From Synechocystis sp. LKSZ1 (GTDB lineage Bacteria; Cyanobacteriota; Cyanobacteriia; Cyanobacteriales; Microcystaceae), in NCBI RefSeq assembly GCF_040436315.1, contig NZ_AP031572.1:2914001-2978000 (forward strand): a stretch of 64,000 bases of DNA, written 5' to 3'. The notes under the pieces were generated by a model. That model had not been told where the DNA came from. It saw only the letters and a list, made by a program, of their open reading frames with translations, and made no database searches. Of the stretch, positions 1 through 64,000 are shown one piece after another (the first letter of the stretch is position 1; every line of letters starts with the position of its first letter). The translations under genes were made by a program, and so were the position numbers.

Positions 1-327
1 GAATGCCTCAAGCTGATCGCCGGCGTTCTCCACGATAGTCTGCGGGATACGGACAAAATTGGCCGTTTTGGGGGAGAAGAATTTGTTGCCATTCTGCCCA
101 AAACCAGTCTTGACCAGGCCCTGGTGTTAGGGGAACGTCTTCGCCACCAAGTTGTGCATCTCTGTCCCAAGATTGAACAGCAGACGATTTACCTATCAGT
201 CAGTATCGGCATTTCTAGCTACTGCAAATCCGATAGTAGTATGGGCGATGCCCTGCGCCGGGCCGATAATGCGCTCTACAATGCCAAGGCCCAGGGCCGG
301 AATCGAGTTTGTAGTATCAGTCATTAA
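1..327 (+). CDS. GGDEF-domain diguanylate cyclase, C-terminal part
   Basis: Only the last 108 codons are in the window; the frame is open from base 1 to a TAA at 325-327. The translation contains the GGEEF active-site loop (codons 24-28), followed by the usual tail of the fold with SVSIGIS and the ADNALYNAKAQGRNRV helix. GGDEF domains condense two GTP to cyclic di-GMP, and the intact GGEEF argues for an active enzyme. Sensory domains upstream are outside the window, so the input signal is unknown. The gene ends three bases before the convergent CHAT gene. Confidence 0.9.
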   Translation, partial: ECLKLIAGVLHDSLRDTDKIGRFGGEEFVAILPKTSLDQALVLGERLRHQVVHLCPKIEQQTIYLSVSIGISSYCKSDSSMGDALRRADNALYNAKAQGRNRVCSISH

Positions 328-330
328 GGC

Positions 331-1659
331 CTAAAGGGGACTGCCAATCAGGGAAAAACCGGCCCAATAGAACGGGTGGGAGAGGTCACTGGCCTTAGCC
401 GTTTGTAAGACTAGCGGGAGAGGCAAAACTCCCCGAGAACTCACCAAGGCTTCCTTCTTGAGGTAGACTTCCCCACGAATCATGGCTTTTTGAGTCTCTT
501 GGAGGGCCTTTGCCTTATCCCCCGTCTGGTGGAGACGTTGGTAAAATTCACTCATCAGAGCCAGGGTTCCCGCATCACTCACTGACCAGAAACTCGCTAG
601 GGCCGAGCGGACACCGGCTTGAATGGCCAGGCCCGAAAAGCCTAATTCTGCATCTTCGTTCCCAACGGCAGTCTGGCAAGCACTCAACACCAAGAGATCC
701 ACGGGGGGATTGTTTAAATTCAGTTCCCCCATCTGGGCTAGGGTGAGGCGACGATTGCCGAATTGGATATAGGATTGCTCTGGGGTACCCGGCAGAAAAT
801 CTGCATGGGTAGCTAGATGCACGATTTTGAAAGGTTGGCCCTGGCGCAATTGGCTGAAACCTTGAATCGAGAAGGGTTGATTGAGCAGAAATTCCCCTGG
901 CCAAGGAATTTGGGCAATGGTTTCTAATTCCGTGGCCACCCCCGGTAGGGCCGGTTTGTCCTGAAACTCCGAGGCTCCCAGGGCCAGGACTTGGGCATTT
1001 TTTAAATTCCCCTTAGCGATGGTGGATAGATTAAACCCCGGAATGCGGGTAATGCCGTATTTTTCGACTAAAAATTGTTGGCCATCGTAGAGGGCAGCAA
1101 AGGGCACAGAGCGCAGGCCTTTACCCACGCAAAAAATGAGCGTATCGATCTGCGCTTGTTCAAGGGCAGGGGCAATGGGGGCAATAATCCAATCGTAGAG
1201 TTGCTTCCCGGTCGTGAGGTAATGACGGCGCGTACTGGGGCGAGTGAGGTCGGCAATAAAGGCCTGACTGACTTGCTGGACTTTAGCCCGATTGGCTTCG
1301 GGGAGATGGTACCCGAGGGGGGCCCGGCCGGGTAGAGCAACTAAGCTGACTAATTCCGTTTCCTCGGAGGTGAGCCAGAGAACGGCCATCCGCTTACCCG
1401 TTTCTTGCTGGAGAACTTGAAGACGCTCAGCAATTTGGTTGCCACTGAGGGTGACGCTGGCGAAGGCCCGTTGAAAGTAGGCCTCGTAGTGTCCCTTCCA
1501 GAGCGTTTCCATGCGGGGAATCATTTGGTCGGCAGCCAGGGCCTGGATGGGCTTCTTGACCATGGCTTCGGCAAATAGTGGCGGAACTAAGAGGCCGATG
1601 AGAAAGTAAAGTACTAATAAAAATTGAGCCCCGATGGAGCGAAGGGACGGCCGTGCCAT
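331..1659 (-). CDS. Secreted CHAT-domain protein (caspase-like)
   Basis: The 442-residue protein starts with a signal peptide (hydrophobic stretch about residues 11-31). It then has a short helical region and a CHAT domain to the C-terminus. The expected caspase-type dyad is visible: H285 in HLATHADF and C328 in LSACQTAVG. No TPR repeats are evident, so this is a short CHAT form. It is the last gene of a leftward run with three AIM24-family genes, 14 bases after the previous stop, so co-expression is likely. CHAT proteins are proteases or protease-like regulators. The substrate is unknown, and the signal peptide places it outside the cytoplasm. Confidence 0.85.
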   Translation of the reverse strand: MARPSLRSIGAQFLLVLYFLIGLLVPPLFAEAMVKKPIQALAADQMIPRMETLWKGHYEAYFQRAFASVTLSGNQIAERLQVLQQETGKRMAVLWLTSEETELVSLVALPGRAPLGYHLPEANRAKVQQVSQAFIADLTRPSTRRHYLTTGKQLYDWIIAPIAPALEQAQIDTLIFCVGKGLRSVPFAALYDGQQFLVEKYGITRIPGFNLSTIAKGNLKNAQVLALGASEFQDKPALPGVATELETIAQIPWPGEFLLNQPFSIQGFSQLRQGQPFKIVHLATHADFLPGTPEQSYIQFGNRRLTLAQMGELNLNNPPVDLLVLSACQTAVGNEDAELGFSGLAIQAGVRSALASFWSVSDAGTLALMSEFYQRLHQTGDKAKALQETQKAMIRGEVYLKKEALVSSRGVLPLPLVLQTAKASDLSHPFYWAGFSLIGSPL

Positions 1660-1673
1660 GGAAAACTCTCCTG

Positions 1674-2465
1674 CTAGGGTGCTTCAATTGTACGAACACT
1701 GGGCAAAAAAGATTTCAAGTAGTTCAAAAAACTGTGGTCTTGGCGGCTCTGCAACCAAACCTGTCCTTCGCCCCGGAGACGACACAGGCGCCCTTTCCCC
1801 CCAAACAAATTTTCCTTCAAATGATCAGCACAGAGCCCTTCACAGACTTCGACTTCATAGTCCAAACTATCCTCAAAGGCCAAAACGTAGTCGGGGTTGA
1901 AGGTAATTGTTTCATCGACCGCAACATCCAAAAGTCCGCCGCAGGAACTAAACCAGAGGTCTCCCTGGCCGGTGAAATGTAGGAGGGCCGTGCTGTCATC
2001 ATTGTAAAAATCCTGCATTCCCGTAAAGTGAGTATTAATCTGTACCGTCGGTTTACAGGCCAAAAAATGAGATGAATGGAGGTACAGGCCCTTTTTGTCT
2101 GAGAGGTGGTAGTGGTGAATGTCTCCGGGCAGGGGCGGCGCGAGGCGTAGATGGCCCGCTTGGCTATCCGCAGAAAATTGATTGAGCACAATCACCTCTC
2201 GGCCCAGGATCTTCGCCAGGTTTTGGAGCAGGCCGCCTCGTAATTTAGTCATCAGCGTTACGCTGGGATCCATCGCGACCACCGTGGAAGCATCCACCAG
2301 AATACTTTTCTTGGGGGTTAATTCCAGGTCTAGGGTGGTGTAGAGGGGTTCATGGTCAACGGTAAAGTAAATGTCGCGAACCTCGGGAGGCTCGGCTTTT
2401 TTTTCCCGCCCCTCCTTGGCACTAAGAATGAGGCTTTCAGCTAGGTTTTCTTCGATGGGATCCAT
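1674..2465 (-). CDS. AIM24 family protein (paralog 1, most divergent)
   Basis: The 263-residue protein resembles the AIM24/TIGR00266 (formerly DUF124) family. It has the acidic N-terminus, an LDLELTPKKSILVDASTVVAMDPSV segment matching the family's 'resilience to aggregation' strand region, and late FSSCGGLLDVAVDE and VWLQSR segments that align with the two downstream paralogs. The family forms a beta-rich fold. The mitochondrial member supports respiratory complex assembly, but the bacterial role is unknown. It carries about 30 extra N-terminal residues compared with its neighbours. It is third in the operon, with 18 bases separating it from paralog 2. Confidence 0.75.
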   Translation of the reverse strand: MDPIEENLAESLILSAKEGREKKAEPPEVRDIYFTVDHEPLYTTLDLELTPKKSILVDASTVVAMDPSVTLMTKLRGGLLQNLAKILGREVIVLNQFSADSQAGHLRLAPPLPGDIHHYHLSDKKGLYLHSSHFLACKPTVQINTHFTGMQDFYNDDSTALLHFTGQGDLWFSSCGGLLDVAVDETITFNPDYVLAFEDSLDYEVEVCEGLCADHLKENLFGGKGRLCRLRGEGQVWLQSRQDHSFLNYLKSFLPSVRTIEAP

Positions 2466-2483
2466 GGTGGCATTAGAGCAGTG

Positions 2484-3179
2484 CTAAGGCGGGCTGAGTT
2501 TAAAATGGGCAGGCTTGAGGCCCAGGGACAGGGCCTTGGCCATGGCCTTAGGACGATGGGTTTGGCAAAAGAGTTTACCCTCCCCTTTAAATTCGCAGAG
2601 GGTCTCCTGCCCGCTGGCAAAGGGCAATAGCCAACTTTTCTGGCGTGGTAGGATTTTGGCCCGGAGGCTATTTTCAAAAGCCACTACATGCTCTAGGTTA
2701 ATGCGATAGCTGTGGTCGATGGTAATTTCATAGAGGCCCCCGAGGGCACTCATTAACACCAGACCGTCGCCAAATAAGCTCAACCAAGTACTTTTTTCAG
2801 CTTTCATCTGGGATTTAAAACTTTGAAAGCCCACAAAAATTTCAATACTGCTGCTCGAGGCCAGGTAAGAACTGTGGCGAATAATTAACTTGTATTGACT
2901 TAGGCGGTAACACACTAAGTTGCCCACTAAGGGGGGCGCCAGCAATAATTCTCCACCTTGGTCATCGGCTTTAAAGCTATTTAGAAATAAGGATTTAATC
3001 TGGGTGGCGCTGACCTTGGGTAATTTTGCCACTTCACTCCCCCGACGCAGGAGGGTCTGGGTCTGTAAATTACCCTTCATGGCGATTAAAGCCCCCGCCT
3101 GGGCCAAAACTTCTTCGTTGGGCTCTAGGATCAGGTGGGCCACGGCCATTTCTGGTTGATGGAGAAAATTAACTTGCAT
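2484..3179 (-). CDS. AIM24 family protein (paralog 2)
   Basis: This 231-residue protein is the clearest AIM24/TIGR00266 member of the three. It has EPNEEVLAQAGALIAMKGN near the N-terminus, then LLLAPPLVGNLVCY, LFGDGLVLMSALGGLYEITI and a C-terminal LFCQTHRP. These blocks recur in order in both flanking genes, so the three arose by tandem duplication. There is no signal peptide or membrane segment. Function is unknown. Position between two paralogs and upstream of the CHAT gene suggests a shared complex or process. Confidence 0.85.
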   Translation of the reverse strand: MQVNFLHQPEMAVAHLILEPNEEVLAQAGALIAMKGNLQTQTLLRRGSEVAKLPKVSATQIKSLFLNSFKADDQGGELLLAPPLVGNLVCYRLSQYKLIIRHSSYLASSSSIEIFVGFQSFKSQMKAEKSTWLSLFGDGLVLMSALGGLYEITIDHSYRINLEHVVAFENSLRAKILPRQKSWLLPFASGQETLCEFKGEGKLFCQTHRPKAMAKALSLGLKPAHFKLSPP

Positions 3180-3200
3180 GGGTTACGCTTCCAGCATCCT

Positions 3201-3902
3201 TCAACGGCATTTTAGCCGCAGATAGCGACTGAGGCCACTTAAACTTCGGGATTGAAGGTAGACCGCTCCCCCACCGATTAATTGGGAAATCATCCCTTCC
3301 CCCGATACTTCCGAACCCACGACTCCCTTGGGGAAGTTGACCCTCAGCTTCAGCTTGGGGCTATAGGCCACCAGATGATGATGTTCGACGGCGAGACGCT
3401 GATGAACCGGGTAAGACGATAGATAACCACAACTGGCCACAAACACCCGGCCCTTACCCGATAGTTTGAGAGCAAACAGGCCCTGGCCGGCCAACCAACT
3501 AGAAAAGCCGGCCCATTGCAGGCCCATGCGGACGCCCGTGGTGTGGGCAATGTGAAAAGCTGGCTGGATACAAAGCCCTGCCTTGGTGATATCCAAGGGT
3601 ATCAAATCTCCCAGAGCCCCCTGGCTTAAAGTAAAGGTGAGGGGTTCCGTCGTTGGATTTTGGACAAGATTGAGCACCGGAATCTTTCCCCCCAGGCCAC
3701 GGAAGAGAAGACTCGCAAGCCACCCAAGACCCAGGCGCATTTTGAGGGTTAACCCTTCATCCAAACTCACCAATGTATCGAGACTTACATACAGCTGTTC
3801 TTTGGGTTTCAGGGTAATGTAGAGCAGGGAGAAAGCAGGTCGGAAACGAATCTTGTACTGCACCGGTGGGGTTATCCTGAACGCAAATAAAGATAATCCC
3901 AT
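3201..3902 (-). CDS. AIM24 family protein (paralog 3, first in operon)
   Basis: This 233-residue protein belongs to the same family: LKPKEQLYVSLDTLVSLDEG, then LFALKLSGKGRVFVASCGYL and a terminal AVYLQSRSLSG. It heads the leftward operon. The first ~20 residues fit the family less well, so the true start may be slightly internal; the listed ATG is the most upstream in frame. No promoter could be assigned with confidence in the 138 bases separating it from the divergent TVP38 gene. Confidence 0.78.
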   Translation of the reverse strand: MGLSLFAFRITPPVQYKIRFRPAFSLLYITLKPKEQLYVSLDTLVSLDEGLTLKMRLGLGWLASLLFRGLGGKIPVLNLVQNPTTEPLTFTLSQGALGDLIPLDITKAGLCIQPAFHIAHTTGVRMGLQWAGFSSWLAGQGLFALKLSGKGRVFVASCGYLSSYPVHQRLAVEHHHLVAYSPKLKLRVNFPKGVVGSEVSGEGMISQLIGGGAVYLQSRSLSGLSRYLRLKCR

Positions 3903-4040
3903 TTTGCCCCATCCCGCACGATTTCCCTGATGCTTTGCTCAATTCTTGGGCATCCCGTCATATAACTTCAAATTTCAGTCGAGGCATTGGCCCTGTCGTG
4001 ATCAAAATCCCATGGGCTCTTCATCCATTTTGTTAACCTG

Positions 4041-4844
4041 GTGCGTAGTTATCGTGGATCCCAATCACCTCGCTTAATTACACCGCCCTTCGCTTCAATG
4101 GTTGCTATGTGCTTTTCCTCGTCGCTAGTCCTGGGGTTTACAAGCCTTGTCCTCGGGGCCAGTCCCACCGGAAACCCCTCCCTTAATTTTCATCCCCAGC
4201 AACTTCTACTCCAGGCCTTGGAGTGGATCGAGCACCTTGGCCCTTGGGGCGTTTTGGCCTTTATCGGACTCTACACCATCGCGACAGTGGCCTTGATTCC
4301 GGGTACTTTCCTCACCTTGGGGGGCGGGGCCATTTTTGGGGTGGTGATGGGTTCGGTATATGTCTTCACAGGAGCCACCCTGGGGGCCATTAGCGCGTTT
4401 TTGGTCGGCCGTTATCTGGCCAGGGATTGGGTGTTTCATAAAATTGCGGCCAATCGTCGTTTTCGCGCGGTAGACCAAGCCGTTGGTCGAGAGGGCTTTA
4501 AAATTGTGCTATTGACCCGTCTTTCTCCAGCCTTCCCTTTTATTTTGCTGAACTATGCCTACGGCATTACCCGTGTTTCCCTCAAGGACTATGCCCTGGC
4601 TTCGGTGGGGATGATTCCTGGTACGGTTAGTTATGTTTACCTGGGGGCCGTGGTCGGCAATCTGGCCCTGCTGGGTACGGAGACAACAGCAGTAGCTAAT
4701 CCCTGGGTACAGTGGGGTCTGCGGCTTCTTGGCCTGGGGGCCACGGTATGGGTAACGGGCTATGTGACTCAAATGGCCCGCAGGGCCTTAGCCGATAGCA
4801 TCGTTGAAACAGAGGAGGCTTCCCATGAGTCCAGCCATGGATAG
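4041..4844 (+). CDS. TVP38/TMEM64 (DedA-superfamily) membrane protein
   Basis: This integral membrane protein has the SNARE-associated/VTT signature: TIATVALIPGTFLTLGGG, then GATLGAISAFLVGRYLAR, then LLTRLSPAFPFILLNYAYG, with about five hydrophobic segments. DedA-superfamily members act in lipid scrambling or membrane homeostasis. The listed start is a GTG; an ATG at 4098 gives a protein lacking 19 residues and is equally plausible. The 3' end overlaps the next gene by 20 bases, so the two are co-translated. TVP38 genes next to a MerA-like oxidoreductase are common in bacteria. Confidence 0.85.
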   Translation: MRSYRGSQSPRLITPPFASMVAMCFSSSLVLGFTSLVLGASPTGNPSLNFHPQQLLLQALEWIEHLGPWGVLAFIGLYTIATVALIPGTFLTLGGGAIFGVVMGSVYVFTGATLGAISAFLVGRYLARDWVFHKIAANRRFRAVDQAVGREGFKIVLLTRLSPAFPFILLNYAYGITRVSLKDYALASVGMIPGTVSYVYLGAVVGNLALLGTETTAVANPWVQWGLRLLGLGATVWVTGYVTQMARRALADSIVETEEASHESSHG

Positions 4845-6384
4845 GGAAGGGCCCGGCGGCCCGAGTATTCTGCCCTTAGATGACCATAATCAACGGCTAC
4901 TAGCGGCGGTTCATCCCTCGGACTGGCAGAATCCCCAACCCCAAGAGCGCTACGATGTCGTCGTGATCGGTGGTGGGCCGGCTGGCCTGGTGGTGGCCGC
5001 AGGCTGTGCGGGGCTAGGGCTAGGTTTAAAGATTGCCCTAATTGAAAAGAATTTACTGGGCGGCGATTGTTTAAATGTGGGCTGTGTCCCCTCCAAAAGT
5101 CTCCTGCGTTCGGCGCGGACGGTGGCAGAGTTACGACAAGCCCAGGCCCTAGGGTTCTCAGGAGTCGATTCCCCAGCCATTAACTTTAGCCAAGTCATGG
5201 AACGTCTACGGCGCATTCGAGCAGACCTCAGTCCCCACGATTCGGCCCAGCGTCTACAGGGCCTGGGGATCGATGTATTTTTGGGTCAAGCCCAGTTCGT
5301 CAATGCCCAATCGCTGAGGGTAGAAGGCGCGGTTCTTCAGTACCGAAAAGCGGTGATTGCCACCGGAGCTAGGGCCAACCATCCCCCCATGCTTGGCCTG
5401 GCGAAAACCGGTTTTTTAACCAACGAAACCGTCTTTTCCTTAACAGAATGTCCCCCTCGTCTGGCAGTTATTGGTGCTGGCCCTATCGGTTGTGAATTGG
5501 CCCAGGCCTTTCAGCGTTTGGGTTCCCAGGTCACACTCCTCCACAAGCATGACCGGCTTTTAAACCGAGAAAACCCCCAAGCGGCTGACCTGTTACAGGA
5601 GGTTTTTCAGCAAGAGGGCCTAGAGCTAATCCTATCGGCCCAAATTCAAGCCGTAGAGCCGGTGGCTGGCGGAAAACAGATTATTTACCACCAAGGGGGC
5701 CAAACCCATACCCTGGTCGTTGATGAAATTTTAGTTGGTGCTGGCCGAGTCCCCAATCTAGAGGGCCTCAACCTCGATGCCGCCGGGGTGGAGTACGATG
5801 CCCAAACAGGGGTCATGGTCAATGACTACCTACAGACCAGCAATCCCAACATCTATGCGGCCGGCGATATTTGCCTGCCCTGGAAGTTTACCCACACCGC
5901 CGATGCCGCCGCCCGTCTGGTGATTAAAAATATGCTGTTTTCCCCTTGGGGCCTGGGACGGAGCCGCCTGAGCCAACTGATTATTCCTAAGGTCATCTAC
6001 ACCGATCCGGAAGTGGCCCAAGTCGGTCTTTCTGCCGAAGCGGCCCAGGCTAAGGGCCTTTCCTTCCGGACGATTCACATTGCCCTAGGGGAGATTGACC
6101 GCGCCTTAACCGACGGCGAAACCGAGGGCTTTCTCAATATTCTCCATGGCCCAAACAACGACAAAATTCTGGGGGCAACCCTGGTGGCCCGGCACGCAGG
6201 GGAAATGATTTCAACCCTTACCAGTGCCATGGTAGGGAATCTGGGTCTCAATCACCTAGCGGGGGTGATCCATCCCTACCCGACCCAAGCAGAAATCGTG
6301 AAAAAAGCGGCGGATGCCTACCGTCGTAGCTTGCTCACCGACCGGAGTCGGGCCCTGCTCCAATTCCTCAGCCGGCTGGCTTAG
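4825..6384 (+). CDS. MerA-like pyridine nucleotide-disulfide oxidoreductase
   Basis: The ATG at 4825 has a good ribosome site (GAGGAGG eight bases upstream) and gives 519 residues. An FAD-binding motif (DVVVIGGGPAG, ~44-54) is followed by the redox pair C82/C87 in GGDCLNVGCVPSK. A second Rossmann motif (VIGAGPIGCELA) binds NAD(P)H, and the C-terminal dimerisation domain has the catalytic H..E pair (HPYPTQAE). It lacks the N-terminal heavy-metal domain and the C-terminal cysteine pair of true mercuric reductases. A mercury role is therefore unlikely; it reduces some other disulfide or quinone-like substrate. Confidence 0.85.
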   Translation: MSPAMDREGPGGPSILPLDDHNQRLLAAVHPSDWQNPQPQERYDVVVIGGGPAGLVVAAGCAGLGLGLKIALIEKNLLGGDCLNVGCVPSKSLLRSARTVAELRQAQALGFSGVDSPAINFSQVMERLRRIRADLSPHDSAQRLQGLGIDVFLGQAQFVNAQSLRVEGAVLQYRKAVIATGARANHPPMLGLAKTGFLTNETVFSLTECPPRLAVIGAGPIGCELAQAFQRLGSQVTLLHKHDRLLNRENPQAADLLQEVFQQEGLELILSAQIQAVEPVAGGKQIIYHQGGQTHTLVVDEILVGAGRVPNLEGLNLDAAGVEYDAQTGVMVNDYLQTSNPNIYAAGDICLPWKFTHTADAAARLVIKNMLFSPWGLGRSRLSQLIIPKVIYTDPEVAQVGLSAEAAQAKGLSFRTIHIALGEIDRALTDGETEGFLNILHGPNNDKILGATLVARHAGEMISTLTSAMVGNLGLNHLAGVIHPYPTQAEIVKKAADAYRRSLLTDRSRALLQFLSRLA

Positions 6385-6450
6385 CCAGAACCTGTAATCC
6401 ATCAGGATTTCTGGGCTAGCATACAAGAGCGTCATCCCCTTCTGCTCCCT

Positions 6451-6903
6451 ATGAACCCTGTTCCGCTTTGGATTATTGCCGGCTCTGTTTTGTGCCTGCT
6501 GGAACTGATCTTCCCCACGGCTTTTGTCGAGCTGATGATGGGGATTAGCGCCATTATGGTGGCGGGGATTGCCCTGGTCATTCCCAATCCAGGGATTCAG
6601 GTCGCTTGCTGGTTGGCGATTTCAACCTTCTTAGTCATCGTGTCCCGTCGCTTTCTACCCCAACGAGCGGCCCATCGTCGGCCCCTCCAAGATGCCGTGG
6701 AAGGAGAAACCCTAACGGCGATTTTACCGGGCCAAGCCGGCCGAGTGCTCTACGAAGGCAATTCCTGGCGGGCTGAGTGCCAAGACCCCTCCCTGGAATT
6801 GGCCCCCCAGCAGAAGGTTTATATTATTGGTCGCAAGGGCAATACGCTAATGGTTTATCCGGTGGAAGAGCCCAACCCTCAGTCTCTATTTCCAGCAGAA
6901 TAA
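6451..6903 (+). CDS. NfeD-family membrane protein
   Basis: The 150-residue protein has about three N-terminal membrane segments (residues 5-65) and then a soluble OB-fold-like C-terminal domain (about 75-145: GETLTAILPGQAGRVLYEG, YIIGRKGNTLMVYPV). This is the short NfeD form. NfeD proteins partner with stomatins encoded next door, and the stomatin gene indeed follows 42 bases downstream. The pair probably organises membrane microdomains or controls membrane protein quality. Confidence 0.88.
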   Translation: MNPVPLWIIAGSVLCLLELIFPTAFVELMMGISAIMVAGIALVIPNPGIQVACWLAISTFLVIVSRRFLPQRAAHRRPLQDAVEGETLTAILPGQAGRVLYEGNSWRAECQDPSLELAPQQKVYIIGRKGNTLMVYPVEEPNPQSLFPAE

Positions 6904-6945
6904 ACAGCATTAATTACAATCAAATTATTAGGAGACATTACAGCA

Positions 6946-7917
6946 ATGGAAGGTTTATTTATTCTTTTCTTTTTGGCCTTTGGCGGCTCGGCCCTCTTTG
7001 GTTCTGTCAAAATCGTCAATGAAAAAAATGAGTACTTAGTAGAGCGCCTCGGGAGCTACAACAAAAAATTAGAACCGGGCATGAATTTTGTGGTTCCCTT
7101 CATTGACCGGGTGGTTTACCAGGGTACTATCCGCGAAAAAGTCCTCGACATTCCCCCTCAATCCTGTATTACCAAGGACAATGTTTCCATCACCGTGGAT
7201 GCCGTGGTCTACTGGCGCATTGTGGATATGGAAAAGGCCTACTACAAAGTGGAAAATCTCCAGTCTGCCATGGTCAACTTGGTATTAACCCAGATCCGAG
7301 CCGAAGTGGGCAAAATGGAACTGGACGAGACCTTTACCGCCCGTTCTGAAATTAATGAACTGCTCCTACGGGAATTAGATATTTCCACCGATCCCTGGGG
7401 CGTTAAAGTGACGCGGGTAGAACTGCGGGATATTATGCCCTCCAAAGCCGTGCAGGATTCCATGGAATTGCAAATGGCCGCCGAACGGAAGAAACGGGCC
7501 GCGATCTTGACCTCTGAAGGGGAACGGGATGCTGCCATTAACTCGGCCCAAGGGAAGGCCCAAGCCCGCGTTCTGGATGCCGAGGCCCAAAAAACCGCCG
7601 CTATTCTTAAGGCCGAAGCCGAGCAACAACAAAAAATCCTAGAAGCCAAAGCCACTGCCGAGGCCTTAGCGATCCTGACTCAAAAACTCAGTTCCGACCC
7701 CAATGCTCCCGAGGCCCTGCGCTTTTTATTGGCCCAGCAGTACCTGACCATGGCCGCTAGCATTGGCACCAGTGATAGCAGTAAGGTGATGTTCCTCGAC
7801 CCCCGCAATATTCTGGCTACCCTAGAGGGCGTTAATTCCGTTGTGGGCCAGGGCCAACTCCAGGCCCTGGGTCTAGAACAGGCCTTGGAAAAAATTGACC
7901 GCCACCGGGCCAGTTAA
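6946..7917 (+). CDS. Stomatin/SPFH (band 7) membrane protein
   Basis: The 323-residue protein has an N-terminal membrane anchor (residues 2-20), a band 7 domain ([19 protein letters not shown] onward, to about residue 190) and an Ala/Glu/Gln-rich coiled-coil (about 185-240). The C-terminal segment LFLDP is typical of paraslipin-type stomatins. RBS TTAGGAGAC precedes the ATG. It forms oligomeric membrane scaffolds with the NfeD partner encoded just upstream. The last four bases overlap the convergent recO. Confidence 0.92.
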
Positions 7918-8711
7918 AACGCGAGATCAACGAGGGTATCTAACAGGGCCGCCGCCTTAAAGCGATGGTCGAGATGGTGCTGGGCATAGTCCCGGAGCAA
8001 GTGTTCCAGGTCTATCCAGTATTTGTCTCGAAAGGCCCGGGCCAAGGTCGGAGGCAGGATTTGTTGGGGGTCTGGTAGGGTGGGCTCGGCTAGGTGTTGC
8101 AAGAGCATGAGGGTAAGGGCATTGATTTTGGCAACGCGGCCAGGAACCGGAAGTTCAATCAGGCCCCCTTGTTCGGCACTAAAACCAATACGCCAGTGAC
8201 TATCGATGAAGTCCGGTGTGATCGGTTTTTGGCTTACACAACAGTGATGCACCTGGGGCGCAAAACCTTCCAGGGCCAATAAATGAAACAGGGCCTGGGC
8301 CAGGTATGCGTGTAGGGATTGCTCTGGGTGTAGCCGGGCCAAGCGTTGCAGATGTTCTTGCAAGAGATTATAGAGGTCTGTCTGGGCCTGGTTTTCGCTC
8401 CCCAGACGTAGAACCACTTCTACTAAATATTGACCGGCCGCCAGCTTGCCCACATCTTGGCTGAGATGCGGCGGACTCTGGAGACTGTCGATGTGTAAAA
8501 TCCGGGCCAGGCTCCGCCCTTGACTGAGGTGAAACTGATTAGTGGCAAAAATTTCACAGCGGCCTCGCAGGGGAGATTTTCCCTGACGAGCACCGGGGGC
8601 CACCACTCGCATCAAACCACGCTCGGGGGACAGAATCGTTAAGAGACGGTCGGCTTCCCCCAGGGGCAGACTTTTAAGAATGATGCCGGTGACATCGTAA
8701 CAGCGACTCAT
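7914..8711 (-). CDS. recO: DNA repair protein RecO
   Basis: The 265-residue protein opens with the RecO OB-fold signature ([21 protein letters not shown], then [19 protein letters not shown]). A helical domain follows, in which [10 protein letters not shown] is the remnant of the zinc-ribbon region. RecO loads RecA onto SSB-coated DNA with RecR in gap repair. It is translationally coupled to deoC: the ATG overlaps the deoC stop by four bases (ATGA type). Length is typical. Confidence 0.95.
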
Positions 8712-9379
8712 TCCAGGGCCCGTTGTTGTTGGAGCAGGTCTACCCCATGGGATGTCCCTAAACGGGTTGCGCCGGCTTCGATCAGGGCAATTGCCTGCTC
8801 TAGGGTGCGGATACCGCCCGAGGCCTTAATGCCGACCCGGACCTGGATTAAGCGGGCCAGAAACTGGACATCGGCCACGGTGGCCCCACCAAACCAACCC
8901 GTACTGGTTTTCAGATAGCTCGCCCCGGCATCTAGACAAATATCGGCGGCCAGGCGTTTTTCGGCTTCTGTCAGGCGAGACATTTCTAGAATGGCTTTGA
9001 CCTTTTGTCCCGTCGCTTCACAAATTTGGGCGAGGTCTTGGTACACTTCATTAGTCAGGCCTGCTTTGAGCCAACCTTGGTTAATCACTACGTCCAATTC
9101 CGTGGCCCCGGCTTCTGTTGCCTCCTGGGCCTCGTAGAGTTTGCTGGCCGATGTACTGGCCCCACTGGGAAAACCAATCACGGCACAAACCGCCACCTTT
9201 TTCCCCCGTAACCGTTCTACGGCCTGAGGAACGGCACTGGGATAAACGCAAATAGCCGCAAAACGATGGTGCTCGGCCTGGTCACAGGCCCTGTTGAGAT
9301 CCTCGGGGGTGGCGGTAGGGTCGAGGAGGGCATGGTCAATGTAGGGCGCAAGGTCGAGGGAACGAGCAAGGTCGGTCAT
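8708..9379 (-). CDS. deoC: Deoxyribose-phosphate aldolase
   Basis: The 223-residue class I aldolase cleaves 2-deoxyribose 5-phosphate to glyceraldehyde 3-phosphate and acetaldehyde. Family landmarks are present: [11 protein letters not shown] at the N-terminus, [16 protein letters not shown], the Schiff-base lysine in [11 protein letters not shown], and the phosphate-binding IKASGGIRT plus [10 protein letters not shown]. It is the first gene of a two-gene unit with recO. The deoC-recO arrangement is frequent in cyanobacteria. Confidence 0.96.
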
Positions 9380-9590
9380 GGTGGGAAAACGTTTAGGCCT
9401 GGCTTATATTTTGGCAGAAATGAGTCGGCCTCCCAAAGGCCAGGACATATTGATTTTTCGATAGATTAAACTGATTAGCAGACTCACGGCCCAAGTAAGT
9501 TTGATACAGTGGAGCCTGGGGAATTAGTCTAGCCATTATCGCGTTCGTGGGCGACTCCTCCCCAGCTTATCCCCATCCTTCACAGCTACT

Positions 9591-12500
9591 ATGGTCTCGG
9601 AGACAGGGCAACTTCAACAGCCAGAGGCCCAGATTGATTGGTCAGCGGTTTGCCAGTCAATGCTGGAACGGTTCTTACCCCGTAATTCGGTCAATACCCA
9701 ACCCCACAGTAAACAGGTGTTGTCCAAGGTGGTTCCCAAAACCCTCCGGATTACTCCTGTGCTCCGCAGGACGTCTGCTCAGGCTGCCTCGCCCAAGTAT
9801 GGGCCCCAGGCTTTTTTGCACCATCTCATTGCCCAGGGCCTGGCTAAATCCAAGGGGAAACGCTTGGCAATTTTGGGAGAAGCGGGGACGGGAAAAACAC
9901 TTTTTTTACAATATTTTGCCCATTGTCTTCTCCAGGAAAGCGAGGGCCAGAGCCTGCCCATCTGGATCAGCCCGGCCCAACTCAAGCAACTTTCGTTACG
10001 GGATTACTTGATGGGCCCCTGGCTAGAGCAGGCGGCCCAGGGCCACGTCCTTAGTCTGCCGCTGTGGCGACTCAGTTTTACCGAACAACTCCAGAGTGGA
10101 CGGCTGTGGATTCTCGCCGATGGTTTTGATTACAGTTACGCTGACCTCGATACACCAACGCACCAAGGGCCGCTTTCGAGCCTGATGAGTTCCCTCCAGG
10201 ATTGGTTTCGTCTTCATCTAGTGCTCACTTGCCGGCCCGAAACCCGTCAAAGTGACCCCAAGGGCCTGGTGGGGTTTGAGCGTTACCAAACGAGTCCCCT
10301 AGCTTATCCCGAAGAGGTGGAGCTGGCCATTGAGGATTGTTTGGCCCCCCAGGAAAGAGACTCCCCTGCTCCCCCTGAGCATCAAGATTTAGCCCAATCC
10401 CTACGCCAGGTTTTAGCCCAGGGCCAGCGAGAACATCTACGGCAGTGCCTGACTTCCCCCATCCGTTTGCTTCTCTGTTGCCGCTTTTGGCAGACTCGCC
10501 CCCCGGTCTTTCCCGCCAATCGGACGGCCCTCTATCGAGAGCTAAGTGAAGCCTTTTATCAGTGGAAAGCGGAATTAGTCTCTACCAATGGAGAACAACG
10601 CCAGAGCCTAGCCCAGGCCTTTGGCGAATTAGGTAAACGGGTACTGTTGGAAGACCGACCCAAGGACCAGTCCCTCTCCCAGGCAGATATGGAAGCGGTT
10701 TTCGGCAAAAATTCTCCCCTCCTACGCTTGGCCCTGCAACTCGGGTGGCTGATTCCCCGCGGCCTGGTGCGGGAAGGGGCCTGGGAACGGGGATATGGCT
10801 TTTTTGATCGCTCCTTTCGGGATTACTTTACAGCCCTTGTGATCGATAACTGGCAGTTCTTTCTAGAGCCCGCTACCCAGTCCTATCGGCTCTTCGACCC
10901 CCAATGGCAAGCGGTGATGCATTTCTGGATGGGTCGCACCGACGTAGCTGCCCAAGCGAAGAATGACTTTCTTGAAACTTTACTGGTCTTTGATGACCAT
11001 TGCAGTCCCGAAAATTTCTACGGCAAACGGGCCTTTCTCTTGGCCGCCAGTCTTCTGCAAGATTATCCCGACTTCCCCCAGGCCGACGCCATCCTAGAGC
11101 AACTCTGGCAAGCTAGCCAGGGCCAGACCGATAGCCCACTCCAGTGGCAGAAGCTCACAGCGGACTGTCTGCCCAACACCGACCGCTCCCATCTGATTGC
11201 TCTACTGTTGAAGCGCTTAACGCTCCCAGAAGCAGGGGCCAATGGGATTGCACCAATTTGTTCCTATCTTGCCCAGTGGGGGCCGGGTGATGAGGCGGCC
11301 ATGACAACCCTCCAGGCGCAACTCCGTCAGGTAGATCAGAAGACTCAGCGCTTTAATTTAGCCGAAACCCTCGGCCAGATCCATCCAGGGGATGAATTGG
11401 CCCTGCAAACTCTGATTCAAGAACTGCAAGACCCTAACCACGATGGTTACTACTTGGCCCTCCAGGCCCTGGGTAAAATCGCCAAGGGCAACCGCTCGGC
11501 CATTGCCGCTGTTCTGGAGGCCCTTTCCCTTGACCTGTCTCCCGTACAACATCGCCAGTTATTAGTCTGTTTAGAACACATTGCCCGCCACGATGACCTG
11601 GCCATTGCCAGTTTGACCCAACGCCTCCGTACCTATCCCGAGGGCCCCTTCCGCTGTCAGGTGGCTGAAAGCCTAGAAAAAATTGACCCCGGTAATCCCA
11701 CGGCCCTGTCTCTACTCCGGCGTTTACTCCTGCCCCAGGAGAGCCTCGATACTCGTAAACAGGGTATCTATAGCCTCGGGGAAATCGCCCTCCCCTCGGC
11801 CGCGGTGATTAATGATCTGGCGGCCCTACTCCAGGACAGTGATATTTTTCTGCGTTGGTTGGCCATGAGTAGCTTGGCCAAAATTGGCAATGGTCATCCG
11901 ACCGCCATTGCGGCCCTGGAAAATCTTCTGCGGGATATCCTGGACCAACCGACTTCGGAAGAATCGGAATGGCTATTGAAGGAAGGCGTCGATGCCCTAG
12001 CCAAGATCGATCCCGGCAATCCTCTACTCCTCCATACGCTAGTCCATTTACTGGAAAATCCCCTCGACCCCCAGACCCACCAGGATAGTGCAGAAATTCT
12101 AGGCCAACTGGATCCCGGTAATCCCAGTGCCATCAACGTCCTGCTAAAGCTCCTGCGTAAAAATAGTGATGAATTTATCCAGCGCCAAGCCGCTACCAAC
12201 CTAGGACTGATCGATCCCGGCAACCTAACAGCTATGATGGCCCTGATCAATCTTCTCAACCAGAGTAGTAATCAGGATATTAAACGCTTGGCTGCCCAGA
12301 GTTTAGGCCAAATTGGCCAGCAAAACCCTGCGGTAATCGCGGCCCTGGTGCGGAGTGTTGAACGACAACCGGAACGGGAAACCCTGCGGGCTATTATTCA
12401 AAGCCTGACTAAGGTCGGCCAAGGCAATCGAGAAGTGGCCCATCTCCTCCTCAATCTCCTGCGTCGTCAAACGGACCCGTCCCTGCGTCTAGAGATTGCT

Positions 12501-13037
12501 GAAAGCCTAACCACCATTCTTCCCCAAAAAATGCTGACCTTTGTGGTGACCCAGCTACGGGATTGGTGTACTCAAGGCAGTGACCACCGCCAACCGGCTG
12601 ACTGGGAACTCCTCTGGCATTGTGCCCAGGCCTTACCCTACACCACTTTTTATCAGGCCTGGCATCACCATGCTTTGGAAGAGGCCAATGCCCCCAGTCT
12701 ATCTCCGGATCATTTTTGGGTCGGGCAGGCCAGTCTGACGGTAGAGCATGGCTATCAAAAAGTAGCCAAACATCCCGGCCAAGCTGTCGCCCTCTGGGCC
12801 TTAACCGTTCCCCAGGCCACAGAACTATCCGCAAGTCCAGCCTGGGAATTGGAAACCCTGGCTAACCTGGCGCGACAATTGCGTCAGCAATGGCCCACCC
12901 TCCAGAGCATTGTGATCCATCATCGTTTTGGGCCGATGACCGCGGGAGACATCTCCTTGGTGGTGGCCATCGGTGCCCCCGATTTTTCCCTAGCCTGGGA
13001 GGCCCTGCGGGACATCCGAACGGCCCTCCAACCCTAA
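9591..13037 (+). CDS. NACHT NTPase with HEAT repeats and MoaE-like C-terminus
   Basis: The 1148-residue STAND-type protein has a P-loop GEAGTGKT at 96-103 and a Walker B-like strand LWILADGFDY near residue 175. The NACHT helical region extends to about 450. Many HEAT-type repeats with a DPGNP signature then run from about 560 to 985. After a YTTFYQAWHHH segment, roughly the last 120 residues resemble molybdopterin synthase large subunit (MoaE): QQWPTLQSIVIHHRFGPM, AGDISLVVAIGAP, AWEALRDIRTAL, with HHRFG at 1110-1114. The protein ends before the position of the MoaE catalytic lysines. NACHT proteins are sensors and some are anti-phage. The trigger here is unknown. Confidence 0.85.
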   Translation: MVSETGQLQQPEAQIDWSAVCQSMLERFLPRNSVNTQPHSKQVLSKVVPKTLRITPVLRRTSAQAASPKYGPQAFLHHLIAQGLAKSKGKRLAILGEAGTGKTLFLQYFAHCLLQESEGQSLPIWISPAQLKQLSLRDYLMGPWLEQAAQGHVLSLPLWRLSFTEQLQSGRLWILADGFDYSYADLDTPTHQGPLSSLMSSLQDWFRLHLVLTCRPETRQSDPKGLVGFERYQTSPLAYPEEVELAIEDCLAPQERDSPAPPEHQDLAQSLRQVLAQGQREHLRQCLTSPIRLLLCCRFWQTRPPVFPANRTALYRELSEAFYQWKAELVSTNGEQRQSLAQAFGELGKRVLLEDRPKDQSLSQADMEAVFGKNSPLLRLALQLGWLIPRGLVREGAWERGYGFFDRSFRDYFTALVIDNWQFFLEPATQSYRLFDPQWQAVMHFWMGRTDVAAQAKNDFLETLLVFDDHCSPENFYGKRAFLLAASLLQDYPDFPQADAILEQLWQASQGQTDSPLQWQKLTADCLPNTDRSHLIALLLKRLTLPEAGANGIAPICSYLAQWGPGDEAAMTTLQAQLRQVDQKTQRFNLAETLGQIHPGDELALQTLIQELQDPNHDGYYLALQALGKIAKGNRSAIAAVLEALSLDLSPVQHRQLLVCLEHIARHDDLAIASLTQRLRTYPEGPFRCQVAESLEKIDPGNPTALSLLRRLLLPQESLDTRKQGIYSLGEIALPSAAVINDLAALLQDSDIFLRWLAMSSLAKIGNGHPTAIAALENLLRDILDQPTSEESEWLLKEGVDALAKIDPGNPLLLHTLVHLLENPLDPQTHQDSAEILGQLDPGNPSAINVLLKLLRKNSDEFIQRQAATNLGLIDPGNLTAMMALINLLNQSSNQDIKRLAAQSLGQIGQQNPAVIAALVRSVERQPERETLRAIIQSLTKVGQGNREVAHLLLNLLRRQTDPSLRLEIAESLTTILPQKMLTFVVTQLRDWCTQGSDHRQPADWELLWHCAQALPYTTFYQAWHHHALEEANAPSLSPDHFWVGQASLTVEHGYQKVAKHPGQAVALWALTVPQATELSASPAWELETLANLARQLRQQWPTLQSIVIHHRFGPMTAGDISLVVAIGAPDFSLAWEALRDIRTALQP

Positions 13038-13793
13038 TTGCCGACAAAAGGCCAAAACCACTTCCACCTCATCGGTCTGTTGAGGGTAGGCTAAACTCGG
13101 ACGGGCAATCCGGATGAGGGGAATCTTTAGGGCCTGGGCCACCTGAGCCTTAACCGCTTCTCCCCCTGCCTGGCCTGAGGCCTTAGTGACGACAAGGGTA
13201 ATCTGCCATTGTTGCCAGAGGGCCTGCTCTAGGGCCGCACTAATGGGGGGACGCAGGGCCATCAACTGTCCAGCCTGAAAGCCGCCTTGGGTCGCCAGGG
13301 CCAGAGCCGTTGGTGTGGGCAGAATACGAGCAAAGAGTGCAGCCCGTGGTTGCCACGGGAGGAAGTGGGGCAGGGCCTTGGCCCCGAGGGTCAATAACAC
13401 CCGCTGGCCCTGGAGATAGGAGCCTTGGAGGAGTTCGGTCAGACTAGCCAGGGTTGTGACACCAGCGGTTGCCGGTACAGTCGGCCGTTCGTAACGGAGA
13501 TAGGGGAGTTGGTATTGGAGCGCCCCTGCCATGGCTAGTTGGGACACTTGTGCGGCAAAGGGATGGGAAGCATCGACAATGGCCCGGATCTGATGCTGAG
13601 CTAAAAATTGGGGTAAATGCTCTGGCTGGAGGATTTGGACTTGAATGGCGAGATAGGGGCTAGGGGCATAAAGCCGTTGCGCCGCTGGCGTCGTGACCGT
13701 CACCAAGCAGGGAATCGCCGCCGCCGCCAGAGCCTTAGCTAGAATGGCACTTTCCTGGGTACCACCAATTAACCAGACCCGTCCTCTGTCCAT
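12990..13793 (-). CDS. cobK: Precorrin-6A reductase
   Basis: The ATG at 13793 (MDRGRVWLIGGTQES) fits the CobK/CbiJ family start; a TTG 33 bases upstream is in frame but less likely. The ~267-residue protein has the NADPH-binding GGTQESAILAKAL, then VDASHPFAAQVS and YLRYERP, all family hallmarks. It reduces precorrin-6A to precorrin-6B in corrin ring synthesis. The 3' end overlaps the convergent NACHT gene by 48 bases. The start lies five bases after the DUF3143 stop. Confidence 0.9.
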   Translation of the reverse strand: MDRGRVWLIGGTQESAILAKALAAAAIPCLVTVTTPAAQRLYAPSPYLAIQVQILQPEHLPQFLAQHQIRAIVDASHPFAAQVSQLAMAGALQYQLPYLRYERPTVPATAGVTTLASLTELLQGSYLQGQRVLLTLGAKALPHFLPWQPRAALFARILPTPTALALATQGGFQAGQLMALRPPISAALEQALWQQWQITLVVTKASGQAGGEAVKAQVAQALKIPLIRIARPSLAYPQQTDEVEVVLAFCRQLGLEGRSDVPQGLPG

Positions 13794-13797
13794 CTCC

Positions 13798-14067
13798 CTA
13801 GGGGCCGGCGAGGACTGCTGCTTCAATATCTTCTCGGCTCAAGGAATACTTAAAACTACGGGCAATTTCCCGTTCTGAATTCCGAGGAAAATAGCGCACC
13901 GTCACTTCTTCAATGTCGAGGCACAATTCCGCCGTCCATTGGGGAAATTGAATATGCCAACAGTGGGGGGCTTGGGTATCTTTTTCGCCACCGAGGGCCG
14001 TTAACCAGCGCTCAATCTGCGGCAAGGGATGATTGTAGAGGGGGGTATCAGCAGGGGGGAGAGTCAT
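13798..14067 (-). CDS. DUF3143 family protein
   Basis: The 89-residue soluble protein matches the cyanobacterial DUF3143 family by length and pattern: LYNHPLPQIERWLTALGGE, then HCWHIQFPQWTAELCLDIEE and a basic SEREIARSFKYSLSREDIE tail. It has no signal peptide or membrane segment. Function is unknown. It is upstream of and close to cobK on the same strand, and 38 bases downstream of the DDOR-like gene. Confidence 0.75.
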   Translation of the reverse strand: MTLPPADTPLYNHPLPQIERWLTALGGEKDTQAPHCWHIQFPQWTAELCLDIEEVTVRYFPRNSEREIARSFKYSLSREDIEAAVLAGP

Positions 14068-14105
14068 AGATAGTAGGAAGTCTCGATAGGGCCAGACAGG
14101 ACTTG

Positions 14106-15104
14106 CTAAGCTAGTTTAGCCAAATTTTCTTCCCATTTACGGGGGGCACTGGCCCGACGGATATTACGCCAGATCTGAGTAGCGGCTAGGGTGCCGTCGG
14201 CAACAGCGACAGAGACTTGATTAAGGCCTTTCTTGAGGTCTCCCAGGGCAAATAGACGCGGGTGGCTGGTCTGGGCCATGTCATTGGTGACTAAATTTTC
14301 CCCGTCCCACTCCAGATTGGGAATGCCTTTGAGGTAATGGTTATGGTAAATAGAGCCCATGTTGATTAGGCCGGTTGTGGCTTCCACCACTTGTCCATCG
14401 GCCAATTTGATCCCCTGGAGGTGGTGATTTTCCCCCAAAAATTCCACAATCGGTTGTTCGTAGAGGGGATAGCCATGCTCAGCTAATTTGGCCCTCATGG
14501 CATCACCAACAGAGCAGAGGCCATGGGTCAGTACCGAAATGTAGGGGGTAAACCAATTTAGAACAAAGGCGGCGTTAATTTGACCTTCTGTACCGGCGAT
14601 CAAGACCGCCTTTTGATCCCACATGTCAAAGCCATCGCAGATCATACAAACGTGGAGAGTATAACCTGCGTAATCATAGACATTCTGCATATTTTCTAGC
14701 TGGGGCAGATGATCCATAATCCCGGAGGCCGCAATCACGTATTTACCGTGAAAAACGGGATAGATGCTATCGGTTTTACCCACCTTGACCTTAACCGCAA
14801 AGGTCTCTCCTTCATCCACCACCTCCTCTACAAAACCCCGTAGGTAGTCTGCCCCCCAATCAAGAGCTTGTTTGGTGGCATGGTTTAAAATATCTCGCCC
14901 CGGGGTATCAGGGTCTAGACCAACGTAATTGCGCAGATCCTGCATCCAGAGAGACCGGCCTTTACCTTTCTCAATGACCAAACAGGATAGGCCATAGCGA
15001 GCTAGATAGATAGCTGCAGAAAGCCCCCCCATGCCGCCGCCCACCACAATGGCATCATAAACTTGGTCTAGGCGGGTGTGGAGATTTTTGCTAGAGAGTT
15101 TCAT
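14106..15104 (-). CDS. DDOR-type thioredoxin-reductase-like flavoprotein
   Basis: The 332-residue flavoprotein has the FAD motif AIVVGGGMGGLSAAIYL, a CxxC pair at C153/C156 (HVCMICDGFD) and a C-terminal FALGDLKKGLNQVSVAVADG FAD site. The region that binds NADPH in thioredoxin reductases (GxGxxA and HRRxxxR) is replaced by AGTEGQINAAF and VLTHG, so NADPH binding is doubtful. This pattern matches the diflavin-linked disulfide oxidoreductase (DDOR) described from Gloeobacter. Its electron donor is not known. It lies 119 bases downstream of the peroxiredoxin gene on the same strand. Confidence 0.8.
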   Translation of the reverse strand: MKLSSKNLHTRLDQVYDAIVVGGGMGGLSAAIYLARYGLSCLVIEKGKGRSLWMQDLRNYVGLDPDTPGRDILNHATKQALDWGADYLRGFVEEVVDEGETFAVKVKVGKTDSIYPVFHGKYVIAASGIMDHLPQLENMQNVYDYAGYTLHVCMICDGFDMWDQKAVLIAGTEGQINAAFVLNWFTPYISVLTHGLCSVGDAMRAKLAEHGYPLYEQPIVEFLGENHHLQGIKLADGQVVEATTGLINMGSIYHNHYLKGIPNLEWDGENLVTNDMAQTSHPRLFALGDLKKGLNQVSVAVADGTLAATQIWRNIRRASAPRKWEENLAKLA

Positions 15105-15146
15105 GGTGGCAGTCTCCTAGGAAAATACGAAGTAGGAACAGTCTAA

Positions 15147-15178
15147 CCCCCTACTCCGATAGCAAGGAGTGGAGGGGG
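15147..15178 (-). terminator. Hairpin between peroxiredoxin and DDOR-like genes
   Basis: CCCCCTACTCC (15147-15157) and GGAGTGGAGGGGG (15166-15178) pair into an 11-bp GC-rich stem with a two-base bulge and an eight-base loop. It follows the peroxiredoxin gene on the minus strand. No clear T-run follows, so it may be an attenuator or an mRNA 3'-end stabiliser rather than a full terminator. Confidence 0.5.
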
Positions 15179-15223
15179 CCAGATTACTGATTAGGGAGAT
15201 TTCGAGAAACTTCCTAAAGAAAA

Positions 15224-15793
15224 TTAGCCAACAAATTCTTTGCGAGGAGCACAAACGCCGGTGGCGTCTGTTCCTTTGAGGTAAGCCAGCATCGTGTCGG
15301 CATCAGATACTTCAAAGGGGTCGGTGGGACAGTTGTCAGCGAAGTCAGGTTCAACAAACATTTTTTCGATCACACCATCGTTGACTAGCATGGAGTAGCG
15401 CCAGGAACGCATGCCAAAGCCGAGGTTAGCTTTGTCCACCAGCATCCCCATTTTGCGGGTAAATTCACCGTTACCGTCGGGGAGTAGGAAGACATTTTTG
15501 GCCCCAATTTCTTTGCCCCATTTGAACATGACAAAGGCATCGTTCACAGAGACACAGATAATTTGATCAACCCCTAGGGCCTTGAATTCATCGTAGAGTT
15601 CTTCGTAGCGGGGCAGGTGATTAGAGGAACAGGTGGGGGTGAAGGCACCGGGTAGGGAGAAGACCACCACTTTCTTACCACCGAAAATTTGCTCCGTGGT
15701 TTTGTCTTCCCAACGGTAGGGGTTGGGGCCAGGGACGGATTCGTCGCGGACACGAGTCTTGAAAACCACACTGGGTAGGCGTTCGGGAGTCAT
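15224..15793 (-). CDS. Peroxiredoxin (Prx5/PrxII type)
   Basis: The ATG at 15793 follows GAAGAGGTAACT, a good ribosome site; the frame is open further upstream but without family similarity. The 189-residue protein has the peroxidatic cysteine C55 in [14 protein letters not shown], and the [20 protein letters not shown] block of PrxII/Prx5 enzymes. It reduces H2O2 and alkyl hydroperoxides using thiol donors. It is transcribed divergently from a Fur-family perR, with a palindromic site between them. The same arrangement is known for Synechocystis sll1621/slr1738. Confidence 0.93.
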
Positions 15794-15866
15794 AGTTACC
15801 TCTTCAGTTAAATGCAGGGTCAAGAATACTTGAGGGGGGGTAGGCGTGAGTTGCCCCACCTGTTAA

Positions 15867-15881
15867 TCAGAATAATTCTGA
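15867..15881. promoter_or_regulatory. Probable PerR box (7-1-7 palindrome)
   Basis: TCAGAATAATTCTGA is a perfect 7-1-7 inverted repeat, the spacing typical of Fur/PerR operators (compare TTATAATNATTATAA). It sits 74 bases upstream of the peroxiredoxin start and about 170 bases upstream of the divergent perR. It is therefore placed to control the peroxiredoxin promoter and possibly perR itself. The binding is inferred from architecture and context. Confidence 0.65.
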
Positions 15882-16049
15882 GTTAGAAATAAGTCAAGTA
15901 TTTGAATTATCCATTTAAAATAATCTATAAAGCTTAAGAGAGACTTAAGGCCAATGCTAGGATAAAAAAGTTAAGGCATAATAAAAGACCAATTTATCGA
16001 GACTCGATGGCGCCTAGGTTGCCATTGTTCAGTTAGGGGAGGTGTCACC

Positions 16050-16481
16050 ATGGCATTGATGACGGCAGAAATTATTCAAACCCTCAAGACAAAAGGTCTG
16101 CGGGTAACTCCCCAGCGCTTTTCCGTCTATGCCAATCTCCTGGCACGAGCCGATCATCCTACCGCTGAGCAGATTTTGCTCGACCTGAACCAAAATGGCC
16201 CCCAATCTTCCCAGGCGACGGTCTATAGTTCCCTCCAGGCCCTGCAAAAAGCAGGTTTGATCCGAGAAGTCCTACTGGAGTCGGGGGTGAGTCGCTACGA
16301 TGCCAACATCCAACCCCACCACCATTTCCGTTGTCGTTGTTGTGGTGAGATCCAGGATATTCCCTGGGCTCAACTCCAGGACTTGAACCTGCAATCCCTA
16401 CAATCAGGCCGACGGGTCGAGGGCTACGAGATCACGATCCATGGGGTTTGTGACGATTGCCATCCGACGGAAAGATTCTAA
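16050..16481 (+). CDS. perR: Fur-family peroxide regulator PerR
   Basis: The 143-residue protein has a winged helix (KTKGLRVTPQRFSVYANLL; recognition region about SSQATVYSSLQALQKAGL). A dimerisation domain follows with a structural zinc site formed by C95/C98 (FRCRCCGE) and C134/C137 (GVCDDCH), and metal-binding histidines (QPHHHF). Similarity and its position opposite a peroxiredoxin gene point to PerR rather than Fur or Zur. An ATG nine bases further in is an alternative start. Confidence 0.85.
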   Translation: MALMTAEIIQTLKTKGLRVTPQRFSVYANLLARADHPTAEQILLDLNQNGPQSSQATVYSSLQALQKAGLIREVLLESGVSRYDANIQPHHHFRCRCCGEIQDIPWAQLQDLNLQSLQSGRRVEGYEITIHGVCDDCHPTERF

Positions 16482-16755
16482 ATTCGGTAGAACCATCGCT
16501 TGGTATTGATGAAGTCCCGTCGGTTGTTCTGGGTAGGAGCCTAGCGGATTTTGCTAGAATCTGCGTAGAGACCATCGTGACCGTTAGTTTTTCGATATTC
16601 CCGAGATGGAGTACTTTCATCGCCGAGCATCCAGCTATCAACCTAGCTCAACGCGATGGTGATTTTAGTTGGCCCGACTGGGAATACTAAAGATAATGCC
16701 CCAGATAATCTAGAACTATTATTAGCGGTGACTCAATCCGTGGGAGAACGCCACC

Positions 16756-17994
16756 ATGCTCGACCCCTTTGACCTCAACTTTGCTGACGATGGTTTTTCT
16801 GCTCTACCAGATACGGTTAGGGAAGCAGAGGGGCTTTCTCCCGAAGACGCAGAATTTTTGAGTCTGCAACTTCCCGACCTGGCCTATACGGAAATGATTA
16901 GTCGGCAGAAAGCCAGTACGGATCTAGTGAGGCTCTATCTCCAGGATATTGGCCGGATTCCCCTGCTCAAGCGGGAAGAAGAAGTAGCCCTGGCCCAGCA
17001 AATTCAGCGCTATCTAGACTTACTGAAACTTCGGGAGCAGGCCCTGGCCCAGCAAAATCCGGCCCTCCAGCGTTTTGTGCAAGTAATTTATTACCACGAT
17101 GCCCTCCTTTCCCGTTTTGGGCATCGTCCCTCCTTTGAACGCTGGGCCAAGGAAGCCGGTCTGGAGGTGGATGAATTAAAAGAAGTACTGGTGTTGGGGA
17201 AGCAGGCCTGGGCTGACCTGGCTAACGTGCCCATTACTACCCTTGAAACCTTACAAAAACAAGGTATTCGGGCCAAGGCGCAAATGATCAAGGCCAATTT
17301 GCGGCTAGTGGTTTCCGTGGCCAAAAAATATCAGAATCGCGGCCTAGAACTGCTGGATCTGATCCAAGAGGGAACCCTCGGCCTAGAGCGGGCAGTGGAA
17401 AAATTTGACCCGACCAAGGGCTATCGCTTCAGTACCTATTCCTACTGGTGGATTCGCCAGGGCATTACCCGAGCCATTGCCACCCAGGGCCGGATGATTC
17501 GTCTACCCGTTCACATCACCGAAAAACTGAATCGCATCAAGCGAGCCCAGCGCAAGATTTCCCAAGATAAGGGCCGCACCGCCACCCTCGATGAAGTGGC
17601 CTATGCCCTAGAGATGACCCCCAGCCAAATCCGAGAAGTATTGACCCGAGTGCCGCGCGCCGTTTCCCTAGAGCTAAAAATTGGTCAAGATAAAGATACT
17701 GAGCTCCTAGATTTAATTGAGGCGGAAGACCCGTCTCCGGAAGACAACCTCATCCACGAATCCTTGCGACGGGACTTAGAGGAAATTTTGGCGGATTTAA
17801 CTCCTCGGGAGCAGGAAGTCATTACCTTGCGCTATGGTTTCCAGGATGGCACCGCCTATTCTCTATCCGATATTGGCCGTATTCTCCAGCTTTCACGGGA
17901 GCGCGTGCGCCAAATTGAAGCCAAGGCTCTGCAAAAACTACGCCATCCTCGCCGTCGTGACCGGATTCGAGACTACTTCGACAGCTTGGAATAA
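16756..17994 (+). CDS. sigC: RNA polymerase sigma factor, group 2 (SigC-like)
   Basis: The 412-residue sigma-70 protein has region 1.2 (TDLVRLYLQDIGRIPLL), region 2 (NLRLVVSVAKKYQNRG, then FDPTKGYRFSTYSYWWIRQG), region 3, and region 4.2 with helix-turn-helix SLSDIGRILQLSRERVRQIE. A non-conserved insert of about 100 residues separates regions 1.2 and 2.1 (LQRFVQVIYYHDALLSRFG). This and the overall length match cyanobacterial SigC better than SigA, B, D or E. SigC-type factors act in stationary-phase and heat-stress transcription. It reads toward the atp operon but is separated by 237 bases. Confidence 0.85.
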   Translation: MLDPFDLNFADDGFSALPDTVREAEGLSPEDAEFLSLQLPDLAYTEMISRQKASTDLVRLYLQDIGRIPLLKREEEVALAQQIQRYLDLLKLREQALAQQNPALQRFVQVIYYHDALLSRFGHRPSFERWAKEAGLEVDELKEVLVLGKQAWADLANVPITTLETLQKQGIRAKAQMIKANLRLVVSVAKKYQNRGLELLDLIQEGTLGLERAVEKFDPTKGYRFSTYSYWWIRQGITRAIATQGRMIRLPVHITEKLNRIKRAQRKISQDKGRTATLDEVAYALEMTPSQIREVLTRVPRAVSLELKIGQDKDTELLDLIEAEDPSPEDNLIHESLRRDLEEILADLTPREQEVITLRYGFQDGTAYSLSDIGRILQLSRERVRQIEAKALQKLRHPRRRDRIRDYFDSLE

Positions 17995-18231
17995 GTCAAA
18001 CGACTGAACACTAGCTTACCGACGAATGGCCTCGGCTCGCTTCCTCGCATTGCCAGGCTGAGGTGTTTCACGCCTCTTAACCCTAGACATCATCCCGACC
18101 AAGGCCCCACAAAAAATAAAAATTGTGTTACAACGCCGTGATATGATTGCTTCTGGCTTAGGGCGTCGAGGCCTTTCGGCCGAGCCAATTCCTAAGCACA
18201 GTTTCTCTGTGTCTGCGTAATAGCGAAAAGC

Positions 18232-18675
18232 GTGACTCCGCCTATTTCCCCCTCTGACCCTCTCGCTCTGGCAGAGGCCCCTCTCGGTGCCACTGTCGTT
18301 GAGACCAGCGTCGATAACGGCATGCGAGAGTTTTACGAGCTTCAGCAACGTTTATTACTCTGGACTCTGGGGGCCAGCATCGTTATTTTTGGCTGTGTCT
18401 GGTGGGCCTATGGCCTAGCAATCGCGCTGAATTACTTACTCGGTGCTGGTGGTGGTCTTATCTACCTTAAGCTATTGGCCAGAGATGTTGAACGGATAGG
18501 CGTCCAATCAGGAAGAGCAGGCATGAAGGGATTAGCGCTGTTTGCCGGCTTAATCATCATCGCAACTCAGCGAGAAAGTCTTCAAATACTGCCTATTTTC
18601 CTGGGATTTCTAACCTATAAAACCGCCATCATCATCTACATGCTCCAAAGCGTTTTCACGCCGACGACAAAGTAG
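18232..18675 (+). CDS. atpI: ATP synthase assembly protein I (Atp1)
   Basis: The first gene of the atp cluster encodes a 147-residue membrane protein with four hydrophobic segments ([63 protein letters not shown]). AtpI assists c-ring assembly. The start is a GTG at 18232; an ATG at residue 30 (MREFYELQQ) would remove the acidic leader and cannot be excluded. It precedes atpB by 78 bases. Confidence 0.88.
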
Positions 18676-18753
18676 ACCATGAGAGGTTCAGGAAGGGTTT
18701 AGTTCATGACTAAAATTCCCTTGTCCTAACTGAGTAAATCTAACCGAATAACA

Positions 18754-19509
18754 ATGTTAGCTGGTTTGAGCGTCGTAAATTTGTTTCCTTTTGCCGCCCT
18801 AGAAGTGGGTCGGCAGTGGTATTGGGAAATTGGGAATCTTAAATTACACGGGCAGACCTTTGCGACCTCTTGGTTTGTTATCCTACTCTTGGTAATCGCC
18901 TCCCTTGCGGCGACGCGAAGCGCTCAACGAGTTCCCAGCGGTATCCAAAACTTAATGGAATATGTGCTAGAATTCCTGCGCGAATTGGCGAGAAACCAGT
19001 TAGGAGAAAAAGAGTATCGTCCTTGGTTACCTTTTATTGGAACCCTGTTTCTCTTCATTTTTGTATCGAACTGGTCTGGGGCTCTCTTGCCCTGGAAGCT
19101 AATTCATATTCCTGCGGGAGCAGAATTAGCGGCACCGACCAACGATATCAACACCACTGTGGCTCTGGCCTTACTAACTTCTTTGGCATATTTTTATGCT
19201 GGGTTAAGTAAGAAAGGATTGGGCTATTTTGCCAACTATGTGCAACCCATTCCCGTCCTCTTACCGATTAAGATTTTAGAAGATTTCACCAAGCCTCTTT
19301 CCCTCAGCTTCCGTCTTTTCGGCAACATCTTGGCAGATGAGTTGGTGGTTGCTGTACTGGTACTTCTCGTGCCTTTATTTGTGCCCCTGCCCCTGATGGC
19401 CCTAGGATTATTTACCAGTGCCATCCAAGCTTTAGTGTTTGCCACCCTGGCTGGAGCCTATATCCATGAGGCGATTGAGTCGGAAGGTGAACACGAAGAG
19501 CATGGGTAA
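18754..19509 (+). CDS. atpB: ATP synthase subunit a
   Basis: The 251-residue proton-channel subunit of FO carries the essential arginine in [17 protein letters not shown]. Its conserved C-terminal membrane helices end in [18 protein letters not shown]. It provides the half-channels through which protons reach the c-ring. An N-terminal segment ([19 protein letters not shown]) is lumen-exposed, as in other cyanobacterial forms. Length is typical. Confidence 0.97.
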
Positions 19510-19516
19510 AGATTAA

Positions 19517-19963
<447 letters not shown>

Positions 19964-19977
19964 GGTCTAGTACTACG

Positions 19978-20001
19978 AGAGGCGTGAGCATTCACGTCTC
20001 T
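19978..20001 (+). promoter_or_regulatory. Stem-loop between atpE and atpG
   Basis: AGAGGCGTGA (19978-19987) pairs with TCACGTCTCT (19992-20001), ten pairs including one G-U, with a four-base loop GCAT. It lies 15 bases after the atpE stop and is followed by CCCCC rather than a T-run. A likely role is to stabilise the 3' end of atpE-containing transcripts, since many more c subunits than b' subunits are needed. That role is inferred. Confidence 0.55.
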
Positions 20002-20072
20002 TCCCCCCGGCTTCAGTTGAGGCCCACAGGGGGGTGAACGACTGCAAACCCCTGAAATGAATTTGTAAAAAA

Positions 20073-20504
20073 ATGTTTGATTTTGATGCCACTCTGCCCT
20101 TCATGGCATTGCAATTCATTGTCTTGGCCTTCGTTTTGAATGCAATCTTCTATAAGCCTTTAAATAAGGTTCTCGATGAGCGAGCAGACTACATTCGCCA
20201 AAAAGAAGAAGATGCTCGGGAGCGCCTCGCCAAGGCCAATGAGCTAACCCAGCAGTATGAGCAACAAATCACCGATGCTCGTCGGCAATCCCAGGAAGTG
20301 ATCGCCAATGCCCAGGTTGAAGCCAAACGACTAGCGGCAGAGAAAATTGCTGTAGCTCAGCAGGAGGCTCAACACCAGAAAGAGGCGGCAGCTCAAGAGA
20401 TTGAAACCCAACGTCAGTCGGCCCTGAGTTCTTTAGAACGGGAAGTAGACGCGTTGAGCCATCAAATTCTGAGCAAGCTTTTGGGGCCTGAGTTGATCAA
20501 GTAA
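20073..20504 (+). CDS. atpG: ATP synthase subunit b'
   Basis: The 143-residue protein has one N-terminal membrane helix ([20 protein letters not shown]) and a long charged, Ala/Gln/Glu-rich coiled-coil forming half of the peripheral stalk. Photosynthetic organisms use a b/b' heterodimer. This is b' because it precedes the longer b gene and lacks b's extra N-terminal segment. Here atpG is the cyanobacterial name for b' (gamma is atpC). Confidence 0.93.
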
Positions 20505-20530
20505 CGCTTTTATAGGTTGAGTTATCAATT

Positions 20531-21070
20531 ATGCTGAATACCTTGTTAATTCTAGCAACCGAGGCTCATTCGGCGGCAGAAGGGGGATTTGGTCTCAATC
20601 TAGATTTTTTAGAGACCAATCTTTTTAACCTAGCAATCTTGTTAGGAATTGTTGTTTACTATGCACCGAAAACCCTAGGCAAAATCCTAAGCGAGCGACG
20701 GACGAAAATTGCCGAAGTGATTCAAGAGGCGGAGGAGCGTCAGCGTAAAGCGGCGGCCCTGCTAACGGAAGAGCAACAGAAGCTGGCTCAGGCCCAGGCT
20801 GAGGCGATTCGTATCCGCCAAGTCGCTGACCAAAGGGCCGAGGCTACTAAGGTAGAAATTGCGGCCCAGGCGGAGCAAGACGTACAGCGCTTACGGGAAA
20901 CGGCGGACAAGGATCTGGGTGCAGAACAAGACCGAGTTATGGCCGAATTAAAGCGTCGAATTGCAGTGTTGGCGGTGGAACGGGCAGAGTCTAGTCTCCG
21001 GGGACGCCTCAGCAACAGTGAGCAAGACCGCTTAATTGAACGCAGTGTTGCCCAGTTAGGAGGCCATTAA
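20531..21070 (+). CDS. atpF: ATP synthase subunit b
   Basis: The 179-residue peripheral stalk subunit has an N-terminal ~25-residue leader ([21 protein letters not shown]), one membrane helix ([16 protein letters not shown]), then [20 protein letters not shown] and a long coiled-coil. The stop codon overlaps the delta gene start (TAATG), so the two are translationally coupled. Length matches other cyanobacterial b subunits. Confidence 0.95.
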
Positions 21071-21627
21071 TGAAAGGCGCATTATATAGTAGCGAAATTG
21101 CTGAACCCTACGCCCAAGCGCTTATGGCTTTGGCGCAAAATCAGCACTTAACGACCGTTTTTGGTGATAGCATTCGGGATTTACTTGCTTTGCTGGATGA
21201 ATCTCCTGATTTAGAGGTCGTATTATCTAATCCTGTCGTTAAAGACGACGATAAAAAAGCAATTCTACGCCGAATTTTAGGGGGTCAAGTTAATCCCTAC
21301 CTCCTCAATTTCATGCTTTTGCTGGTAGATAAACGGCGGATTATTTTCCTGCGAGCTATCTGCCAACAGTATCAAGTATTGCTCCGCAAGCTCACCAATA
21401 CCGTTTTGGCTGAAGTCGTTTCAGTCTTGAAACTCACCGATAGTCAGCGCCAGACAGTGATCGATAAAGTTAAACAACTGACCGGGGCCAGTGACGTTGA
21501 GATACAAACGACTATTGACCCCGATATTTTGGGGGGCGTGATCATCAAAGTCGGCTCCCAAGTCTTCGACTCCAGTTTGAAGGGCCAACTCCGTCGTATC
21601 AGCCTGAGTCTAGGCGGTGCAATTTAA
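21070..21627 (+). CDS. atpD: ATP synthase subunit delta
   Basis: The 185-residue protein has the OSCP/delta N-terminal helical bundle ([14 protein letters not shown]) and the C-terminal signature [22 protein letters not shown]. It sits on top of the F1 head and links it to the b/b' stalk. Called atpD in cyanobacteria and atpH in most other bacteria. It starts on the base at which atpF ends. Confidence 0.95.
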
Positions 21628-21683
21628 GTTTTTCCCTGTCGCCTGGCGACGCTTTAAATTTTCACTCACTCCAACGGAAATAA

Positions 21684-23201
<1,518 letters not shown>

Positions 23202-23223
23202 CGTGGGACGGTTCTCGTTGTTT

Positions 23224-23263
23224 CTTAATCACCCTTGGCTTCTCAAGCTCGGTGGTGATTAAG
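23224..23263 (+). promoter_or_regulatory. Stem-loop between atpA and the gamma gene
   Basis: CTTAATCACC (23224-23233) and GGTGATTAAG (23254-23263) form a perfect ten-pair stem. The 20-base loop can itself fold (CTTG at 23234 with CAAG). There is no T-run, so simple termination is unlikely. It may be an mRNA processing or stability element that sets gamma expression relative to alpha. Confidence 0.55.
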
Positions 23264-23300
23264 GAACCTCCCTACAGATTAAATTTTGGTGTAATATCCT

Positions 23301-24245
23301 ATGCCTAACTTAAAAGCGATTCGAGACCGGATTCAATCGGTTAAAAATACAAAAAAAATTACGGAAGCCATGCGCTTGGTGGCGGCGGCCAAAGTGCGTC
23401 GAGCCCAGGAACAAGTGATTGCCACCCGGCCTTTTGCTGATGCCCTGGCCCAAGTCCTCTACAATTTGCAAAACCGTCTGGCCTTTGCCGATGCCAGCCT
23501 GCCCCTCTTTGAAGAGCGGGAGGTCAAGGCCGTTGCTCTCCTGGTGATCACGGGAGACCGGGGCCTGTGCGGTGGCTACAATACCAACGTTATCCGCCGG
23601 GCAGAACAACGGGCCAAGGAATTAACAGCCCAGGGGATTGAAGTGCAGTTTGTGCTGGTGGGCCGTAAAGCGACCCAGTACTTTGAGCGTCGCAAGGCCA
23701 AAATTGCCGCTTCCTACATTAACTTAAACCAAATTCCTACCGCGGCGGAGGCGGCAGAAATCGCTGACTCCCTGGTAGCTCTCTTCTTGTCGGCGGCCGT
23801 TGACCGGGTGGAATTGATCTACACCCGCTTTGTTTCCTTGATTAGTTCTAAGCCCGTCGTCCAGACCCTGTTTCCCCTAACTACTCAGGGCCTAGAGGTT
23901 AAGGATGATGAGATTTTCCGCGTCATTACTCGGGGCGGTAAGTTCCAAGTCGAGCGGGAAAAAGTAGCGGCGGAAGTCAGTAGTTTTCCGCAAGATATGA
24001 TTTTTGAGCAAGACCCGGTTCAAATCCTGGATGCCCTGTTGCCACTCTATAACACAAATCAACTACTACGAGCCCTCCAAGAATCGGCGGCCAGTGAATT
24101 GGCGGCCCGGATGACGGCTATGAGTAATGCCAGTGATAATGCGGGACAACTAATTGGGACACTAACCCTGTCCTATAACAAGGCCCGTCAAGCAGCGATT
24201 ACCCAAGAACTGCTGGAAGTGGTTGCGGGTTCTAACGCCCTGTAG
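23301..24245 (+). CDS. atpC: ATP synthase subunit gamma
   Basis: The 314-residue central rotor shaft has the N-terminal helix [30 protein letters not shown] and the C-terminal helix [20 protein letters not shown] characteristic of gamma. It is longer than the E. coli subunit because of the insertion seen in cyanobacterial and plastid gamma (about residues 195-230). The plastid redox cysteines are absent there, as usual in cyanobacteria. It is the last gene of the cluster. Confidence 0.97.
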
Positions 24246-24264
24246 CACGAGACCTCAAACCTCA

Positions 24265-24301
24265 AAAAGAGAGCTGGGAAGGAATTCTGCGGCTCTCTTT
24301 T
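24265..24301 (+). terminator. Intrinsic terminator of the atp operon
   Basis: AAAAGAGAGC (24265-24274) pairs perfectly with GCTCTCTTTT (24292-24301), followed by CTTTTTT. This is a textbook intrinsic terminator starting 20 bases after the gamma stop codon. Confidence 0.9.
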
Positions 24302-24330
24302 CTTTTTTCGGTATTGCGTAATACCCATCC

Positions 24331-24365
24331 GCCTGCGGTACCTCCCTTTCGCAAGAGGAGGACAG
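24331..24365 (-). repeat. Dispersed repeat, partial copy
   Basis: Read on the minus strand, this segment (CCTCTTGCGAAAGGGAGG, then TACCGCAGGCGGATGGG) matches the core of the MITE-like repeat at 36968-37002 at about 29 of 35 positions. It lies between the gamma-gene terminator and phoU. A perfect GGTATT/AATACC inverted repeat (24310-24325) sits next to it. No terminal inverted repeats were found, so it is a degenerate or partial copy. Confidence 0.6.
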
Positions 24366-24371
24366 GGCGGT

Positions 24372-25049
24372 CTAGTTGCGTTTGCCGGTAACGATGTAGG
24401 ATACCCGCTGGGCAATGTTGGTGGCATGGTCAGCCATTCTTTCCAGATGGCGAATCACCAGAGCCAGTAAAATAATGGGTTCCACCACTCCCTTAATATC
24501 CTGCTGATGGGCCAGGGTGTAATAGAGAATTTCATAGCATTGATCAACGGTATCATCCAGATGCTTAACCCGAGGGCCAGCCTGGGCATCTAATTCCGTG
24601 AGAGCCACTAAGCTAATGGCCAACATATTTTGGGCATGGCGAGACATGACCGCCACCTGAGGTAGACAGGAAGGGGGGGGGTAGGCCATTAACTTCATCG
24701 AAATTTCTGCCAAATCCTTGGCATAATCACCGATACGCTCTAAATCCCGCACCAGTTGCATAAACGCACTCAATACTCGCAAGTCTTGGGCCACAGGAGA
24801 CTGTAGGGTCAATAGAGTCGAGCATTCGTGCTCAATTTGCCGATAGTAGGTATCAATCTGTTTATCCAGGTTTTTAATGCGGGGAGCGTAGTCTAGCTGC
24901 TGTTCAAACAGTGTCTGATGACTGAGACGAAAGGATTCTTCCACCAAGGCCCCCATGCGGAGGACGTCTTGCTCAAGACGCTTGAGGGCCCGTTCAAAAT
25001 GACTACGTTCGGGATAATGAATTTGGTTAGAAAGAGACACCAGGGGCAT
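24372..25049 (-). CDS. phoU: Phosphate transport system regulator PhoU
   Basis: The 225-residue all-helical protein is built of two homologous three-helix bundles. Metal-binding motifs typical of PhoU are visible: DKQIDTYYRQIEHEC in the first half and DDTVDQCYEILYY in the second. RDLERIGDYAKDLAEIS and RHLERMADHATNIAQRV are the paired signature helices. PhoU restrains Pho regulon signalling through the PstSCAB transporter and the SphS-type sensor kinase. No pst genes are adjacent here. Confidence 0.95.
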   Translation of the reverse strand: MPLVSLSNQIHYPERSHFERALKRLEQDVLRMGALVEESFRLSHQTLFEQQLDYAPRIKNLDKQIDTYYRQIEHECSTLLTLQSPVAQDLRVLSAFMQLVRDLERIGDYAKDLAEISMKLMAYPPPSCLPQVAVMSRHAQNMLAISLVALTELDAQAGPRVKHLDDTVDQCYEILYYTLAHQQDIKGVVEPIILLALVIRHLERMADHATNIAQRVSYIVTGKRN

Positions 25050-25431
25050 AAAAGGGCTTTTACTATAGTGGTAGATAATTAAAACTGAAAATTAAAACGC
25101 AAACTGTTCTTAACAAACTAATTTATTAACCTAGAACCTAAGGATTAACTTTTTCCTATGAATTGATTAAGAAATGTTTTAGAAAACCCTTCGATTTTCT
25201 GGACTTTTGATAATCAGTTGGCTATAAGCCTCGAAAACAAGACGGAATTGATAGAAGACAATTAATTTTAAAGCCTTGGGGCATTGGCGTTAGATAAATA
25301 GTGACTGTTAAAAAATTTTTTACCTGCAATTTATTCTAGCTTGTCTCCTAAGGCCTTGGCGGTCTTAGAAAGATTCCGAAGGAACAGACAAACTTTGCTA
25401 GGATAACCCTAGGTGTCGCAACGCAACCACT
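25050..25431. other. AT-rich divergent intergenic region
   Basis: These 382 bases separate divergent phoU and the following gene. The stretch is clearly AT-rich, with several TTAAC/TTAATT motifs between 25110 and 25160. I see no convincing ORF, tRNA or small-RNA signature. It must hold the phoU promoter on the minus strand and that of the next gene on the plus strand. Confidence 0.5.
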
Positions 25432-26361
25432 ATGCCAGAAGAAGGAAAACTGTCTAGGTTACAACTCACGAATCAATTATCAGAAACGATTCAAGCCCTC
25501 AACAAAATTGTAACTCGGCTAGAACAAGACCAGACAGCGTCTCTCCCTCCGGATTGGCCCCCAGAGCTTGTGACGACCCTACTGAGCACCAGTCAGCAGA
25601 TGCTCGACTCTTCCCAGGCCCTCCCCCCCCCGGCGGAGCCAGAGGAATTTGGCCCCGAGGAACTCCAAGGTCTAGATCACTTTTTACCCAGCTTTAATCG
25701 TTGGCAGAGGGGTTGGCAATCCGTTCTTGGCACAATTCGGCGGTTACTCCCTGCCCCTATCCGTGGCCAGATTTCTGATTGGGGTTTAACTGCGATACTG
25801 GTGGTCTTGATCGTTTCAGGGTTGTTAGCATCTGTACTTTTCCTTTCTCGACCAGTATCGGATGTTGGGCCAGCTTCTAGGACACCAACGGACTTGGAAC
25901 CCCGCTCGCCCGCTTCAGAGTTGATCCTCCCTAGTCCTGCCCCCATTCAGTCGGAACCAGACAATCCTCCAGTTCTAGAGGCTCCGGCTGAACCGGAAGT
26001 GGTGGAATTAGCGCCCCCAGAAGAGGCGGCCCTGACCCCAGAACAAAGTTTGCTGGGAATCATTCGTCAGGAGCTGTTTGACCTTACCCAGTCCTATTCT
26101 CCGAGCTTAGTTGTTTTGATTCAACCCAATTTTGACACCAGCCACCTGACCCTGACCTTAGGGCCAGCCTGGGATGAATTATCGCCCCAGCGGCAAGCAA
26201 CCTGGGTCAAGCAAGTGTGGCAAAAAACGCAAAAGTTGTCTTTCCGCAAGTTAACGATCCTCGGGCCGAAAGGCCAGTTGTTGGCCCGGAGTCCCGTGGT
26301 CGGCCAGGAAATGCTGATTTTTCGGACAGAGGAATCTTCCCGTCAATCGGGAGAGCCCTAG
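25432..26361 (+). CDS. Single-span membrane protein with Pro-rich linker, unknown function
   Basis: The 309-residue protein has a cytoplasmic helical N-terminus (about 1-125), one membrane helix (about 122-142, AILVVLIVSGLLASVLFL), and a Pro/Glu/Ser-rich linker (about 143-205). A C-terminal globular domain follows (about 208-300: SLLGIIRQELFDLTQSY, LTLGPAWDELSPQRQATWVKQ). I do not recognise a named family, although this layout is common among cyanobacterial hypotheticals. It lies 47 bases upstream of an ABC-2 permease gene. Confidence 0.65.
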   Translation: MPEEGKLSRLQLTNQLSETIQALNKIVTRLEQDQTASLPPDWPPELVTTLLSTSQQMLDSSQALPPPAEPEEFGPEELQGLDHFLPSFNRWQRGWQSVLGTIRRLLPAPIRGQISDWGLTAILVVLIVSGLLASVLFLSRPVSDVGPASRTPTDLEPRSPASELILPSPAPIQSEPDNPPVLEAPAEPEVVELAPPEEAALTPEQSLLGIIRQELFDLTQSYSPSLVVLIQPNFDTSHLTLTLGPAWDELSPQRQATWVKQVWQKTQKLSFRKLTILGPKGQLLARSPVVGQEMLIFRTEESSRQSGEP

Positions 26362-26408
26362 GGAAATATAATGGGGGGCGACCTTCCGCCCAGATTTTGT
26401 GTTAGCCT

Positions 26409-27206
26409 ATGCCTGCTCGTCCCAATCTTCAGCCTAATATCCTCCGGGATGCCCTGACGGTGTTTTGGGGAGAGTGGCTTGACCTCCGGGTAAGACTGGT
26501 ACAGATTGCGGCTTCGGGCCTGATTTCTCCCTTGATCTATATCTTTGCCTTTGGCCTCGGCCTGGGGAGTGCCCTTGACCAATCGATGAAACCAGCGGCA
26601 GGTAATAGTTACCTGGAATTTATTTTGCCGGGGATGGTGGCCCTGTCCTCTATGACCATTAGTTTCGGGGGAACCACTTTTTCCATCTGTGGTGACCGGC
26701 TATTTTCTAAAACCTTTGAGGAATTACTCCTGTTACCCGTCCACCCCCTGGCCCTGTACCTCGGTAAAGTCAGTGCAGGAGTTCTGCGGGGGATTATGAC
26801 CGCCACCTCGATTATTCTGATCGCCGTTCTCTTTACCGGCCGGGTTCTAAGCTTTCTGAATCCCCTGTTTCTTCTGCTGTTGCTCTTGAATTGTGCGGTT
26901 TTTGCCGGCTTGGGCGTTCTCGTGGGCCTGCGGGTCAAATCCCTGGAAACCGTTGGCCTGTACAACAACTTTGTGATTGTTCCGATGTCTTTTCTAGGGG
27001 CTACTTTCTTCGACCCTGCCACCCTACCCCCGTTACTAAAACCGATCGTTTATCTCCTGCCCTTAACCTATACCAGCATTGGCCTGCGGGCGGCGGCCTA
27101 TCTGCCCCTCAGTCAGTTTCCTTGGTACGCGATACCCGTCTTGGCGGGGACAGCCCTGGCCCTGGCCGGTCTGGGGGCCTACCAATTTTCCCACCAGCGA
27201 GATTGA
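26409..27206 (+). CDS. ABC-2 type transporter permease
   Basis: The 265-residue protein has six hydrophobic segments and the ABC-2 signature: YLEFILPGMVALSSMTISFGG near the second span, then GDRLFSKTFEELLLLPVHPL and ETVGLYNNFVIVPMSFLGATFF. Such permeases export drugs, lipids or polysaccharides with a separate ATPase subunit. No ATPase gene is adjacent, so the partner is encoded elsewhere. Substrate cannot be inferred. Confidence 0.88.
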   Translation: MPARPNLQPNILRDALTVFWGEWLDLRVRLVQIAASGLISPLIYIFAFGLGLGSALDQSMKPAAGNSYLEFILPGMVALSSMTISFGGTTFSICGDRLFSKTFEELLLLPVHPLALYLGKVSAGVLRGIMTATSIILIAVLFTGRVLSFLNPLFLLLLLLNCAVFAGLGVLVGLRVKSLETVGLYNNFVIVPMSFLGATFFDPATLPPLLKPIVYLLPLTYTSIGLRAAAYLPLSQFPWYAIPVLAGTALALAGLGAYQFSHQRD

Positions 27207-27316
27207 AACGCCAAAATAAAGTAGGATGGATAGGCTAGGGGTAAATAGACCTCAGTGCCATTGATTCATCATCTGTATCCCGTCATACCCTATAGAGGAG
27301 GTTTAAAAATTCAGGA

Positions 27317-27499
27317 ATGACTCAAGTTGTTGTCGGTCAAAATGAACCTATCGAATCCGCGTTACGACGCTTTAAGCGTCAGGTTGCCAAAGCTGGCATC
27401 TACACAGATTTCAAGAAGCATCAATTTTTTGAAACCCCCCAGGAAAAACGCAAGCGCAAGGAAGCGACCCGTAGAAGACAGCGCTCCCGCCGTCGCTAA
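27317..27499 (+). CDS. rpsU: 30S ribosomal protein S21
   Basis: The 60-residue basic protein matches bS21: [37 protein letters not shown] and an Arg-rich tail (RRRQRSRRR). S21 binds the 30S platform near the anti-Shine-Dalgarno and helps initiation. A strong GAGGAGG precedes the start. A terminator follows. Confidence 0.97.
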
Positions 27500-27531
27500 G
27501 ACCCAAGATTTTGTGCAGACGTTTTAGAATA

Positions 27532-27555
27532 GGCCCCTTTCTCCGGAGAGGGGTC
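27532..27555 (+). terminator. Intrinsic terminator after rpsU
   Basis: CCCCTTTCTCC pairs with GGAGAGGGG through a stem with a two-base bulge, followed by a T-containing tail (GTTAGTGTTTTTG). It begins about 35 bases after the rpsU stop. Confidence 0.8.
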
Positions 27556-27629
27556 TGTTAGTGTTTTTGTCGCCCACAAAAGTGATCCCCGCACCGCCAT
27601 AATAGAAAAACCGGGCTTCGAGAGAGCGC

Positions 27630-29969
27630 ATGATTAAATCACTCCGCCAATATTTCCAGGGACTGCAATCTGCTAAAAACCCAGACCCCATGACCCAGGA
27701 TGATAGTCTGAACCCGAACTCAGAACGAAACCCTGCCCCCAGGCGCTCAGCGGCGACCCAACCCTTGCCTCCACCAGAACCGGAGCCCCGGCTCTCTAGC
27801 TTTCCTCCTCAGCGCTGGGTCTGGATTGCAGGAATTTGCTGTCTCACCCTGGGGGGATTGATCTTGGCTTTACCCAAGGGCGTCGAGCAATTAGAACAGT
27901 GGCAACAGGCGGAGCAAATCGAGGCCTACGAACAGGAACAACACCAAGCTTCTACCGTTCTACAGTTAGTTAAGCTTCCCCCACAAAAACGAGCAGCTAA
28001 ACTTCAGGCCATTGCCGCTCAACCAGAGCCTTCTTTAGAACGGAGTCGGGCCCGTTACCTCTTGGCTGTAGACCTACTAGAGCGCTACGAAGGTGGGCCA
28101 GCGGTACAGTGGTTAACTGATTTAGAACTGGATTATCCGGTGATGGCTCCCTATATTTTGCTCAAGCGGGGACGGGGTTACGAACTTTCCAATGAAACGA
28201 TCAAGGCCCAGGAAAGCTGGCAAGAAATTGTTGAAAAATATCCCGATTCCCCCGTGGCCTTAACAGCCATGACGCTCCTGGGAAAGGCCGACCACCAGTA
28301 TTGGCAAGCGGCCCTGACTCGTTTTCCTAATGATCCCCGATTGGCAGTGGTTTTGCACCAGCAATTGCAACACCAACCGCAGTCCCTGGATTTGATGCGC
28401 CAAATCCTCCAGATCGCACCGGCCCATGCGGCAACGACGGGGGTTCGGGATCAGCTACTCCAACAGCAGGCTAAACAATTGACCCCAGAGGATTGGCAAG
28501 CCGTTGGGGATAGTTTTTGGCGCCAGGGCCAGTACGCCAAGGCCATTCCGGCTTATCAACAGGCCGTAGCAACCCCCCAGACCCTTTACCGTTTAGCCCG
28601 CTCCCAGCAATTACAGGATCAGAAGGCGGAGGCCATCGCCGGCTATCAAAAACTGATTCAAACCTTCCCCCAGGCCAAGGAAACTGCCCAGGCCCTCCAG
28701 CGTCTGGCCCAGTTGAGTGATCCCCCCGAGGCCATTACGTACCTACGGCAACTCCAAAACCAGTTTCCCAAGGAAGCGCCCCAGGCCTTATTAGATGAAG
28801 CAGAACTCCTTGCTAAATCCGACCCGATCCACGCCGCCCAGGCCCGCCAGGCCCTGCTCCAACGCTATTCTTCTTCTGATGCTGCCGCTGAACTCCGGTG
28901 GCAAATAGCCAGTCACTTCGCGAAAACGGGCAAGATCCAGGAAGCATGGCAGTGGGCCCAACAAATCGCCCAACAAAACCCAGAGAGTAGCTTGGCCCCC
29001 AAGGCTATTTTTTGGATTGGCAAATGGGCCCAACAATCAAATCGTCCTAATGATGCCCAGGCCGCCTTTAAGAATGTCCTGGCCCGCTATCCCTATTCCT
29101 ACTACGCTTGGCGTTCGGCTGCTTTATTGGGTTGGCCTGTGGGGGATTTCCAAAGCGTGCGCTCCCTACAACCGACGGCCGTTTTACCGAATGTTCGTCC
29201 TTTACCGCCTGCGGGCTCCAGTCTATTTAAGGAACTTTATCGCCTGGGACAGGATGAAGCCGCTCGGATGGTTTTTGAAGCGGAGGTTAGTCGTCGGCAA
29301 CATGAACAAAATACCGATGAACCAACTATGGCGGAGGCCTTTACCTTCGGCTTGTTGCAATTAACCCAACGTCAATACCTCAAGGGCATTAATCAAATTC
29401 TGAGCCTGCGGGAGGCTGCCGATACGCCCGCTGAAAGAAAAGACTGGCAGGCCCTGCGGCAACAACCCGAATATTGGCAGGCCCTGTTTCCTCTACCCTA
29501 CCAGGGTCTCATTTTTGAATGGTCTGCCAAACGGAAGTTGAATCCCCTGCTGGTCGGGGCCTTAATCCGTCAAGAATCCCGCTTTGAGAAGGAAATTCGC
29601 TCTCCGGTGGGAGCCACGGGCCTCATGCAGGTCATGCCCGATACCGCTAAGTGGATTGCGCCCAAAATCAAGCTTAAAACCTATTCCCTAACCAATCCCA
29701 AGGACAATATCAAGCTGGGGACGTGGTACTTAGATCACACCCATGACACCTACGGCAATAATTCGGCCCTAGCCATTGCCAGCTATAACGCCGGGCCGGG
29801 TAACGTTGCCAAATGGCTCAAGGAATTACCCAGAGAGGATATCGACGTCTTTATCGAAAGTATTCCCTTTCCAGAAACCAAGGGCTACGTCGAGGCCGTC
29901 TTTAGCAATTATTGGAATTACCTGCGAATCTACGACCCCACCACCCAGGCCTTACTCAAAAAGGGCTAA
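27630..29969 (+). CDS. Soluble-type lytic murein transglycosylase with TPR region
   Basis: The 779-residue protein has a Pro-rich N-terminus, one membrane span (about 68-88, WVWIAGICCLTLGGLILAL), and a long TPR-like superhelix (about 100-600). The C-terminal SLT domain is Slt70-like, with catalytic glutamate E649 in LIRQESRFEKEI, then SPVGATGLMQVMP and ALAIASYNAGPGNVAKWL. It cleaves peptidoglycan glycan strands to 1,6-anhydro-MurNAc ends. The last four bases overlap the convergent DUF3181 gene. Confidence 0.93.
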   Translation: MIKSLRQYFQGLQSAKNPDPMTQDDSLNPNSERNPAPRRSAATQPLPPPEPEPRLSSFPPQRWVWIAGICCLTLGGLILALPKGVEQLEQWQQAEQIEAYEQEQHQASTVLQLVKLPPQKRAAKLQAIAAQPEPSLERSRARYLLAVDLLERYEGGPAVQWLTDLELDYPVMAPYILLKRGRGYELSNETIKAQESWQEIVEKYPDSPVALTAMTLLGKADHQYWQAALTRFPNDPRLAVVLHQQLQHQPQSLDLMRQILQIAPAHAATTGVRDQLLQQQAKQLTPEDWQAVGDSFWRQGQYAKAIPAYQQAVATPQTLYRLARSQQLQDQKAEAIAGYQKLIQTFPQAKETAQALQRLAQLSDPPEAITYLRQLQNQFPKEAPQALLDEAELLAKSDPIHAAQARQALLQRYSSSDAAAELRWQIASHFAKTGKIQEAWQWAQQIAQQNPESSLAPKAIFWIGKWAQQSNRPNDAQAAFKNVLARYPYSYYAWRSAALLGWPVGDFQSVRSLQPTAVLPNVRPLPPAGSSLFKELYRLGQDEAARMVFEAEVSRRQHEQNTDEPTMAEAFTFGLLQLTQRQYLKGINQILSLREAADTPAERKDWQALRQQPEYWQALFPLPYQGLIFEWSAKRKLNPLLVGALIRQESRFEKEIRSPVGATGLMQVMPDTAKWIAPKIKLKTYSLTNPKDNIKLGTWYLDHTHDTYGNNSALAIASYNAGPGNVAKWLKELPREDIDVFIESIPFPETKGYVEAVFSNYWNYLRIYDPTTQALLKKG

Positions 29970-30274
29970 AGGTTGTCTTGGTAATCCGTCAGTAAGGTGA
30001 GGAGTCGAGCGACCCCAGAAGCTGGAATCAGTTCGAGGAGAGGTAATTGACGTTTGCCTTCTCCTAAGGTCACGGTCAGGCCGCCCAGAATTTTTTCGAG
30101 TTCCCCCTGGTTTAATCGGTCTTCGAGTAGGAGGGGATAGACTTGCTCCGCTAAGGGCGTATGGAGATGGGCCTCGGCCAGGTATAGATGCCATTTGGCC
30201 ACATCAATGTAGATATTTTCGCCAATTTCGGCCGCCAGGGCCTCGATGGCCGGTGTAGAAGGAGATTTAGCCAT
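29966..30274 (-). CDS. DUF3181 family protein
   Basis: The 102-residue protein fits the cyanobacterial DUF3181 family: IEALAAEIGENIYIDVAKWHLYLAEAHLH, then a LTVTLGEGKRQLPLLELIP C-terminal block. It has no membrane segment. Function is unknown. Its start overlaps the upstream 2TM gene by eight bases. Confidence 0.75.
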   Translation of the reverse strand: MAKSPSTPAIEALAAEIGENIYIDVAKWHLYLAEAHLHTPLAEQVYPLLLEDRLNQGELEKILGGLTVTLGEGKRQLPLLELIPASGVARLLTLLTDYQDNL

Positions 30275-30518
30275 TGGATTTCACTGAATAATCTGCGAGG
30301 ACAGCAATGTAGAGCAGGTGGAGCAGGAGCAGGCCGAACCAGATGCCTGACAAGGGCAAGAGCCAGGGCCAAGTGGCTTGGTTGAGGTTGTGGAAAAACC
30401 ATAGCCCCGAATTACTCGCGAGGAAGACCGCAACGTGAACCGCAAAGTTCATCCGGTCATCCAGGCGTCGAAAAGCAGGGTCATTACGGTCGGGTTGACG
30501 GGGCCAGCGAGGAGGCAT
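30267..30518 (-). CDS. Small 2TM-domain membrane protein
   Basis: The 83-residue protein has a charged N-terminus (PPRWPRQPDRNDPAFRRLDD) and two hydrophobic segments (FAVHVAVFLASNSGLWFF and WLLPLSGIWFGLLLLHLLYI). This pattern matches the 2TM-domain family, which also occurs fused to kinases. Function is unknown. It is coupled to the DUF3181 gene by an overlap. Confidence 0.72.
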   Translation of the reverse strand: MPPRWPRQPDRNDPAFRRLDDRMNFAVHVAVFLASNSGLWFFHNLNQATWPWLLPLSGIWFGLLLLHLLYIAVLADYSVKSNG

Positions 30519-30662
30519 AACGCGTTAAACCAGTGGGTGAAGGGATTGCTCCCTTTCATTGTATGGGATTGCCAGACCGCCTCCCGCGAGCGCAAACTTT
30601 TTTCACCAGACTGCTCCCAAGGGCGTGATAGACTAACTTACGGATTTTAGGAGTCTTATGCT

Positions 30663-31421
30663 ATGCCGCCGGATCTTGACCAGATTACTGCCGTTGTTCT
30701 GTCCGGTGGATTAGGGACTCGTCTGCAAGCCGTCCTGCCCCATTTGCCCAAACCCATGGCTCCCGTTGCGGGACGACCCTTTCTCGGCTGGATCTTGGCT
30801 TATCTCCAGCACCAACAGCTCCAGAATGTTATTCTCTCCACGGGTTATCGGGCCGAGGTCATTGCCGCCTATATTGCCGAGCAGGCCCAGCATCCCACGG
30901 ATTTTCCTGACACTTTAAGCGTTACCTGTGTGGCCGAACCTGAACCCCTCGGAACCGCCGGTGGTTTTATTCAGGCCCTTGGCCCCCATCCCCTAACCCC
31001 CCTGGCCTGGTTAGTGCTCAATGGCGATTCTCTGGTGGTCACGGACTATACGGCCCTGGCCCGTTATCTCCAAGATGAAAGGGTTGATGGGGTAATTTTG
31101 GGAGTTTCCGTGCCCGATGCCTCCCGTTACGGTTCCCTAGCCACGGATGACCAGGGTTTCCTGACCCAGTTTGCGGAAAAACGGGCCGGCCAGGGCCTAA
31201 TTAATGCGGGCGTTTACCTTCTGCGGCCCCGGCTAGTGGCCCAATTTCCGGCCCAACGGCCCCTCAGCTTTGAGTACGATGTTTTTCCCCACTTACTGGC
31301 CCAAAAGGCCCGCCTGAAGGTGCATGGGGTGACGGCACCTTTCCTCGACATTGGTACCCCAGACACTTTGGCCCAGGCCGAAACCTTTATCCAAACCCAT
31401 TTTCAATTTCTTTTACCCTAG
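30663..31421 (+). CDS. Sugar-phosphate nucleotidyltransferase (HddC-like)
   Basis: The 252-residue protein has the nucleotidyltransferase N-terminus AVVLSGGLGTRLQAVLPHLPKPMAPVAGRP and the following PLGTAGGF and LVLNGDSLV active-site motifs. Similarity is closest to enzymes that activate heptose 1-phosphate (HddC/RfbF type). It is ten bases upstream of an HddA-like kinase. The pair could make a nucleotide-activated heptose or related sugar for a surface glycan. The substrate is inferred from context. Confidence 0.82.
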   Translation: MPPDLDQITAVVLSGGLGTRLQAVLPHLPKPMAPVAGRPFLGWILAYLQHQQLQNVILSTGYRAEVIAAYIAEQAQHPTDFPDTLSVTCVAEPEPLGTAGGFIQALGPHPLTPLAWLVLNGDSLVVTDYTALARYLQDERVDGVILGVSVPDASRYGSLATDDQGFLTQFAEKRAGQGLINAGVYLLRPRLVAQFPAQRPLSFEYDVFPHLLAQKARLKVHGVTAPFLDIGTPDTLAQAETFIQTHFQFLLP

Positions 31422-31430
31422 GCACTGGCC

Positions 31431-32411
31431 ATGTTGATTTCAAGAGCGCCTGTCAGAATTAGCTTTTTCGGGGGGGGTACGGATTATCCCGAATATTTTC
31501 TGCACCATGGGGGCGCGGTGCTGGCCACAGCCATTGATAAATTCTCCTACGTTACTGCTAGTCCTTTTTTAAGTCATTTGTTCGATTATTCCATCCGAGT
31601 ATCCTATCGCAAGGTGGAACTGGTCAAAACCCCCGACGAAATGGAGCACCGGGTTTTTCGAGAATGCCTAAAATTCTGTGGCTTGGAAAAAGATATTGAG
31701 TTGCATAATGTGGCCGACCTGCCCGCCTTCACCGGCCTAGGATCTTCTTCGGCCTTTACGGTGTCCCTACTCCAGGCCCTGCATTCCTTCAAGGGAGAAT
31801 TTGTCCGGCCCCTAGACCTGGCCTACGAGGCCATCTACGTCGAACGACACCTTGTCCAGGATAAAGTCGGCTGTCAAGACCAACTGATGGCGGCCCTGGG
31901 GGGCTTTAACCTGGTGGAGTTCAGAACCGAAGAAGATATTATCGTCAATCGCGTTCCCCTTTCTCCCCAGCGCCTAGAGGAATTTGAACAGCATCTCTTT
32001 ATTGTCTTCACCGGCATTAAACGCAAAGCCGCCAACGTAGTCGAAAAGCAACTGCAGAAGGTTCAGGACAATACAGACACTTTAAAGCTGATGCGGCAGA
32101 TGGTGGGCCAAGGCTGGGATATTTTGACCAATCAGCAATGTCTTTCCGCTTTTGGGCAATTGCTAGACCAGGCCTGGCAGGCCAAACGCAGTTTAGACCA
32201 GGGCATTTCCAATGTTGAAATTGACCGTCTTTATGCTCTCGGCCGTGAGGCCGGGGCCTGGGGAGGAAAACTCTTGGGGGCCGGGGCTGGAGGCTTTTTG
32301 CTCTTTTTTGCACCACCGGAAGTTCATCCCCAACTGCAACAGGCCTTTGCCAACCACCAAGTTTTATCGGTGAAAATCAATGCGCCCGGTTCCCAGATTA
32401 TTTTTTCGTAA
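31431..32411 (+). CDS. GHMP kinase, heptose-7-phosphate kinase type
   Basis: The 326-residue GHMP-superfamily kinase has an N-terminal [20 protein letters not shown] motif and the ATP-binding loop [18 protein letters not shown]. The C-terminal [15 protein letters not shown] loop is also present. The [11 protein letters not shown] start is typical of D-glycero-D-manno-heptose 7-phosphate kinases (HddA). It forms a unit with the upstream nucleotidyltransferase. No GmhA isomerase or GmhB phosphatase lies nearby. The 3' end overlaps the convergent glycosyltransferase by 14 bases. Confidence 0.84.
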
Positions 32412-33372
32412 CCGTCGGCTCAAAGCCCGCCACCTCCGCCAAGGTGTAGAGGGGCCGGCCCTTGACTTCTTCATAGATACGGCCAATGTATTCTCCCAGG
32501 ATACCAATACAGACCAATTGTACTGAGCCCAGAAACAGAATCGCAATGACAATGGCCGCCAGGCCTGTCAGGGGAGAATGGGGCTGGTGTAGCCGCCAGT
32601 AGAGAACGAGAACCACCATGCCCAGGGCCAGGGCCGCGGTGAACAGGCCGAGGTAGGTGGAAAGGCGCAAGGGCACTTTGGAAAAGGAAATCAGACTATT
32701 AATGGCTAGGCGCAGGGATTTACGGAACGTATATTTAACCTCACCGGCATAGCGGGCATCCCGCTCGAAGAGAACGGCGGTTTGGGTAAAGCCGACCCAG
32801 GAGCGCAGGCCCCGAATGTAGCGATTTTGCTCCGGCATCCGGTTGAGCAGATCCACCACTTGACGATCCATCAGGCAAAAATCCCCAGTATCGGCGGGAA
32901 TCGTCACATCTGCCAAACGCTGGAGCAGACGATAGAAAAGATAGGCGGTCAATTTTTTAAACCAACTCTCTTGCTTACGCTTGGTGCGTTGGGCATAGAC
33001 TACTTGATACCCCTGGCGCCATTGGGCAATTAATTCCGGAATTAACTCTGGGGGGTCTTGGAGGTCGGCATCCAGGACGATCACCGCCTGGCCCCGGGCA
33101 AAATTGAGTCCCGCTGTGACCGCAATTTGATGGCCAAAATTTCTGGCTAGGCTCAAATAACAAACGCTGGAATCTTGGCGCTGGAGTTCCCGCATCAGTT
33201 TTAAGGATTGGTCTCGGCTACCATCATTGACCAGGATGAGTTCCACCGGCTCCCCTAAACTATCCATGACCGCCCGGACACGCGCATAGAGTACATTGAT
33301 CGTTTCTTCTTCATTAAAAATCGGTACGATCAGCGAATAGGTAGGAGGCACAGCCGTAGTCACGGGTATCAA
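32398..33372 (-). CDS. Family 2 glycosyltransferase, GtrB/DPM1-like
   Basis: The 324-residue protein has a GT-A domain ([28 protein letters not shown], and DxD in [13 protein letters not shown]). Two C-terminal membrane helices follow ([20 protein letters not shown] and [20 protein letters not shown]), then the conserved [17 protein letters not shown]. It probably transfers a sugar from UDP- or GDP-sugar to undecaprenyl or dolichyl phosphate at the cytoplasmic face. Confidence 0.9.
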
Positions 33373-33425
33373 TCAGGCTAAGATGGGCAAGTTACTCCCC
33401 CCCAATGTACCGTCTCTTTGTCATC

Positions 33426-34130
33426 GTGTTTACCGGAATTATCCAGGGCCTTGGTCACGTACATACCCTCAGTCCGCTTTCCCGTAGCCAGGCCACAGCT
33501 CGCCTCCAGATTACCCTGCTGGCTCCAATGGCCGAACCGATTTTGGTGGATATGGCCTTGGGGGACAGTATTGCGGTGGATGGCGTCTGTTTAACGGTGG
33601 AGGAAAAAACGGAGACGGGCTTTTTAGCCACTGCATCACCGGAAACCCTGCGTCGTACCACCCTGGGCCAAGCAATCCAACGGGGCCAGGCCGTCAATAT
33701 TGAAAGTTCCCTACGGGCCGGGGGGAAAATTGGTGGCCATTTTGTGACGGGCCATGTAGACGGGGTGGGCAGTCTCCGCCAGATTCAGCAGACGGGCCAA
33801 GCCTGGGAACTCACGTTTGGGCCAGCCCAAGGCCTAGAAGACCAATGGCAACAGGCCCTCGCCCGTTATTTGGCCCCCAAGGGGAGTATCGCCGTCAACG
33901 GCATTAGTTTAACCCTTGCGGCCCTCGACCCGAAGGGCCAGACCTTCACTGTCGCGGTGATTCCCCATACCTACCAGGAAACCAACTTGCAATTTCTCCA
34001 GCCCGGTAGTTGGGTCAACTTGGAAGGGGATATTCTAGCCAAGTATGTGGAGCGGTTACTGACCGGCCAGCCCCCTAACCCGGCTTCCTCGGTTGATCTC
34101 GCCTTTTTAGCAGAGCATGGCTATACCTAA
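33426..34130 (+). CDS. ribE: Riboflavin synthase alpha chain
   Basis: The family almost always starts MFTGII, which fits a GTG at 33426 (V/M-FTGIIQGLG). An ATG at 33405 adds seven residues and cannot be excluded. The protein has two lumazine-binding repeats: one with GDSIAVDGVCLTV and SSLRAGGKIGGHFVTGHVDG, the second with KGSIAVNGISLTL and EGDILAKYVERL. It dismutates two 6,7-dimethyl-8-ribityllumazine molecules to riboflavin. No FMN riboswitch is visible upstream. Confidence 0.93.
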   Translation: MFTGIIQGLGHVHTLSPLSRSQATARLQITLLAPMAEPILVDMALGDSIAVDGVCLTVEEKTETGFLATASPETLRRTTLGQAIQRGQAVNIESSLRAGGKIGGHFVTGHVDGVGSLRQIQQTGQAWELTFGPAQGLEDQWQQALARYLAPKGSIAVNGISLTLAALDPKGQTFTVAVIPHTYQETNLQFLQPGSWVNLEGDILAKYVERLLTGQPPNPASSVDLAFLAEHGYT

Positions 34131-34175
34131 GCCCTTGCTTGTATTTTCCCTGTCGCCTATTCCCGAAACGTTCCC

Positions 34176-34985
34176 ATGTCTGACCATCCCCTGACTGGTT
34201 TTGGTTTTTTGAGCGGGGCCAGCTATCCCCTCAAGGCCCTGCGTCTGCTGCGCCAGCAACCCCAGTTCTGGAGCTACATTGCGATTCCCCTGCTGCTCAA
34301 TATCGCCCTGGGCCTGTTTTTATACTGGCAATTTCTTGGTTTGAGCCAGGAGGGCAGTGAATGGTTAGGCATTTACCTGCAAAGGGGTTGGCAAACCTGG
34401 GCCAGCCAGTTGCCGGATTTTCTGCAAGGCCTGGGCTTGATCCTGCGGGCCTTGGTGGCCCTGATTCAGTGGACGCTTTACTTTTTTGGCTTGTTGGCGA
34501 CGGGCTTTATTTTGGCCCAGGTCGGGGTATTGTTGGGCTCTCCCTGGTATGGTCGCCTCTCGGAGCAATTGGAAATTTTGTGTCTGGGCCAATTAACGGT
34601 ACAGGAGATTGGTCTTGGCCGAGAACTCTGGCGGGCCCTGGCCTTTGAGTTTAAAAAATTAGTGTTAATTCTGGGGATCGGGGGCCTGAGCTTGGGCCTC
34701 AATTTTGCGCCAGGCCTGGGAACCCTCTTAGCTAGTGGCTTGGGTATTAGCTTAACCGCGACCCTCACCTGTCTTGATTGCTTCGATCCCCCCCTAGAGC
34801 GCCGTCGCCTCTGCTTTCGTCATAAACTTGGCTTAGTGGCCCGTAATCTACCGGCCAGTGCTGGCTTTGGCCTAGTTTGCCTATTTTTAATCAGTATTCC
34901 CCTGGTGAATTTAGTCACCCTGCCCCTCTGTGTCAGTGCCGGAACCCTCTTTTGTTGTGAGCGCATTATCCCCCGCCTAAAGTGA
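34176..34985 (+). CDS. EI24/CysZ-like membrane protein
   Basis: The 269-residue protein has about six hydrophobic segments. The EI24-domain (PF07264) pattern is present: FLSGASYPLKALRLLRQQPQFWSYIAIPLLLNI at the N-terminus, and a late CFDPPLERRRLCFRHKLGLV followed by two spans. In E. coli the related CysZ moves sulfate, but this cyanobacterial branch is not characterised. The 3' end overlaps the convergent TPR gene by nine bases. Confidence 0.78.
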   Translation: MSDHPLTGFGFLSGASYPLKALRLLRQQPQFWSYIAIPLLLNIALGLFLYWQFLGLSQEGSEWLGIYLQRGWQTWASQLPDFLQGLGLILRALVALIQWTLYFFGLLATGFILAQVGVLLGSPWYGRLSEQLEILCLGQLTVQEIGLGRELWRALAFEFKKLVLILGIGGLSLGLNFAPGLGTLLASGLGISLTATLTCLDCFDPPLERRRLCFRHKLGLVARNLPASAGFGLVCLFLISIPLVNLVTLPLCVSAGTLFCCERIIPRLK

Positions 34986-35813
34986 GGAATGGCCCTGGGC
35001 CTTCAGCAAATTTTCTTGGGCTTGGCTAAATTCTGGAGCTAATTCTAGGGCCTTTTCGTACTCGGTAATCGCCGCTTCCCACTGGCCCTGACGTTGGAGT
35101 ACAGAGCCTAATCCATAGTGAGCTAGAGCATGAGCACTGATGGGAATTCCTTCCTGATCCGGTTGCGCCAAGGCCTGACGGTAGTAGAGAACGGCCTGGT
35201 CAAGCTTGCCTTGTTGGGCCAAGGCATCTCCTAAACTACTATAGGCATAGACGGCTTGGGGGTCTAACTTGATGGCAGTTTGCCAACTTTGGATAGCCTG
35301 GGGCAACTGATTTTGATTATAGTACCCCTTGCCTAACCAAATGTAGGAATCGGGATGATTGGGGTATAGCTGAATCATGCGGCGAAAATAAGCCATGCCC
35401 TGGTCGATATTGCCCATCGCATAGGAAACTAGACCCATATTGTAAAGAGCATCCCCGTGGGTCGGATCCAAATTGAGGGCTTTCTGATAACTCTGTAGGG
35501 CTCCTTCAAAATCCCCCTGCTCTGTTAGGGTAACGGCTAGATCGTAGTGCAAATCGGCCTGCTGAGGATGCTGATGAATCGCTTGCTGATAAACAGCAAT
35601 GGCTTCCTCGGGACGATTTTGCTGGAGGAGCAGATCGGCTAACTGGAGATAATTATCTAGATTTTGGGGATTATGCTGAATCGCGTTACGGTAAAGACGT
35701 TCTTGAGACGGGGGAGTACCGAGGGAAAACGAATCCGATGGCGTGGCAACAGAAGTCGATAGGGGCAGAGCCAGACTTGTTGCGAGAAGGACAGTTAGGA
35801 TGCCGGGTCGCAT
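34977..35813 (-). CDS. Secreted TPR-repeat protein
   Basis: The 278-residue protein has a signal peptide (about residues 1-24, ILTVLLATSLALPLSTSVA). About six canonical 34-residue TPR units then run from residue 50 to the end (for example NYLQLADLLLQQNRPEEAIA, DALYNMGLVSYAMGNIDQGM, AYSSLGDALAQQGKLDQAVL). It is a protein-interaction scaffold, probably periplasmic. The partner is unknown. Confidence 0.88.
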   Translation of the reverse strand: MRPGILTVLLATSLALPLSTSVATPSDSFSLGTPPSQERLYRNAIQHNPQNLDNYLQLADLLLQQNRPEEAIAVYQQAIHQHPQQADLHYDLAVTLTEQGDFEGALQSYQKALNLDPTHGDALYNMGLVSYAMGNIDQGMAYFRRMIQLYPNHPDSYIWLGKGYYNQNQLPQAIQSWQTAIKLDPQAVYAYSSLGDALAQQGKLDQAVLYYRQALAQPDQEGIPISAHALAHYGLGSVLQRQGQWEAAITEYEKALELAPEFSQAQENLLKAQGHSSL

Positions 35814-35962
35814 GGGATTGGGGAACTATTATCTTGTATTCTAAGCCAGGGCTTTTGTCAGCGACTAGGGGCATTCGCAAATTGTTGTAATTCCCAAGGT
35901 TTGCTTAATTTGCTTAAATGGAAGGCGGTCTTATTTTCATTTTTCTATATCCGCCATCGCCC

Positions 35963-36190
35963 ATGCCCCACTCCATTGTCACGGAAACCTGTGAAGGTAT
36001 CGCCGATTGTGTTGAAGCTTGTCCGGTGGCTTGTATCCATCCCGGCCCAGGTAAAAATAGCAAGGGAACCGACTGGTTCTGGATTGACTTTGCTGTTTGT
36101 ATTGATTGTGGCATCTGTCTCCAGGTTTGTCCCATTGAAGGGGCGATTTTACCAGAAGAACGGCCTGACCTTCAAAAAACGCCTAGTTAA
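35963..36190 (+). CDS. Two-cluster 4Fe-4S ferredoxin
   Basis: The ATG at 35963 (MPHSIVTETCEGIADC) gives 75 residues. Eight cysteines form two cluster motifs: C10, C16, C20, C24 and C46, C49, C52, C56 (CIDCGICLQVCP). The first has the longer CX5CX3CX3C spacing around a CVEACPVACIHPGPG loop, as in a conserved group of cyanobacterial bacterial-type ferredoxins. It is a small soluble electron carrier whose partner enzymes are unknown. natE follows 17 bases downstream. Confidence 0.9.
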   Translation: MPHSIVTETCEGIADCVEACPVACIHPGPGKNSKGTDWFWIDFAVCIDCGICLQVCPIEGAILPEERPDLQKTPS

Positions 36191-36207
36191 CCCAGGCCCT
36201 AGCATCC

Positions 36208-36930
36208 ATGACCTATCTGCTCGAAGTCCAGGAAGTTTATGCCGGCTATGTTCCTGATGTGCCCATTCTGAAGGGGATTCATTTTGCCATCCGACCGGGG
36301 GAGTTGGTGACGGTCATTGGCCCCAACGGAGCCGGTAAATCCACCTTAGCCAAGGCGATTTTTGGTCTATTAACTCCTAGCAGGGGGCAAATTATCTTTA
36401 AGGGAGAAAATATCGCTGGTTTGTCCTCGGATCAAATTGTGCGGCGCGGGATGTGCTATGTGCCTCAAGTCGCCAATGTGTTTGGCACATTAACCATCGA
36501 AGAAAATCTAGACATGGGGGCCTTTCTCCATCCCGGTTCTCCTAAGCTTCTCAAGGAGAAAATTTATACCATGTTTCCCAAATTGGCTCAACGCCGCCAG
36601 CAAAAGGCCGGGACGCTTTCCGGGGGAGAACGACAAATGTTGGCCATGGGCCGAGCCCTGATGCTTGATCCCGATTTATTGCTCCTAGATGAACCTTCTG
36701 CGGCCCTGTCACCTCTTTTGGTTAAAGACGTTTTTGAGCAAATTAAGGCCATTAACGCCACCGGCAAAGCCATCATCCTGGTGGAACAAAATGCCAAGCA
36801 GGCCTTGATGATGGCCGACCGGGGCTACGTCCTGGAAAATGGCCAGGACAAACTGGAAGGAACGGGAGACGGTTTGCTTAACAATCCCCAAGTTGGAGAA
36901 CTTTACCTGGGATCCGCTTACCATGGCTAA
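36208..36930 (+). CDS. natE: ABC transporter ATPase, LivF/NatE type
   Basis: The 240-residue ATPase has Walker A GPNGAGKST, signature LSGGERQ, Walker B LLLLDEPSAALSP and a switch histidine replaced by the LVEQNAK form typical of LivF-type subunits. Similarity is to NatE of the cyanobacterial neutral amino acid permease (natA-E). The other subunits are not adjacent, which is usual because nat genes are scattered. UrtE of urea uptake is an alternative but would normally sit in a urt cluster. The TAA stop abuts a MITE-like repeat. Confidence 0.8.
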   Translation: MTYLLEVQEVYAGYVPDVPILKGIHFAIRPGELVTVIGPNGAGKSTLAKAIFGLLTPSRGQIIFKGENIAGLSSDQIVRRGMCYVPQVANVFGTLTIEENLDMGAFLHPGSPKLLKEKIYTMFPKLAQRRQQKAGTLSGGERQMLAMGRALMLDPDLLLLDEPSAALSPLLVKDVFEQIKAINATGKAIILVEQNAKQALMMADRGYVLENGQDKLEGTGDGLLNNPQVGELYLGSAYHG

Positions 36931-37036
36931 TACCAAATCTCTGAAGTCTGACGACACAACTAACGTCCCCCTTGCGAAGGGGAGGTGCCGTAGGTGGAGG
37001 GGTCAAAATCTGTAGCTTTAACTTGAAGAATTGGTA
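36931..37036 (+). repeat. MITE-like repeat with terminal inverted repeats
   Basis: TACCAAATCT (36931-36940) and AGAATTGGTA (37027-37036) form ten-base terminal inverted repeats with one mismatch, flanking ~86 bases. TA dinucleotides at both ends are consistent with a TA target duplication of the mariner/IS630 kind. The interior holds CCCCTTGCGAAGGGG, itself hairpin-forming, then AGGTGCCGTAGGTGGAGGGG. A related core occurs at 24331-24365. It encodes no protein and starts at the natE stop codon. Confidence 0.65.
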
Positions 37037-37090
37037 TAAACTCTCCGCAGGAGACCCTAATTTTTTCTGGTACTGGTAAATTACCCAAAT

Positions 37091-38701
37091 TTAAAAGGGC
37101 TGATAGCGCAGGGAAAAATAAAAGCCCTGTTCCTGTAGAGTATTGCCCCGATTGTTCAGCGAGACGAGGGGAATCCCGTAGTCTAAACGCAGGGCCAAGC
37201 TGGGGGTAACCCGCCAACGCAGACCCAGGCCCGTACCAATCAAGGTAGAGGGGTCGGGATTGGGCAGGACATTGTTCCAGCCAGTGCCACCTTCGATAAA
37301 GGGCGTTAGTTGCAAGACACTGGGGTCGGCAGTGAGGGGAATCCGCAGTTCCACCGAGGCCAGGACAGCGTTATCCGTAACCAGTTGGTTTTGACCATAG
37401 CCTCGCACCGTATCGATCCCGCCCAGACTAAATTGCTCAATGATCGGGAGGGCATCAGGACTCAGTTGGGCATAGAAACGAGTCAATAGCAACCAGTCCG
37501 CTGAGTTCAGTCGATTCAGCCATTGAAATTGGCCCAGCCAACTAAAAAATTGGCCATTAGGTTCAATATCACTCACGGTGGCATCCAGGGCCGACAGGCC
37601 AAAGCTGAATTGGGAACGAGCGGCCAACACATTGCTGGGATCACGATTAAGCCATTCTTGATAGAAACGAAGTACCGTCAGGTTGGTTGCGCCGTTGCTA
37701 CAGGGTAGGGAAAAACAAAAGGGAATATCTTCGAGGGAACTCTGGTTGCGCCGCAGGTCGAGATTTAAACCCAGGGCCCATTCTGTAGCCGGACTGCGAT
37801 AGACGGGCTGGCGGTATTGGAAGGAAAAGGTTTCCGTTTGGTTGCGAATTTGAAAGGCCTGGAAAATACTTTCGGTGATTTCCGTTTCTGTGTTGTAGTA
37901 GGCAAAACCCACAGTGCCGTTCATGGCATTGATGGGGACGGTGTAGGCAACATTGTAGAGGCCCAGCCCTTCGGTCAAAGCATATTCTCCGGCCAGTCGG
38001 TCGCCCCAGCCCACCAAGTTATCGTGGGAGAGCGTGAACGTTAATTCTTCAGAACCAATGCTAGGGGGCCGGTAATTATCAGCCCCAATACTGGCATGGA
38101 AAGCCGGTGCTTCCTTCACCGTTACCAAAAGTACACTCTGGCCGGGCCCACTCCCCGCTGTTAATTCGGCATTAATTTGGCTGAGCAGGGGGGCTAACTG
38201 AAGCAGGGCCAGGCCGTCTTGGAGGGCCTGTTGGTTCAATGGTTGGCCCGTCACTCGTTCTAGACGAGAGCGAATGTAGTTCTCCTGTAAACGCTGGAGG
38301 CCAGTAATTTCCATTCGTTCCAGGCGGCCCTCGATCACCTGAATTTTGACCACGCCATCACTGATGTCCTGCTGGTTGGGCAAAAAGGCCCCGGAGGTAA
38401 TGTAACCCCGGTCAATGTAGAGTTGGCTGATGGCGGAACGTAGGCAGATTAATTCTTCAAAACTAAGCTGACGATTTTCTAGGGGTTCGATTAAGGCCTG
38501 AATTTCGGCCTGGAGGATCGTATTACCCACCACTTCAATCCGTTTAATCCAATATTTTTCACTCTCGGGACTAACCGGACAGTCTTGGGGTAAAGGTGCA
38601 GGAGTCGATTCGCCCCAGACCGGAATGGGGATTCCCAGCCCATGCGAACCGAACAGGCTAGCAATGATAATACCTTTCCAGATTTGCCTCTGAGCCCTCA
38701 T
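37091..38701 (-). CDS. Two-partner secretion outer-membrane transporter (TpsB/ShlB family)
   Basis: The ATG at 38701 follows AAGGAGACCGTAGAG, a strong ribosome site; the frame is open 15 codons further upstream, overlapping the tpsA end. The ~536-residue protein has a signal peptide. POTRA domains follow (about 45-200: YWIKRIEVVGNTIL, YIDRGYITSGAFLP, VVKIQVIEGRLERMEI). A 16-strand-type beta barrel carries the late motifs LPIIEQFSLGGIDTVRGYG and LRLDYGIPLV. It exports the TpsA protein encoded just upstream. Confidence 0.92.
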   Translation of the reverse strand: MRAQRQIWKGIIIASLFGSHGLGIPIPVWGESTPAPLPQDCPVSPESEKYWIKRIEVVGNTILQAEIQALIEPLENRQLSFEELICLRSAISQLYIDRGYITSGAFLPNQQDISDGVVKIQVIEGRLERMEITGLQRLQENYIRSRLERVTGQPLNQQALQDGLALLQLAPLLSQINAELTAGSGPGQSVLLVTVKEAPAFHASIGADNYRPPSIGSEELTFTLSHDNLVGWGDRLAGEYALTEGLGLYNVAYTVPINAMNGTVGFAYYNTETEITESIFQAFQIRNQTETFSFQYRQPVYRSPATEWALGLNLDLRRNQSSLEDIPFCFSLPCSNGATNLTVLRFYQEWLNRDPSNVLAARSQFSFGLSALDATVSDIEPNGQFFSWLGQFQWLNRLNSADWLLLTRFYAQLSPDALPIIEQFSLGGIDTVRGYGQNQLVTDNAVLASVELRIPLTADPSVLQLTPFIEGGTGWNNVLPNPDPSTLIGTGLGLRWRVTPSLALRLDYGIPLVSLNNRGNTLQEQGFYFSLRYQPF

Positions 38702-38736
38702 CTCTACGGTCTCCTTAGCAGTCTCTCCATTCCAAG

Positions 38737-41700
38737 CTAGTGGCATTCTCTGCTCAATAATAAACGGCCATCGGAAGTGCGATATACACCCTGGGCCTCC
38801 ACTAAGGGAGGAGAAAATGATTGAGATTGTTCCTGGGATAAAGTGGGAAGCGGTTGCACCGTTCCCGTGGGATAGGGAGAAATGCTGGGGTCTCCCGGCC
38901 GGGGAGGCAGGCCCCCAGGGCCAGTGATGATGAAGTTGCCCTGTTTGTTCTGGTCAGGCACAACACAACTATTGGCAATCAATTGGTCGGGATCAATGAG
39001 CGAATCTGGGAATTGGGCCAAGCTATTTTGAATAAAGGTCAGGTCAGGAATGGTAATTACCCCAAAGACAGAGCCACTGGCATTGATGTCCACTCGATTA
39101 TTGCCCTCTAGGGTATCGGGGTTGGTTCCCTTGGGGGCCGGTTGATAGCCATCGCCAAAGAAGACCGGGGTTTGCAAGCTAATGTCACCACCCCGGCCAT
39201 CCCGAGCAAAGGCCAAGATATCGCTGTCCTTGAAGGCCAGAATGGAATCCGCCGTGAGGGTAATATTGCCGCCACCGCCGGCCCCACTGTTCACATTCGT
39301 CCGAATATCGCTATTCCCTTGTAAGCGCAGGTTGGCGGCCCGGATATCGATGCGCCCCCCGGCGGCCTGGGTTGCGGCGGTGGAAATGGTGCTATCAGTA
39401 CTAGTGAGATTGCCCTGGAGATTGATAGCGATATTTCCCGCATCGCCTTGGCCTAGAGAACTGGCCGTAATTTCAGAATTGGCCCCCATCTGAACTAAGG
39501 AGGCCTTGATCTCGATACTACTAGGGCTTTTGGCCACGCCGGTTTCCCGAATGGCTGTGGAAATGGTTCCGCCTTCCAAGTTGAGGTTTTGACCAATATC
39601 GAGCCTGATATTGCCAGCACTTCCCTGGCCAGCGGTTCTGGCCAAGATTCTCCCCTCATCTCTGAGGGTTAGACTATTGGTGGTTAGGGTAATTGTTCCC
39701 GCTTTTCCCTGGGCTCCTTCCCCTAAGGAGGAGATGATGGCACTACCAGTACCGTCACTCGCTTTGCCGTCTACAGTGATCTGGTGAGCCTTGATCTCAA
39801 TACTGCCCCCTTCCCCCTGGCCCAGCATAGCAGCTTGGATCTGGCCACCCCGGCTGAGGGTGAGTTGCTGGGTACTAAGGCTGATTTGTCCGGAGTTACC
39901 CCGCGCATTGTTGTCCACGGTGGTGGTGATCAAGCTAGCAGCGGTTTTCACGTCATTCTCGCCATCCACAATAATTTCTGGAGCATTGATCGTAATGTTA
40001 CCCGCATCGCCGATGCCTCCAGCAAAGGTGGCCGCTTGAATTTGCATCCCCTTTAGTACCTGGAGAGAATCGGCATTGATGCTAATATTGCCCCCCTTCC
40101 CTTCTCCCGCTGTACTCACGGAAATCAGAGAAAAATCATCACTGGCGATGGTCTTGCTGTCGATCCGAATTTCGCCGCCATTGCCCTTGGCCCCAACTTC
40201 GACACTACTGACAATGTCGGCAAAGTTGAGCCGGAGGTGATCAACTGCTAGCTGGATCGACCCCGCATTCCCTTGCCCAAAGGTTGCAGAATCAATACCG
40301 GCTCCGTTGGCCAGGGTCAACCGCTCGGCTTGGATATTAATCAGGCCTGCGTTCCCAATACCGCCATCGCCAATTTGAGTACTGACCCCAGCCCCGGCCC
40401 CAATGCTGGTTTTGCCGCTCATGGCAATCTCTCGGGCCTTGAGGGCGATCTCGCCCGCATTGCCAATACCAAAAATGGTGGACTGAATTTGGCCACCGCC
40501 AAAGAGTTCAATGCGGTCGGCCTGGATATCGACTTTGCCCGCATTGCCTTGGCCCTTCTCACTAATGCCGGTGCCTAAAATACTGGGAGCCCCAGTACTA
40601 GTAGACCCAGACAAAATAAATTCCTTTGTTCTAATCATAATATTGCCCGCATCTCCCTGGGCAAAGGAACTGGCATTCACCTGGGCCCCCTGGGTAATGG
40701 CCACGCGATCGGCATTCATTTCAATATCCCCCCCTTTACCTTGGCCCAGTTGTAGGGAACTATCAATTAAAGAGGGAAGACCGTCACTTTTTTCCCCTGT
40801 GACGAGGATGGAAGGTGCATTGAGGCGAATCAAGCCACCCTCTCCCTGGCCAAAAACAGAGCCTGAAATTCTAGCACCATTACTGACCGTTAAAGACGGC
40901 GTTTCGATGATAATACTCCCAGACTTACCGATGGCATCTTTTCCTAAATTGCTGGCAATTTGACTGCCAAAGACAATGGGTATGCCGTCCAAATCACCTT
41001 TTCCTTCACCGTCGATCAAGACACTTTTCTGGGCATGAATCGTTATATCACCGCCGTTCCCCTGGCCCTCGACAAAATTCTCGACCCCGAGGTCAGCTCC
41101 ATTGGTAATACGGAGAATATCTGTTGCTACGGTGATGTTCCCGGAATTGCCCTGCTCGGTTGCGTAGGCGTTGGAGTAAACCCGACTGGTTAAGTTTAAT
41201 GGTTCGCCTTCGAAAATTAGATTAAGCCCACCATCAATCTCGACCTGCTCTGCCGTGAGGAAAATATCACCAATCGTGCCGCTCCCCTGATTCACTGTAC
41301 TGACTTGGGAGCCGTCCTTAATCGTAATGCTTTTGGCCTGGAGGATAATCTGGCCACCATCTCCGCTGGTTACTTTGCCCATCCAATTACTGATGTTAGA
41401 CGCCTGTTCAAAGGTGATTTTCTCTTGGACTTGGAGATTAATGTCTCCTGCCTTTTGATTTGAGGCCTGGAGATTATCTCGAATTCCAGCATTGATATTA
41501 CTCCGAGTACCCACAATATCCGTTGAGTCTCCCGCTGTCAGGGTTAAATTTCTAGCCTGGATATGGACTGCTCCCCCCGGCCCGGCCTCCGTGGTCAGGA
41601 GGGCATTCCGCAATACCGTATCCCCCCCGCTTTTAATAGTGATATCTCCCCCTTGCTGAGCGGAGGTAGTTCTCAGGATACCGGTGAGTTGGATATTCCC

Positions 41701-43440
41701 CTGGGCCGTCAGGTTAATATCGCCGCCGGGGATTGGCATCAGCAACGTGCGGGCTTCCGGCTGGAGGGACGGCCTATCGAAGGGATTGACTTTCGGCAAA
41801 TTCTCCTCTGTATCCGAGACAAAACGAGCATAGCCGGTATTAATCGTGCCCAGAACATCTAAATTTCCTGCTGTGCGGAGATCAATGTCACCGCCAAAAT
41901 TGATCATAAAACCGCTCAGGGCCAGGTCTCCTCCCGCTTTAGCTGTAATTTTGCCGGGAATGGTTTTTTCGTTGGGATCAAGACTATTGATGATCAAGCC
42001 CTGGAGATTCATGGCCTCGCCACTGTTCAGGAAAATGTTGCCCGCTTCAGCCTGGGCATAGGCTAAGAGGCCCGATTCTCCCACCACGTCCAAGTTTCCC
42101 CGACTATCTAGCGCAATAGTTCCTCCTTTAGTGAGGGAACGGCTAGAAATGGCCCCCAGTCCAAAATTAGCTGGCAGGGTTTCAACGGCTGTAATATCAC
42201 CTCCTAGGGCCGGATTCGGCTGAAACTGATTGCTAAAAAATGCGGTTCCCCCCAGTAGTTGGGTAAATTCTGGATCGGCAAAAAAGGTTGAGCCCACAAG
42301 GATATTAGCCCGGCTAGCGGCTTTTCCGGTTGGCAAATTCACCCCAGCCCGGAGGTCTGCTAACGGTTCCTTGGCACCGTCTAGGGTAAGCTTTTGGCCA
42401 TTGCTGAGGGTCACGGTTTCCGCGGACCAGGCGTTAGGGTTGGAGCCAGTAATCCAGATAAAGTCGGGGATAGTGATGGAGCCACCGGCCTGAATTTGCA
42501 GGGAGCCGCCTTGGTAGGCCAATAGTGAGACATCTCCCCCGGCCTGGAGCGTCAGTCCAGTACTTTTTTCCAGGCTATTTAGAGCTCCAGCTAGGGTTTC
42601 AACACGAAAATTGCCACCACTACTGAAGCGCCCCATGGCATTGATGGGGATATCCGAACGGAGGGTGAAGTCGCCTCCGGCCGCCAGGTCACTGTCTGGG
42701 CTATAGAGTCCGACAAATAGACCTTGTTGGCCCTGCAGGGTAAGATTTTCCCTAGCGGCAAGAATCAGGGGAGAACCCAAAACATCGGTAATTGTTAGAA
42801 AGTTTTGGGCCGTTAGGGACAGATTTTTGCCAGCGTTGAGACTGCCAAAGATAGTCACGACAGGGGCCGCTAGGGTTAAATCCTTGCTTACTTCGAGGTT
42901 AGCGGCACTCTCGATCGACTGGGAGTTTCCTCCAAAATCAAGGCCGATGGGAACACTAATAGTCAACAGGGGAGGGCCTTGGGATGGGTCACGGCCAAAG
43001 GTCTGGCCATCAGCAAACTGAAAACTGTTGGCTGTCGTTGCCAGAAAAGAACCTCTGACATCAAGCTGGGCATTAGGGCCGAAAATAATGCCGTTGGGAT
43101 TGAGAAAAAATAAATTGGCCTCCCCTGCTACCCCCAGCAGACCGAGGAGTTGGGAGGGGTTATTACCTGTAACCCGCGAGAAGATATTGAGTACTCCGGC
43201 GGGATTGGTGAAATAGGCCCCGTGGCCCTCTGGGATGCTGAACTCTTGAAAGCTATGAAACAGGTTCGTCCCCCGCAGGGCACCGCCATTGATCTGGTCG
43301 AGAAAATTAGTTAGGGCCTCTACCCGAGAACTTTCCGCGCCTAAACTTTGGTCGGGAATAATCTGGGCTAAGCTAGGGCCAGTCATTCCTATTAGAAGTG
43401 TGGAGATCAGGCCTGTAAGGGCAAGGCGCTGAGGCAACAT
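38737..43440 (-). CDS. Filamentous hemagglutinin-like exoprotein (TpsA)
   Basis: The ATG at 43440 has AGGAGA seven bases upstream and gives 1567 residues with a signal peptide (LALTGLISTLLIGMTGPSLA). The N-terminal TPS domain shows the family motifs NPAGVLNIFSRVTG and NLFFLNPNGIIFGPNA. A long right-handed beta-helix follows, with dozens of repeats of the type GxGNAGxIxI or GxGKGGxIxI (residues ~650-1400). The C-terminus ends in GVYRTSDGRLLLSRECH, typical of cyanobacterial TpsA. Likely roles are adhesion or surface interaction; neither is shown. Confidence 0.92.
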   Translation of the reverse strand: MLPQRLALTGLISTLLIGMTGPSLAQIIPDQSLGAESSRVEALTNFLDQINGGALRGTNLFHSFQEFSIPEGHGAYFTNPAGVLNIFSRVTGNNPSQLLGLLGVAGEANLFFLNPNGIIFGPNAQLDVRGSFLATTANSFQFADGQTFGRDPSQGPPLLTISVPIGLDFGGNSQSIESAANLEVSKDLTLAAPVVTIFGSLNAGKNLSLTAQNFLTITDVLGSPLILAARENLTLQGQQGLFVGLYSPDSDLAAGGDFTLRSDIPINAMGRFSSGGNFRVETLAGALNSLEKSTGLTLQAGGDVSLLAYQGGSLQIQAGGSITIPDFIWITGSNPNAWSAETVTLSNGQKLTLDGAKEPLADLRAGVNLPTGKAASRANILVGSTFFADPEFTQLLGGTAFFSNQFQPNPALGGDITAVETLPANFGLGAISSRSLTKGGTIALDSRGNLDVVGESGLLAYAQAEAGNIFLNSGEAMNLQGLIINSLDPNEKTIPGKITAKAGGDLALSGFMINFGGDIDLRTAGNLDVLGTINTGYARFVSDTEENLPKVNPFDRPSLQPEARTLLMPIPGGDINLTAQGNIQLTGILRTTSAQQGGDITIKSGGDTVLRNALLTTEAGPGGAVHIQARNLTLTAGDSTDIVGTRSNINAGIRDNLQASNQKAGDINLQVQEKITFEQASNISNWMGKVTSGDGGQIILQAKSITIKDGSQVSTVNQGSGTIGDIFLTAEQVEIDGGLNLIFEGEPLNLTSRVYSNAYATEQGNSGNITVATDILRITNGADLGVENFVEGQGNGGDITIHAQKSVLIDGEGKGDLDGIPIVFGSQIASNLGKDAIGKSGSIIIETPSLTVSNGARISGSVFGQGEGGLIRLNAPSILVTGEKSDGLPSLIDSSLQLGQGKGGDIEMNADRVAITQGAQVNASSFAQGDAGNIMIRTKEFILSGSTSTGAPSILGTGISEKGQGNAGKVDIQADRIELFGGGQIQSTIFGIGNAGEIALKAREIAMSGKTSIGAGAGVSTQIGDGGIGNAGLINIQAERLTLANGAGIDSATFGQGNAGSIQLAVDHLRLNFADIVSSVEVGAKGNGGEIRIDSKTIASDDFSLISVSTAGEGKGGNISINADSLQVLKGMQIQAATFAGGIGDAGNITINAPEIIVDGENDVKTAASLITTTVDNNARGNSGQISLSTQQLTLSRGGQIQAAMLGQGEGGSIEIKAHQITVDGKASDGTGSAIISSLGEGAQGKAGTITLTTNSLTLRDEGRILARTAGQGSAGNIRLDIGQNLNLEGGTISTAIRETGVAKSPSSIEIKASLVQMGANSEITASSLGQGDAGNIAINLQGNLTSTDSTISTAATQAAGGRIDIRAANLRLQGNSDIRTNVNSGAGGGGNITLTADSILAFKDSDILAFARDGRGGDISLQTPVFFGDGYQPAPKGTNPDTLEGNNRVDINASGSVFGVITIPDLTFIQNSLAQFPDSLIDPDQLIANSCVVPDQNKQGNFIITGPGGLPPRPGDPSISPYPTGTVQPLPTLSQEQSQSFSPPLVEAQGVYRTSDGRLLLSRECH

Positions 43441-43623
43441 ACCGGGTCTCCTAGCTATCAAAATTTGACGTTAGCGAGCAAAAAGCAATCGTGCTTAAAA
43501 TTGTAGAGCCAAGCTTTTGAGTTGTCGGCCTGCAAAGAGCAATTCCTTTCCTTGCCTTGTGGATTATCTGATATTTCTGCAATTCTTCAAAATCTTAAAC
43601 CATAATTGAGTTCCATCCAGGCC

Positions 43624-46215
43624 ATGGCTAAGCCTCGTTTTCTGAAATATACTCTGTTCCTGCTAGGCAGTCTTATCTTGAGTCTGAGCTTTGGGCTGAG
43701 ACTTCCGCTTCAGGCCTTAAATCCGGCCCAACTCGTCCAGCAAGGGGTAGAGCAATACCAACAGGGCCACTATACAGACGCCATTCAAAGCTGGCAGGGC
43801 GCGGTTTCCCAGGCTAATTCCCCTGATCAGCTCATCATTTTGGAAAATTTAGCCCGGGCCTACCAGCAAGTGGGCCAAAGTCAGGAAGCGCTTACCCACT
43901 GGCAACAAGTGATGGCCCAGGCCCAGACCTTAAATCAGCCCCGTAAACAGGCCCAGGCCCTAACCGAAGCCGCCCAAGTTTACTTGCAAATGGGACAACC
44001 CCGTCAGGCCCTCGCTCTCCTCTGCGCATTGGAATCCGAGCCAGTTTGTCCAGTGGATAGTGCGTTAGGGTTAGCGCGTCAAAGTCAAGACCATGCCCTA
44101 GAAGCCGCGGCCCTGGGAAGTCGGGGAGAAGCTTATCGCCTCATGGGCCAGTATGAGAAAAGCATTCAAAGTCTTGAACAGGCCCTGGCCCTAGGAACGG
44201 CCTACCAAGTCCCTCTGCAACGTAGTTTAGGCAGTGCCTACCAGGCCCGAGGGCAACGTTGGCAATTGCGAGCGGAGTCGGCCCGTCAACAGAGTATTCT
44301 CCGGGCACGGAATCTCCAGCAACGGGCGGTGGCTGACTATCAAAAGGCTCGGGACTATTTCCAAGCCAGTCTGCCAGGCCCTCAAAGTCCCACCTCAGAA
44401 CTAGAGACTCGTCTCGATTTGATGCATCTGGCCAGCCAAACCGAGGGCCTGGCGGTTTTATCCTTAGTGGATAGTAACGCTCAACGCCAGCGGAGTCTGG
44501 AATTACTAACCCAAGCGCCTCCAACGGCGGCCACCCTCTTTGCCACCATCGAGATGGCAAGCTTACCAGCCTTGACGTCACCGGTTTCCGAGCCCTTGGC
44601 CCAATGTCCGGCCCAGTGGCAACTGCCTCCTACTCAACGCCAGGCCTTGCTAGAACAGGGCGCCAAACTGGCTTCTACCCTCAATAATTCCCGGGCCACT
44701 GCCTTTGCCCTAGGAGCCCTGGGCCATTTTTATGAATGTCAAGGCGACATCGCCCAGGCCCAGACTTTAACGCAGCAAGCAATTCTAGCGGCCCATCAGC
44801 CCCTCGGCGGGAAGGACAATGCTTATCTCTGGGAATGGCAACGGGGCCGACTGCTACTAGCCCAAGGCCAACGGGGCCCGGCCCTAGGGGCCTTCCATCA
44901 GGCCTTTTTGAGCTTGGAGAACATTCGCCGGGATCTCCTCAATGCGGAACGGGAAGTCCAATTAGATTTTCGCCAAAGTATCGAGCCGGTTTATCGTCAG
45001 CTAGTTCAACTCCTGCTAGAGTCCGGCACTGAAAAGACCTTAGCCCTTGCCCAGCGCCAAGAGATGATGCACCAGGCCCTAGGGGTGATTGATGCCTTCA
45101 GGATTGCCGAATTACAAAACTATTTAGGCAATGATTGCCCGCTTGAACGTGAACCAGCCACAGCATTTCAGCCCGAGCGATTACCTAACACTGTGGTGAT
45201 TAATGCAATGGTTTTTGAGAAACGAACGGCCCTGCTCTGGGCTTGGCCTGACGGTACCGTCGGCCTTCACTGGATCAACAAAACTCAAGACCAACTGCGC
45301 AACACCGTTAAAAATTTACGCCAAAGTCTACTGGAGCAACGTGCTGGCCCTTACCAAAATCCCTGGGCTCAGGCTCTTTATCAAGACATGATTCAGCCCC
45401 AGCAAGACGAGCTACAACGACGGCAAATCAAAACCTTGGTCTTTATCCAGGATGGCTTTTTCCGCACCATTCCCATGACGGTTCTCCACGATGGCCAACA
45501 ATTCCTAGTAGAAAACTACGCCGTTGTAACCCAGCCCAGTCTCCCCGGAATGACAACTCTCCAGGCCCCAGTGTCGGCCTATCAAGCCCTGATTTTAGGT
45601 GTCAGCGAGGCCACAACCATTGATGATCAAGTTTTCGAGCCCTTGGTGAATGTCCCCCTAGAAGTTCGTTCCGTGGCCCAACGGTTTGGCCGCACAAAAA
45701 CCTTGGTGGATCAGCAATTTAGTCCGCAAGTTCTGAATCAGGAATTAAGCAATGCCGATTACCCTATTGTTCACATTGCCACCCACGCTCAATTTGGCCT
45801 AATCGCTGAAGATACCTTTCTGATTACAGGTAATAACCAAAAAATGACCCTCAGTGAATTGGAAGAATCTCTGCGCCGTCTCAAGAATGGCGGCCGTTCT
45901 GTGGAGCTCCTTTTTTTAGCGGCTTGTCAAACTGCGGAAGGGGATGACCGCTCGGCCCTTGGATTAGCTGGGGCTGCCGTTCAAGTAGGGGTAAAAGGTG
46001 CTATTGGTTCCCTTTGGCCAGTTGCTGATGAATCTACTTTTTTACTGGTGACATCATTTTATGAAAATTTAGTTCATAACAGCATGAGCAAAGCCGAAGC
46101 TCTCCGACAAACTCAGATTAAGATGATTCATGCAAAGGAGAATACAGACATCAATGATCTGTATGCTAATCCATACTATTGGTCTCCATTTATTCTCATT
46201 GGCAATTGGTTATAG
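43624..46215 (+). CDS. Secreted TPR-CHAT protein
   Basis: The ATG at 43624 (MAKPRFLKYTLFLLGSLILS) begins a signal peptide. The ~863-residue protein has TPR repeats over about residues 35-420 and a CHAT domain in the last ~330 residues. The dyad is H721 (VHIATHAQF) and C768 (FLAACQTAEG). Many cyanobacterial TPR-CHAT proteins are encoded beside filamentous hemagglutinin/TpsB genes, exactly as here, where it is divergent from tpsA. It may process or monitor the exoprotein; that is inference. It is about twice the size of the CHAT protein at 331-1659. Confidence 0.9.
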   Translation: MAKPRFLKYTLFLLGSLILSLSFGLRLPLQALNPAQLVQQGVEQYQQGHYTDAIQSWQGAVSQANSPDQLIILENLARAYQQVGQSQEALTHWQQVMAQAQTLNQPRKQAQALTEAAQVYLQMGQPRQALALLCALESEPVCPVDSALGLARQSQDHALEAAALGSRGEAYRLMGQYEKSIQSLEQALALGTAYQVPLQRSLGSAYQARGQRWQLRAESARQQSILRARNLQQRAVADYQKARDYFQASLPGPQSPTSELETRLDLMHLASQTEGLAVLSLVDSNAQRQRSLELLTQAPPTAATLFATIEMASLPALTSPVSEPLAQCPAQWQLPPTQRQALLEQGAKLASTLNNSRATAFALGALGHFYECQGDIAQAQTLTQQAILAAHQPLGGKDNAYLWEWQRGRLLLAQGQRGPALGAFHQAFLSLENIRRDLLNAEREVQLDFRQSIEPVYRQLVQLLLESGTEKTLALAQRQEMMHQALGVIDAFRIAELQNYLGNDCPLEREPATAFQPERLPNTVVINAMVFEKRTALLWAWPDGTVGLHWINKTQDQLRNTVKNLRQSLLEQRAGPYQNPWAQALYQDMIQPQQDELQRRQIKTLVFIQDGFFRTIPMTVLHDGQQFLVENYAVVTQPSLPGMTTLQAPVSAYQALILGVSEATTIDDQVFEPLVNVPLEVRSVAQRFGRTKTLVDQQFSPQVLNQELSNADYPIVHIATHAQFGLIAEDTFLITGNNQKMTLSELEESLRRLKNGGRSVELLFLAACQTAEGDDRSALGLAGAAVQVGVKGAIGSLWPVADESTFLLVTSFYENLVHNSMSKAEALRQTQIKMIHAKENTDINDLYANPYYWSPFILIGNWL

Positions 46216-46611
46216 ATTCTTTTTGATAAGACCCAAGAACCTGGGCATTGCATTTTGATTCAGCAACGCCTGCTTTTTGTAAACCTTACTTCAACTTCGC
46301 TTCTGTCCATGGAGTTATAGCTGTTTAGATTGAAAATGATACAGCTTGTTTGACAGAGATTCTTAATTAGCAAGCTTTAGTCCACCCGTGACTGTCTCAG
46401 AATAAATCAAATCAACTATACAGTTGAGCCTCTGTCAATAGTTTGTGAGTGAGGAGTTGCTTTAGTCTTCAACGCCTAATTGTCTCATTGGCTTAAAATG
46501 GGCTTAAATAACTTTGATAATCTTCGCTAATTTTAGACAGTCTTAGGTAATCAGATTTTGAGCAAAAACCCAAAAACCGGACTAGATAAGCGTTTGAAGT
46601 TATTGCGAATA
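46216..46611. other. AT-rich non-coding region left of the att site
   Basis: No plausible ORF is present. The region holds a TCAACT/AGTTGA inverted repeat (46412-46427, four-base centre) and two direct GGCTTAA repeats 11 bases apart (46490-46496 and 46501-46507). The same heptamer recurs on the other side of the tRNA fragment. The sequence may be the original downstream flank of the tRNA gene, or a remnant of an earlier insertion. Confidence 0.5.
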
Positions 46612-46653
46612 TGGCTCAGGCGGGATTTGAACCTGCGACCTTGGGCTTATGAG
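46612..46653 (-). tRNA. 3' fragment of a CAT-anticodon tRNA (attachment site)
   Basis: On the minus strand the sequence runs from the anticodon loop CTCATAA (46653-46647) through the variable region, the T arm (GTTCAAAT loop) and the acceptor 3' strand CTGAGCC plus discriminator A at 46612. No encoded CCA follows. The 5' half (acceptor, D arm and a pairing anticodon stem) is missing. This is the normal scar of integration into a tRNA 3' end, with the crossover near the anticodon loop. It is probably elongator tRNA-Met. Polarity predicts that the intact tRNA lies at the element's other end, beyond the window. Confidence 0.8.
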
Positions 46654-46692
46654 TCCCCTTGGCAAATTTTCAAACCCTAGTTATAGCAATAG

Positions 46693-46734
46693 TTAAGCCA
46701 GCCCCAAAACGAGACTGGCTTAAAGTTGGCTTAA
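46693..46734. repeat. GGCTTAA inverted and direct repeats beside the att site
   Basis: TTAAGCCAG (46693-46701) and CTGGCTTAA (46715-46723) are a perfect nine-base inverted repeat with a 13-base loop. A third half-site TTGGCTTAA follows at 46726-46734, 11 bases from the second. They lie 40-80 bases inside the element from the tRNA fragment, where integrase arm or excisionase sites are expected. The hairpin could also act as the terminator of the leftward operon, though no clear T-run follows on the minus strand. Confidence 0.5.
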
Positions 46735-46753
46735 ATTGAGCAAAATATCCCCC

Positions 46754-46939
46754 CTACTCTTCCCTAAAATCCCCCTTAGAATCGCCACGTTTTTGCTGAT
46801 ACTGAAAAGCAGTGCCAGCGGCAGATGTCAAACCTGCAGCAAAACCCAATCCGCCCTGATTGTTCATAAAAATACTAGGAACGGCAATACAGACCGCAAC
46901 GATCATCGTCAATACCGGGAAGTCAAGCAACTTCGCCAT
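46754..46939 (-). CDS. Small membrane protein, holin candidate
   Basis: From the ATG at 46939 (MAKLLDFPVLTMIVAVCIAVPSIF) the protein has 61 residues; an ATG four codons upstream is possible. Two short hydrophobic stretches (PVLTMIVAVCIAVPSIF and GGLGFAAGLTSAAGTAF) precede a charged tail (QQKRGDSKGDFREE). It is the last gene of the late operon and overlaps the previous one. Size, topology and closeness to the endolysin suggest a holin, but there is no family match. Confidence 0.6.
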   Translation of the reverse strand: MAKLLDFPVLTMIVAVCIAVPSIFMNNQGGLGFAAGLTSAAGTAFQYQQKRGDSKGDFREE

Positions 46940-47237
46940 ATTTCCCCGCATTAACCAGGAAGGAATACTGACTGACGACCTCCTCCAAAATTAGCTGGGC
47001 CTTGCGCGGCGTAATGGCCTCATAGTGGCTCGTTTCCTCGTAGATAATGTTTTCCACTTTGGCCCGTAGTTCTGGCTCATCGTAGATAGCAATCCACTTA
47101 GGCATTACCTGATCCAGCCGATTAAGCACCGGGGGGACATATTTGATGATGCCCCGTTTTGTCCACTTGGCTAGAAATGGCTCTAATAAACCCTTCGTTA
47201 AAGCGACTCCCAGCAGGAAGGTAAGAAAGCTAATCAC
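46923..47237 (-). CDS. Small protein with N-terminal membrane segment, lysis module
   Basis: The 104-residue protein begins with one hydrophobic segment (MISFLTFLLGVALTKGLLEPFL) and continues as a charged helical domain (WIAIYDEPELRAKVENIIYEE). Its start overlaps the endolysin stop by four bases (ATGA type). It could be a second holin, an anti-holin or a spanin-like protein. I do not recognise a family. Confidence 0.6.
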   Translation of the reverse strand: MISFLTFLLGVALTKGLLEPFLAKWTKRGIIKYVPPVLNRLDQVMPKWIAIYDEPELRAKVENIIYEETSHYEAITPRKAQLILEEVVSQYSFLVNAGKYGEVA

Positions 47238-47965
47238 AGTTTTTTCCTCCAGTTCTTAGCGAGTTCTGCAATTTCGCCGGCCTTGTCCAGGCCATTGATA
47301 CAACGGCGGGCGTTGTAAAAATCAGCCTTGTCCCCGTTGATATAGTCGGTGATCTTCCGGCCAGTGAAAGCGCCGGTCTTGAAACCGTGAACCATGATAA
47401 ATAAGGCGACGTTTGGCTCAAGGGCCAGGTCGGGATTTTTGACCAAAGGGATACCCAAGATTCGCTCGTATTTTAAGTAATTACGAAGCCAGGTTATTTG
47501 GGTAAGGCCACGCCCATAGTAGGGGAAATAACGGAGGTGTCGCCGCCGCCAATCCTCCGACAACCAGTAGGCCTCTTTGACCGGCTTAAAAGTGCGGTTT
47601 GTCTCCCATTCCGTCGTCGCTAGAACGTAAGCAGTCTGATTGGTTGAACCGATTTTCTGCTGGCGGCATTCGTAAATAATGGCATCCACCATGCCTTCTT
47701 TAGTAGAAAAATCATGGGTCTTGCCGGGTCTTGTCAGGGCCAAAACTTCCTCTTGAAGCAAGGCCCAAGAGTCTGGCCCAATCCATTCCGGTTCCGAGCG
47801 GTGATTATCGGCTTTGAACTCGGCCCAGGCCGACCGGGTGCGTGGGCCAAACATCCCATCAACCGGCCCGACCGGATAACCAAGGGTCTTGAGACTGGTC
47901 TGAACCTGCGTCAACAGTTCGTCAGGAAGATCACTTAATAGCGTCGCCGTTTGAATAGCGTTCAT
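47234..47965 (-). CDS. Endolysin: peptidoglycan-binding plus GH19-type hydrolase
   Basis: The ATG at 47965 (MNAIQTATLLSDLPDELLTQ) gives 243 residues. Residues ~15-65 form a PG_binding_1 domain (VQTSLKTLGYPVGPVDGMFG). The rest matches phage GH19/chitinase-class-I-like lysins: VLATTEWETNRTFKPVKEAYW, with a candidate catalytic Glu in the TEWETN segment, YFPYYGRGLTQITWLRNYLK, and IMVHGFKTGAFTG plus RRCINGLDKAG. It would break peptidoglycan for lysis. It has no signal peptide, so it depends on a holin. Confidence 0.9.
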   Translation of the reverse strand: MNAIQTATLLSDLPDELLTQVQTSLKTLGYPVGPVDGMFGPRTRSAWAEFKADNHRSEPEWIGPDSWALLQEEVLALTRPGKTHDFSTKEGMVDAIIYECRQQKIGSTNQTAYVLATTEWETNRTFKPVKEAYWLSEDWRRRHLRYFPYYGRGLTQITWLRNYLKYERILGIPLVKNPDLALEPNVALFIMVHGFKTGAFTGRKITDYINGDKADFYNARRCINGLDKAGEIAELAKNWRKKL

Positions 47966-48191
47966 TGTTGTTATTTCTGGTTTGGGTTTGGCGGTACTCG
48001 TTGAGGTCTTCGCGTAGGCTCTTGACGGTTTCCTCCAGGCGAATAAACCGGGCCTCTTGGGTAACGGCCGCATCGGTGAGGGTCTTGTTAACGGAAATCA
48101 CGCCGACCCCAATGCTGAGCATCACGCCGATCATGGTGACGCTGATCCAAATGTCGTTGGCCCTGGGGGGGTGAGGGGGTATCTCGTTCAT
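47931..48191 (-). CDS. Single-span membrane protein with coiled-coil, lysis-associated
   Basis: From the ATG at 48191 (MNEIPPHPPRANDIW) the protein has 86 residues; an ATG nine codons upstream is in frame. One membrane helix (WISVTMIGVMLSIGVGVISV) is followed by a coiled-coil (FIRLEETVKSLREDLNEYRQ). The tail overlaps the endolysin start by 35 bases. The layout resembles hemolysin-XhlA-type or i-spanin-like phage proteins, but no family is certain. Confidence 0.6.
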   Translation of the reverse strand: MNEIPPHPPRANDIWISVTMIGVMLSIGVGVISVNKTLTDAAVTQEARFIRLEETVKSLREDLNEYRQTQTRNNNNERYSNGDAIK

Positions 48192-48240
48192 GGCGGGGAG
48201 ACTAAGCAGTTTCAACACGAATTTTTAGAGGGGACTAGGG

Positions 48241-48606
48241 TTATGGGTTATCTGTCCAGATCTGGACAGTAACAAACCAAGAAAAGCCCAGTCGTGAATA
48301 GCGATAATTAATCCCTTTAAGAGCCAGGGCCCGGTCATTGACCCAGATAGGAGGAGCCACAAGCTGAATCACCTGTGGCTCTGGGGTTGGGTATAAACGC
48401 TGGACATCAAACAAATTAGGGGAATCCGTTAGGGTCAGACCGGCTTGCCCGATGTATCCCCAAAAACGATAGGGGGGCAGAATGCCTTCTGGAAGTTGAG
48501 CATGAACCCGGAACCATTCCCCCGCCATTGGCACAGAAAATAGCCAATCGTTGGTGAGGTTGGCCCCGAATAGGTTAGTCCAGGTCAAGCTCGAACTCCA
48601 TCTCAA
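48241..48606 (-). CDS. Unknown late-operon protein, 121 aa
   Basis: The 121-residue aromatic-rich soluble protein (FSVPMAGEWFRVHAQLPEGI, PYRFWGYIGQAGLTL) has no signal peptide or membrane span. Its 5' end overlaps the previous gene by 32 bases; a TTG at 48588 would shorten the overlap. A structural or host-contact role is possible given its place between structural-type genes and the lysis module. I do not recognise it. Confidence 0.55.
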   Translation of the reverse strand: MRWSSSLTWTNLFGANLTNDWLFSVPMAGEWFRVHAQLPEGILPPYRFWGYIGQAGLTLTDSPNLFDVQRLYPTPEPQVIQLVAPPIWVNDRALALKGINYRYSRLGFSWFVTVQIWTDNP

Positions 48607-48811
48607 TCATCTGCTCGTCGTAGGCTCCCCCCTCCAGGTATTCGTCTAATTCCGCCATGGTTACAGGCCTGGGCAATAATTCACCTGGCATCACCACAAA
48701 GGCGTAACTGTCGCCGTCTTTAGCCGCCACTTCCCCCCAATCGGGGCGGGGAGTCATCAGCGTTTCGTCAAACAGCGGGTCACCAGGGAGGATTAAGGGG
48801 GAGTCACTCAT
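48575..48811 (-). CDS. Small acidic protein, 78 aa
   Basis: The 78-residue protein is strongly acidic (LDEYLEGGAYDEQMIEMEFE at the C-terminus) and Pro-containing at the N-terminus. The start overlaps the stop of the previous gene by one base (TAATG), so translation is coupled. Such small acidic proteins in late operons are often chaperones or assembly factors, but nothing in the sequence proves it. Confidence 0.55.
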   Translation of the reverse strand: MSDSPLILPGDPLFDETLMTPRPDWGEVAAKDGDSYAFVVMPGELLPRPVTMAELDEYLEGGAYDEQMIEMEFELDLD

Positions 48812-49404
48812 TAGGGGTTAGGAATTAGGTCGTAGTCAACGCCAGAGATAGTAAATCCCGCCGCCGCCGCCGCATCCATCACAGAAGCCTGCGGTTTGAC
48901 AAAGGTGGATTGGGTACCAGCCGCCGTTTTGCGAGACGCACGGGGAGGCTTAGGCTCTTGGACACCCCAAACCAGATCCGATGCGTCGGCCCCTGCGGCC
49001 TGAACGATTCCCAAAGTGCCGATAATATCCAATTCGCTAGTGGGTAGGTTCCAAGCGTATTTCCAGCCCCCTGGCATATCAACGTAAACCGTCCGGGTGC
49101 GGCCGGAGCTTTTAACCCCCCGGCGGCCCGTTCTGTCGTTCACAGTCCAGCCTGCTGTGCTTTTTAGTGTGCTCACTTTGTTGGTAGAGCAAAAGCTGGA
49201 AAAGGTGTTTTCCGAGCCGTCGTAGGTTGCACGGGGGGGCTTGGGGGAGTTACAACCAAAGAAGACCCCAGCGGCTCCAGCATAAGCCGTGTGACCAAGG
49301 GCTGCCTTGTGTGTATTATGCCCTTCTTGCTGAGTTAAAAAACCGTACTTTTTGTCATTCAGCGTAACGTAAACTTTGACTCTCTCGCCTCGATTACGTG
49401 CCAT
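48811..49404 (-). CDS. Late-operon protein with an internal duplication, 197 aa
   Basis: The 197-residue basic protein contains two related segments of about 45 residues. The first holds GVFFGCNSPKPPRATYDGSE (near residue 50), the second VWGVQEPKPPRASRKTAAGT (near residue 145); both carry KPPRA at the same offset from a later TF. The segments are separated by a Gly/Trp-rich strand region (GRTRTVYVDMPGGWKYAWNL). An AGGAGTC ribosome site precedes the start. Repeated beta-type modules and its place after a strongly initiated small gene suggest an abundant structural protein. No family is recognised. Confidence 0.65.
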   Translation of the reverse strand: MARNRGERVKVYVTLNDKKYGFLTQQEGHNTHKAALGHTAYAGAAGVFFGCNSPKPPRATYDGSENTFSSFCSTNKVSTLKSTAGWTVNDRTGRRGVKSSGRTRTVYVDMPGGWKYAWNLPTSELDIIGTLGIVQAAGADASDLVWGVQEPKPPRASRKTAAGTQSTFVKPQASVMDAAAAAGFTISGVDYDLIPNP

Positions 49405-49443
49405 AAATAGACTCCTTTAGGCTAATGCCTAGGTAAGGTTGAC

Positions 49444-49797
49444 TTAAGCGTTAGTGCCGACCGTTTGGTCGAAGTTAACCGGCGCGACGTAACGCATTTG
49501 TTGGCTGAAAACAATCCCGCCTTGATCCGGGTTGTAGCCAGCATTGGTAGGAGTAAAGAAGCTGGTAAGCTCACTATCCTCAGGGGCTAGAGCGGCATTG
49601 GCGGCTTCCTGGGCAGTGTAACAAGCCGTCAGTAACTTGGACATTACTTCAACAACACCTTCATTGGTTAGGGCGGTATAAGTGTCGCCAGTAAGAGCAG
49701 ATAAGGAAACAGTAATATCCCCAGCAGCATACTCAAGAACATCACCGCCAAGCGCGGTATCCAATTCTTGAAAGGTCAAATTTTTAAGAACAGCCAT
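49444..49797 (-). CDS. Small late protein, paralog of the 115-aa protein
   Basis: The ATG at 49797 is preceded by AAAGGAGCTTTT; the upstream extension of the frame lacks similarity to the paralog. The 117-residue protein matches the one at 51725-52072 over most of its length: LTFQELDTALGG, VSLSALTGDTYTAL, GVVEVMSKLLTACYTAQEAAN, then a SELTSFFTP block. A 332-base gap upstream suggests its own promoter. A strong RBS and paralogy fit a repeated structural subunit; this is inference. Confidence 0.7.
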   Translation of the reverse strand: MAVLKNLTFQELDTALGGDVLEYAAGDITVSLSALTGDTYTALTNEGVVEVMSKLLTACYTAQEAANAALAPEDSELTSFFTPTNAGYNPDQGGIVFSQQMRYVAPVNFDQTVGTNA

Positions 49798-50129
49798 AAA
49801 AGCTCCTTTAGATATCAACAGTTTTGTTATAGCCCAAGATTTTGCTAAAAACATCAGCGATGACCAGGGCAGTGTACTGCTCACTAGCCCGAATTCTACT
49901 TTTTATTTGTGGTTCCAGATTGCCCCGACGACCCTTAGGGTGCTCGAAAATCCTGGGTAATCCAACACAGTCTTAGATAGGGGTGAGTACAAAATAACAA
50001 TAAAGTTTTGTAAAGTATTTGACGGCATAAAAAAGTACCGCCTAAAAGTCCCCATTATTGATGGAAGCCGTTTTTGGCTGGGGCAATGGTCAGTGGGAAT
50101 TTATTGGTGTAGAGGGGACTGAGAGCAGA
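49798..50129. other. Intergenic gap inside the leftward operon
   Basis: These 332 bases are the only sizeable gap in the late operon. No ORF similar to known proteins is visible. An AT-rich stretch (about 49985-50035) could carry a minus-strand promoter for the strongly translated 117-aa gene. I could not fix -35 and -10 boxes. Confidence 0.4.
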
Positions 50130-51725
50130 CTAACTGATCAGTGGGCTTTCAAAGTCACTTTCTTTCTCGGTATCAACGTAGATTTTGAAGCGCTTCTTGG
50201 CCCACTCTTTGTTCTTGGTGTGTAGATAGCTGGGGTCTGTGATGCCATTGGTAGAGCGCACAATGGTATAGGTTCCAAAGGCGGGATACATCAGGACACT
50301 GCGTTTTTTCTCTGCGGGGGGCAGAAGCGAGTCGTCTATTTCTGTATGGGCAGGAAATCCTACCATCTTGGCGTTAGATAAAGTTAGTAGTGACTTAATG
50401 AAAGACAATCCCTCGGTGGGAGTAGAAGCCCAGACCTGCATCTGTCGCCCATTGTCTAGACGAACTGTCGTCAAGACAGGGCCATAGGTGAAGCGAACGG
50501 CGGCTTGCTTGATTTTTTGCCAGGTAAGAGGCTTGGGGTCAGGAATGTTGAGAACGCTTCTTCTAATGCCTTCTACTTCAAAGGGGGGTTTCTCTTTGGA
50601 GTAATAACGAAGTTGAAGGTTAGCCCTTTTAGGGGTGGCTCGTTGCCATTCTTCGTAGGGGACAGCCAGAAATTCTCCAACATCACGAGGGCCTAAAATG
50701 CCCTGTTGGAGTAGGGCTGATTCTGCCTGCTGGATTACCTCTTCCTGGTCACCTTCTAGGTAAATAAAGGGGTCATCAGCACTGGGGACAGGTGGAGCCC
50801 CGTCGTCTCCCAGTTTGTTGCTGGGGTTCAGGTAAAGCCTAATGGCCCGTTCGGTGTCGGGTGGGGGCTGGTCGGCGTATTTGTTGTTTTGGAAAAAGTC
50901 ATCTAACGAATAGGCCATGACATAGCCCATGTCGATAATTGAGTCTTCCACTGCATCCAAGAAAGCCCGCCAGTAGGCTCTGTCTTCAGGGTCTTTGATG
51001 GACTCAATTTTTTTGTCAATAGCATCGGCAATTGTCCAGGGTTTTTTGTTGTCTGAACTGTAGATCGACTTCTGCCCAAATAATTCATAACGTCTTGCCG
51101 ATAACAAGGCTTTAATCCAGCCTTTGCTAACAGTAGATCTAAACCACGTCTGGAAAAACGCGCCTATTTTGGCGGCAATTTCACTGCTTCCCTCTTCTGC
51201 CACTTCCAAGGCCATATCAGCGGCAATAACTGGCCACTTAAACGCAACCCCAGCGGCTACAGCTGCGCCCACAGTCCACACAACACTTGTTCCTGCCAAA
51301 GACCCTTTGGCCGCTGCTATACCAATGTCCAGTTGCTTAATAGCTTCTTCTAGTTGCGCGTCGGTTTGATTCCAGTCAAAATTTTTAATCTCGAAGTAGC
51401 TTTCTACACAAAAATCCCAGATTCCAGAAATAGAAAAATCTGGAATCATCCAGCCAATGGTCTTTTCCCAGATAGCGCCCAAAAACTTAAGCGCCCCGCC
51501 GATAAAATTCAGGCTCCCCCCCAAGGCTCCAAAAATATCTTGAACAAGTTTTCCTAATCCTCCCAAGGGATGCTCTTTCTTCTGCTTGGCGAAAAAGTCA
51601 AAAACACGGGGGCCGAGGGTATTCCTAACTTTCTCACTGGTCAAAACATCAGGGATTTCGTAGCCAAAAAAGTTTTTGGCCGCCGTGCCGATTGCTTTAA
51701 ACGAATTCCCCGATAGTGCAGGCAT
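50130..51725 (-). CDS. Large late protein with hydrophobic N-terminal half, 531 aa
   Basis: The N-terminal third has a glycine-rich amphipathic stretch (LGGLGKLVQDIFGALGGSLN, then FIGGALKFLGAIWEKTIGWM). A hydrophobic segment (SVVWTVGAAVAAGVAFKWPV) lies near residue 155. The C-terminal half is soluble, with strands such as AVRFTYGPVLTTVRLDNGRQ. The start overlaps the stop of the 115-aa gene by one base (TAATG). It could be membrane-active, for example in genome delivery, but this is inference. No family is recognised. Confidence 0.65.
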   Translation of the reverse strand: MPALSGNSFKAIGTAAKNFFGYEIPDVLTSEKVRNTLGPRVFDFFAKQKKEHPLGGLGKLVQDIFGALGGSLNFIGGALKFLGAIWEKTIGWMIPDFSISGIWDFCVESYFEIKNFDWNQTDAQLEEAIKQLDIGIAAAKGSLAGTSVVWTVGAAVAAGVAFKWPVIAADMALEVAEEGSSEIAAKIGAFFQTWFRSTVSKGWIKALLSARRYELFGQKSIYSSDNKKPWTIADAIDKKIESIKDPEDRAYWRAFLDAVEDSIIDMGYVMAYSLDDFFQNNKYADQPPPDTERAIRLYLNPSNKLGDDGAPPVPSADDPFIYLEGDQEEVIQQAESALLQQGILGPRDVGEFLAVPYEEWQRATPKRANLQLRYYSKEKPPFEVEGIRRSVLNIPDPKPLTWQKIKQAAVRFTYGPVLTTVRLDNGRQMQVWASTPTEGLSFIKSLLTLSNAKMVGFPAHTEIDDSLLPPAEKKRSVLMYPAFGTYTIVRSTNGITDPSYLHTKNKEWAKKRFKIYVDTEKESDFESPLIS

Positions 51726-52072
51726 TAGATCGTTGTTCCTGTGATTTCATTAACATTAAGTGGAACCACGCCAGTTACAGAGCGGGTACTTTGGGCCGTT
51801 GGGCCACTATTGCTGAGACTCACTGACGAGAACGTACTAAAAAAGCTGTTTAATCGACTGCCGGTCGCCACTCCCGTATTGGCCGTGGTTTGGGCCGCCT
51901 CAGCCGCGCCGAGCAATTTAATGCAGAATTCAACGACACCACTGGCCGACAAGGCATCTATGGTGTCTCCGGTGAGCAGGGAAGCGGAAATTACGACATC
52001 ATCACCACTCAGAGAAATGGCCCCGGCGGGGGCCGCGTTGGCCAATTGTTGAAAGGTTAGATCACTAGGCAT
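51725..52072 (-). CDS. Small late protein, paralog of the 117-aa protein
   Basis: The 115-residue protein is Ala/Ser/Thr-rich. Blocks shared with the gene at 49444-49797, in the same order: LTFQQLANAAPAGAISLSG, SLLTGDTIDALSASGVVEFC, KLLGAAEAAQTTAN, LNSFFSTF. It is coupled to both neighbours, overlapping the 630-aa gene's end by eight bases and the 531-aa gene's start by one. The two paralogs each accompany a larger protein gene, which may mean they are paired accessory or coat subunits. Confidence 0.68.
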   Translation of the reverse strand: MPSDLTFQQLANAAPAGAISLSGDDVVISASLLTGDTIDALSASGVVEFCIKLLGAAEAAQTTANTGVATGSRLNSFFSTFSSVSLSNSGPTAQSTRSVTGVVPLNVNEITGTTI

Positions 52073-53957
52073 CGTCTTGGTTATCTGAAACTGGGATGTT
52101 ATCTATGATAGGTCGTGGCTTCTGGTCTAGTTTCTCGTAGCCCGTGGGGAGGTTATTTTCCTTGATCCATTTGTCCCATTGTTCGTCAGCTAATTTTTTA
52201 GCTTCTTCTCGTTTCTGTTTGATTTTTTCACCGGGTAAAGGTTCACCGGGTTTATACTTGCGCCAAACCGCGCTGGCCGCCTTGGCCGCATTCAGACCAA
52301 CAGTAATTAGGTCTTCCTTCATGACGGCCTTATCTACATTTTTCCAGCGCAAAACGTTGTGTTTGCTAGGCTGTTGAAACTCCATTAAATCGTCGGCTTT
52401 GGGGTTAAAGGGAAGGGGAACTTCCTCAGAGTCAGTTTCGCCGTTATAGCCCAAGAATTTAGAGATGGCGACAACGTGATCATGGGTCAGCAAGTCTTGG
52501 TTAAACAGCTTGATTAACTCAGATAAGGCCTTGATTTGCATCTGGGTTTGATGTTCTGAGAGGAGGTTGATATTGAAAACCAAGTTGAACAACTCACCGA
52601 TTGCTTCTGCCATATTGGGGAGATGAATTTCCTCCTCTTTTTTGCCATCGGGTGATTTAACCTTGATAGTCGTAGCCCATTCCCCAAAAAGGGCATCTAA
52701 TTGGCGGTTCTGCCAGTCTTGAATTTCCAGCATATCGCCCAGCTTGATTAGTTTTGGCGGTGGCGGAGTTCCTCCTTTCTTGCCAGTAGTCAGGCCTGCT
52801 TTGTCTTTGACTAAATGCTCAGGATATTCCTGGGGTAAACGATGGTATCCGGCCCGGAAAAAGGCGGCGGCGGACATTAAAGCCATTAGGCGGGGGAGGG
52901 ATTTAATTTGTAGTTTGTTGCCGTCTGTGGTTCCAGAGATGCCTTCAATAAACTGCTTGACGTTGCCACTTTCTAACGCCGCCTTTACTTGTTTACTGAA
53001 TTCCTCGCTCTCACCATTTTTGGCAAATTGTAGTAGCCCGTATCCTTTCAGAATGTCTTCCGGGGAAGCGGTCAAGGCCCAGCTAAAATCATCCACTCCC
53101 AGGACTTTACGAATTTCGCCGTCTGTTGAAATTTGCAGTTTCTGATCGCCGAGGGTTGTAGGGGTACTGTCTGCAATGGGCTTATTGCCGACCGTCAGCT
53201 TAAGCGGTACATAGCCCGTGACCTCTTGGTAAGCATTGGCGCGGGACACATTGTAGGCACTGGCTAGCACGGCTAGGGGTTTCATTCCGTAGAGCAAACC
53301 GATTTCACCGGATAAACCAGGAATCGAAGCCGGGGCTACTAAGGCAAAGCTGTCCCAAAGGGTTAAGTCCTTGGCCAGCTCGTCATATTCCTTTTTCTCC
53401 TCCTGGTTTGCTGGCTGGGCCTGTTGTAAGGTCATCCAGTTCGCAAACTTTCTAACGGAGTCTTCTTTTGCCGCCGTTAACTGCTCTTTAAACTTACTGA
53501 GTTGCAGGTTATAGCGCTTGATCGGCTTGGTAGAAACTGGATGGGTGAGCAGGCCACCGTAGGGCTTTTCCGTCAGTTGTTGCTTAATGCTGATACTGCG
53601 TTTCTTGGGGGTCTTAGTGTCAGTTTGTCCGTCGGCTTCCTTAGGTAAACGCCGGTTAGGGACTTCGGGAGGATCCTTGATTTCAATGCTGACTTCTGGC
53701 CTGGCCCCATTCCCCGTTGGCACATAAACCACGCTGGGCGGCGGCGTTAGGCTAGGGGGATTGAAGTTGTAGGTGTTGTAATTGTTGACGTTGTGGGTAT
53801 TGGTATTAGAAAAATCGAAGTTGTTATTAATATCCGGGGGGTCTGGCTCCTGGGGAAGTTCCGGATCTTTCGATAATGGCGGGTTGAGATAATCAATAAT
53901 GGCCGCGGCGGCCACACTGGAAATAATTGCAACGCCAAGGGCGGCCGGTGCTCCCAT
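52065..53957 (-). CDS. Large late protein with N-terminal membrane segment, 630 aa
   Basis: The ATG follows TTTAGGAGGATTTT, a near-ideal ribosome site. A short hydrophobic N-terminus (APAALGVAIISSVAAAAIID) is followed by an Asn/Pro-rich low-complexity region (about 35-90: NNNFDFSNTNTHNVNNYNTY). The remaining domain is mostly helical and charged. The C-terminus is acidic (IPVSDNQDDA). It resembles a membrane-anchored or virion-anchored structural protein in layout only. No family is recognised. Confidence 0.65.
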   Translation of the reverse strand: MGAPAALGVAIISSVAAAAIIDYLNPPLSKDPELPQEPDPPDINNNFDFSNTNTHNVNNYNTYNFNPPSLTPPPSVVYVPTGNGARPEVSIEIKDPPEVPNRRLPKEADGQTDTKTPKKRSISIKQQLTEKPYGGLLTHPVSTKPIKRYNLQLSKFKEQLTAAKEDSVRKFANWMTLQQAQPANQEEKKEYDELAKDLTLWDSFALVAPASIPGLSGEIGLLYGMKPLAVLASAYNVSRANAYQEVTGYVPLKLTVGNKPIADSTPTTLGDQKLQISTDGEIRKVLGVDDFSWALTASPEDILKGYGLLQFAKNGESEEFSKQVKAALESGNVKQFIEGISGTTDGNKLQIKSLPRLMALMSAAAFFRAGYHRLPQEYPEHLVKDKAGLTTGKKGGTPPPPKLIKLGDMLEIQDWQNRQLDALFGEWATTIKVKSPDGKKEEEIHLPNMAEAIGELFNLVFNINLLSEHQTQMQIKALSELIKLFNQDLLTHDHVVAISKFLGYNGETDSEEVPLPFNPKADDLMEFQQPSKHNVLRWKNVDKAVMKEDLITVGLNAAKAASAVWRKYKPGEPLPGEKIKQKREEAKKLADEQWDKWIKENNLPTGYEKLDQKPRPIIDNIPVSDNQDDA

Positions 53958-53966
53958 AAAATCCTC

Positions 53967-56900
53967 CTAAAGTTTCTCTTCTTCGTCTTGTTTATAAGCT
54001 AACTGAGCCGATACCACCGGGGCCAGATTTGACAGTATCCAAAACATGAAATCCACCAGGCTCGGGGAATCTGACGACAGCCCAGGATAGGGAATCTGCA
54101 CCGTTTGCCCCGCGACGGTTGCCGGCAAGGTCTTCAGTTCAACAGGCAGGCCTTGGCTGGCCAAAAGCTCTTGCAGAATGGCCACAGATTTCATGTTTAA
54201 GACCTCAGATCGATTGACATTCCCTGACATCGCACTCAGCATGTAGGCGATTTCAATCAGCAGACTGTGCATTCCTTCGTAGGCAATGTAGCCCGTCTTG
54301 TCGGCCCTGGGGATGACGTTGGCCCCCAAATCCTGCAGGCCAAAGGCCCGGTCATCGTCGTCATATTTGACCTCCAGCAATTGGATCAGGCTGTTTACCA
54401 AAACCCAGCCCCCCTCCTCAATGACCCCATTGGCCCCGGTGAATTTATCCGTCCCAAATCCATTGCTCCTGACTTCGTAGGCATAGCCCACGCCATTGAC
54501 CGCGACCTTATCACCGTTAGACTTGGTGGCGATCCAATTATTCTTGCCCCATTGGCCAATCTGCCATTGCTCGGGAATGGTTTCGCCGTCTTTTTTATGC
54601 TCAGTGTCTCGCACTTTCAACATTTCCCCATCGCTGGCAAAATGCAGGCCTAAAACGTTGGCCATCTTGTCAATGAGCCAGCCCAGATTAGCTACTCGGT
54701 AAGAGGCCGGATATTTGTCATCGTTGGCATATTTGTCGGCCTGCAAGGCCGCGTGAATTTCTTTAACTCGAATCGAATCAGGCATAAGGTCTCCTATCCA
54801 GTCGGTATTGTCATCGTCAAAAACTAAGGGGAAGTTTCTATTCTGCAACGGGTCAGGGTTGGGGTCGCAGATAAAGAAACCGGGTTGGGGTTCAATCAAT
54901 TTCAAGAATTGGGCTTCCGTGGGATAAGAAACACCTCCACTTGAATACAGAATGTAAAGCGGTTTGGTGAGGGGTTGTACCCGCAGGGAACGGGTCAGCC
55001 GTTGAGTAGAGGCAATAACGCCGCTCAGGTCGGGTCTTCCTATCCTGAAATAGCCATCTTGGAGCAGACCGCTATCGCTGTACTTTAGTTGGCTCCCGTT
55101 GTTCCCTGGCAATGAATTGATGATGGCCGTGCCGTTGGTCAGGTCGTTGGGATAGGTCGTTTTCACCAGCATTTGGTTAACGACTTCGTGGTAATTCAGG
55201 GTGTCTCTGCTGACATCGCCAATGGGGCCTTCTTCGTTGGGCCAATACCAGGTATCCGGTTGTATCGCGTCGTAGTTTGGCCCGAGGGAACGCCACTCAG
55301 TTATTACATGCTCGGTCAATTCCAAATCGTGACGGAACAAGGCGACCTGATCATCGTAAAAAAGTTCTAGGTTATTGGCGGAAAAACTGACAGAAATAAA
55401 CCGGGGATTAAATTGATAAAAATACTGATTAATGGTTTGCCACTGGCTCCCGTAGGCAACATCCGTCGGCGCTACGTCGATGCCTTGGTGGTATTGGTTG
55501 ACCGTATAAATAAAGCCAACATCGTTATCAAAGTAAATGGAATTAGCGAAGGGCCGGGAATCAATAATCACCTCTTCCGCATACCTTCCGCCGTCGCCGG
55601 GGTGGCTATATTCAGCCGTGTTGATAGAGAGCTTTGCGCTTTCTGGGTAACTGTAATCAAAGTCAAAAAAGAACACATAGCCAGGCTTTGAGCCTTCCGG
55701 TTCTGAGGGAACGCTGTCGCCTTCTGGGGAGCGAGTTTGATTAATGGGATAGCTGGCCGTGTGCTCGGTTCTATACCACCAACGATTGGGGGAAGCATCA
55801 GGAATCACATCCAGCCCATTCAATAAACTGGCCTCGGGTTCTGTCGTGGAAGCCCGATAAAAGCAGTGGGTTTCGTTCACCCAAACCGACGCATCGCCAG
55901 ACCGAGTTGGCAGGTCTGCAATCGTTTTAACCACGGGATACCCATTGATGGGGGATAGCCGAGGCATGGCCTCACTCGGGTTGTGATTATTGGTAAAGGT
56001 TTTGAGAGACGCCGTGACCGCGAAACTGGCGATATTATTCGCCAAGGGGACGACTAAGGCAGGACTGCGCGACGGTTGGTTAAAATCCAATCCCCAGGGA
56101 ACTTTAACCGCATTCTCTGGCCAAAGCGCTCCTAGATCTAAATGGGTTAGCGAAACGGTAAACGTCAATGATGGCCCCTCTGGATTATTGACCACCCCAG
56201 CAATCAGCACCGGGGGTTTCCCTAGGTTGGCCCGGGGCCCTTCTAAGGTGAACAGCGGCTGATTATTCCGCTTGGGAGGTACAGCATAAATTAAGGTCGC
56301 AAAGTAATATCCTGATGGAATGGTTTGGAACAACGGCGAGCTGTAGAGCAAGCGGTGGTTAAATCTCAAGCGCGGGGAAATGTCGTCAGGGAGCGTCACA
56401 CCTTCCGGTGTGTAGTTGCTGAGTAGGGTGGCATCCACCGCCGTCAAGGCCTTGGGTTCGCTAATCCTCAGTTGGCTGTAGCAATCTTCTAGAACATCGT
56501 CCAAATATTCGTAGAGCAAAAGGCGTTTTTCGGCTTGGTTCAGACTCTCTAGGGTCGCATTTTGCAAGACAACTGAATTGTGCAAAAAGCTCAGGGTAAA
56601 AATTTCTAACGTAACGTCGTCAGCAATGGCCGTGATGACCTTATGCCGACGCATCCAGACCTGGATTTTGTTCGTCACCTGGGGGCAATATTGCCAAGCA
56701 AAAACCTCTACATGGGTGCGTTCCAGCCAGGAAATTAGTCCGGTCTGGCCCTTGGCCACCGTGACCTCGATTCGGTCTGGAAAGCTGGCCCCTAAGTCTA
56801 ATTCTGTGGGGAGATTGGCCTGGTATTCTGGCTCAAAACCGTAGGCAGAACCATTGATTTCCCCATCGTTGAGCAGATGAGTACGGCTCAATGGTTTAAG

Positions 56901-57125
56901 GAAATCGAAATAGGTCGTTGTCCATTCACTGGCCCAGGGGATAGCGTCACCACCGGGGATGTAGCGGTCAACCAAGACGATGGGAAGCATTCCTTCCACA
57001 AAAGGCCCATTCCCAAGGAATGAATAATATAGAAGGTCGCAGATCTGGGGGTCAATCCGCTCGGCCCAGAGTAGGTCATGAGTTTGATCGGGGTCGAACA
57101 AGTAGAGGGGAAGGTTTACGGTCAT
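53967..57125 (-). CDS. Very large late protein, 1052 aa, unknown family
   Basis: The 1052-residue, beta-rich, Tyr/Trp/Pro-rich protein has no signal peptide. Motifs such as WYWPNEEGPIGDVSRDTLNY and a long LxVPLANNIASFAVTA-like strand content suggest a virion structural or receptor-contact protein. The C-terminal 170 residues are more helical (SLIQLLEVKYDDDDRAFGLQ, MFWILSNLAPVVSAQ). Size and position just downstream of the beta-helix gene are like those of a baseplate or vertex protein, but I recognise no family. Its ATG overlaps the preceding stop by one base. Confidence 0.7.
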   Translation of the reverse strand: MTVNLPLYLFDPDQTHDLLWAERIDPQICDLLYYSFLGNGPFVEGMLPIVLVDRYIPGGDAIPWASEWTTTYFDFLKPLSRTHLLNDGEINGSAYGFEPEYQANLPTELDLGASFPDRIEVTVAKGQTGLISWLERTHVEVFAWQYCPQVTNKIQVWMRRHKVITAIADDVTLEIFTLSFLHNSVVLQNATLESLNQAEKRLLLYEYLDDVLEDCYSQLRISEPKALTAVDATLLSNYTPEGVTLPDDISPRLRFNHRLLYSSPLFQTIPSGYYFATLIYAVPPKRNNQPLFTLEGPRANLGKPPVLIAGVVNNPEGPSLTFTVSLTHLDLGALWPENAVKVPWGLDFNQPSRSPALVVPLANNIASFAVTASLKTFTNNHNPSEAMPRLSPINGYPVVKTIADLPTRSGDASVWVNETHCFYRASTTEPEASLLNGLDVIPDASPNRWWYRTEHTASYPINQTRSPEGDSVPSEPEGSKPGYVFFFDFDYSYPESAKLSINTAEYSHPGDGGRYAEEVIIDSRPFANSIYFDNDVGFIYTVNQYHQGIDVAPTDVAYGSQWQTINQYFYQFNPRFISVSFSANNLELFYDDQVALFRHDLELTEHVITEWRSLGPNYDAIQPDTWYWPNEEGPIGDVSRDTLNYHEVVNQMLVKTTYPNDLTNGTAIINSLPGNNGSQLKYSDSGLLQDGYFRIGRPDLSGVIASTQRLTRSLRVQPLTKPLYILYSSGGVSYPTEAQFLKLIEPQPGFFICDPNPDPLQNRNFPLVFDDDNTDWIGDLMPDSIRVKEIHAALQADKYANDDKYPASYRVANLGWLIDKMANVLGLHFASDGEMLKVRDTEHKKDGETIPEQWQIGQWGKNNWIATKSNGDKVAVNGVGYAYEVRSNGFGTDKFTGANGVIEEGGWVLVNSLIQLLEVKYDDDDRAFGLQDLGANVIPRADKTGYIAYEGMHSLLIEIAYMLSAMSGNVNRSEVLNMKSVAILQELLASQGLPVELKTLPATVAGQTVQIPYPGLSSDSPSLVDFMFWILSNLAPVVSAQLAYKQDEEEKL

Positions 57126-57304
57126 TAGGTTTCATCCAGGGGAACAATTTTGATATTATTTCCCCGTATTTCAAAAACATAAGTTTTCCCTACAATAGGA
57201 ATTTTTTGCCTAAAATTCTTTTTAGGAAAAGCGATTCTTTCCCCAGTGTCTATGTTTTCACATAAAAAAGTTTCATCAGAAAGGCTAATGATTGTGTATT
57301 GCAT
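57125..57304 (-). CDS. Small 59-aa late-operon protein
   Basis: An ATG at 57304 opens a 59-codon frame (MQYTIISLSDETFLCENIDT, ending IVPLDET) whose TAA stop shares one base with the ATG of the 1052-aa gene. It begins two bases after the upstream gene's stop, filling the gap exactly. The translation alternates beta-type hydrophobic residues (KTYVFEIRGNNIKIVPL), like a small OB- or SH3-like domain. The perfect coupling on both sides supports a real gene. Function is unknown. Confidence 0.65.
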   Translation of the reverse strand: MQYTIISLSDETFLCENIDTGERIAFPKKNFRQKIPIVGKTYVFEIRGNNIKIVPLDET

Positions 57305-57305
57305 A

Positions 57306-58565
57306 TTAGTAATTACGGTAAACTACTTGGATGAACAGGTCTTCTAAGCCAGTTGAATTAGAGATGTTTAAATAAACCTCTTCAGCAAACCGGCCAGAAA
57401 TAAGCATTTCAATATCGTTCATGTCGTATTTAGTTAAAATAGATGAAAACGTAGTTGTTTGTGGGTCTCCAACAAGAGTAGTTCCTACTTGAACCTGAAA
57501 AGTCCCTACTCCTGTCTTGCCTTTGTAATGAACTCCGTAAAGCTTGCATCGTTTTTGAGGCAACCAGAGAGGATATAACCCATCAGTAGGAGCAGGTAAA
57601 AATAAAGTTGTAGCTTCGTCGCCAGCATACCAATCATCCCAAGTAAATTTAGCCCCATTCAGAACGGTAAAATCCCAACCAGTAGAATCTTCATTAACAC
57701 AGAGTGAAGACGAACTAGAAACTTGTATTTGGGGTTCTGTAGAAGCAGTAGCAACTGCATCTAAATAGCAATAAGCACCTCGATCTATATTGATAAATCC
57801 ACCGTAGTTCGTGTTGGGGTCAATTACAGTAAATTCTGTATCTATGCGTACTCTAGTTGTAGGGCCTGTTATTAAAACATTTACTGCCTTTGGGGTAGTA
57901 TCGAAAACAGCACTATATAAATCAACTTCACAATCGCCAAAAACTATTCCGTAATAAGCAGATGTATTAGTTGCTATGAATTTGCAATCATAAAACTCAT
58001 ATAGAGAATCATCAAATTCAAGTTGTGTGTGAATAAGAAAATCACAATTAGCAACGCTAATCATGATTGGTTTTCCTTCTGTAATAAACACCCTTCTAGA
58101 GAAATAGTCATCGTTTCCAGGTTCTGTTATGGATTCAATCACAAAGTTGCCTGTTACTGATGGGTAAGGGTAAACTTGAATGACCCCCCAGTTATACCCA
58201 GTCCTCCCCATTGGTTTTACGCCCAAACAATTTAATGGGGCTTGCAAAGTGCCTTTGACATAAAACGTAATACCGTAGTTATCTGTAATTAAATAACCGC
58301 TTATTTCTTGTATCGCTCTGTCCCAAGTTAAGAATGCAGTTTCTTCGGTTAACCCATCATTAGAGTCATCCCCTGCCGTGGTATCAATATAACGCTCTAT
58401 TGTGTTGGGGTAATCTTGTAAAGTTTCTATAGGGTAGTTAGTGTTTGCAATAAGCTTGTTGATTTTTTCAACAATAAAACTACCGTTACAGCCTTGTTGC
58501 GCTGTTGGCGCAGTGGGCAGGTCGTTAATACCAGGAAAAACTTGAATGGGGGTGATATTTGACAT
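57306..58565 (-). CDS. Beta-helix spike/fibre-like protein
   Basis: The 419-residue protein has an N-terminal segment with IDTTAGDDSNDGLTEETAFL, a Ca-type loop that opens many phage tail-spike and pectate-lyase-like beta-helices. Rungs of short strands follow (IMISVANCDFLIHTQLEFDD, YGIVFGDCEVDLYSAVFD). A C-terminal beta domain ends LFIQVVYRNY. It is likely a host-recognition spike. The gene is visibly more AT-rich than its neighbours, as expected for a swapped receptor-binding module. Confidence 0.75.
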   Translation of the reverse strand: MSNITPIQVFPGINDLPTAPTAQQGCNGSFIVEKINKLIANTNYPIETLQDYPNTIERYIDTTAGDDSNDGLTEETAFLTWDRAIQEISGYLITDNYGITFYVKGTLQAPLNCLGVKPMGRTGYNWGVIQVYPYPSVTGNFVIESITEPGNDDYFSRRVFITEGKPIMISVANCDFLIHTQLEFDDSLYEFYDCKFIATNTSAYYGIVFGDCEVDLYSAVFDTTPKAVNVLITGPTTRVRIDTEFTVIDPNTNYGGFINIDRGAYCYLDAVATASTEPQIQVSSSSSLCVNEDSTGWDFTVLNGAKFTWDDWYAGDEATTLFLPAPTDGLYPLWLPQKRCKLYGVHYKGKTGVGTFQVQVGTTLVGDPQTTTFSSILTKYDMNDIEMLISGRFAEEVYLNISNSTGLEDLFIQVVYRNY

Positions 58566-59188
58566 TAGTTTGCAAGGTAGATTGAATTATTGAAAAGGAA
58601 ATTATTTCCAACAAATGTTGGTATTTCAGGTTCATTTCCTGAAATTTGAGGAAGCACTGCTTTTAACAGATTTTGAGTTTTGAGATACGTTAAATAATCA
58701 AAAGGGATAGCGTACTCCAAAACCAAGTTATTGGCTAGGAAATTCGTAAACTTAACCAAGTTCAATGTCGGGCTGGCAAAATTTTGTTGCCAGAATAATG
58801 TCAGCCAGACCAGATACTGTTCTAGGGTTTCTATTTCTGGTGGATCTTCGGGAATAGGAAAATGCTCTTCCTCTGTGGGAGAAGTGCCTAAAATATCAAT
58901 TTCCGCTTCTGACACCGGGAGAACTGACCCTGAAACACTGCCAGCCGTTTGCAAATACAAGGTTTTGTCAAACGGGAGAACCACCTTTGCCGCCAGAGTG
59001 GCTCGATAGACTCCATCCACAATAGAGACTGTATTGACCAAAGAGATTGCCTCTTTGTTGGGGTCGGTGGCTGGTAAGCCCAGCGTTGCCTGTTTGAGGC
59101 CGATTAGAGCAAAGACTATCCCTCTCTCTACAGAATCAATCCCAAGAGCAAGGCGAGACAGCCTGGCAGGTAACACAGTCATAGTCAA
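58565..59188 (-). CDS. First gene of the leftward operon, unknown, 207 aa
   Basis: The 207-residue protein has a C-terminal region with NLVKFTNFLANNLVLEYAIP and an aromatic tail (NNFLFNNSIYLAN), and a middle acidic Pro-rich stretch (TEEEHFPIPEDPPEIETLEQ). There is no signal peptide or membrane helix. The stop shares one base with the spike gene's ATG (TAATG). It may attach or assemble the spike, an inference from position only. Confidence 0.6.
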   Translation of the reverse strand: MTMTVLPARLSRLALGIDSVERGIVFALIGLKQATLGLPATDPNKEAISLVNTVSIVDGVYRATLAAKVVLPFDKTLYLQTAGSVSGSVLPVSEAEIDILGTSPTEEEHFPIPEDPPEIETLEQYLVWLTLFWQQNFASPTLNLVKFTNFLANNLVLEYAIPFDYLTYLKTQNLLKAVLPQISGNEPEIPTFVGNNFLFNNSIYLAN

Positions 59189-59229
59189 ACCCTGACGAAA
59201 CTGTCTTGATTATCCCCAATTTCTGAAGG

Positions 59230-59260
59230 TTTTCCACATGATTTCCACAGGTTATCCACA
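59230..59260 (+). promoter_or_regulatory. Three tandem DnaA boxes, 11-bp phased
   Basis: TTTTCCACA (59230-59238), ATTTCCACA (59241-59249) and TTATCCACA (59252-59260) are direct repeats spaced exactly 11 bases apart. The third is the classical DnaA consensus and the first is the form common in cyanobacterial origins. A weaker TTATCCCCA lies at 59210-59218. They occupy the divergent gap between the leftward operon and a membrane-protein gene. They could be an origin module or a DnaA-responsive switch. Confidence 0.75.
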
Positions 59261-59302
59261 AGCCAGAATGCTTAGAATTGGGGCAGTTTCGGAGATTGGC
59301 TT

Positions 59303-59839
59303 ATGGGATTTCCTTCGTTTAAAGATTGGTTAAGAACCTTTTGGCTATTGCTGTTGACGGGCATCTATTTAACTGTTGGCCGATTGACGGTTATTCCCCT
59401 GGTCATGATGATCGGACTGCACGTCCTAACAGAGCAATGGGCTTTTGGCCTGCTTGGCCTGGTTTCGTTTTTGGTCATCTTCCCCGTGGTCTACTACACG
59501 CTGATCCATTACTTCCTTTGGGGCAAGCATGACCCGGCCTTGCCTCAATGGTTCCCGAGCTGGCCCAGTTGGCGGGAAGGGCTATGGCAGTATTTAACCG
59601 GCCTGGTCTTGCTGATAACGCTGATCACAATGGCCGCTCTATTGGTCGTAGCCACTAACGACTATTTGACCAAGGAACAGATCCGGGAGATGGGAGAAAC
59701 CATTGTTCCGGTCATCATCGTGCTTTGGCTGTTTCTGGCTTCCCAGATTTATCGGTGGCGGCGTTTGGGAGCTAGCTGGTGGCAGAATAACCGACGTAAA
59801 TGGTTCCGCTGGCCCAAAAAGAAAACCCCCGCCGAATAG
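59303..59839 (+). CDS. Multi-span membrane protein, 178 aa
   Basis: The protein has four hydrophobic segments (LRTFWLLLLTGIYLTVGRLT, WAFGLLGLVSFLVIFPVVYY, LTGLVLLITLITMAALLVVA, IVPVIIVLWLFLASQIY) and a strongly basic C-terminus (NNRRKWFRWPKKKTPAE). It is transcribed against the operons on both sides, from the DnaA-box region. A stand-alone membrane gene in a prophage is often a superinfection-exclusion or host-modifying gene; here that is only a suggestion. Confidence 0.65.
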   Translation: MGFPSFKDWLRTFWLLLLTGIYLTVGRLTVIPLVMMIGLHVLTEQWAFGLLGLVSFLVIFPVVYYTLIHYFLWGKHDPALPQWFPSWPSWREGLWQYLTGLVLLITLITMAALLVVATNDYLTKEQIREMGETIVPVIIVLWLFLASQIYRWRRLGASWWQNNRRKWFRWPKKKTPAE

Positions 59840-59905
59840 GCAGGGGCCAAGTAATAACTACATCTGACACCAGCGCTAAGACATTGCCCGGTGTACTCTT
59901 CTAGT

Positions 59906-60199
59906 CTAGGCCTTGGGAAAAAAGCCGAATCGGATAGTTGCAGTAATCAAGGCCCCCAGAATAGCCAGGATTAAAGCCCAGATTTGTTTGTTCTGGTTGT
60001 CTTCGAGGCGTTGGACACGTTGGTCTAGGGTATCCATCTTCTCCTCTATCCTGATCAGGTTCCCGTCTAGCTTGGTTTGGGAAACTTTCAAATCCGTCAG
60101 GTCTGCATCTATGCGGTCTAGGCGTTGCTCCAAGCGGTCGAAGCGCTGGTCAAATTTAGCCAGGATGTCTTTCAGGTCAGTTTCGATGATGGTGCTCAT
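59906..60199 (-). CDS. Coiled-coil protein with C-terminal membrane anchor
   Basis: The 97-residue protein is a continuous heptad coiled-coil (about 8-70: FDQRFDRLEQRLDRIDADLT). A C-terminal membrane helix follows (IWALILAILGALITATIRFG). Such proteins are common in cyanobacterial genomes without known function. The ATG overlaps the stop of the XRE repressor gene (TAATG), so it is expressed with the repressor, like a lysogeny-expressed accessory gene. Confidence 0.7.
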   Translation of the reverse strand: MSTIIETDLKDILAKFDQRFDRLEQRLDRIDADLTDLKVSQTKLDGNLIRIEEKMDTLDQRVQRLEDNQNKQIWALILAILGALITATIRFGFFPKA

Positions 60200-60465
60200 T
60201 AGGATTCCTTCACTTTTGCATGGTCTTCAGGGTCTGGGAGGGAAAGAAGTAAGTCGTCAAACGAATATCCAGCTTGCCGAAGAACACTGTGAAGCGTTAG
60301 TGCTTTCATCAACCAGTCAGGAATCTCAACCCCTCGCTCAATATTGCTAATGTTGGGACGCTTTGTACCTAGCCGCTCAGCGAGTTGGTCTTGAGTGATA
60401 TTTAGCTTTTTTCTGACTTGCTTTAATGTCACTGGCGTTTTTATTGACTCTTGGGGCAGGTACAT
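60199..60465 (-). CDS. XRE-family repressor
   Basis: The 88-residue protein has a helix-turn-helix (about 13-50: TLKQVRKKLNITQDQLAERL, then GTKRPNISNIERG) of the Cro/CI type and a short helical tail. It is divergent from the early genes. A perfect 7-3-7 palindrome lies 14 bases upstream of its start, so it probably represses itself and possibly the early promoter. There is no peptidase domain, so induction would not be by LexA-like self-cleavage. Confidence 0.8.
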   Translation of the reverse strand: MYLPQESIKTPVTLKQVRKKLNITQDQLAERLGTKRPNISNIERGVEIPDWLMKALTLHSVLRQAGYSFDDLLLSLPDPEDHAKVKES

Positions 60466-60478
60466 AATAGCATTTAAA

Positions 60479-60495
60479 CGTAGTCCCAGACTACG
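60479..60495. promoter_or_regulatory. Operator-like palindrome for the XRE repressor
   Basis: CGTAGTC-CCA-GACTACG is a perfect 7-3-7 inverted repeat located 14 bases from the repressor start codon. Size and position are those of a Cro/CI-type operator. I found no second copy in the same gap, so any control of the early operon would depend on this single site or on weaker sites. Confidence 0.65.
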
Positions 60496-60523
60496 CCCTC
60501 TTGATTGACTGACAGGGGGTTGG

Positions 60524-60579
60524 CTAGTGGAATCCTTGCGGGAAAAGTTTCCTAGGCTCTACCGCAAGAGAATCCCTAG
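60524..60579 (+). repeat. Nested inverted repeat in the early leader
   Basis: Outer arms CTAGTGGAATCCTTGCGG (60524-60541) and CCGCAAGAGAATCCCTAG (60562-60579) are imperfectly complementary over 18 bases, with perfect CTTGCGG/CCGCAAG ends inward. A second inverted repeat, GGAAA-AG-TTTCC (60541-60552), sits inside. It lies in the untranslated leader of the rightward genes or could be a protein-binding site. A 63-codon frame across it looks spurious. Confidence 0.5.
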
Positions 60580-60689
60580 CACAAAAGTGAGGCTTATTAC
60601 TAAGTCCTTCCACCCCTATTTTAGGGCTTGGCTTGGAATAAGCAAAAGGGCCGGGTCACTGCGGCGATCAATTACCGCTCCTACTGACT

Positions 60690-60713
60690 CCCCCCTTTAC
60701 TGGGGGGTTTATT
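60690..60713 (+). terminator. Terminator-like hairpin just before the early genes
   Basis: CCCCCC (60690-60695) pairs with GGGGGG (60702-60707) over a six-base loop, followed by TTTATT. It is eight bases from the end of the T-rich tail to the first early ATG at 60721. The hairpin could stop transcription entering the early genes or mask their ribosome site, implying antitermination or attenuation. Confidence 0.6.
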
Positions 60714-60720
60714 CCTAGCC

Positions 60721-61011
60721 ATGTCAAAAAGACTCGAAGACTCTATTAAGAAGTTGGCGGCCGCCGCTGACGAATTTGAGCAGGCCTGCACTGAGGTCTA
60801 TTCCGCCTATCGGGCCAGTGCCCCCAATGCCCTCTATACCGGCAAGGCCCAGATTTATCTGCAAGATGACGTTCAGGCTTTAGTAGCCAATAAGCAATAT
60901 TCCGTAGTCCAGGCCCGGGCCATCAATAGCGCTTTCTCAGGATGGCGGCCCCCTAAACCGGCCCCGGTTCGTAGTTTCCCTGTTACTGGTCGGTCGGGAG
61001 GTGCGGCGTGA
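60721..61011 (+). CDS. Small early protein, 96 aa
   Basis: The 96-residue protein has a helical N-terminal half (LEDSIKKLAAAADEFEQACT) and a Pro/Arg-rich tail (WRPPKPAPVRSFPVTGRSGG). It is the first of four tightly packed small genes; its stop shares one base with the next start. No DNA-binding motif or known family is recognised. Early position suggests a regulatory or replication-accessory role. Confidence 0.65.
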   Translation: MSKRLEDSIKKLAAAADEFEQACTEVYSAYRASAPNALYTGKAQIYLQDDVQALVANKQYSVVQARAINSAFSGWRPPKPAPVRSFPVTGRSGGAA

Positions 61012-61223
61012 TGTCTTCAGATTTTGTTGAAATAGTCCGTGAAATGAGGGAAGCCCAGCGCAACTATTTCGCTACTCGTTCCAAGAATTGGCTTACTAAA
61101 GCAAAAAGGCTCGAAAGCTGGGTAGACGGGGTTCTTGAATCCTCTAAGCATGACCCAATCCAACCTAACCGAGCGGTAGAAGGTGAGGTTATTAGGGAAG
61201 CCAGAAAGGAGGGCCAGCCATGA
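61011..61223 (+). CDS. Small early protein, 70 aa
   Basis: The ATG at 61011 overlaps the previous TGA (TGATG); a GTG one codon earlier is also in frame. The basic, helical 70-residue protein (FVEIVREMREAQRNYFATRS) ends in EGQP. The same four-residue ending and surrounding 17 bases recur at the next gene junction. Function is unknown. Confidence 0.6.
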   Translation: MSSDFVEIVREMREAQRNYFATRSKNWLTKAKRLESWVDGVLESSKHDPIQPNRAVEGEVIREARKEGQP

Positions 61224-61420
61224 GTACTCATTTCGTTCTGGAAGACGGCTTTCGACCCATGGGGCACTGGGACGAAGAAGAAGACGGAAATGTTATTTGG
61301 TTTTTTCCTGAAAACCCGTGGCCACAACGCTTTTATTACGGATCACCCTACGATGACGATTTCCCCATCGGTCACGCAGTCTGGTGTCCTGGCAAAGTTC
61401 CCAGCGAGGGCCAGCCATGA
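61220..61420 (+). CDS. Small early protein, 66 aa
   Basis: The acidic, Trp/Pro-rich 66-residue protein (MGHWDEEEDGNVIWFFPENP) starts within the previous gene's stop (ATGA) and also ends in EGQP. Acidic DNA-mimic-like composition is notable for an early phage-type gene, which can block host defence or transcription proteins, but this is speculative. No family is recognised. Confidence 0.6.
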   Translation: MSTHFVLEDGFRPMGHWDEEEDGNVIWFFPENPWPQRFYYGSPYDDDFPIGHAVWCPGKVPSEGQP

Positions 61421-61566
61421 GTGACAAACAACCGCCCAAGCCCCCTAAGAATCACCCCTTCCATGCACCGTGGGGTGACCCTCCTAGTAAACGTTGGGGC
61501 CAGACCCTAGACGAAGTACAAAAGCGCCGTCAGGAAATGCTGGACAAGTTTCGCCGGGGCCAATAA
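61417..61566 (+). CDS. Small early protein, 49 aa
   Basis: The ATG at 61417 overlaps the previous stop by four bases and follows a GAGGG ribosome site. The 49-residue product is Pro- and Lys-rich (PPKPPKNHPFHAPWGDPPSK) with a short helical C-terminus (LDEVQKRRQEMLDKFRRG). It is probably unstructured at the N-terminus. Function is unknown. A terminator follows. Confidence 0.55.
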   Translation: MSDKQPPKPPKNHPFHAPWGDPPSKRWGQTLDEVQKRRQEMLDKFRRGQ

Positions 61567-61570
61567 CAAA

Positions 61571-61603
61571 AAAAAGAGGGAGAACTTGGCTTTCTCTCTC
61601 TTT
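61571..61603 (+). terminator. Intrinsic terminator after the small early genes
   Basis: AAAAGAGGGAGAA pairs with TTCTCTCTCTTTT (one G-U pair) across a seven-base loop CTTGGCT, the 3' arm ending in T residues. It separates the small early genes from the helicase gene, which therefore probably has its own promoter or relies on read-through. Confidence 0.8.
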
Positions 61604-61656
61604 TCCTCGCTTATGTAGGTTTTTAACTTATTTCTCTGAACCCTCATTACGTTACT

Positions 61657-63759
61657 ATGATACCACAAAATAACGGTCATAATCCCCTCTCTGCAATGAT
61701 TCCGCCCCACAGCATTGAGTTAGAGAGAGCGGTCATCGGTTGCATCCTTTTTGATTCCAACGCCATACAAAAGCTTGACAGAAACCTGATTCCTGATGCC
61801 TTTTATGTGAAGGCTCACCAAACCATTTACCGGGAGGTATTGAAACTGCATCGTGACGGATTCCCCACCGATCTAAAAACCCTGGCTACGCGCCTTCAGG
61901 AAAGACAGCTATTGGATGATGTTGGCGGGATTGCTTCACTGTCGGAGATGCTCAGCGAGACGGTCGGCTCAGGGGCGTTAGACCGCTACGTTGCCAAGCT
62001 CAACGAGAAATACGCCCGCCGGCAAGTATTGGAACACGCCAACGATTTAGTCCAGGTGGCCAAGGATGAAAGCTGGCAGGCCGACGGCTTCCTTGAATTT
62101 GTGAACCGTCTCCAAGAACGGATCGGAGAAGCGACCCAGCAGATCGGAGCCGACGAAGACAAGCACCAGCGCCAATACGAAAGGCTGGTCGAGGAAGTGA
62201 GGAAAATTGAACAGACCGTAGCAGACCCCGGACTAAAACTGTTCAAGATGCAGGCTTTGGCCAGCAGAACAGGGCATACCACTAAATTTCTTAATCACTT
62301 GTACCTGAAGAATTTGGCGGCCCGAGAAGTAGAACCAATGATGGGGTTGAAGGAAGTCAAGGAAAAATACGGGTCATCGGTTCAAGAATGGTTTCTCCAT
62401 GGCTTCGGGCCGGCTGGCAGTGTTGTCTTGCTCCATGCCCACGGGGGGGTAGGCAAAACCAGGCTGATCTATGACTGGATTTATTCAATGGTCAGGGGGG
62501 AGTCATGGGAGGGGCATCACGTCACGGCCCCGACCAGAAGAGCGCTCATCGTCCAGACGGATGAGAGCCAAGGCGATATGCTCAACGCGCTCGACCACAG
62601 GGGGTTTACTGACGATATGCCGGTCAAGGTTATTACCCGTTGGACGGCTGACCACATGGCCGCCCTGCGCGTCAACATCGAACAATTCCGCCCGGAGGTC
62701 ATCCTAATTGATAGTTTGACTAGCATCAACCGAAATAGCCTTTTCTCCGAAAATGACACTGAGTATGCCCGGCCGGTTTTGGAATTGAGGGATATTGCCC
62801 AGGAATACGGATGCTTGATTTATTTGGTTCACCATTCCAACAGCGAAGGAGGGAGCCGAGGAACCAAGGCCATTGCCGCCAGTGTTAGCCACATTTTCAG
62901 CCTGAGCCGGCCCAGCCAACTTAGTGACCCCACCACTAGCCAACGGATTTTGGCCATTGACAAGAGCCGTAGCCGCGCCCCTGGCAAGTATGAATTAGAG
63001 TTCAATCCCGAAACAGGGGGATGGTCTTTCAATGGAGAGGCCGGCCAGGATAGCGGAGGCGATACAACGGAAGAACGGATTTTAGAATTTTTGGAACAAA
63101 ACAGAAACAAGGTTTACGAAGCTTCAGAAATTCACGCAATCGTAGGGGGGGAGTCAAGTTTTATTAGACGGGTGCTTAATCGCCTCGCTCAGAATGGACG
63201 AATCAGCCGGCGCAAATCAGCTACTAACGGTCGTGCCTATGTGTACTGGCTAGGGATGTCGGGGGATGAATACCAAAGAACTGTGCTTCCAAACCCAAGC
63301 ACACTTGAAGCACAGATGAAGCACACTTCCGAAGCACACTTCCCAAACCCAGACACAGAGCCAGTTCAAGGGGGCTTGACAACGAACTGTGCTTCACGTT
63401 TTGCAAATTTTTCGGGAACGGACGGACAGGAAAATCAAAATTTTGAAGCACAGAAGCACACTTCATCTGAAACCCAGTCAGAGAGCGACTTTACAACTGT
63501 GCTTCCCAACTGTGCTTCAACTGTGCTTACTGAATATCAAGCACAGTTGGCCAAAAATGGGGAGCCGGTTGACCTTCCCCCCAACGAGTCGCGCCGCCCT
63601 CCTGTACTAAAGCGCGGTGACGTTGTGCTAGACCAGGATTACCGTGGGTATTGGTTAGATTCCTTCCACAAAAATGTATGGTGGGCTTATCGGGAAGGAG
63701 AGGAATTTGTAGAGCTACGCCCTGATCAGATTGCGGCTGTTTGGAAAGTAAAAGAGTGA
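61657..63759 (+). CDS. DnaB-N/RecA-like replicative helicase with embedded iterons
   Basis: The 700-residue protein has a DnaB N-terminal domain (about 13-120: HSIELERAVIGCILFDSNAI), then a RecA-like ATPase (about 245-430) of RepA/AAA_25 type. Walker A is GGVGKT (263-268), Walker B is VILIDSLTSINR, and an IYLVHHSNSEGGSRGTKAI loop follows. A winged-helix-like domain lies at about 468-531. Residues ~542-630 are low-complexity and coincide with the 12-copy AAGCACA array. A short C-terminal domain (GDVVLDQDYRGYWLDSFHKN) closes it. Likely role: element replication, with the origin inside its own gene. Confidence 0.85.
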   Translation: MIPQNNGHNPLSAMIPPHSIELERAVIGCILFDSNAIQKLDRNLIPDAFYVKAHQTIYREVLKLHRDGFPTDLKTLATRLQERQLLDDVGGIASLSEMLSETVGSGALDRYVAKLNEKYARRQVLEHANDLVQVAKDESWQADGFLEFVNRLQERIGEATQQIGADEDKHQRQYERLVEEVRKIEQTVADPGLKLFKMQALASRTGHTTKFLNHLYLKNLAAREVEPMMGLKEVKEKYGSSVQEWFLHGFGPAGSVVLLHAHGGVGKTRLIYDWIYSMVRGESWEGHHVTAPTRRALIVQTDESQGDMLNALDHRGFTDDMPVKVITRWTADHMAALRVNIEQFRPEVILIDSLTSINRNSLFSENDTEYARPVLELRDIAQEYGCLIYLVHHSNSEGGSRGTKAIAASVSHIFSLSRPSQLSDPTTSQRILAIDKSRSRAPGKYELEFNPETGGWSFNGEAGQDSGGDTTEERILEFLEQNRNKVYEASEIHAIVGGESSFIRRVLNRLAQNGRISRRKSATNGRAYVYWLGMSGDEYQRTVLPNPSTLEAQMKHTSEAHFPNPDTEPVQGGLTTNCASRFANFSGTDGQENQNFEAQKHTSSETQSESDFTTVLPNCASTVLTEYQAQLAKNGEPVDLPPNESRRPPVLKRGDVVLDQDYRGYWLDSFHKNVWWAYREGEEFVELRPDQIAAVWKVKE
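63282..63545. repeat. Iteron array: 12 copies of AAGCACA in the helicase gene
   Basis: Forward copies begin at 63297, 63308, 63319, 63332, 63446, 63454 and 63539. Reverse copies (TGTGCTT) begin at 63282, 63388, 63498, 63511 and 63522. Several neighbours are 11 or 13 bases apart, and many share the longer form GAAGCACAGTT. The copies fall in all three codon phases, so protein repetition does not explain them. An AT-rich stretch (63396-63445) between clusters could be the unwinding element. This is a probable replication origin or partition-type site. Confidence 0.8.
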
Positions 63760-63923
63760 TGACCTACCAAGAAATCCAACAAATCCTAAAGCCCCTTGGC
63801 TATGCCCTCCATCGTGGGGACTATGGCTATTTTCTGCGGGATGCCATCAAGGGGGGGGCAATTGCAATGACCTTTGACTCGTTAGACGACATAAAAAGAT
63901 GGGTGAGACAAATCTATGGCTAA
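63759..63923 (+). CDS. Small protein downstream of the helicase, 54 aa
   Basis: The ATG at 63759 shares one base with the helicase stop (TGATG). The 54-residue product (MTYQEIQQILKPLGYALHRG, ending DDIKRWVRQIYG) looks like a compact alpha/beta domain. The stop overlaps the next gene by eight bases, so three genes are coupled. Function is unknown. Confidence 0.65.
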   Translation: MTYQEIQQILKPLGYALHRGDYGYFLRDAIKGGAIAMTFDSLDDIKRWVRQIYG

Positions 63924-64000
63924 GAAAAATCTGAAAAACTGGCTGACGACGACCCAGGCCTTAGAGCAAATTCCCCTCTCTCGGTATGAACTGCTGATGC
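63916..64000 (+). CDS. Probable excisionase/HTH protein, truncated by window end
   Basis: Twenty-eight codons are visible (MAKKNLKNWLTTTQALEQIP, then LSRYELLM). The WLTTTQALEQIPLSRYELL pattern is the start of a MerR-like winged helix of the excisionase (HTH_17) type. Such genes usually sit next to the integrase, here expected beyond 64000. The end of the gene is not in the window. Confidence 0.6.
   Translation, partial: MAKKNLKNWLTTTQALEQIPLSRYELLM

Follow-up and report, generated by a model that had tools for sequence, protein, structure and literature searches.

A likely iteron origin inside the gene of its presumed helicase-initiator in a cyanobacterial integrated element

Why should one short word be repeated many times, on both strands, within the coding sequence of a helicase? 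The question is raised by a 64-kb stretch of the genome of Synechocystis sp. LKSZ1 (hereafter the window, meaning the whole stretch of DNA analyzed), in which positions 63282-63545 hold 12 exact AAGCACA/TGTGCTT heptamers within 264 bp, both strands counted. The reading we consider likely, at a probability of roughly 0.82 and without replication or binding data, is that this array is an iteron origin located within the gene for the helicase that initiates from it.

The array and its gene

The features on which the argument rests are given below, with individual iterons placed by heptamer count.

46608-46659, no strand: left att core of 52 bp, an exact match to the 3′ part of a tRNA-Met gene
60199-60465, minus strand: HTH_3 repressor-like gene upstream of the helicase (Pfam)
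61657-63759, plus strand: 700-aa helicase gene containing the array (open reading frame, family matches)
61702-62004, plus strand: DnaB N-terminal domain, aa 16-116 (PF00772, E 1.8e-24)
62380-62850, plus strand: RecA-like AAA_25 helicase domain, aa 242-398 (PF13481, E 1.6e-21)
63067-63249, plus strand: winged-helix domain, aa 471-531, presumed origin-binding, no binding data
63282-63545, no strand: iteron array of 12 exact AAGCACA/TGTGCTT, encoding about aa 542-630
63282-63288, minus strand: outer left iteron
63297-63338, plus strand: left cluster, iterons at 63297, 63308, 63319 and 63332 (spacing 11, 11, 13)
63388-63394, minus strand: inner left iteron
63395-63445, no strand: array center, mildly AT-rich, candidate melting region (melting inferred)
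63446-63460, plus strand: inner right iteron pair, 8 bp apart
63498-63528, minus strand: right cluster, iterons at 63498, 63511 and 63522
63539-63545, plus strand: outer right iteron
63604-63756, plus strand: C-terminal tail beyond the array, aa 650-700, pLDDT below 50 and thus without a reliable fold

The full 64-kb window contains 15 copies of AAGCACA on both strands, 12 of them inside the array, and there is no second cluster of the word in the window. By chance the window total would average 7.07 (maximum 12 in 100 shuffles), equivalent to 0.029 per 264 bp, and the best unrelated 7-mer elsewhere in the window reaches five copies (264-bp windows, steps of 20). When the whole 3.67-Mb genome was scanned for AAGCACA(N3-6)AAGCACA, five matches were found, all in the array. 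Seven of the window heptamers lie on the plus strand and five on the minus strand, the three codon phases receive four each, and successive starts are separated by 15, 11, 11, 13, 56, 58, 8, 44, 13, 11 and 17 bp, such that most neighbors within the two clusters are 11 or 13 bp apart.

A first-pass annotation, made from the sequence alone, had claimed 12 exact heptamers in both orientations and all three codon phases, a chance expectation of about 0.03, and spacings of 11 or 13 bp, and all of these claims held on recounting. Its statement that many copies are extended has to be corrected, as the full extended word that it gave, GAAGCACAGTT, is present at only 4 of the 12 heptamers; the extension AAGCACAGT occurs at 6 of 12 and AAGCACACTT at 4 of 12. 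The AT-rich patch it described is only partly borne out, being mild: AT content does not exceed 60% in the 30-bp windows of the array that were examined (window mean 48.5%), and is 0.56 near the array dyad versus 0.49 in the flanks. A GC-skew signal at 63.4 kb had been proposed as a check, and no switch was found there; the skew is uninformative.

The same annotation had named the host gene as a DnaB-N/RecA-like helicase, which Pfam upholds (PF00772, PF13481). DnaB chains are the best matches and support the N-terminal domain. Pfam does not list the DnaB_C helicase domain for this protein, giving AAA_25 instead, nor does it list a DUF927 or D5 helicase type, and DUF3854 was not found in the window helicase or in five relatives scanned. 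MarR-like matches to the winged-helix region are weak and below the Pfam cut-off. In an AlphaFold2 model based on an alignment of 15 sequences (mean pLDDT 67.4), this region folds into three helices and two strands at a pLDDT of about 80, and from residue 545 to the end pLDDT is below 50, so that the array-encoded segment is disordered in the model. The repeats sit inside the gene of the presumed initiator (array 63282-63545 within 61657-63759); both that role and the function of the array are inferred.

The gene belongs to an integrated element of about 19 kb between att cores, the right core lying outside the window at the tRNA-Met gene (L006 3557-3608) with an integrase adjoining it. The element also encodes an endolysin; no capsid or terminase was recognized among the element proteins scanned, which did not include all frames. 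Three large proteins of 531, 630 and 1052 aa are encoded on the minus strand at 50130-57125; under the thresholds applied, none of them matches PHROG or Pfam. In addition, the host-side flank of the left att core (46480-46607), about 130 bp long, resembles the inner arm beside the right core (L006 3430-3556), as if an earlier related element had possibly used the same tRNA gene. The word AAGCACA is absent between 49163 and 63281.

Arrays in related helicase genes

If the array has a function in the element, relatives of the helicase should be informative. Comparison rested on protein search only, with a 13-row profile (A1) of the helicase and winged helix that is too divergent for pattern scans. 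It matches 69 of 388 genomes of the order, including that of the window, and at a stricter limit an A1-type helicase is found in 39 of 386 genomes drawn across the phylum. The order-wide scan gave 87 places, and only five first-look candidates per genome were scored, so these counts are lower bounds. We analyzed 82 loci: 77 of the 87 places (short or fragmentary ones were omitted) and five plasmid or phage loci, namely three of eight plasmid records with a match and two phages. More than 500 bp of DNA follow the winged helix in 77 of the 82; L053 and L054 have no profile match. A further search for relatives gave at least 14 loci. Among viral contigs, the single window protein gave no match, profile A3 identified no relative in 156 candidate stretches, and profile A2 identified two in 77 (L164, L165). 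There is no close relative with the window heptamer, and none of four same-genus genomes matches at 1e-20.

For each locus we counted how often the commonest 7-mer occurs per 300 bp, once just behind the winged helix and once in the rest of the locus, excluding low-complexity, G/C-free and HIP1-like words. Seven or more copies are reached just after the winged helix in 32 of 77 loci versus 3 of 77 anywhere else, and five or more in 48 versus 22, even with an "elsewhere" that is several times longer than the region after the winged helix. The region exceeds the rest of the locus in 46 of 77 cases, equals it in 16 and falls below it in 15; hence 31 loci show no excess. Because the first 17 loci had suggested the region to be tested, we recounted without them, and the 60 loci not used to frame the test give 26 versus 2 at seven or more copies, with 36 wins, 14 ties and 10 losses. 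Five or more copies occur in 63 of 94 real regions versus 1 of 940 Markov shuffles.

Arrays were then pruned of near-duplicates: removing L150, L159, L153, L123 and L092 left 57 of 62 for the layout test, the further removal of L122 and L156 left 55 for covariation, symmetry and word counts, and omission of arrays with gapped domains left 51 for covariation. Of the 55 distinct arrays, 46 have at least five copies in the open frame, with 42 of these on both strands and 31 in all three phases, and the commonest spacings across distinct arrays are 11 bp (56 cases) and 12 bp (58). In seven of the 55, every copy lies beyond the end of the open frame; for one of these (L102), whose domain match breaks off, a frameshift is possible. 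In a Gloeocapsopsis locus (L040, which shares its contig with L159), the reading frame of the helicase stops immediately behind the winged helix, and the array follows past this stop, at about 6770-7078, as in SaPIs.

Plasmid relatives L148 and L149 carry arrays, and class members outside the order reach seven or more copies at 5 of 11 loci and five or more at 8 of 11; these 11 are a subset of those listed, in which L171, L174 and L176 look like loci already analyzed and L186 and L187 have no matched winged helix. By exact counting, a clear array is absent from S-CBS4 (three copies), S-CBS3 (four), the Synechocystis B12 plasmid (four) and the viral contigs L164 (three) and L165 (four). Exact counting may miss degenerate arrays; an example is the family's second helicase in the LKSZ1 genome (L037 4516-4644, near 2038500), which has a weaker, degenerate TTACGCACAAC-like array in the same place. 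As a control we took 21 loci whose match was to the DnaB-N part; 12 of these came from a single genus. Five reach seven or more copies somewhere, three as one-direction tandem runs, L024 as two opposed runs and L034 with one reversed copy. Tandem repeats, mostly of 7-20 bp period and largely in one direction, lie near these DnaB-N-matching genes in L020, L024, L027, L029 and L034.

A good part of the 45 mapped arrays share a plan, which the window array follows. Direct repeats spaced 11-12 bp apart form a cluster at one side and are followed by inner sites or 8-bp pairs; beyond a gap of about 50 bp come further inner sites, and then a second cluster that points the other way. L104, whose helicase domain is 53% identical to that of the window helicase and whose heptamer is ACGATCA, can be superimposed on the window array: 9 of the 12 window sites fall no more than 3 bp from one of its sites and share its strand (null 4.6, p 0.003). 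Including L104, 10 of 47 arrays match the window layout at p below 0.05, against a chance expectation of about two. Array layout is therefore partly kept even where the heptamer has been replaced. Mirror symmetry is also evident in aggregate, with 230 matched sites in 41 arrays versus 167.5 expected (sd 6.7), but this figure is not a clean probability, because the arrays share ancestry. Taken singly, 10 of 43 arrays are symmetric at p below 0.05 and 33 are not, the window array being among those without significance (8 of 12, p 0.11). In 12 of 15 symmetric arrays, AT content is higher at the center than in the flanks.

The words themselves are diverse. The 55 distinct arrays have 47 top heptamers, some of which are different readings of one word, and grouping by shared 6-mer gives 21 word groups. 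The largest comprises 20 heptamers around GATC, a sequence present in the heptamer of 29 of the 55 arrays, and AAGCACA is alone in its group.

The first-pass annotation had predicted that homologous elements would keep the repeats even as the peptide diverges. In pair comparisons, with repeats defined as exact copies in either member, 7 of 12 pairs changed at no more than 6% of repeat bases and at 5-47% of other bases. Mismatches in repeats versus elsewhere are 0/96 vs 206/740 for L121/L122, 3/84 vs 296/768 for L121/L125, 2/94 vs 340/724 for L119/L125, 6/101 vs 311/721 for L121/L119, 0/49 vs 90/509 for L155/L156, 1/42 vs 91/477 for L041/L046 and 0/77 vs 29/622 for L091/L092. Four of these seven pairs are drawn from just four loci (L119, L121, L122, L125), and conservation is slightly favored by the definition, because copies lost in both members go uncounted. 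Smaller conservation is seen for L158/L160 (13/84 vs 114/537), L041/L043 (9/42 vs 250/503) and L129/L133 (10/32 vs 38/83), and there is none in the two pairs whose heptamers differ, L104/L112 (47/95 vs 399/753) and the window with L104 (75/120 vs 218/396). In the seven conserved pairs, few repeat bases change at any codon position although the surrounding sequence does change, which points to selection on the DNA. The prediction is thus met in related elements; for the window's own heptamer, no close relative is available for comparison.

An origin model and its rivals

Several copies of one short site, at near-helical-turn spacing in the gene of a presumed (inferred) initiator, would be explained if the array were the replication origin of the 19-kb element. 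In such a model, the winged helix would anchor helicase subunits on the repeats, with two hexamers held face to face at the opposed clusters, and the array center would melt, allowing helicases to load on opposite strands. The DnaB-N domain may bring primase, whose recruitment is known for DnaB, and forks would leave both ways after excision or induction. The protein segment encoded by the array would be a tolerated, disordered linker. The in-gene origin proposed by the first-pass annotation is supported by recurring arrays and conserved repeats, with origin activity and binding untested.

Who reads the repeats is less certain. That annotation had left the recognizer as the helicase or an unknown early protein; we favor the helicase by inference, with no binding data. 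Arrays with similar heptamers tend to belong to similar proteins (correlation with the winged helix r 0.39, Mantel p 0.0005, 51 arrays), but in the same arrays the winged helix adds nothing beyond helicase-domain similarity (partial r 0.009, p 0.44). That the winged helix recognizes the repeats is inferred only, and since covariation did not single that domain out, this is the weak link of the model.

Other explanations must be weighed against this one. The repeats might be a control locus at which the helicase binds its own gene to limit expression or copy number, with the origin elsewhere. Iteron plasmids do use the same sites for control, as in plasmid inc regions, and the 46 of 55 arrays that lie in an open frame could block transcription. 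However, opposed clusters around an AT-richer center suit melting and loading, the lack of another AAGCACA cluster in the window speaks against an origin elsewhere, and 7 of 55 arrays lie wholly beyond the open frame (L102 possibly through a frameshift), so that we regard this explanation as unlikely. It is less likely still that the repeats serve as an operator, partition or packaging site for some other element protein, be it an HTH repressor or an early protein of unknown identity. The HTH_3 gene at 60199-60465 offers a candidate, and the failure of covariation to single out the winged helix leaves room for one. Yet no AAGCACA lies near the repressor gene or its upstream region, and in plasmids L148 and L149 arrays follow the helicase gene amid different neighbors.

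A functionless minisatellite or selfish repeat, spread in a tolerant linker, can be almost entirely set aside. The disorder modeled for the array-encoded segment and the tandem minisatellites in control loci of relatives would be compatible with it. Against it are the presence of copies on both strands and in all phases, a spacing that is uneven yet partly conserved, the small change of repeats between close relatives, and a layout kept with another heptamer.

Relation to known systems

Two known systems work in a comparable way. In phage lambda, the origin with its initiator-binding repeats lies inside the coding sequence of gene O (PMC5043065), and the window repeats are likewise inside the coding sequence of the presumed initiator. 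Lambda O is not a helicase and recruits the host DnaB through P. The window gene, in contrast, itself encodes a helicase, its sites are heptamers rather than the 19-bp sites of lambda, and by Pfam its product does not fit a lambda-type, loader-dependent O protein without a helicase domain. The SaPI Rep and SCCmec Cch2 helicases use a C-terminal domain to bind iterons adjacent to their own genes, SaPI Rep apparently as two hexamers (PMC7581432). The window helicase too has a winged helix on its C-terminal side and adjacent iterons, which by analogy it may bind. In SaPI Rep and Cch2, by contrast, the iterons come immediately after the gene and the helicase type is DUF927 or D5; the window array is in frame, within the gene of a RecA-like AAA_25 helicase.

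More distant comparisons can be made. Among solved matches of profile A1, RSF1010 RepA (1g8y, E 8.4e-11) is the best plasmid replication helicase, with KaiC scoring slightly better; RSF1010 binds its iterons with a separate protein, RepC. The α protein of phage P4 is a primase-helicase whose origin-binding winged helix binds iterons, and those iterons are outside the α gene. CyRepA1/CyRepA2 and CyRepX1/CyRepX2 of Synechocystis plasmids are also cyanobacterial plasmid Rep proteins with helicase-like parts, the types being DUF3854 with DEXDc, or DEXDc/HELICc-like by fold (PMC9978351, PMC10079941, PMC10899382). These papers describe other protein families, and the word "iteron" is absent from their main text. 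We found no description of the window-type helicase family in the open-access literature searched, which covered titles and abstract openings and left most subscription journals uncovered. Within that literature, an array in the gene of the helicase itself appears to be an undescribed variant of the iteron origin, for which in-gene (lambda O) and helicase-binding (SaPI Rep) precedents are known.

A bolder reading, toward which the evidence tips only slightly, is that a widespread family of cyanobacterial element helicases carries a two-hexamer origin in its own gene, such that one gene approaches a complete replicon, and that the layout has been kept while the recognition word was repeatedly replaced, giving about twenty origin-word groups. 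If the origin reading is true, the replication start of many cyanobacterial plasmids and integrated elements would be readable from sequence. A natural series of arrays with a common layout and different words would then provide a route to the co-change of initiator and site, and to the way in which a coding sequence bears a second constraint at the level of DNA.
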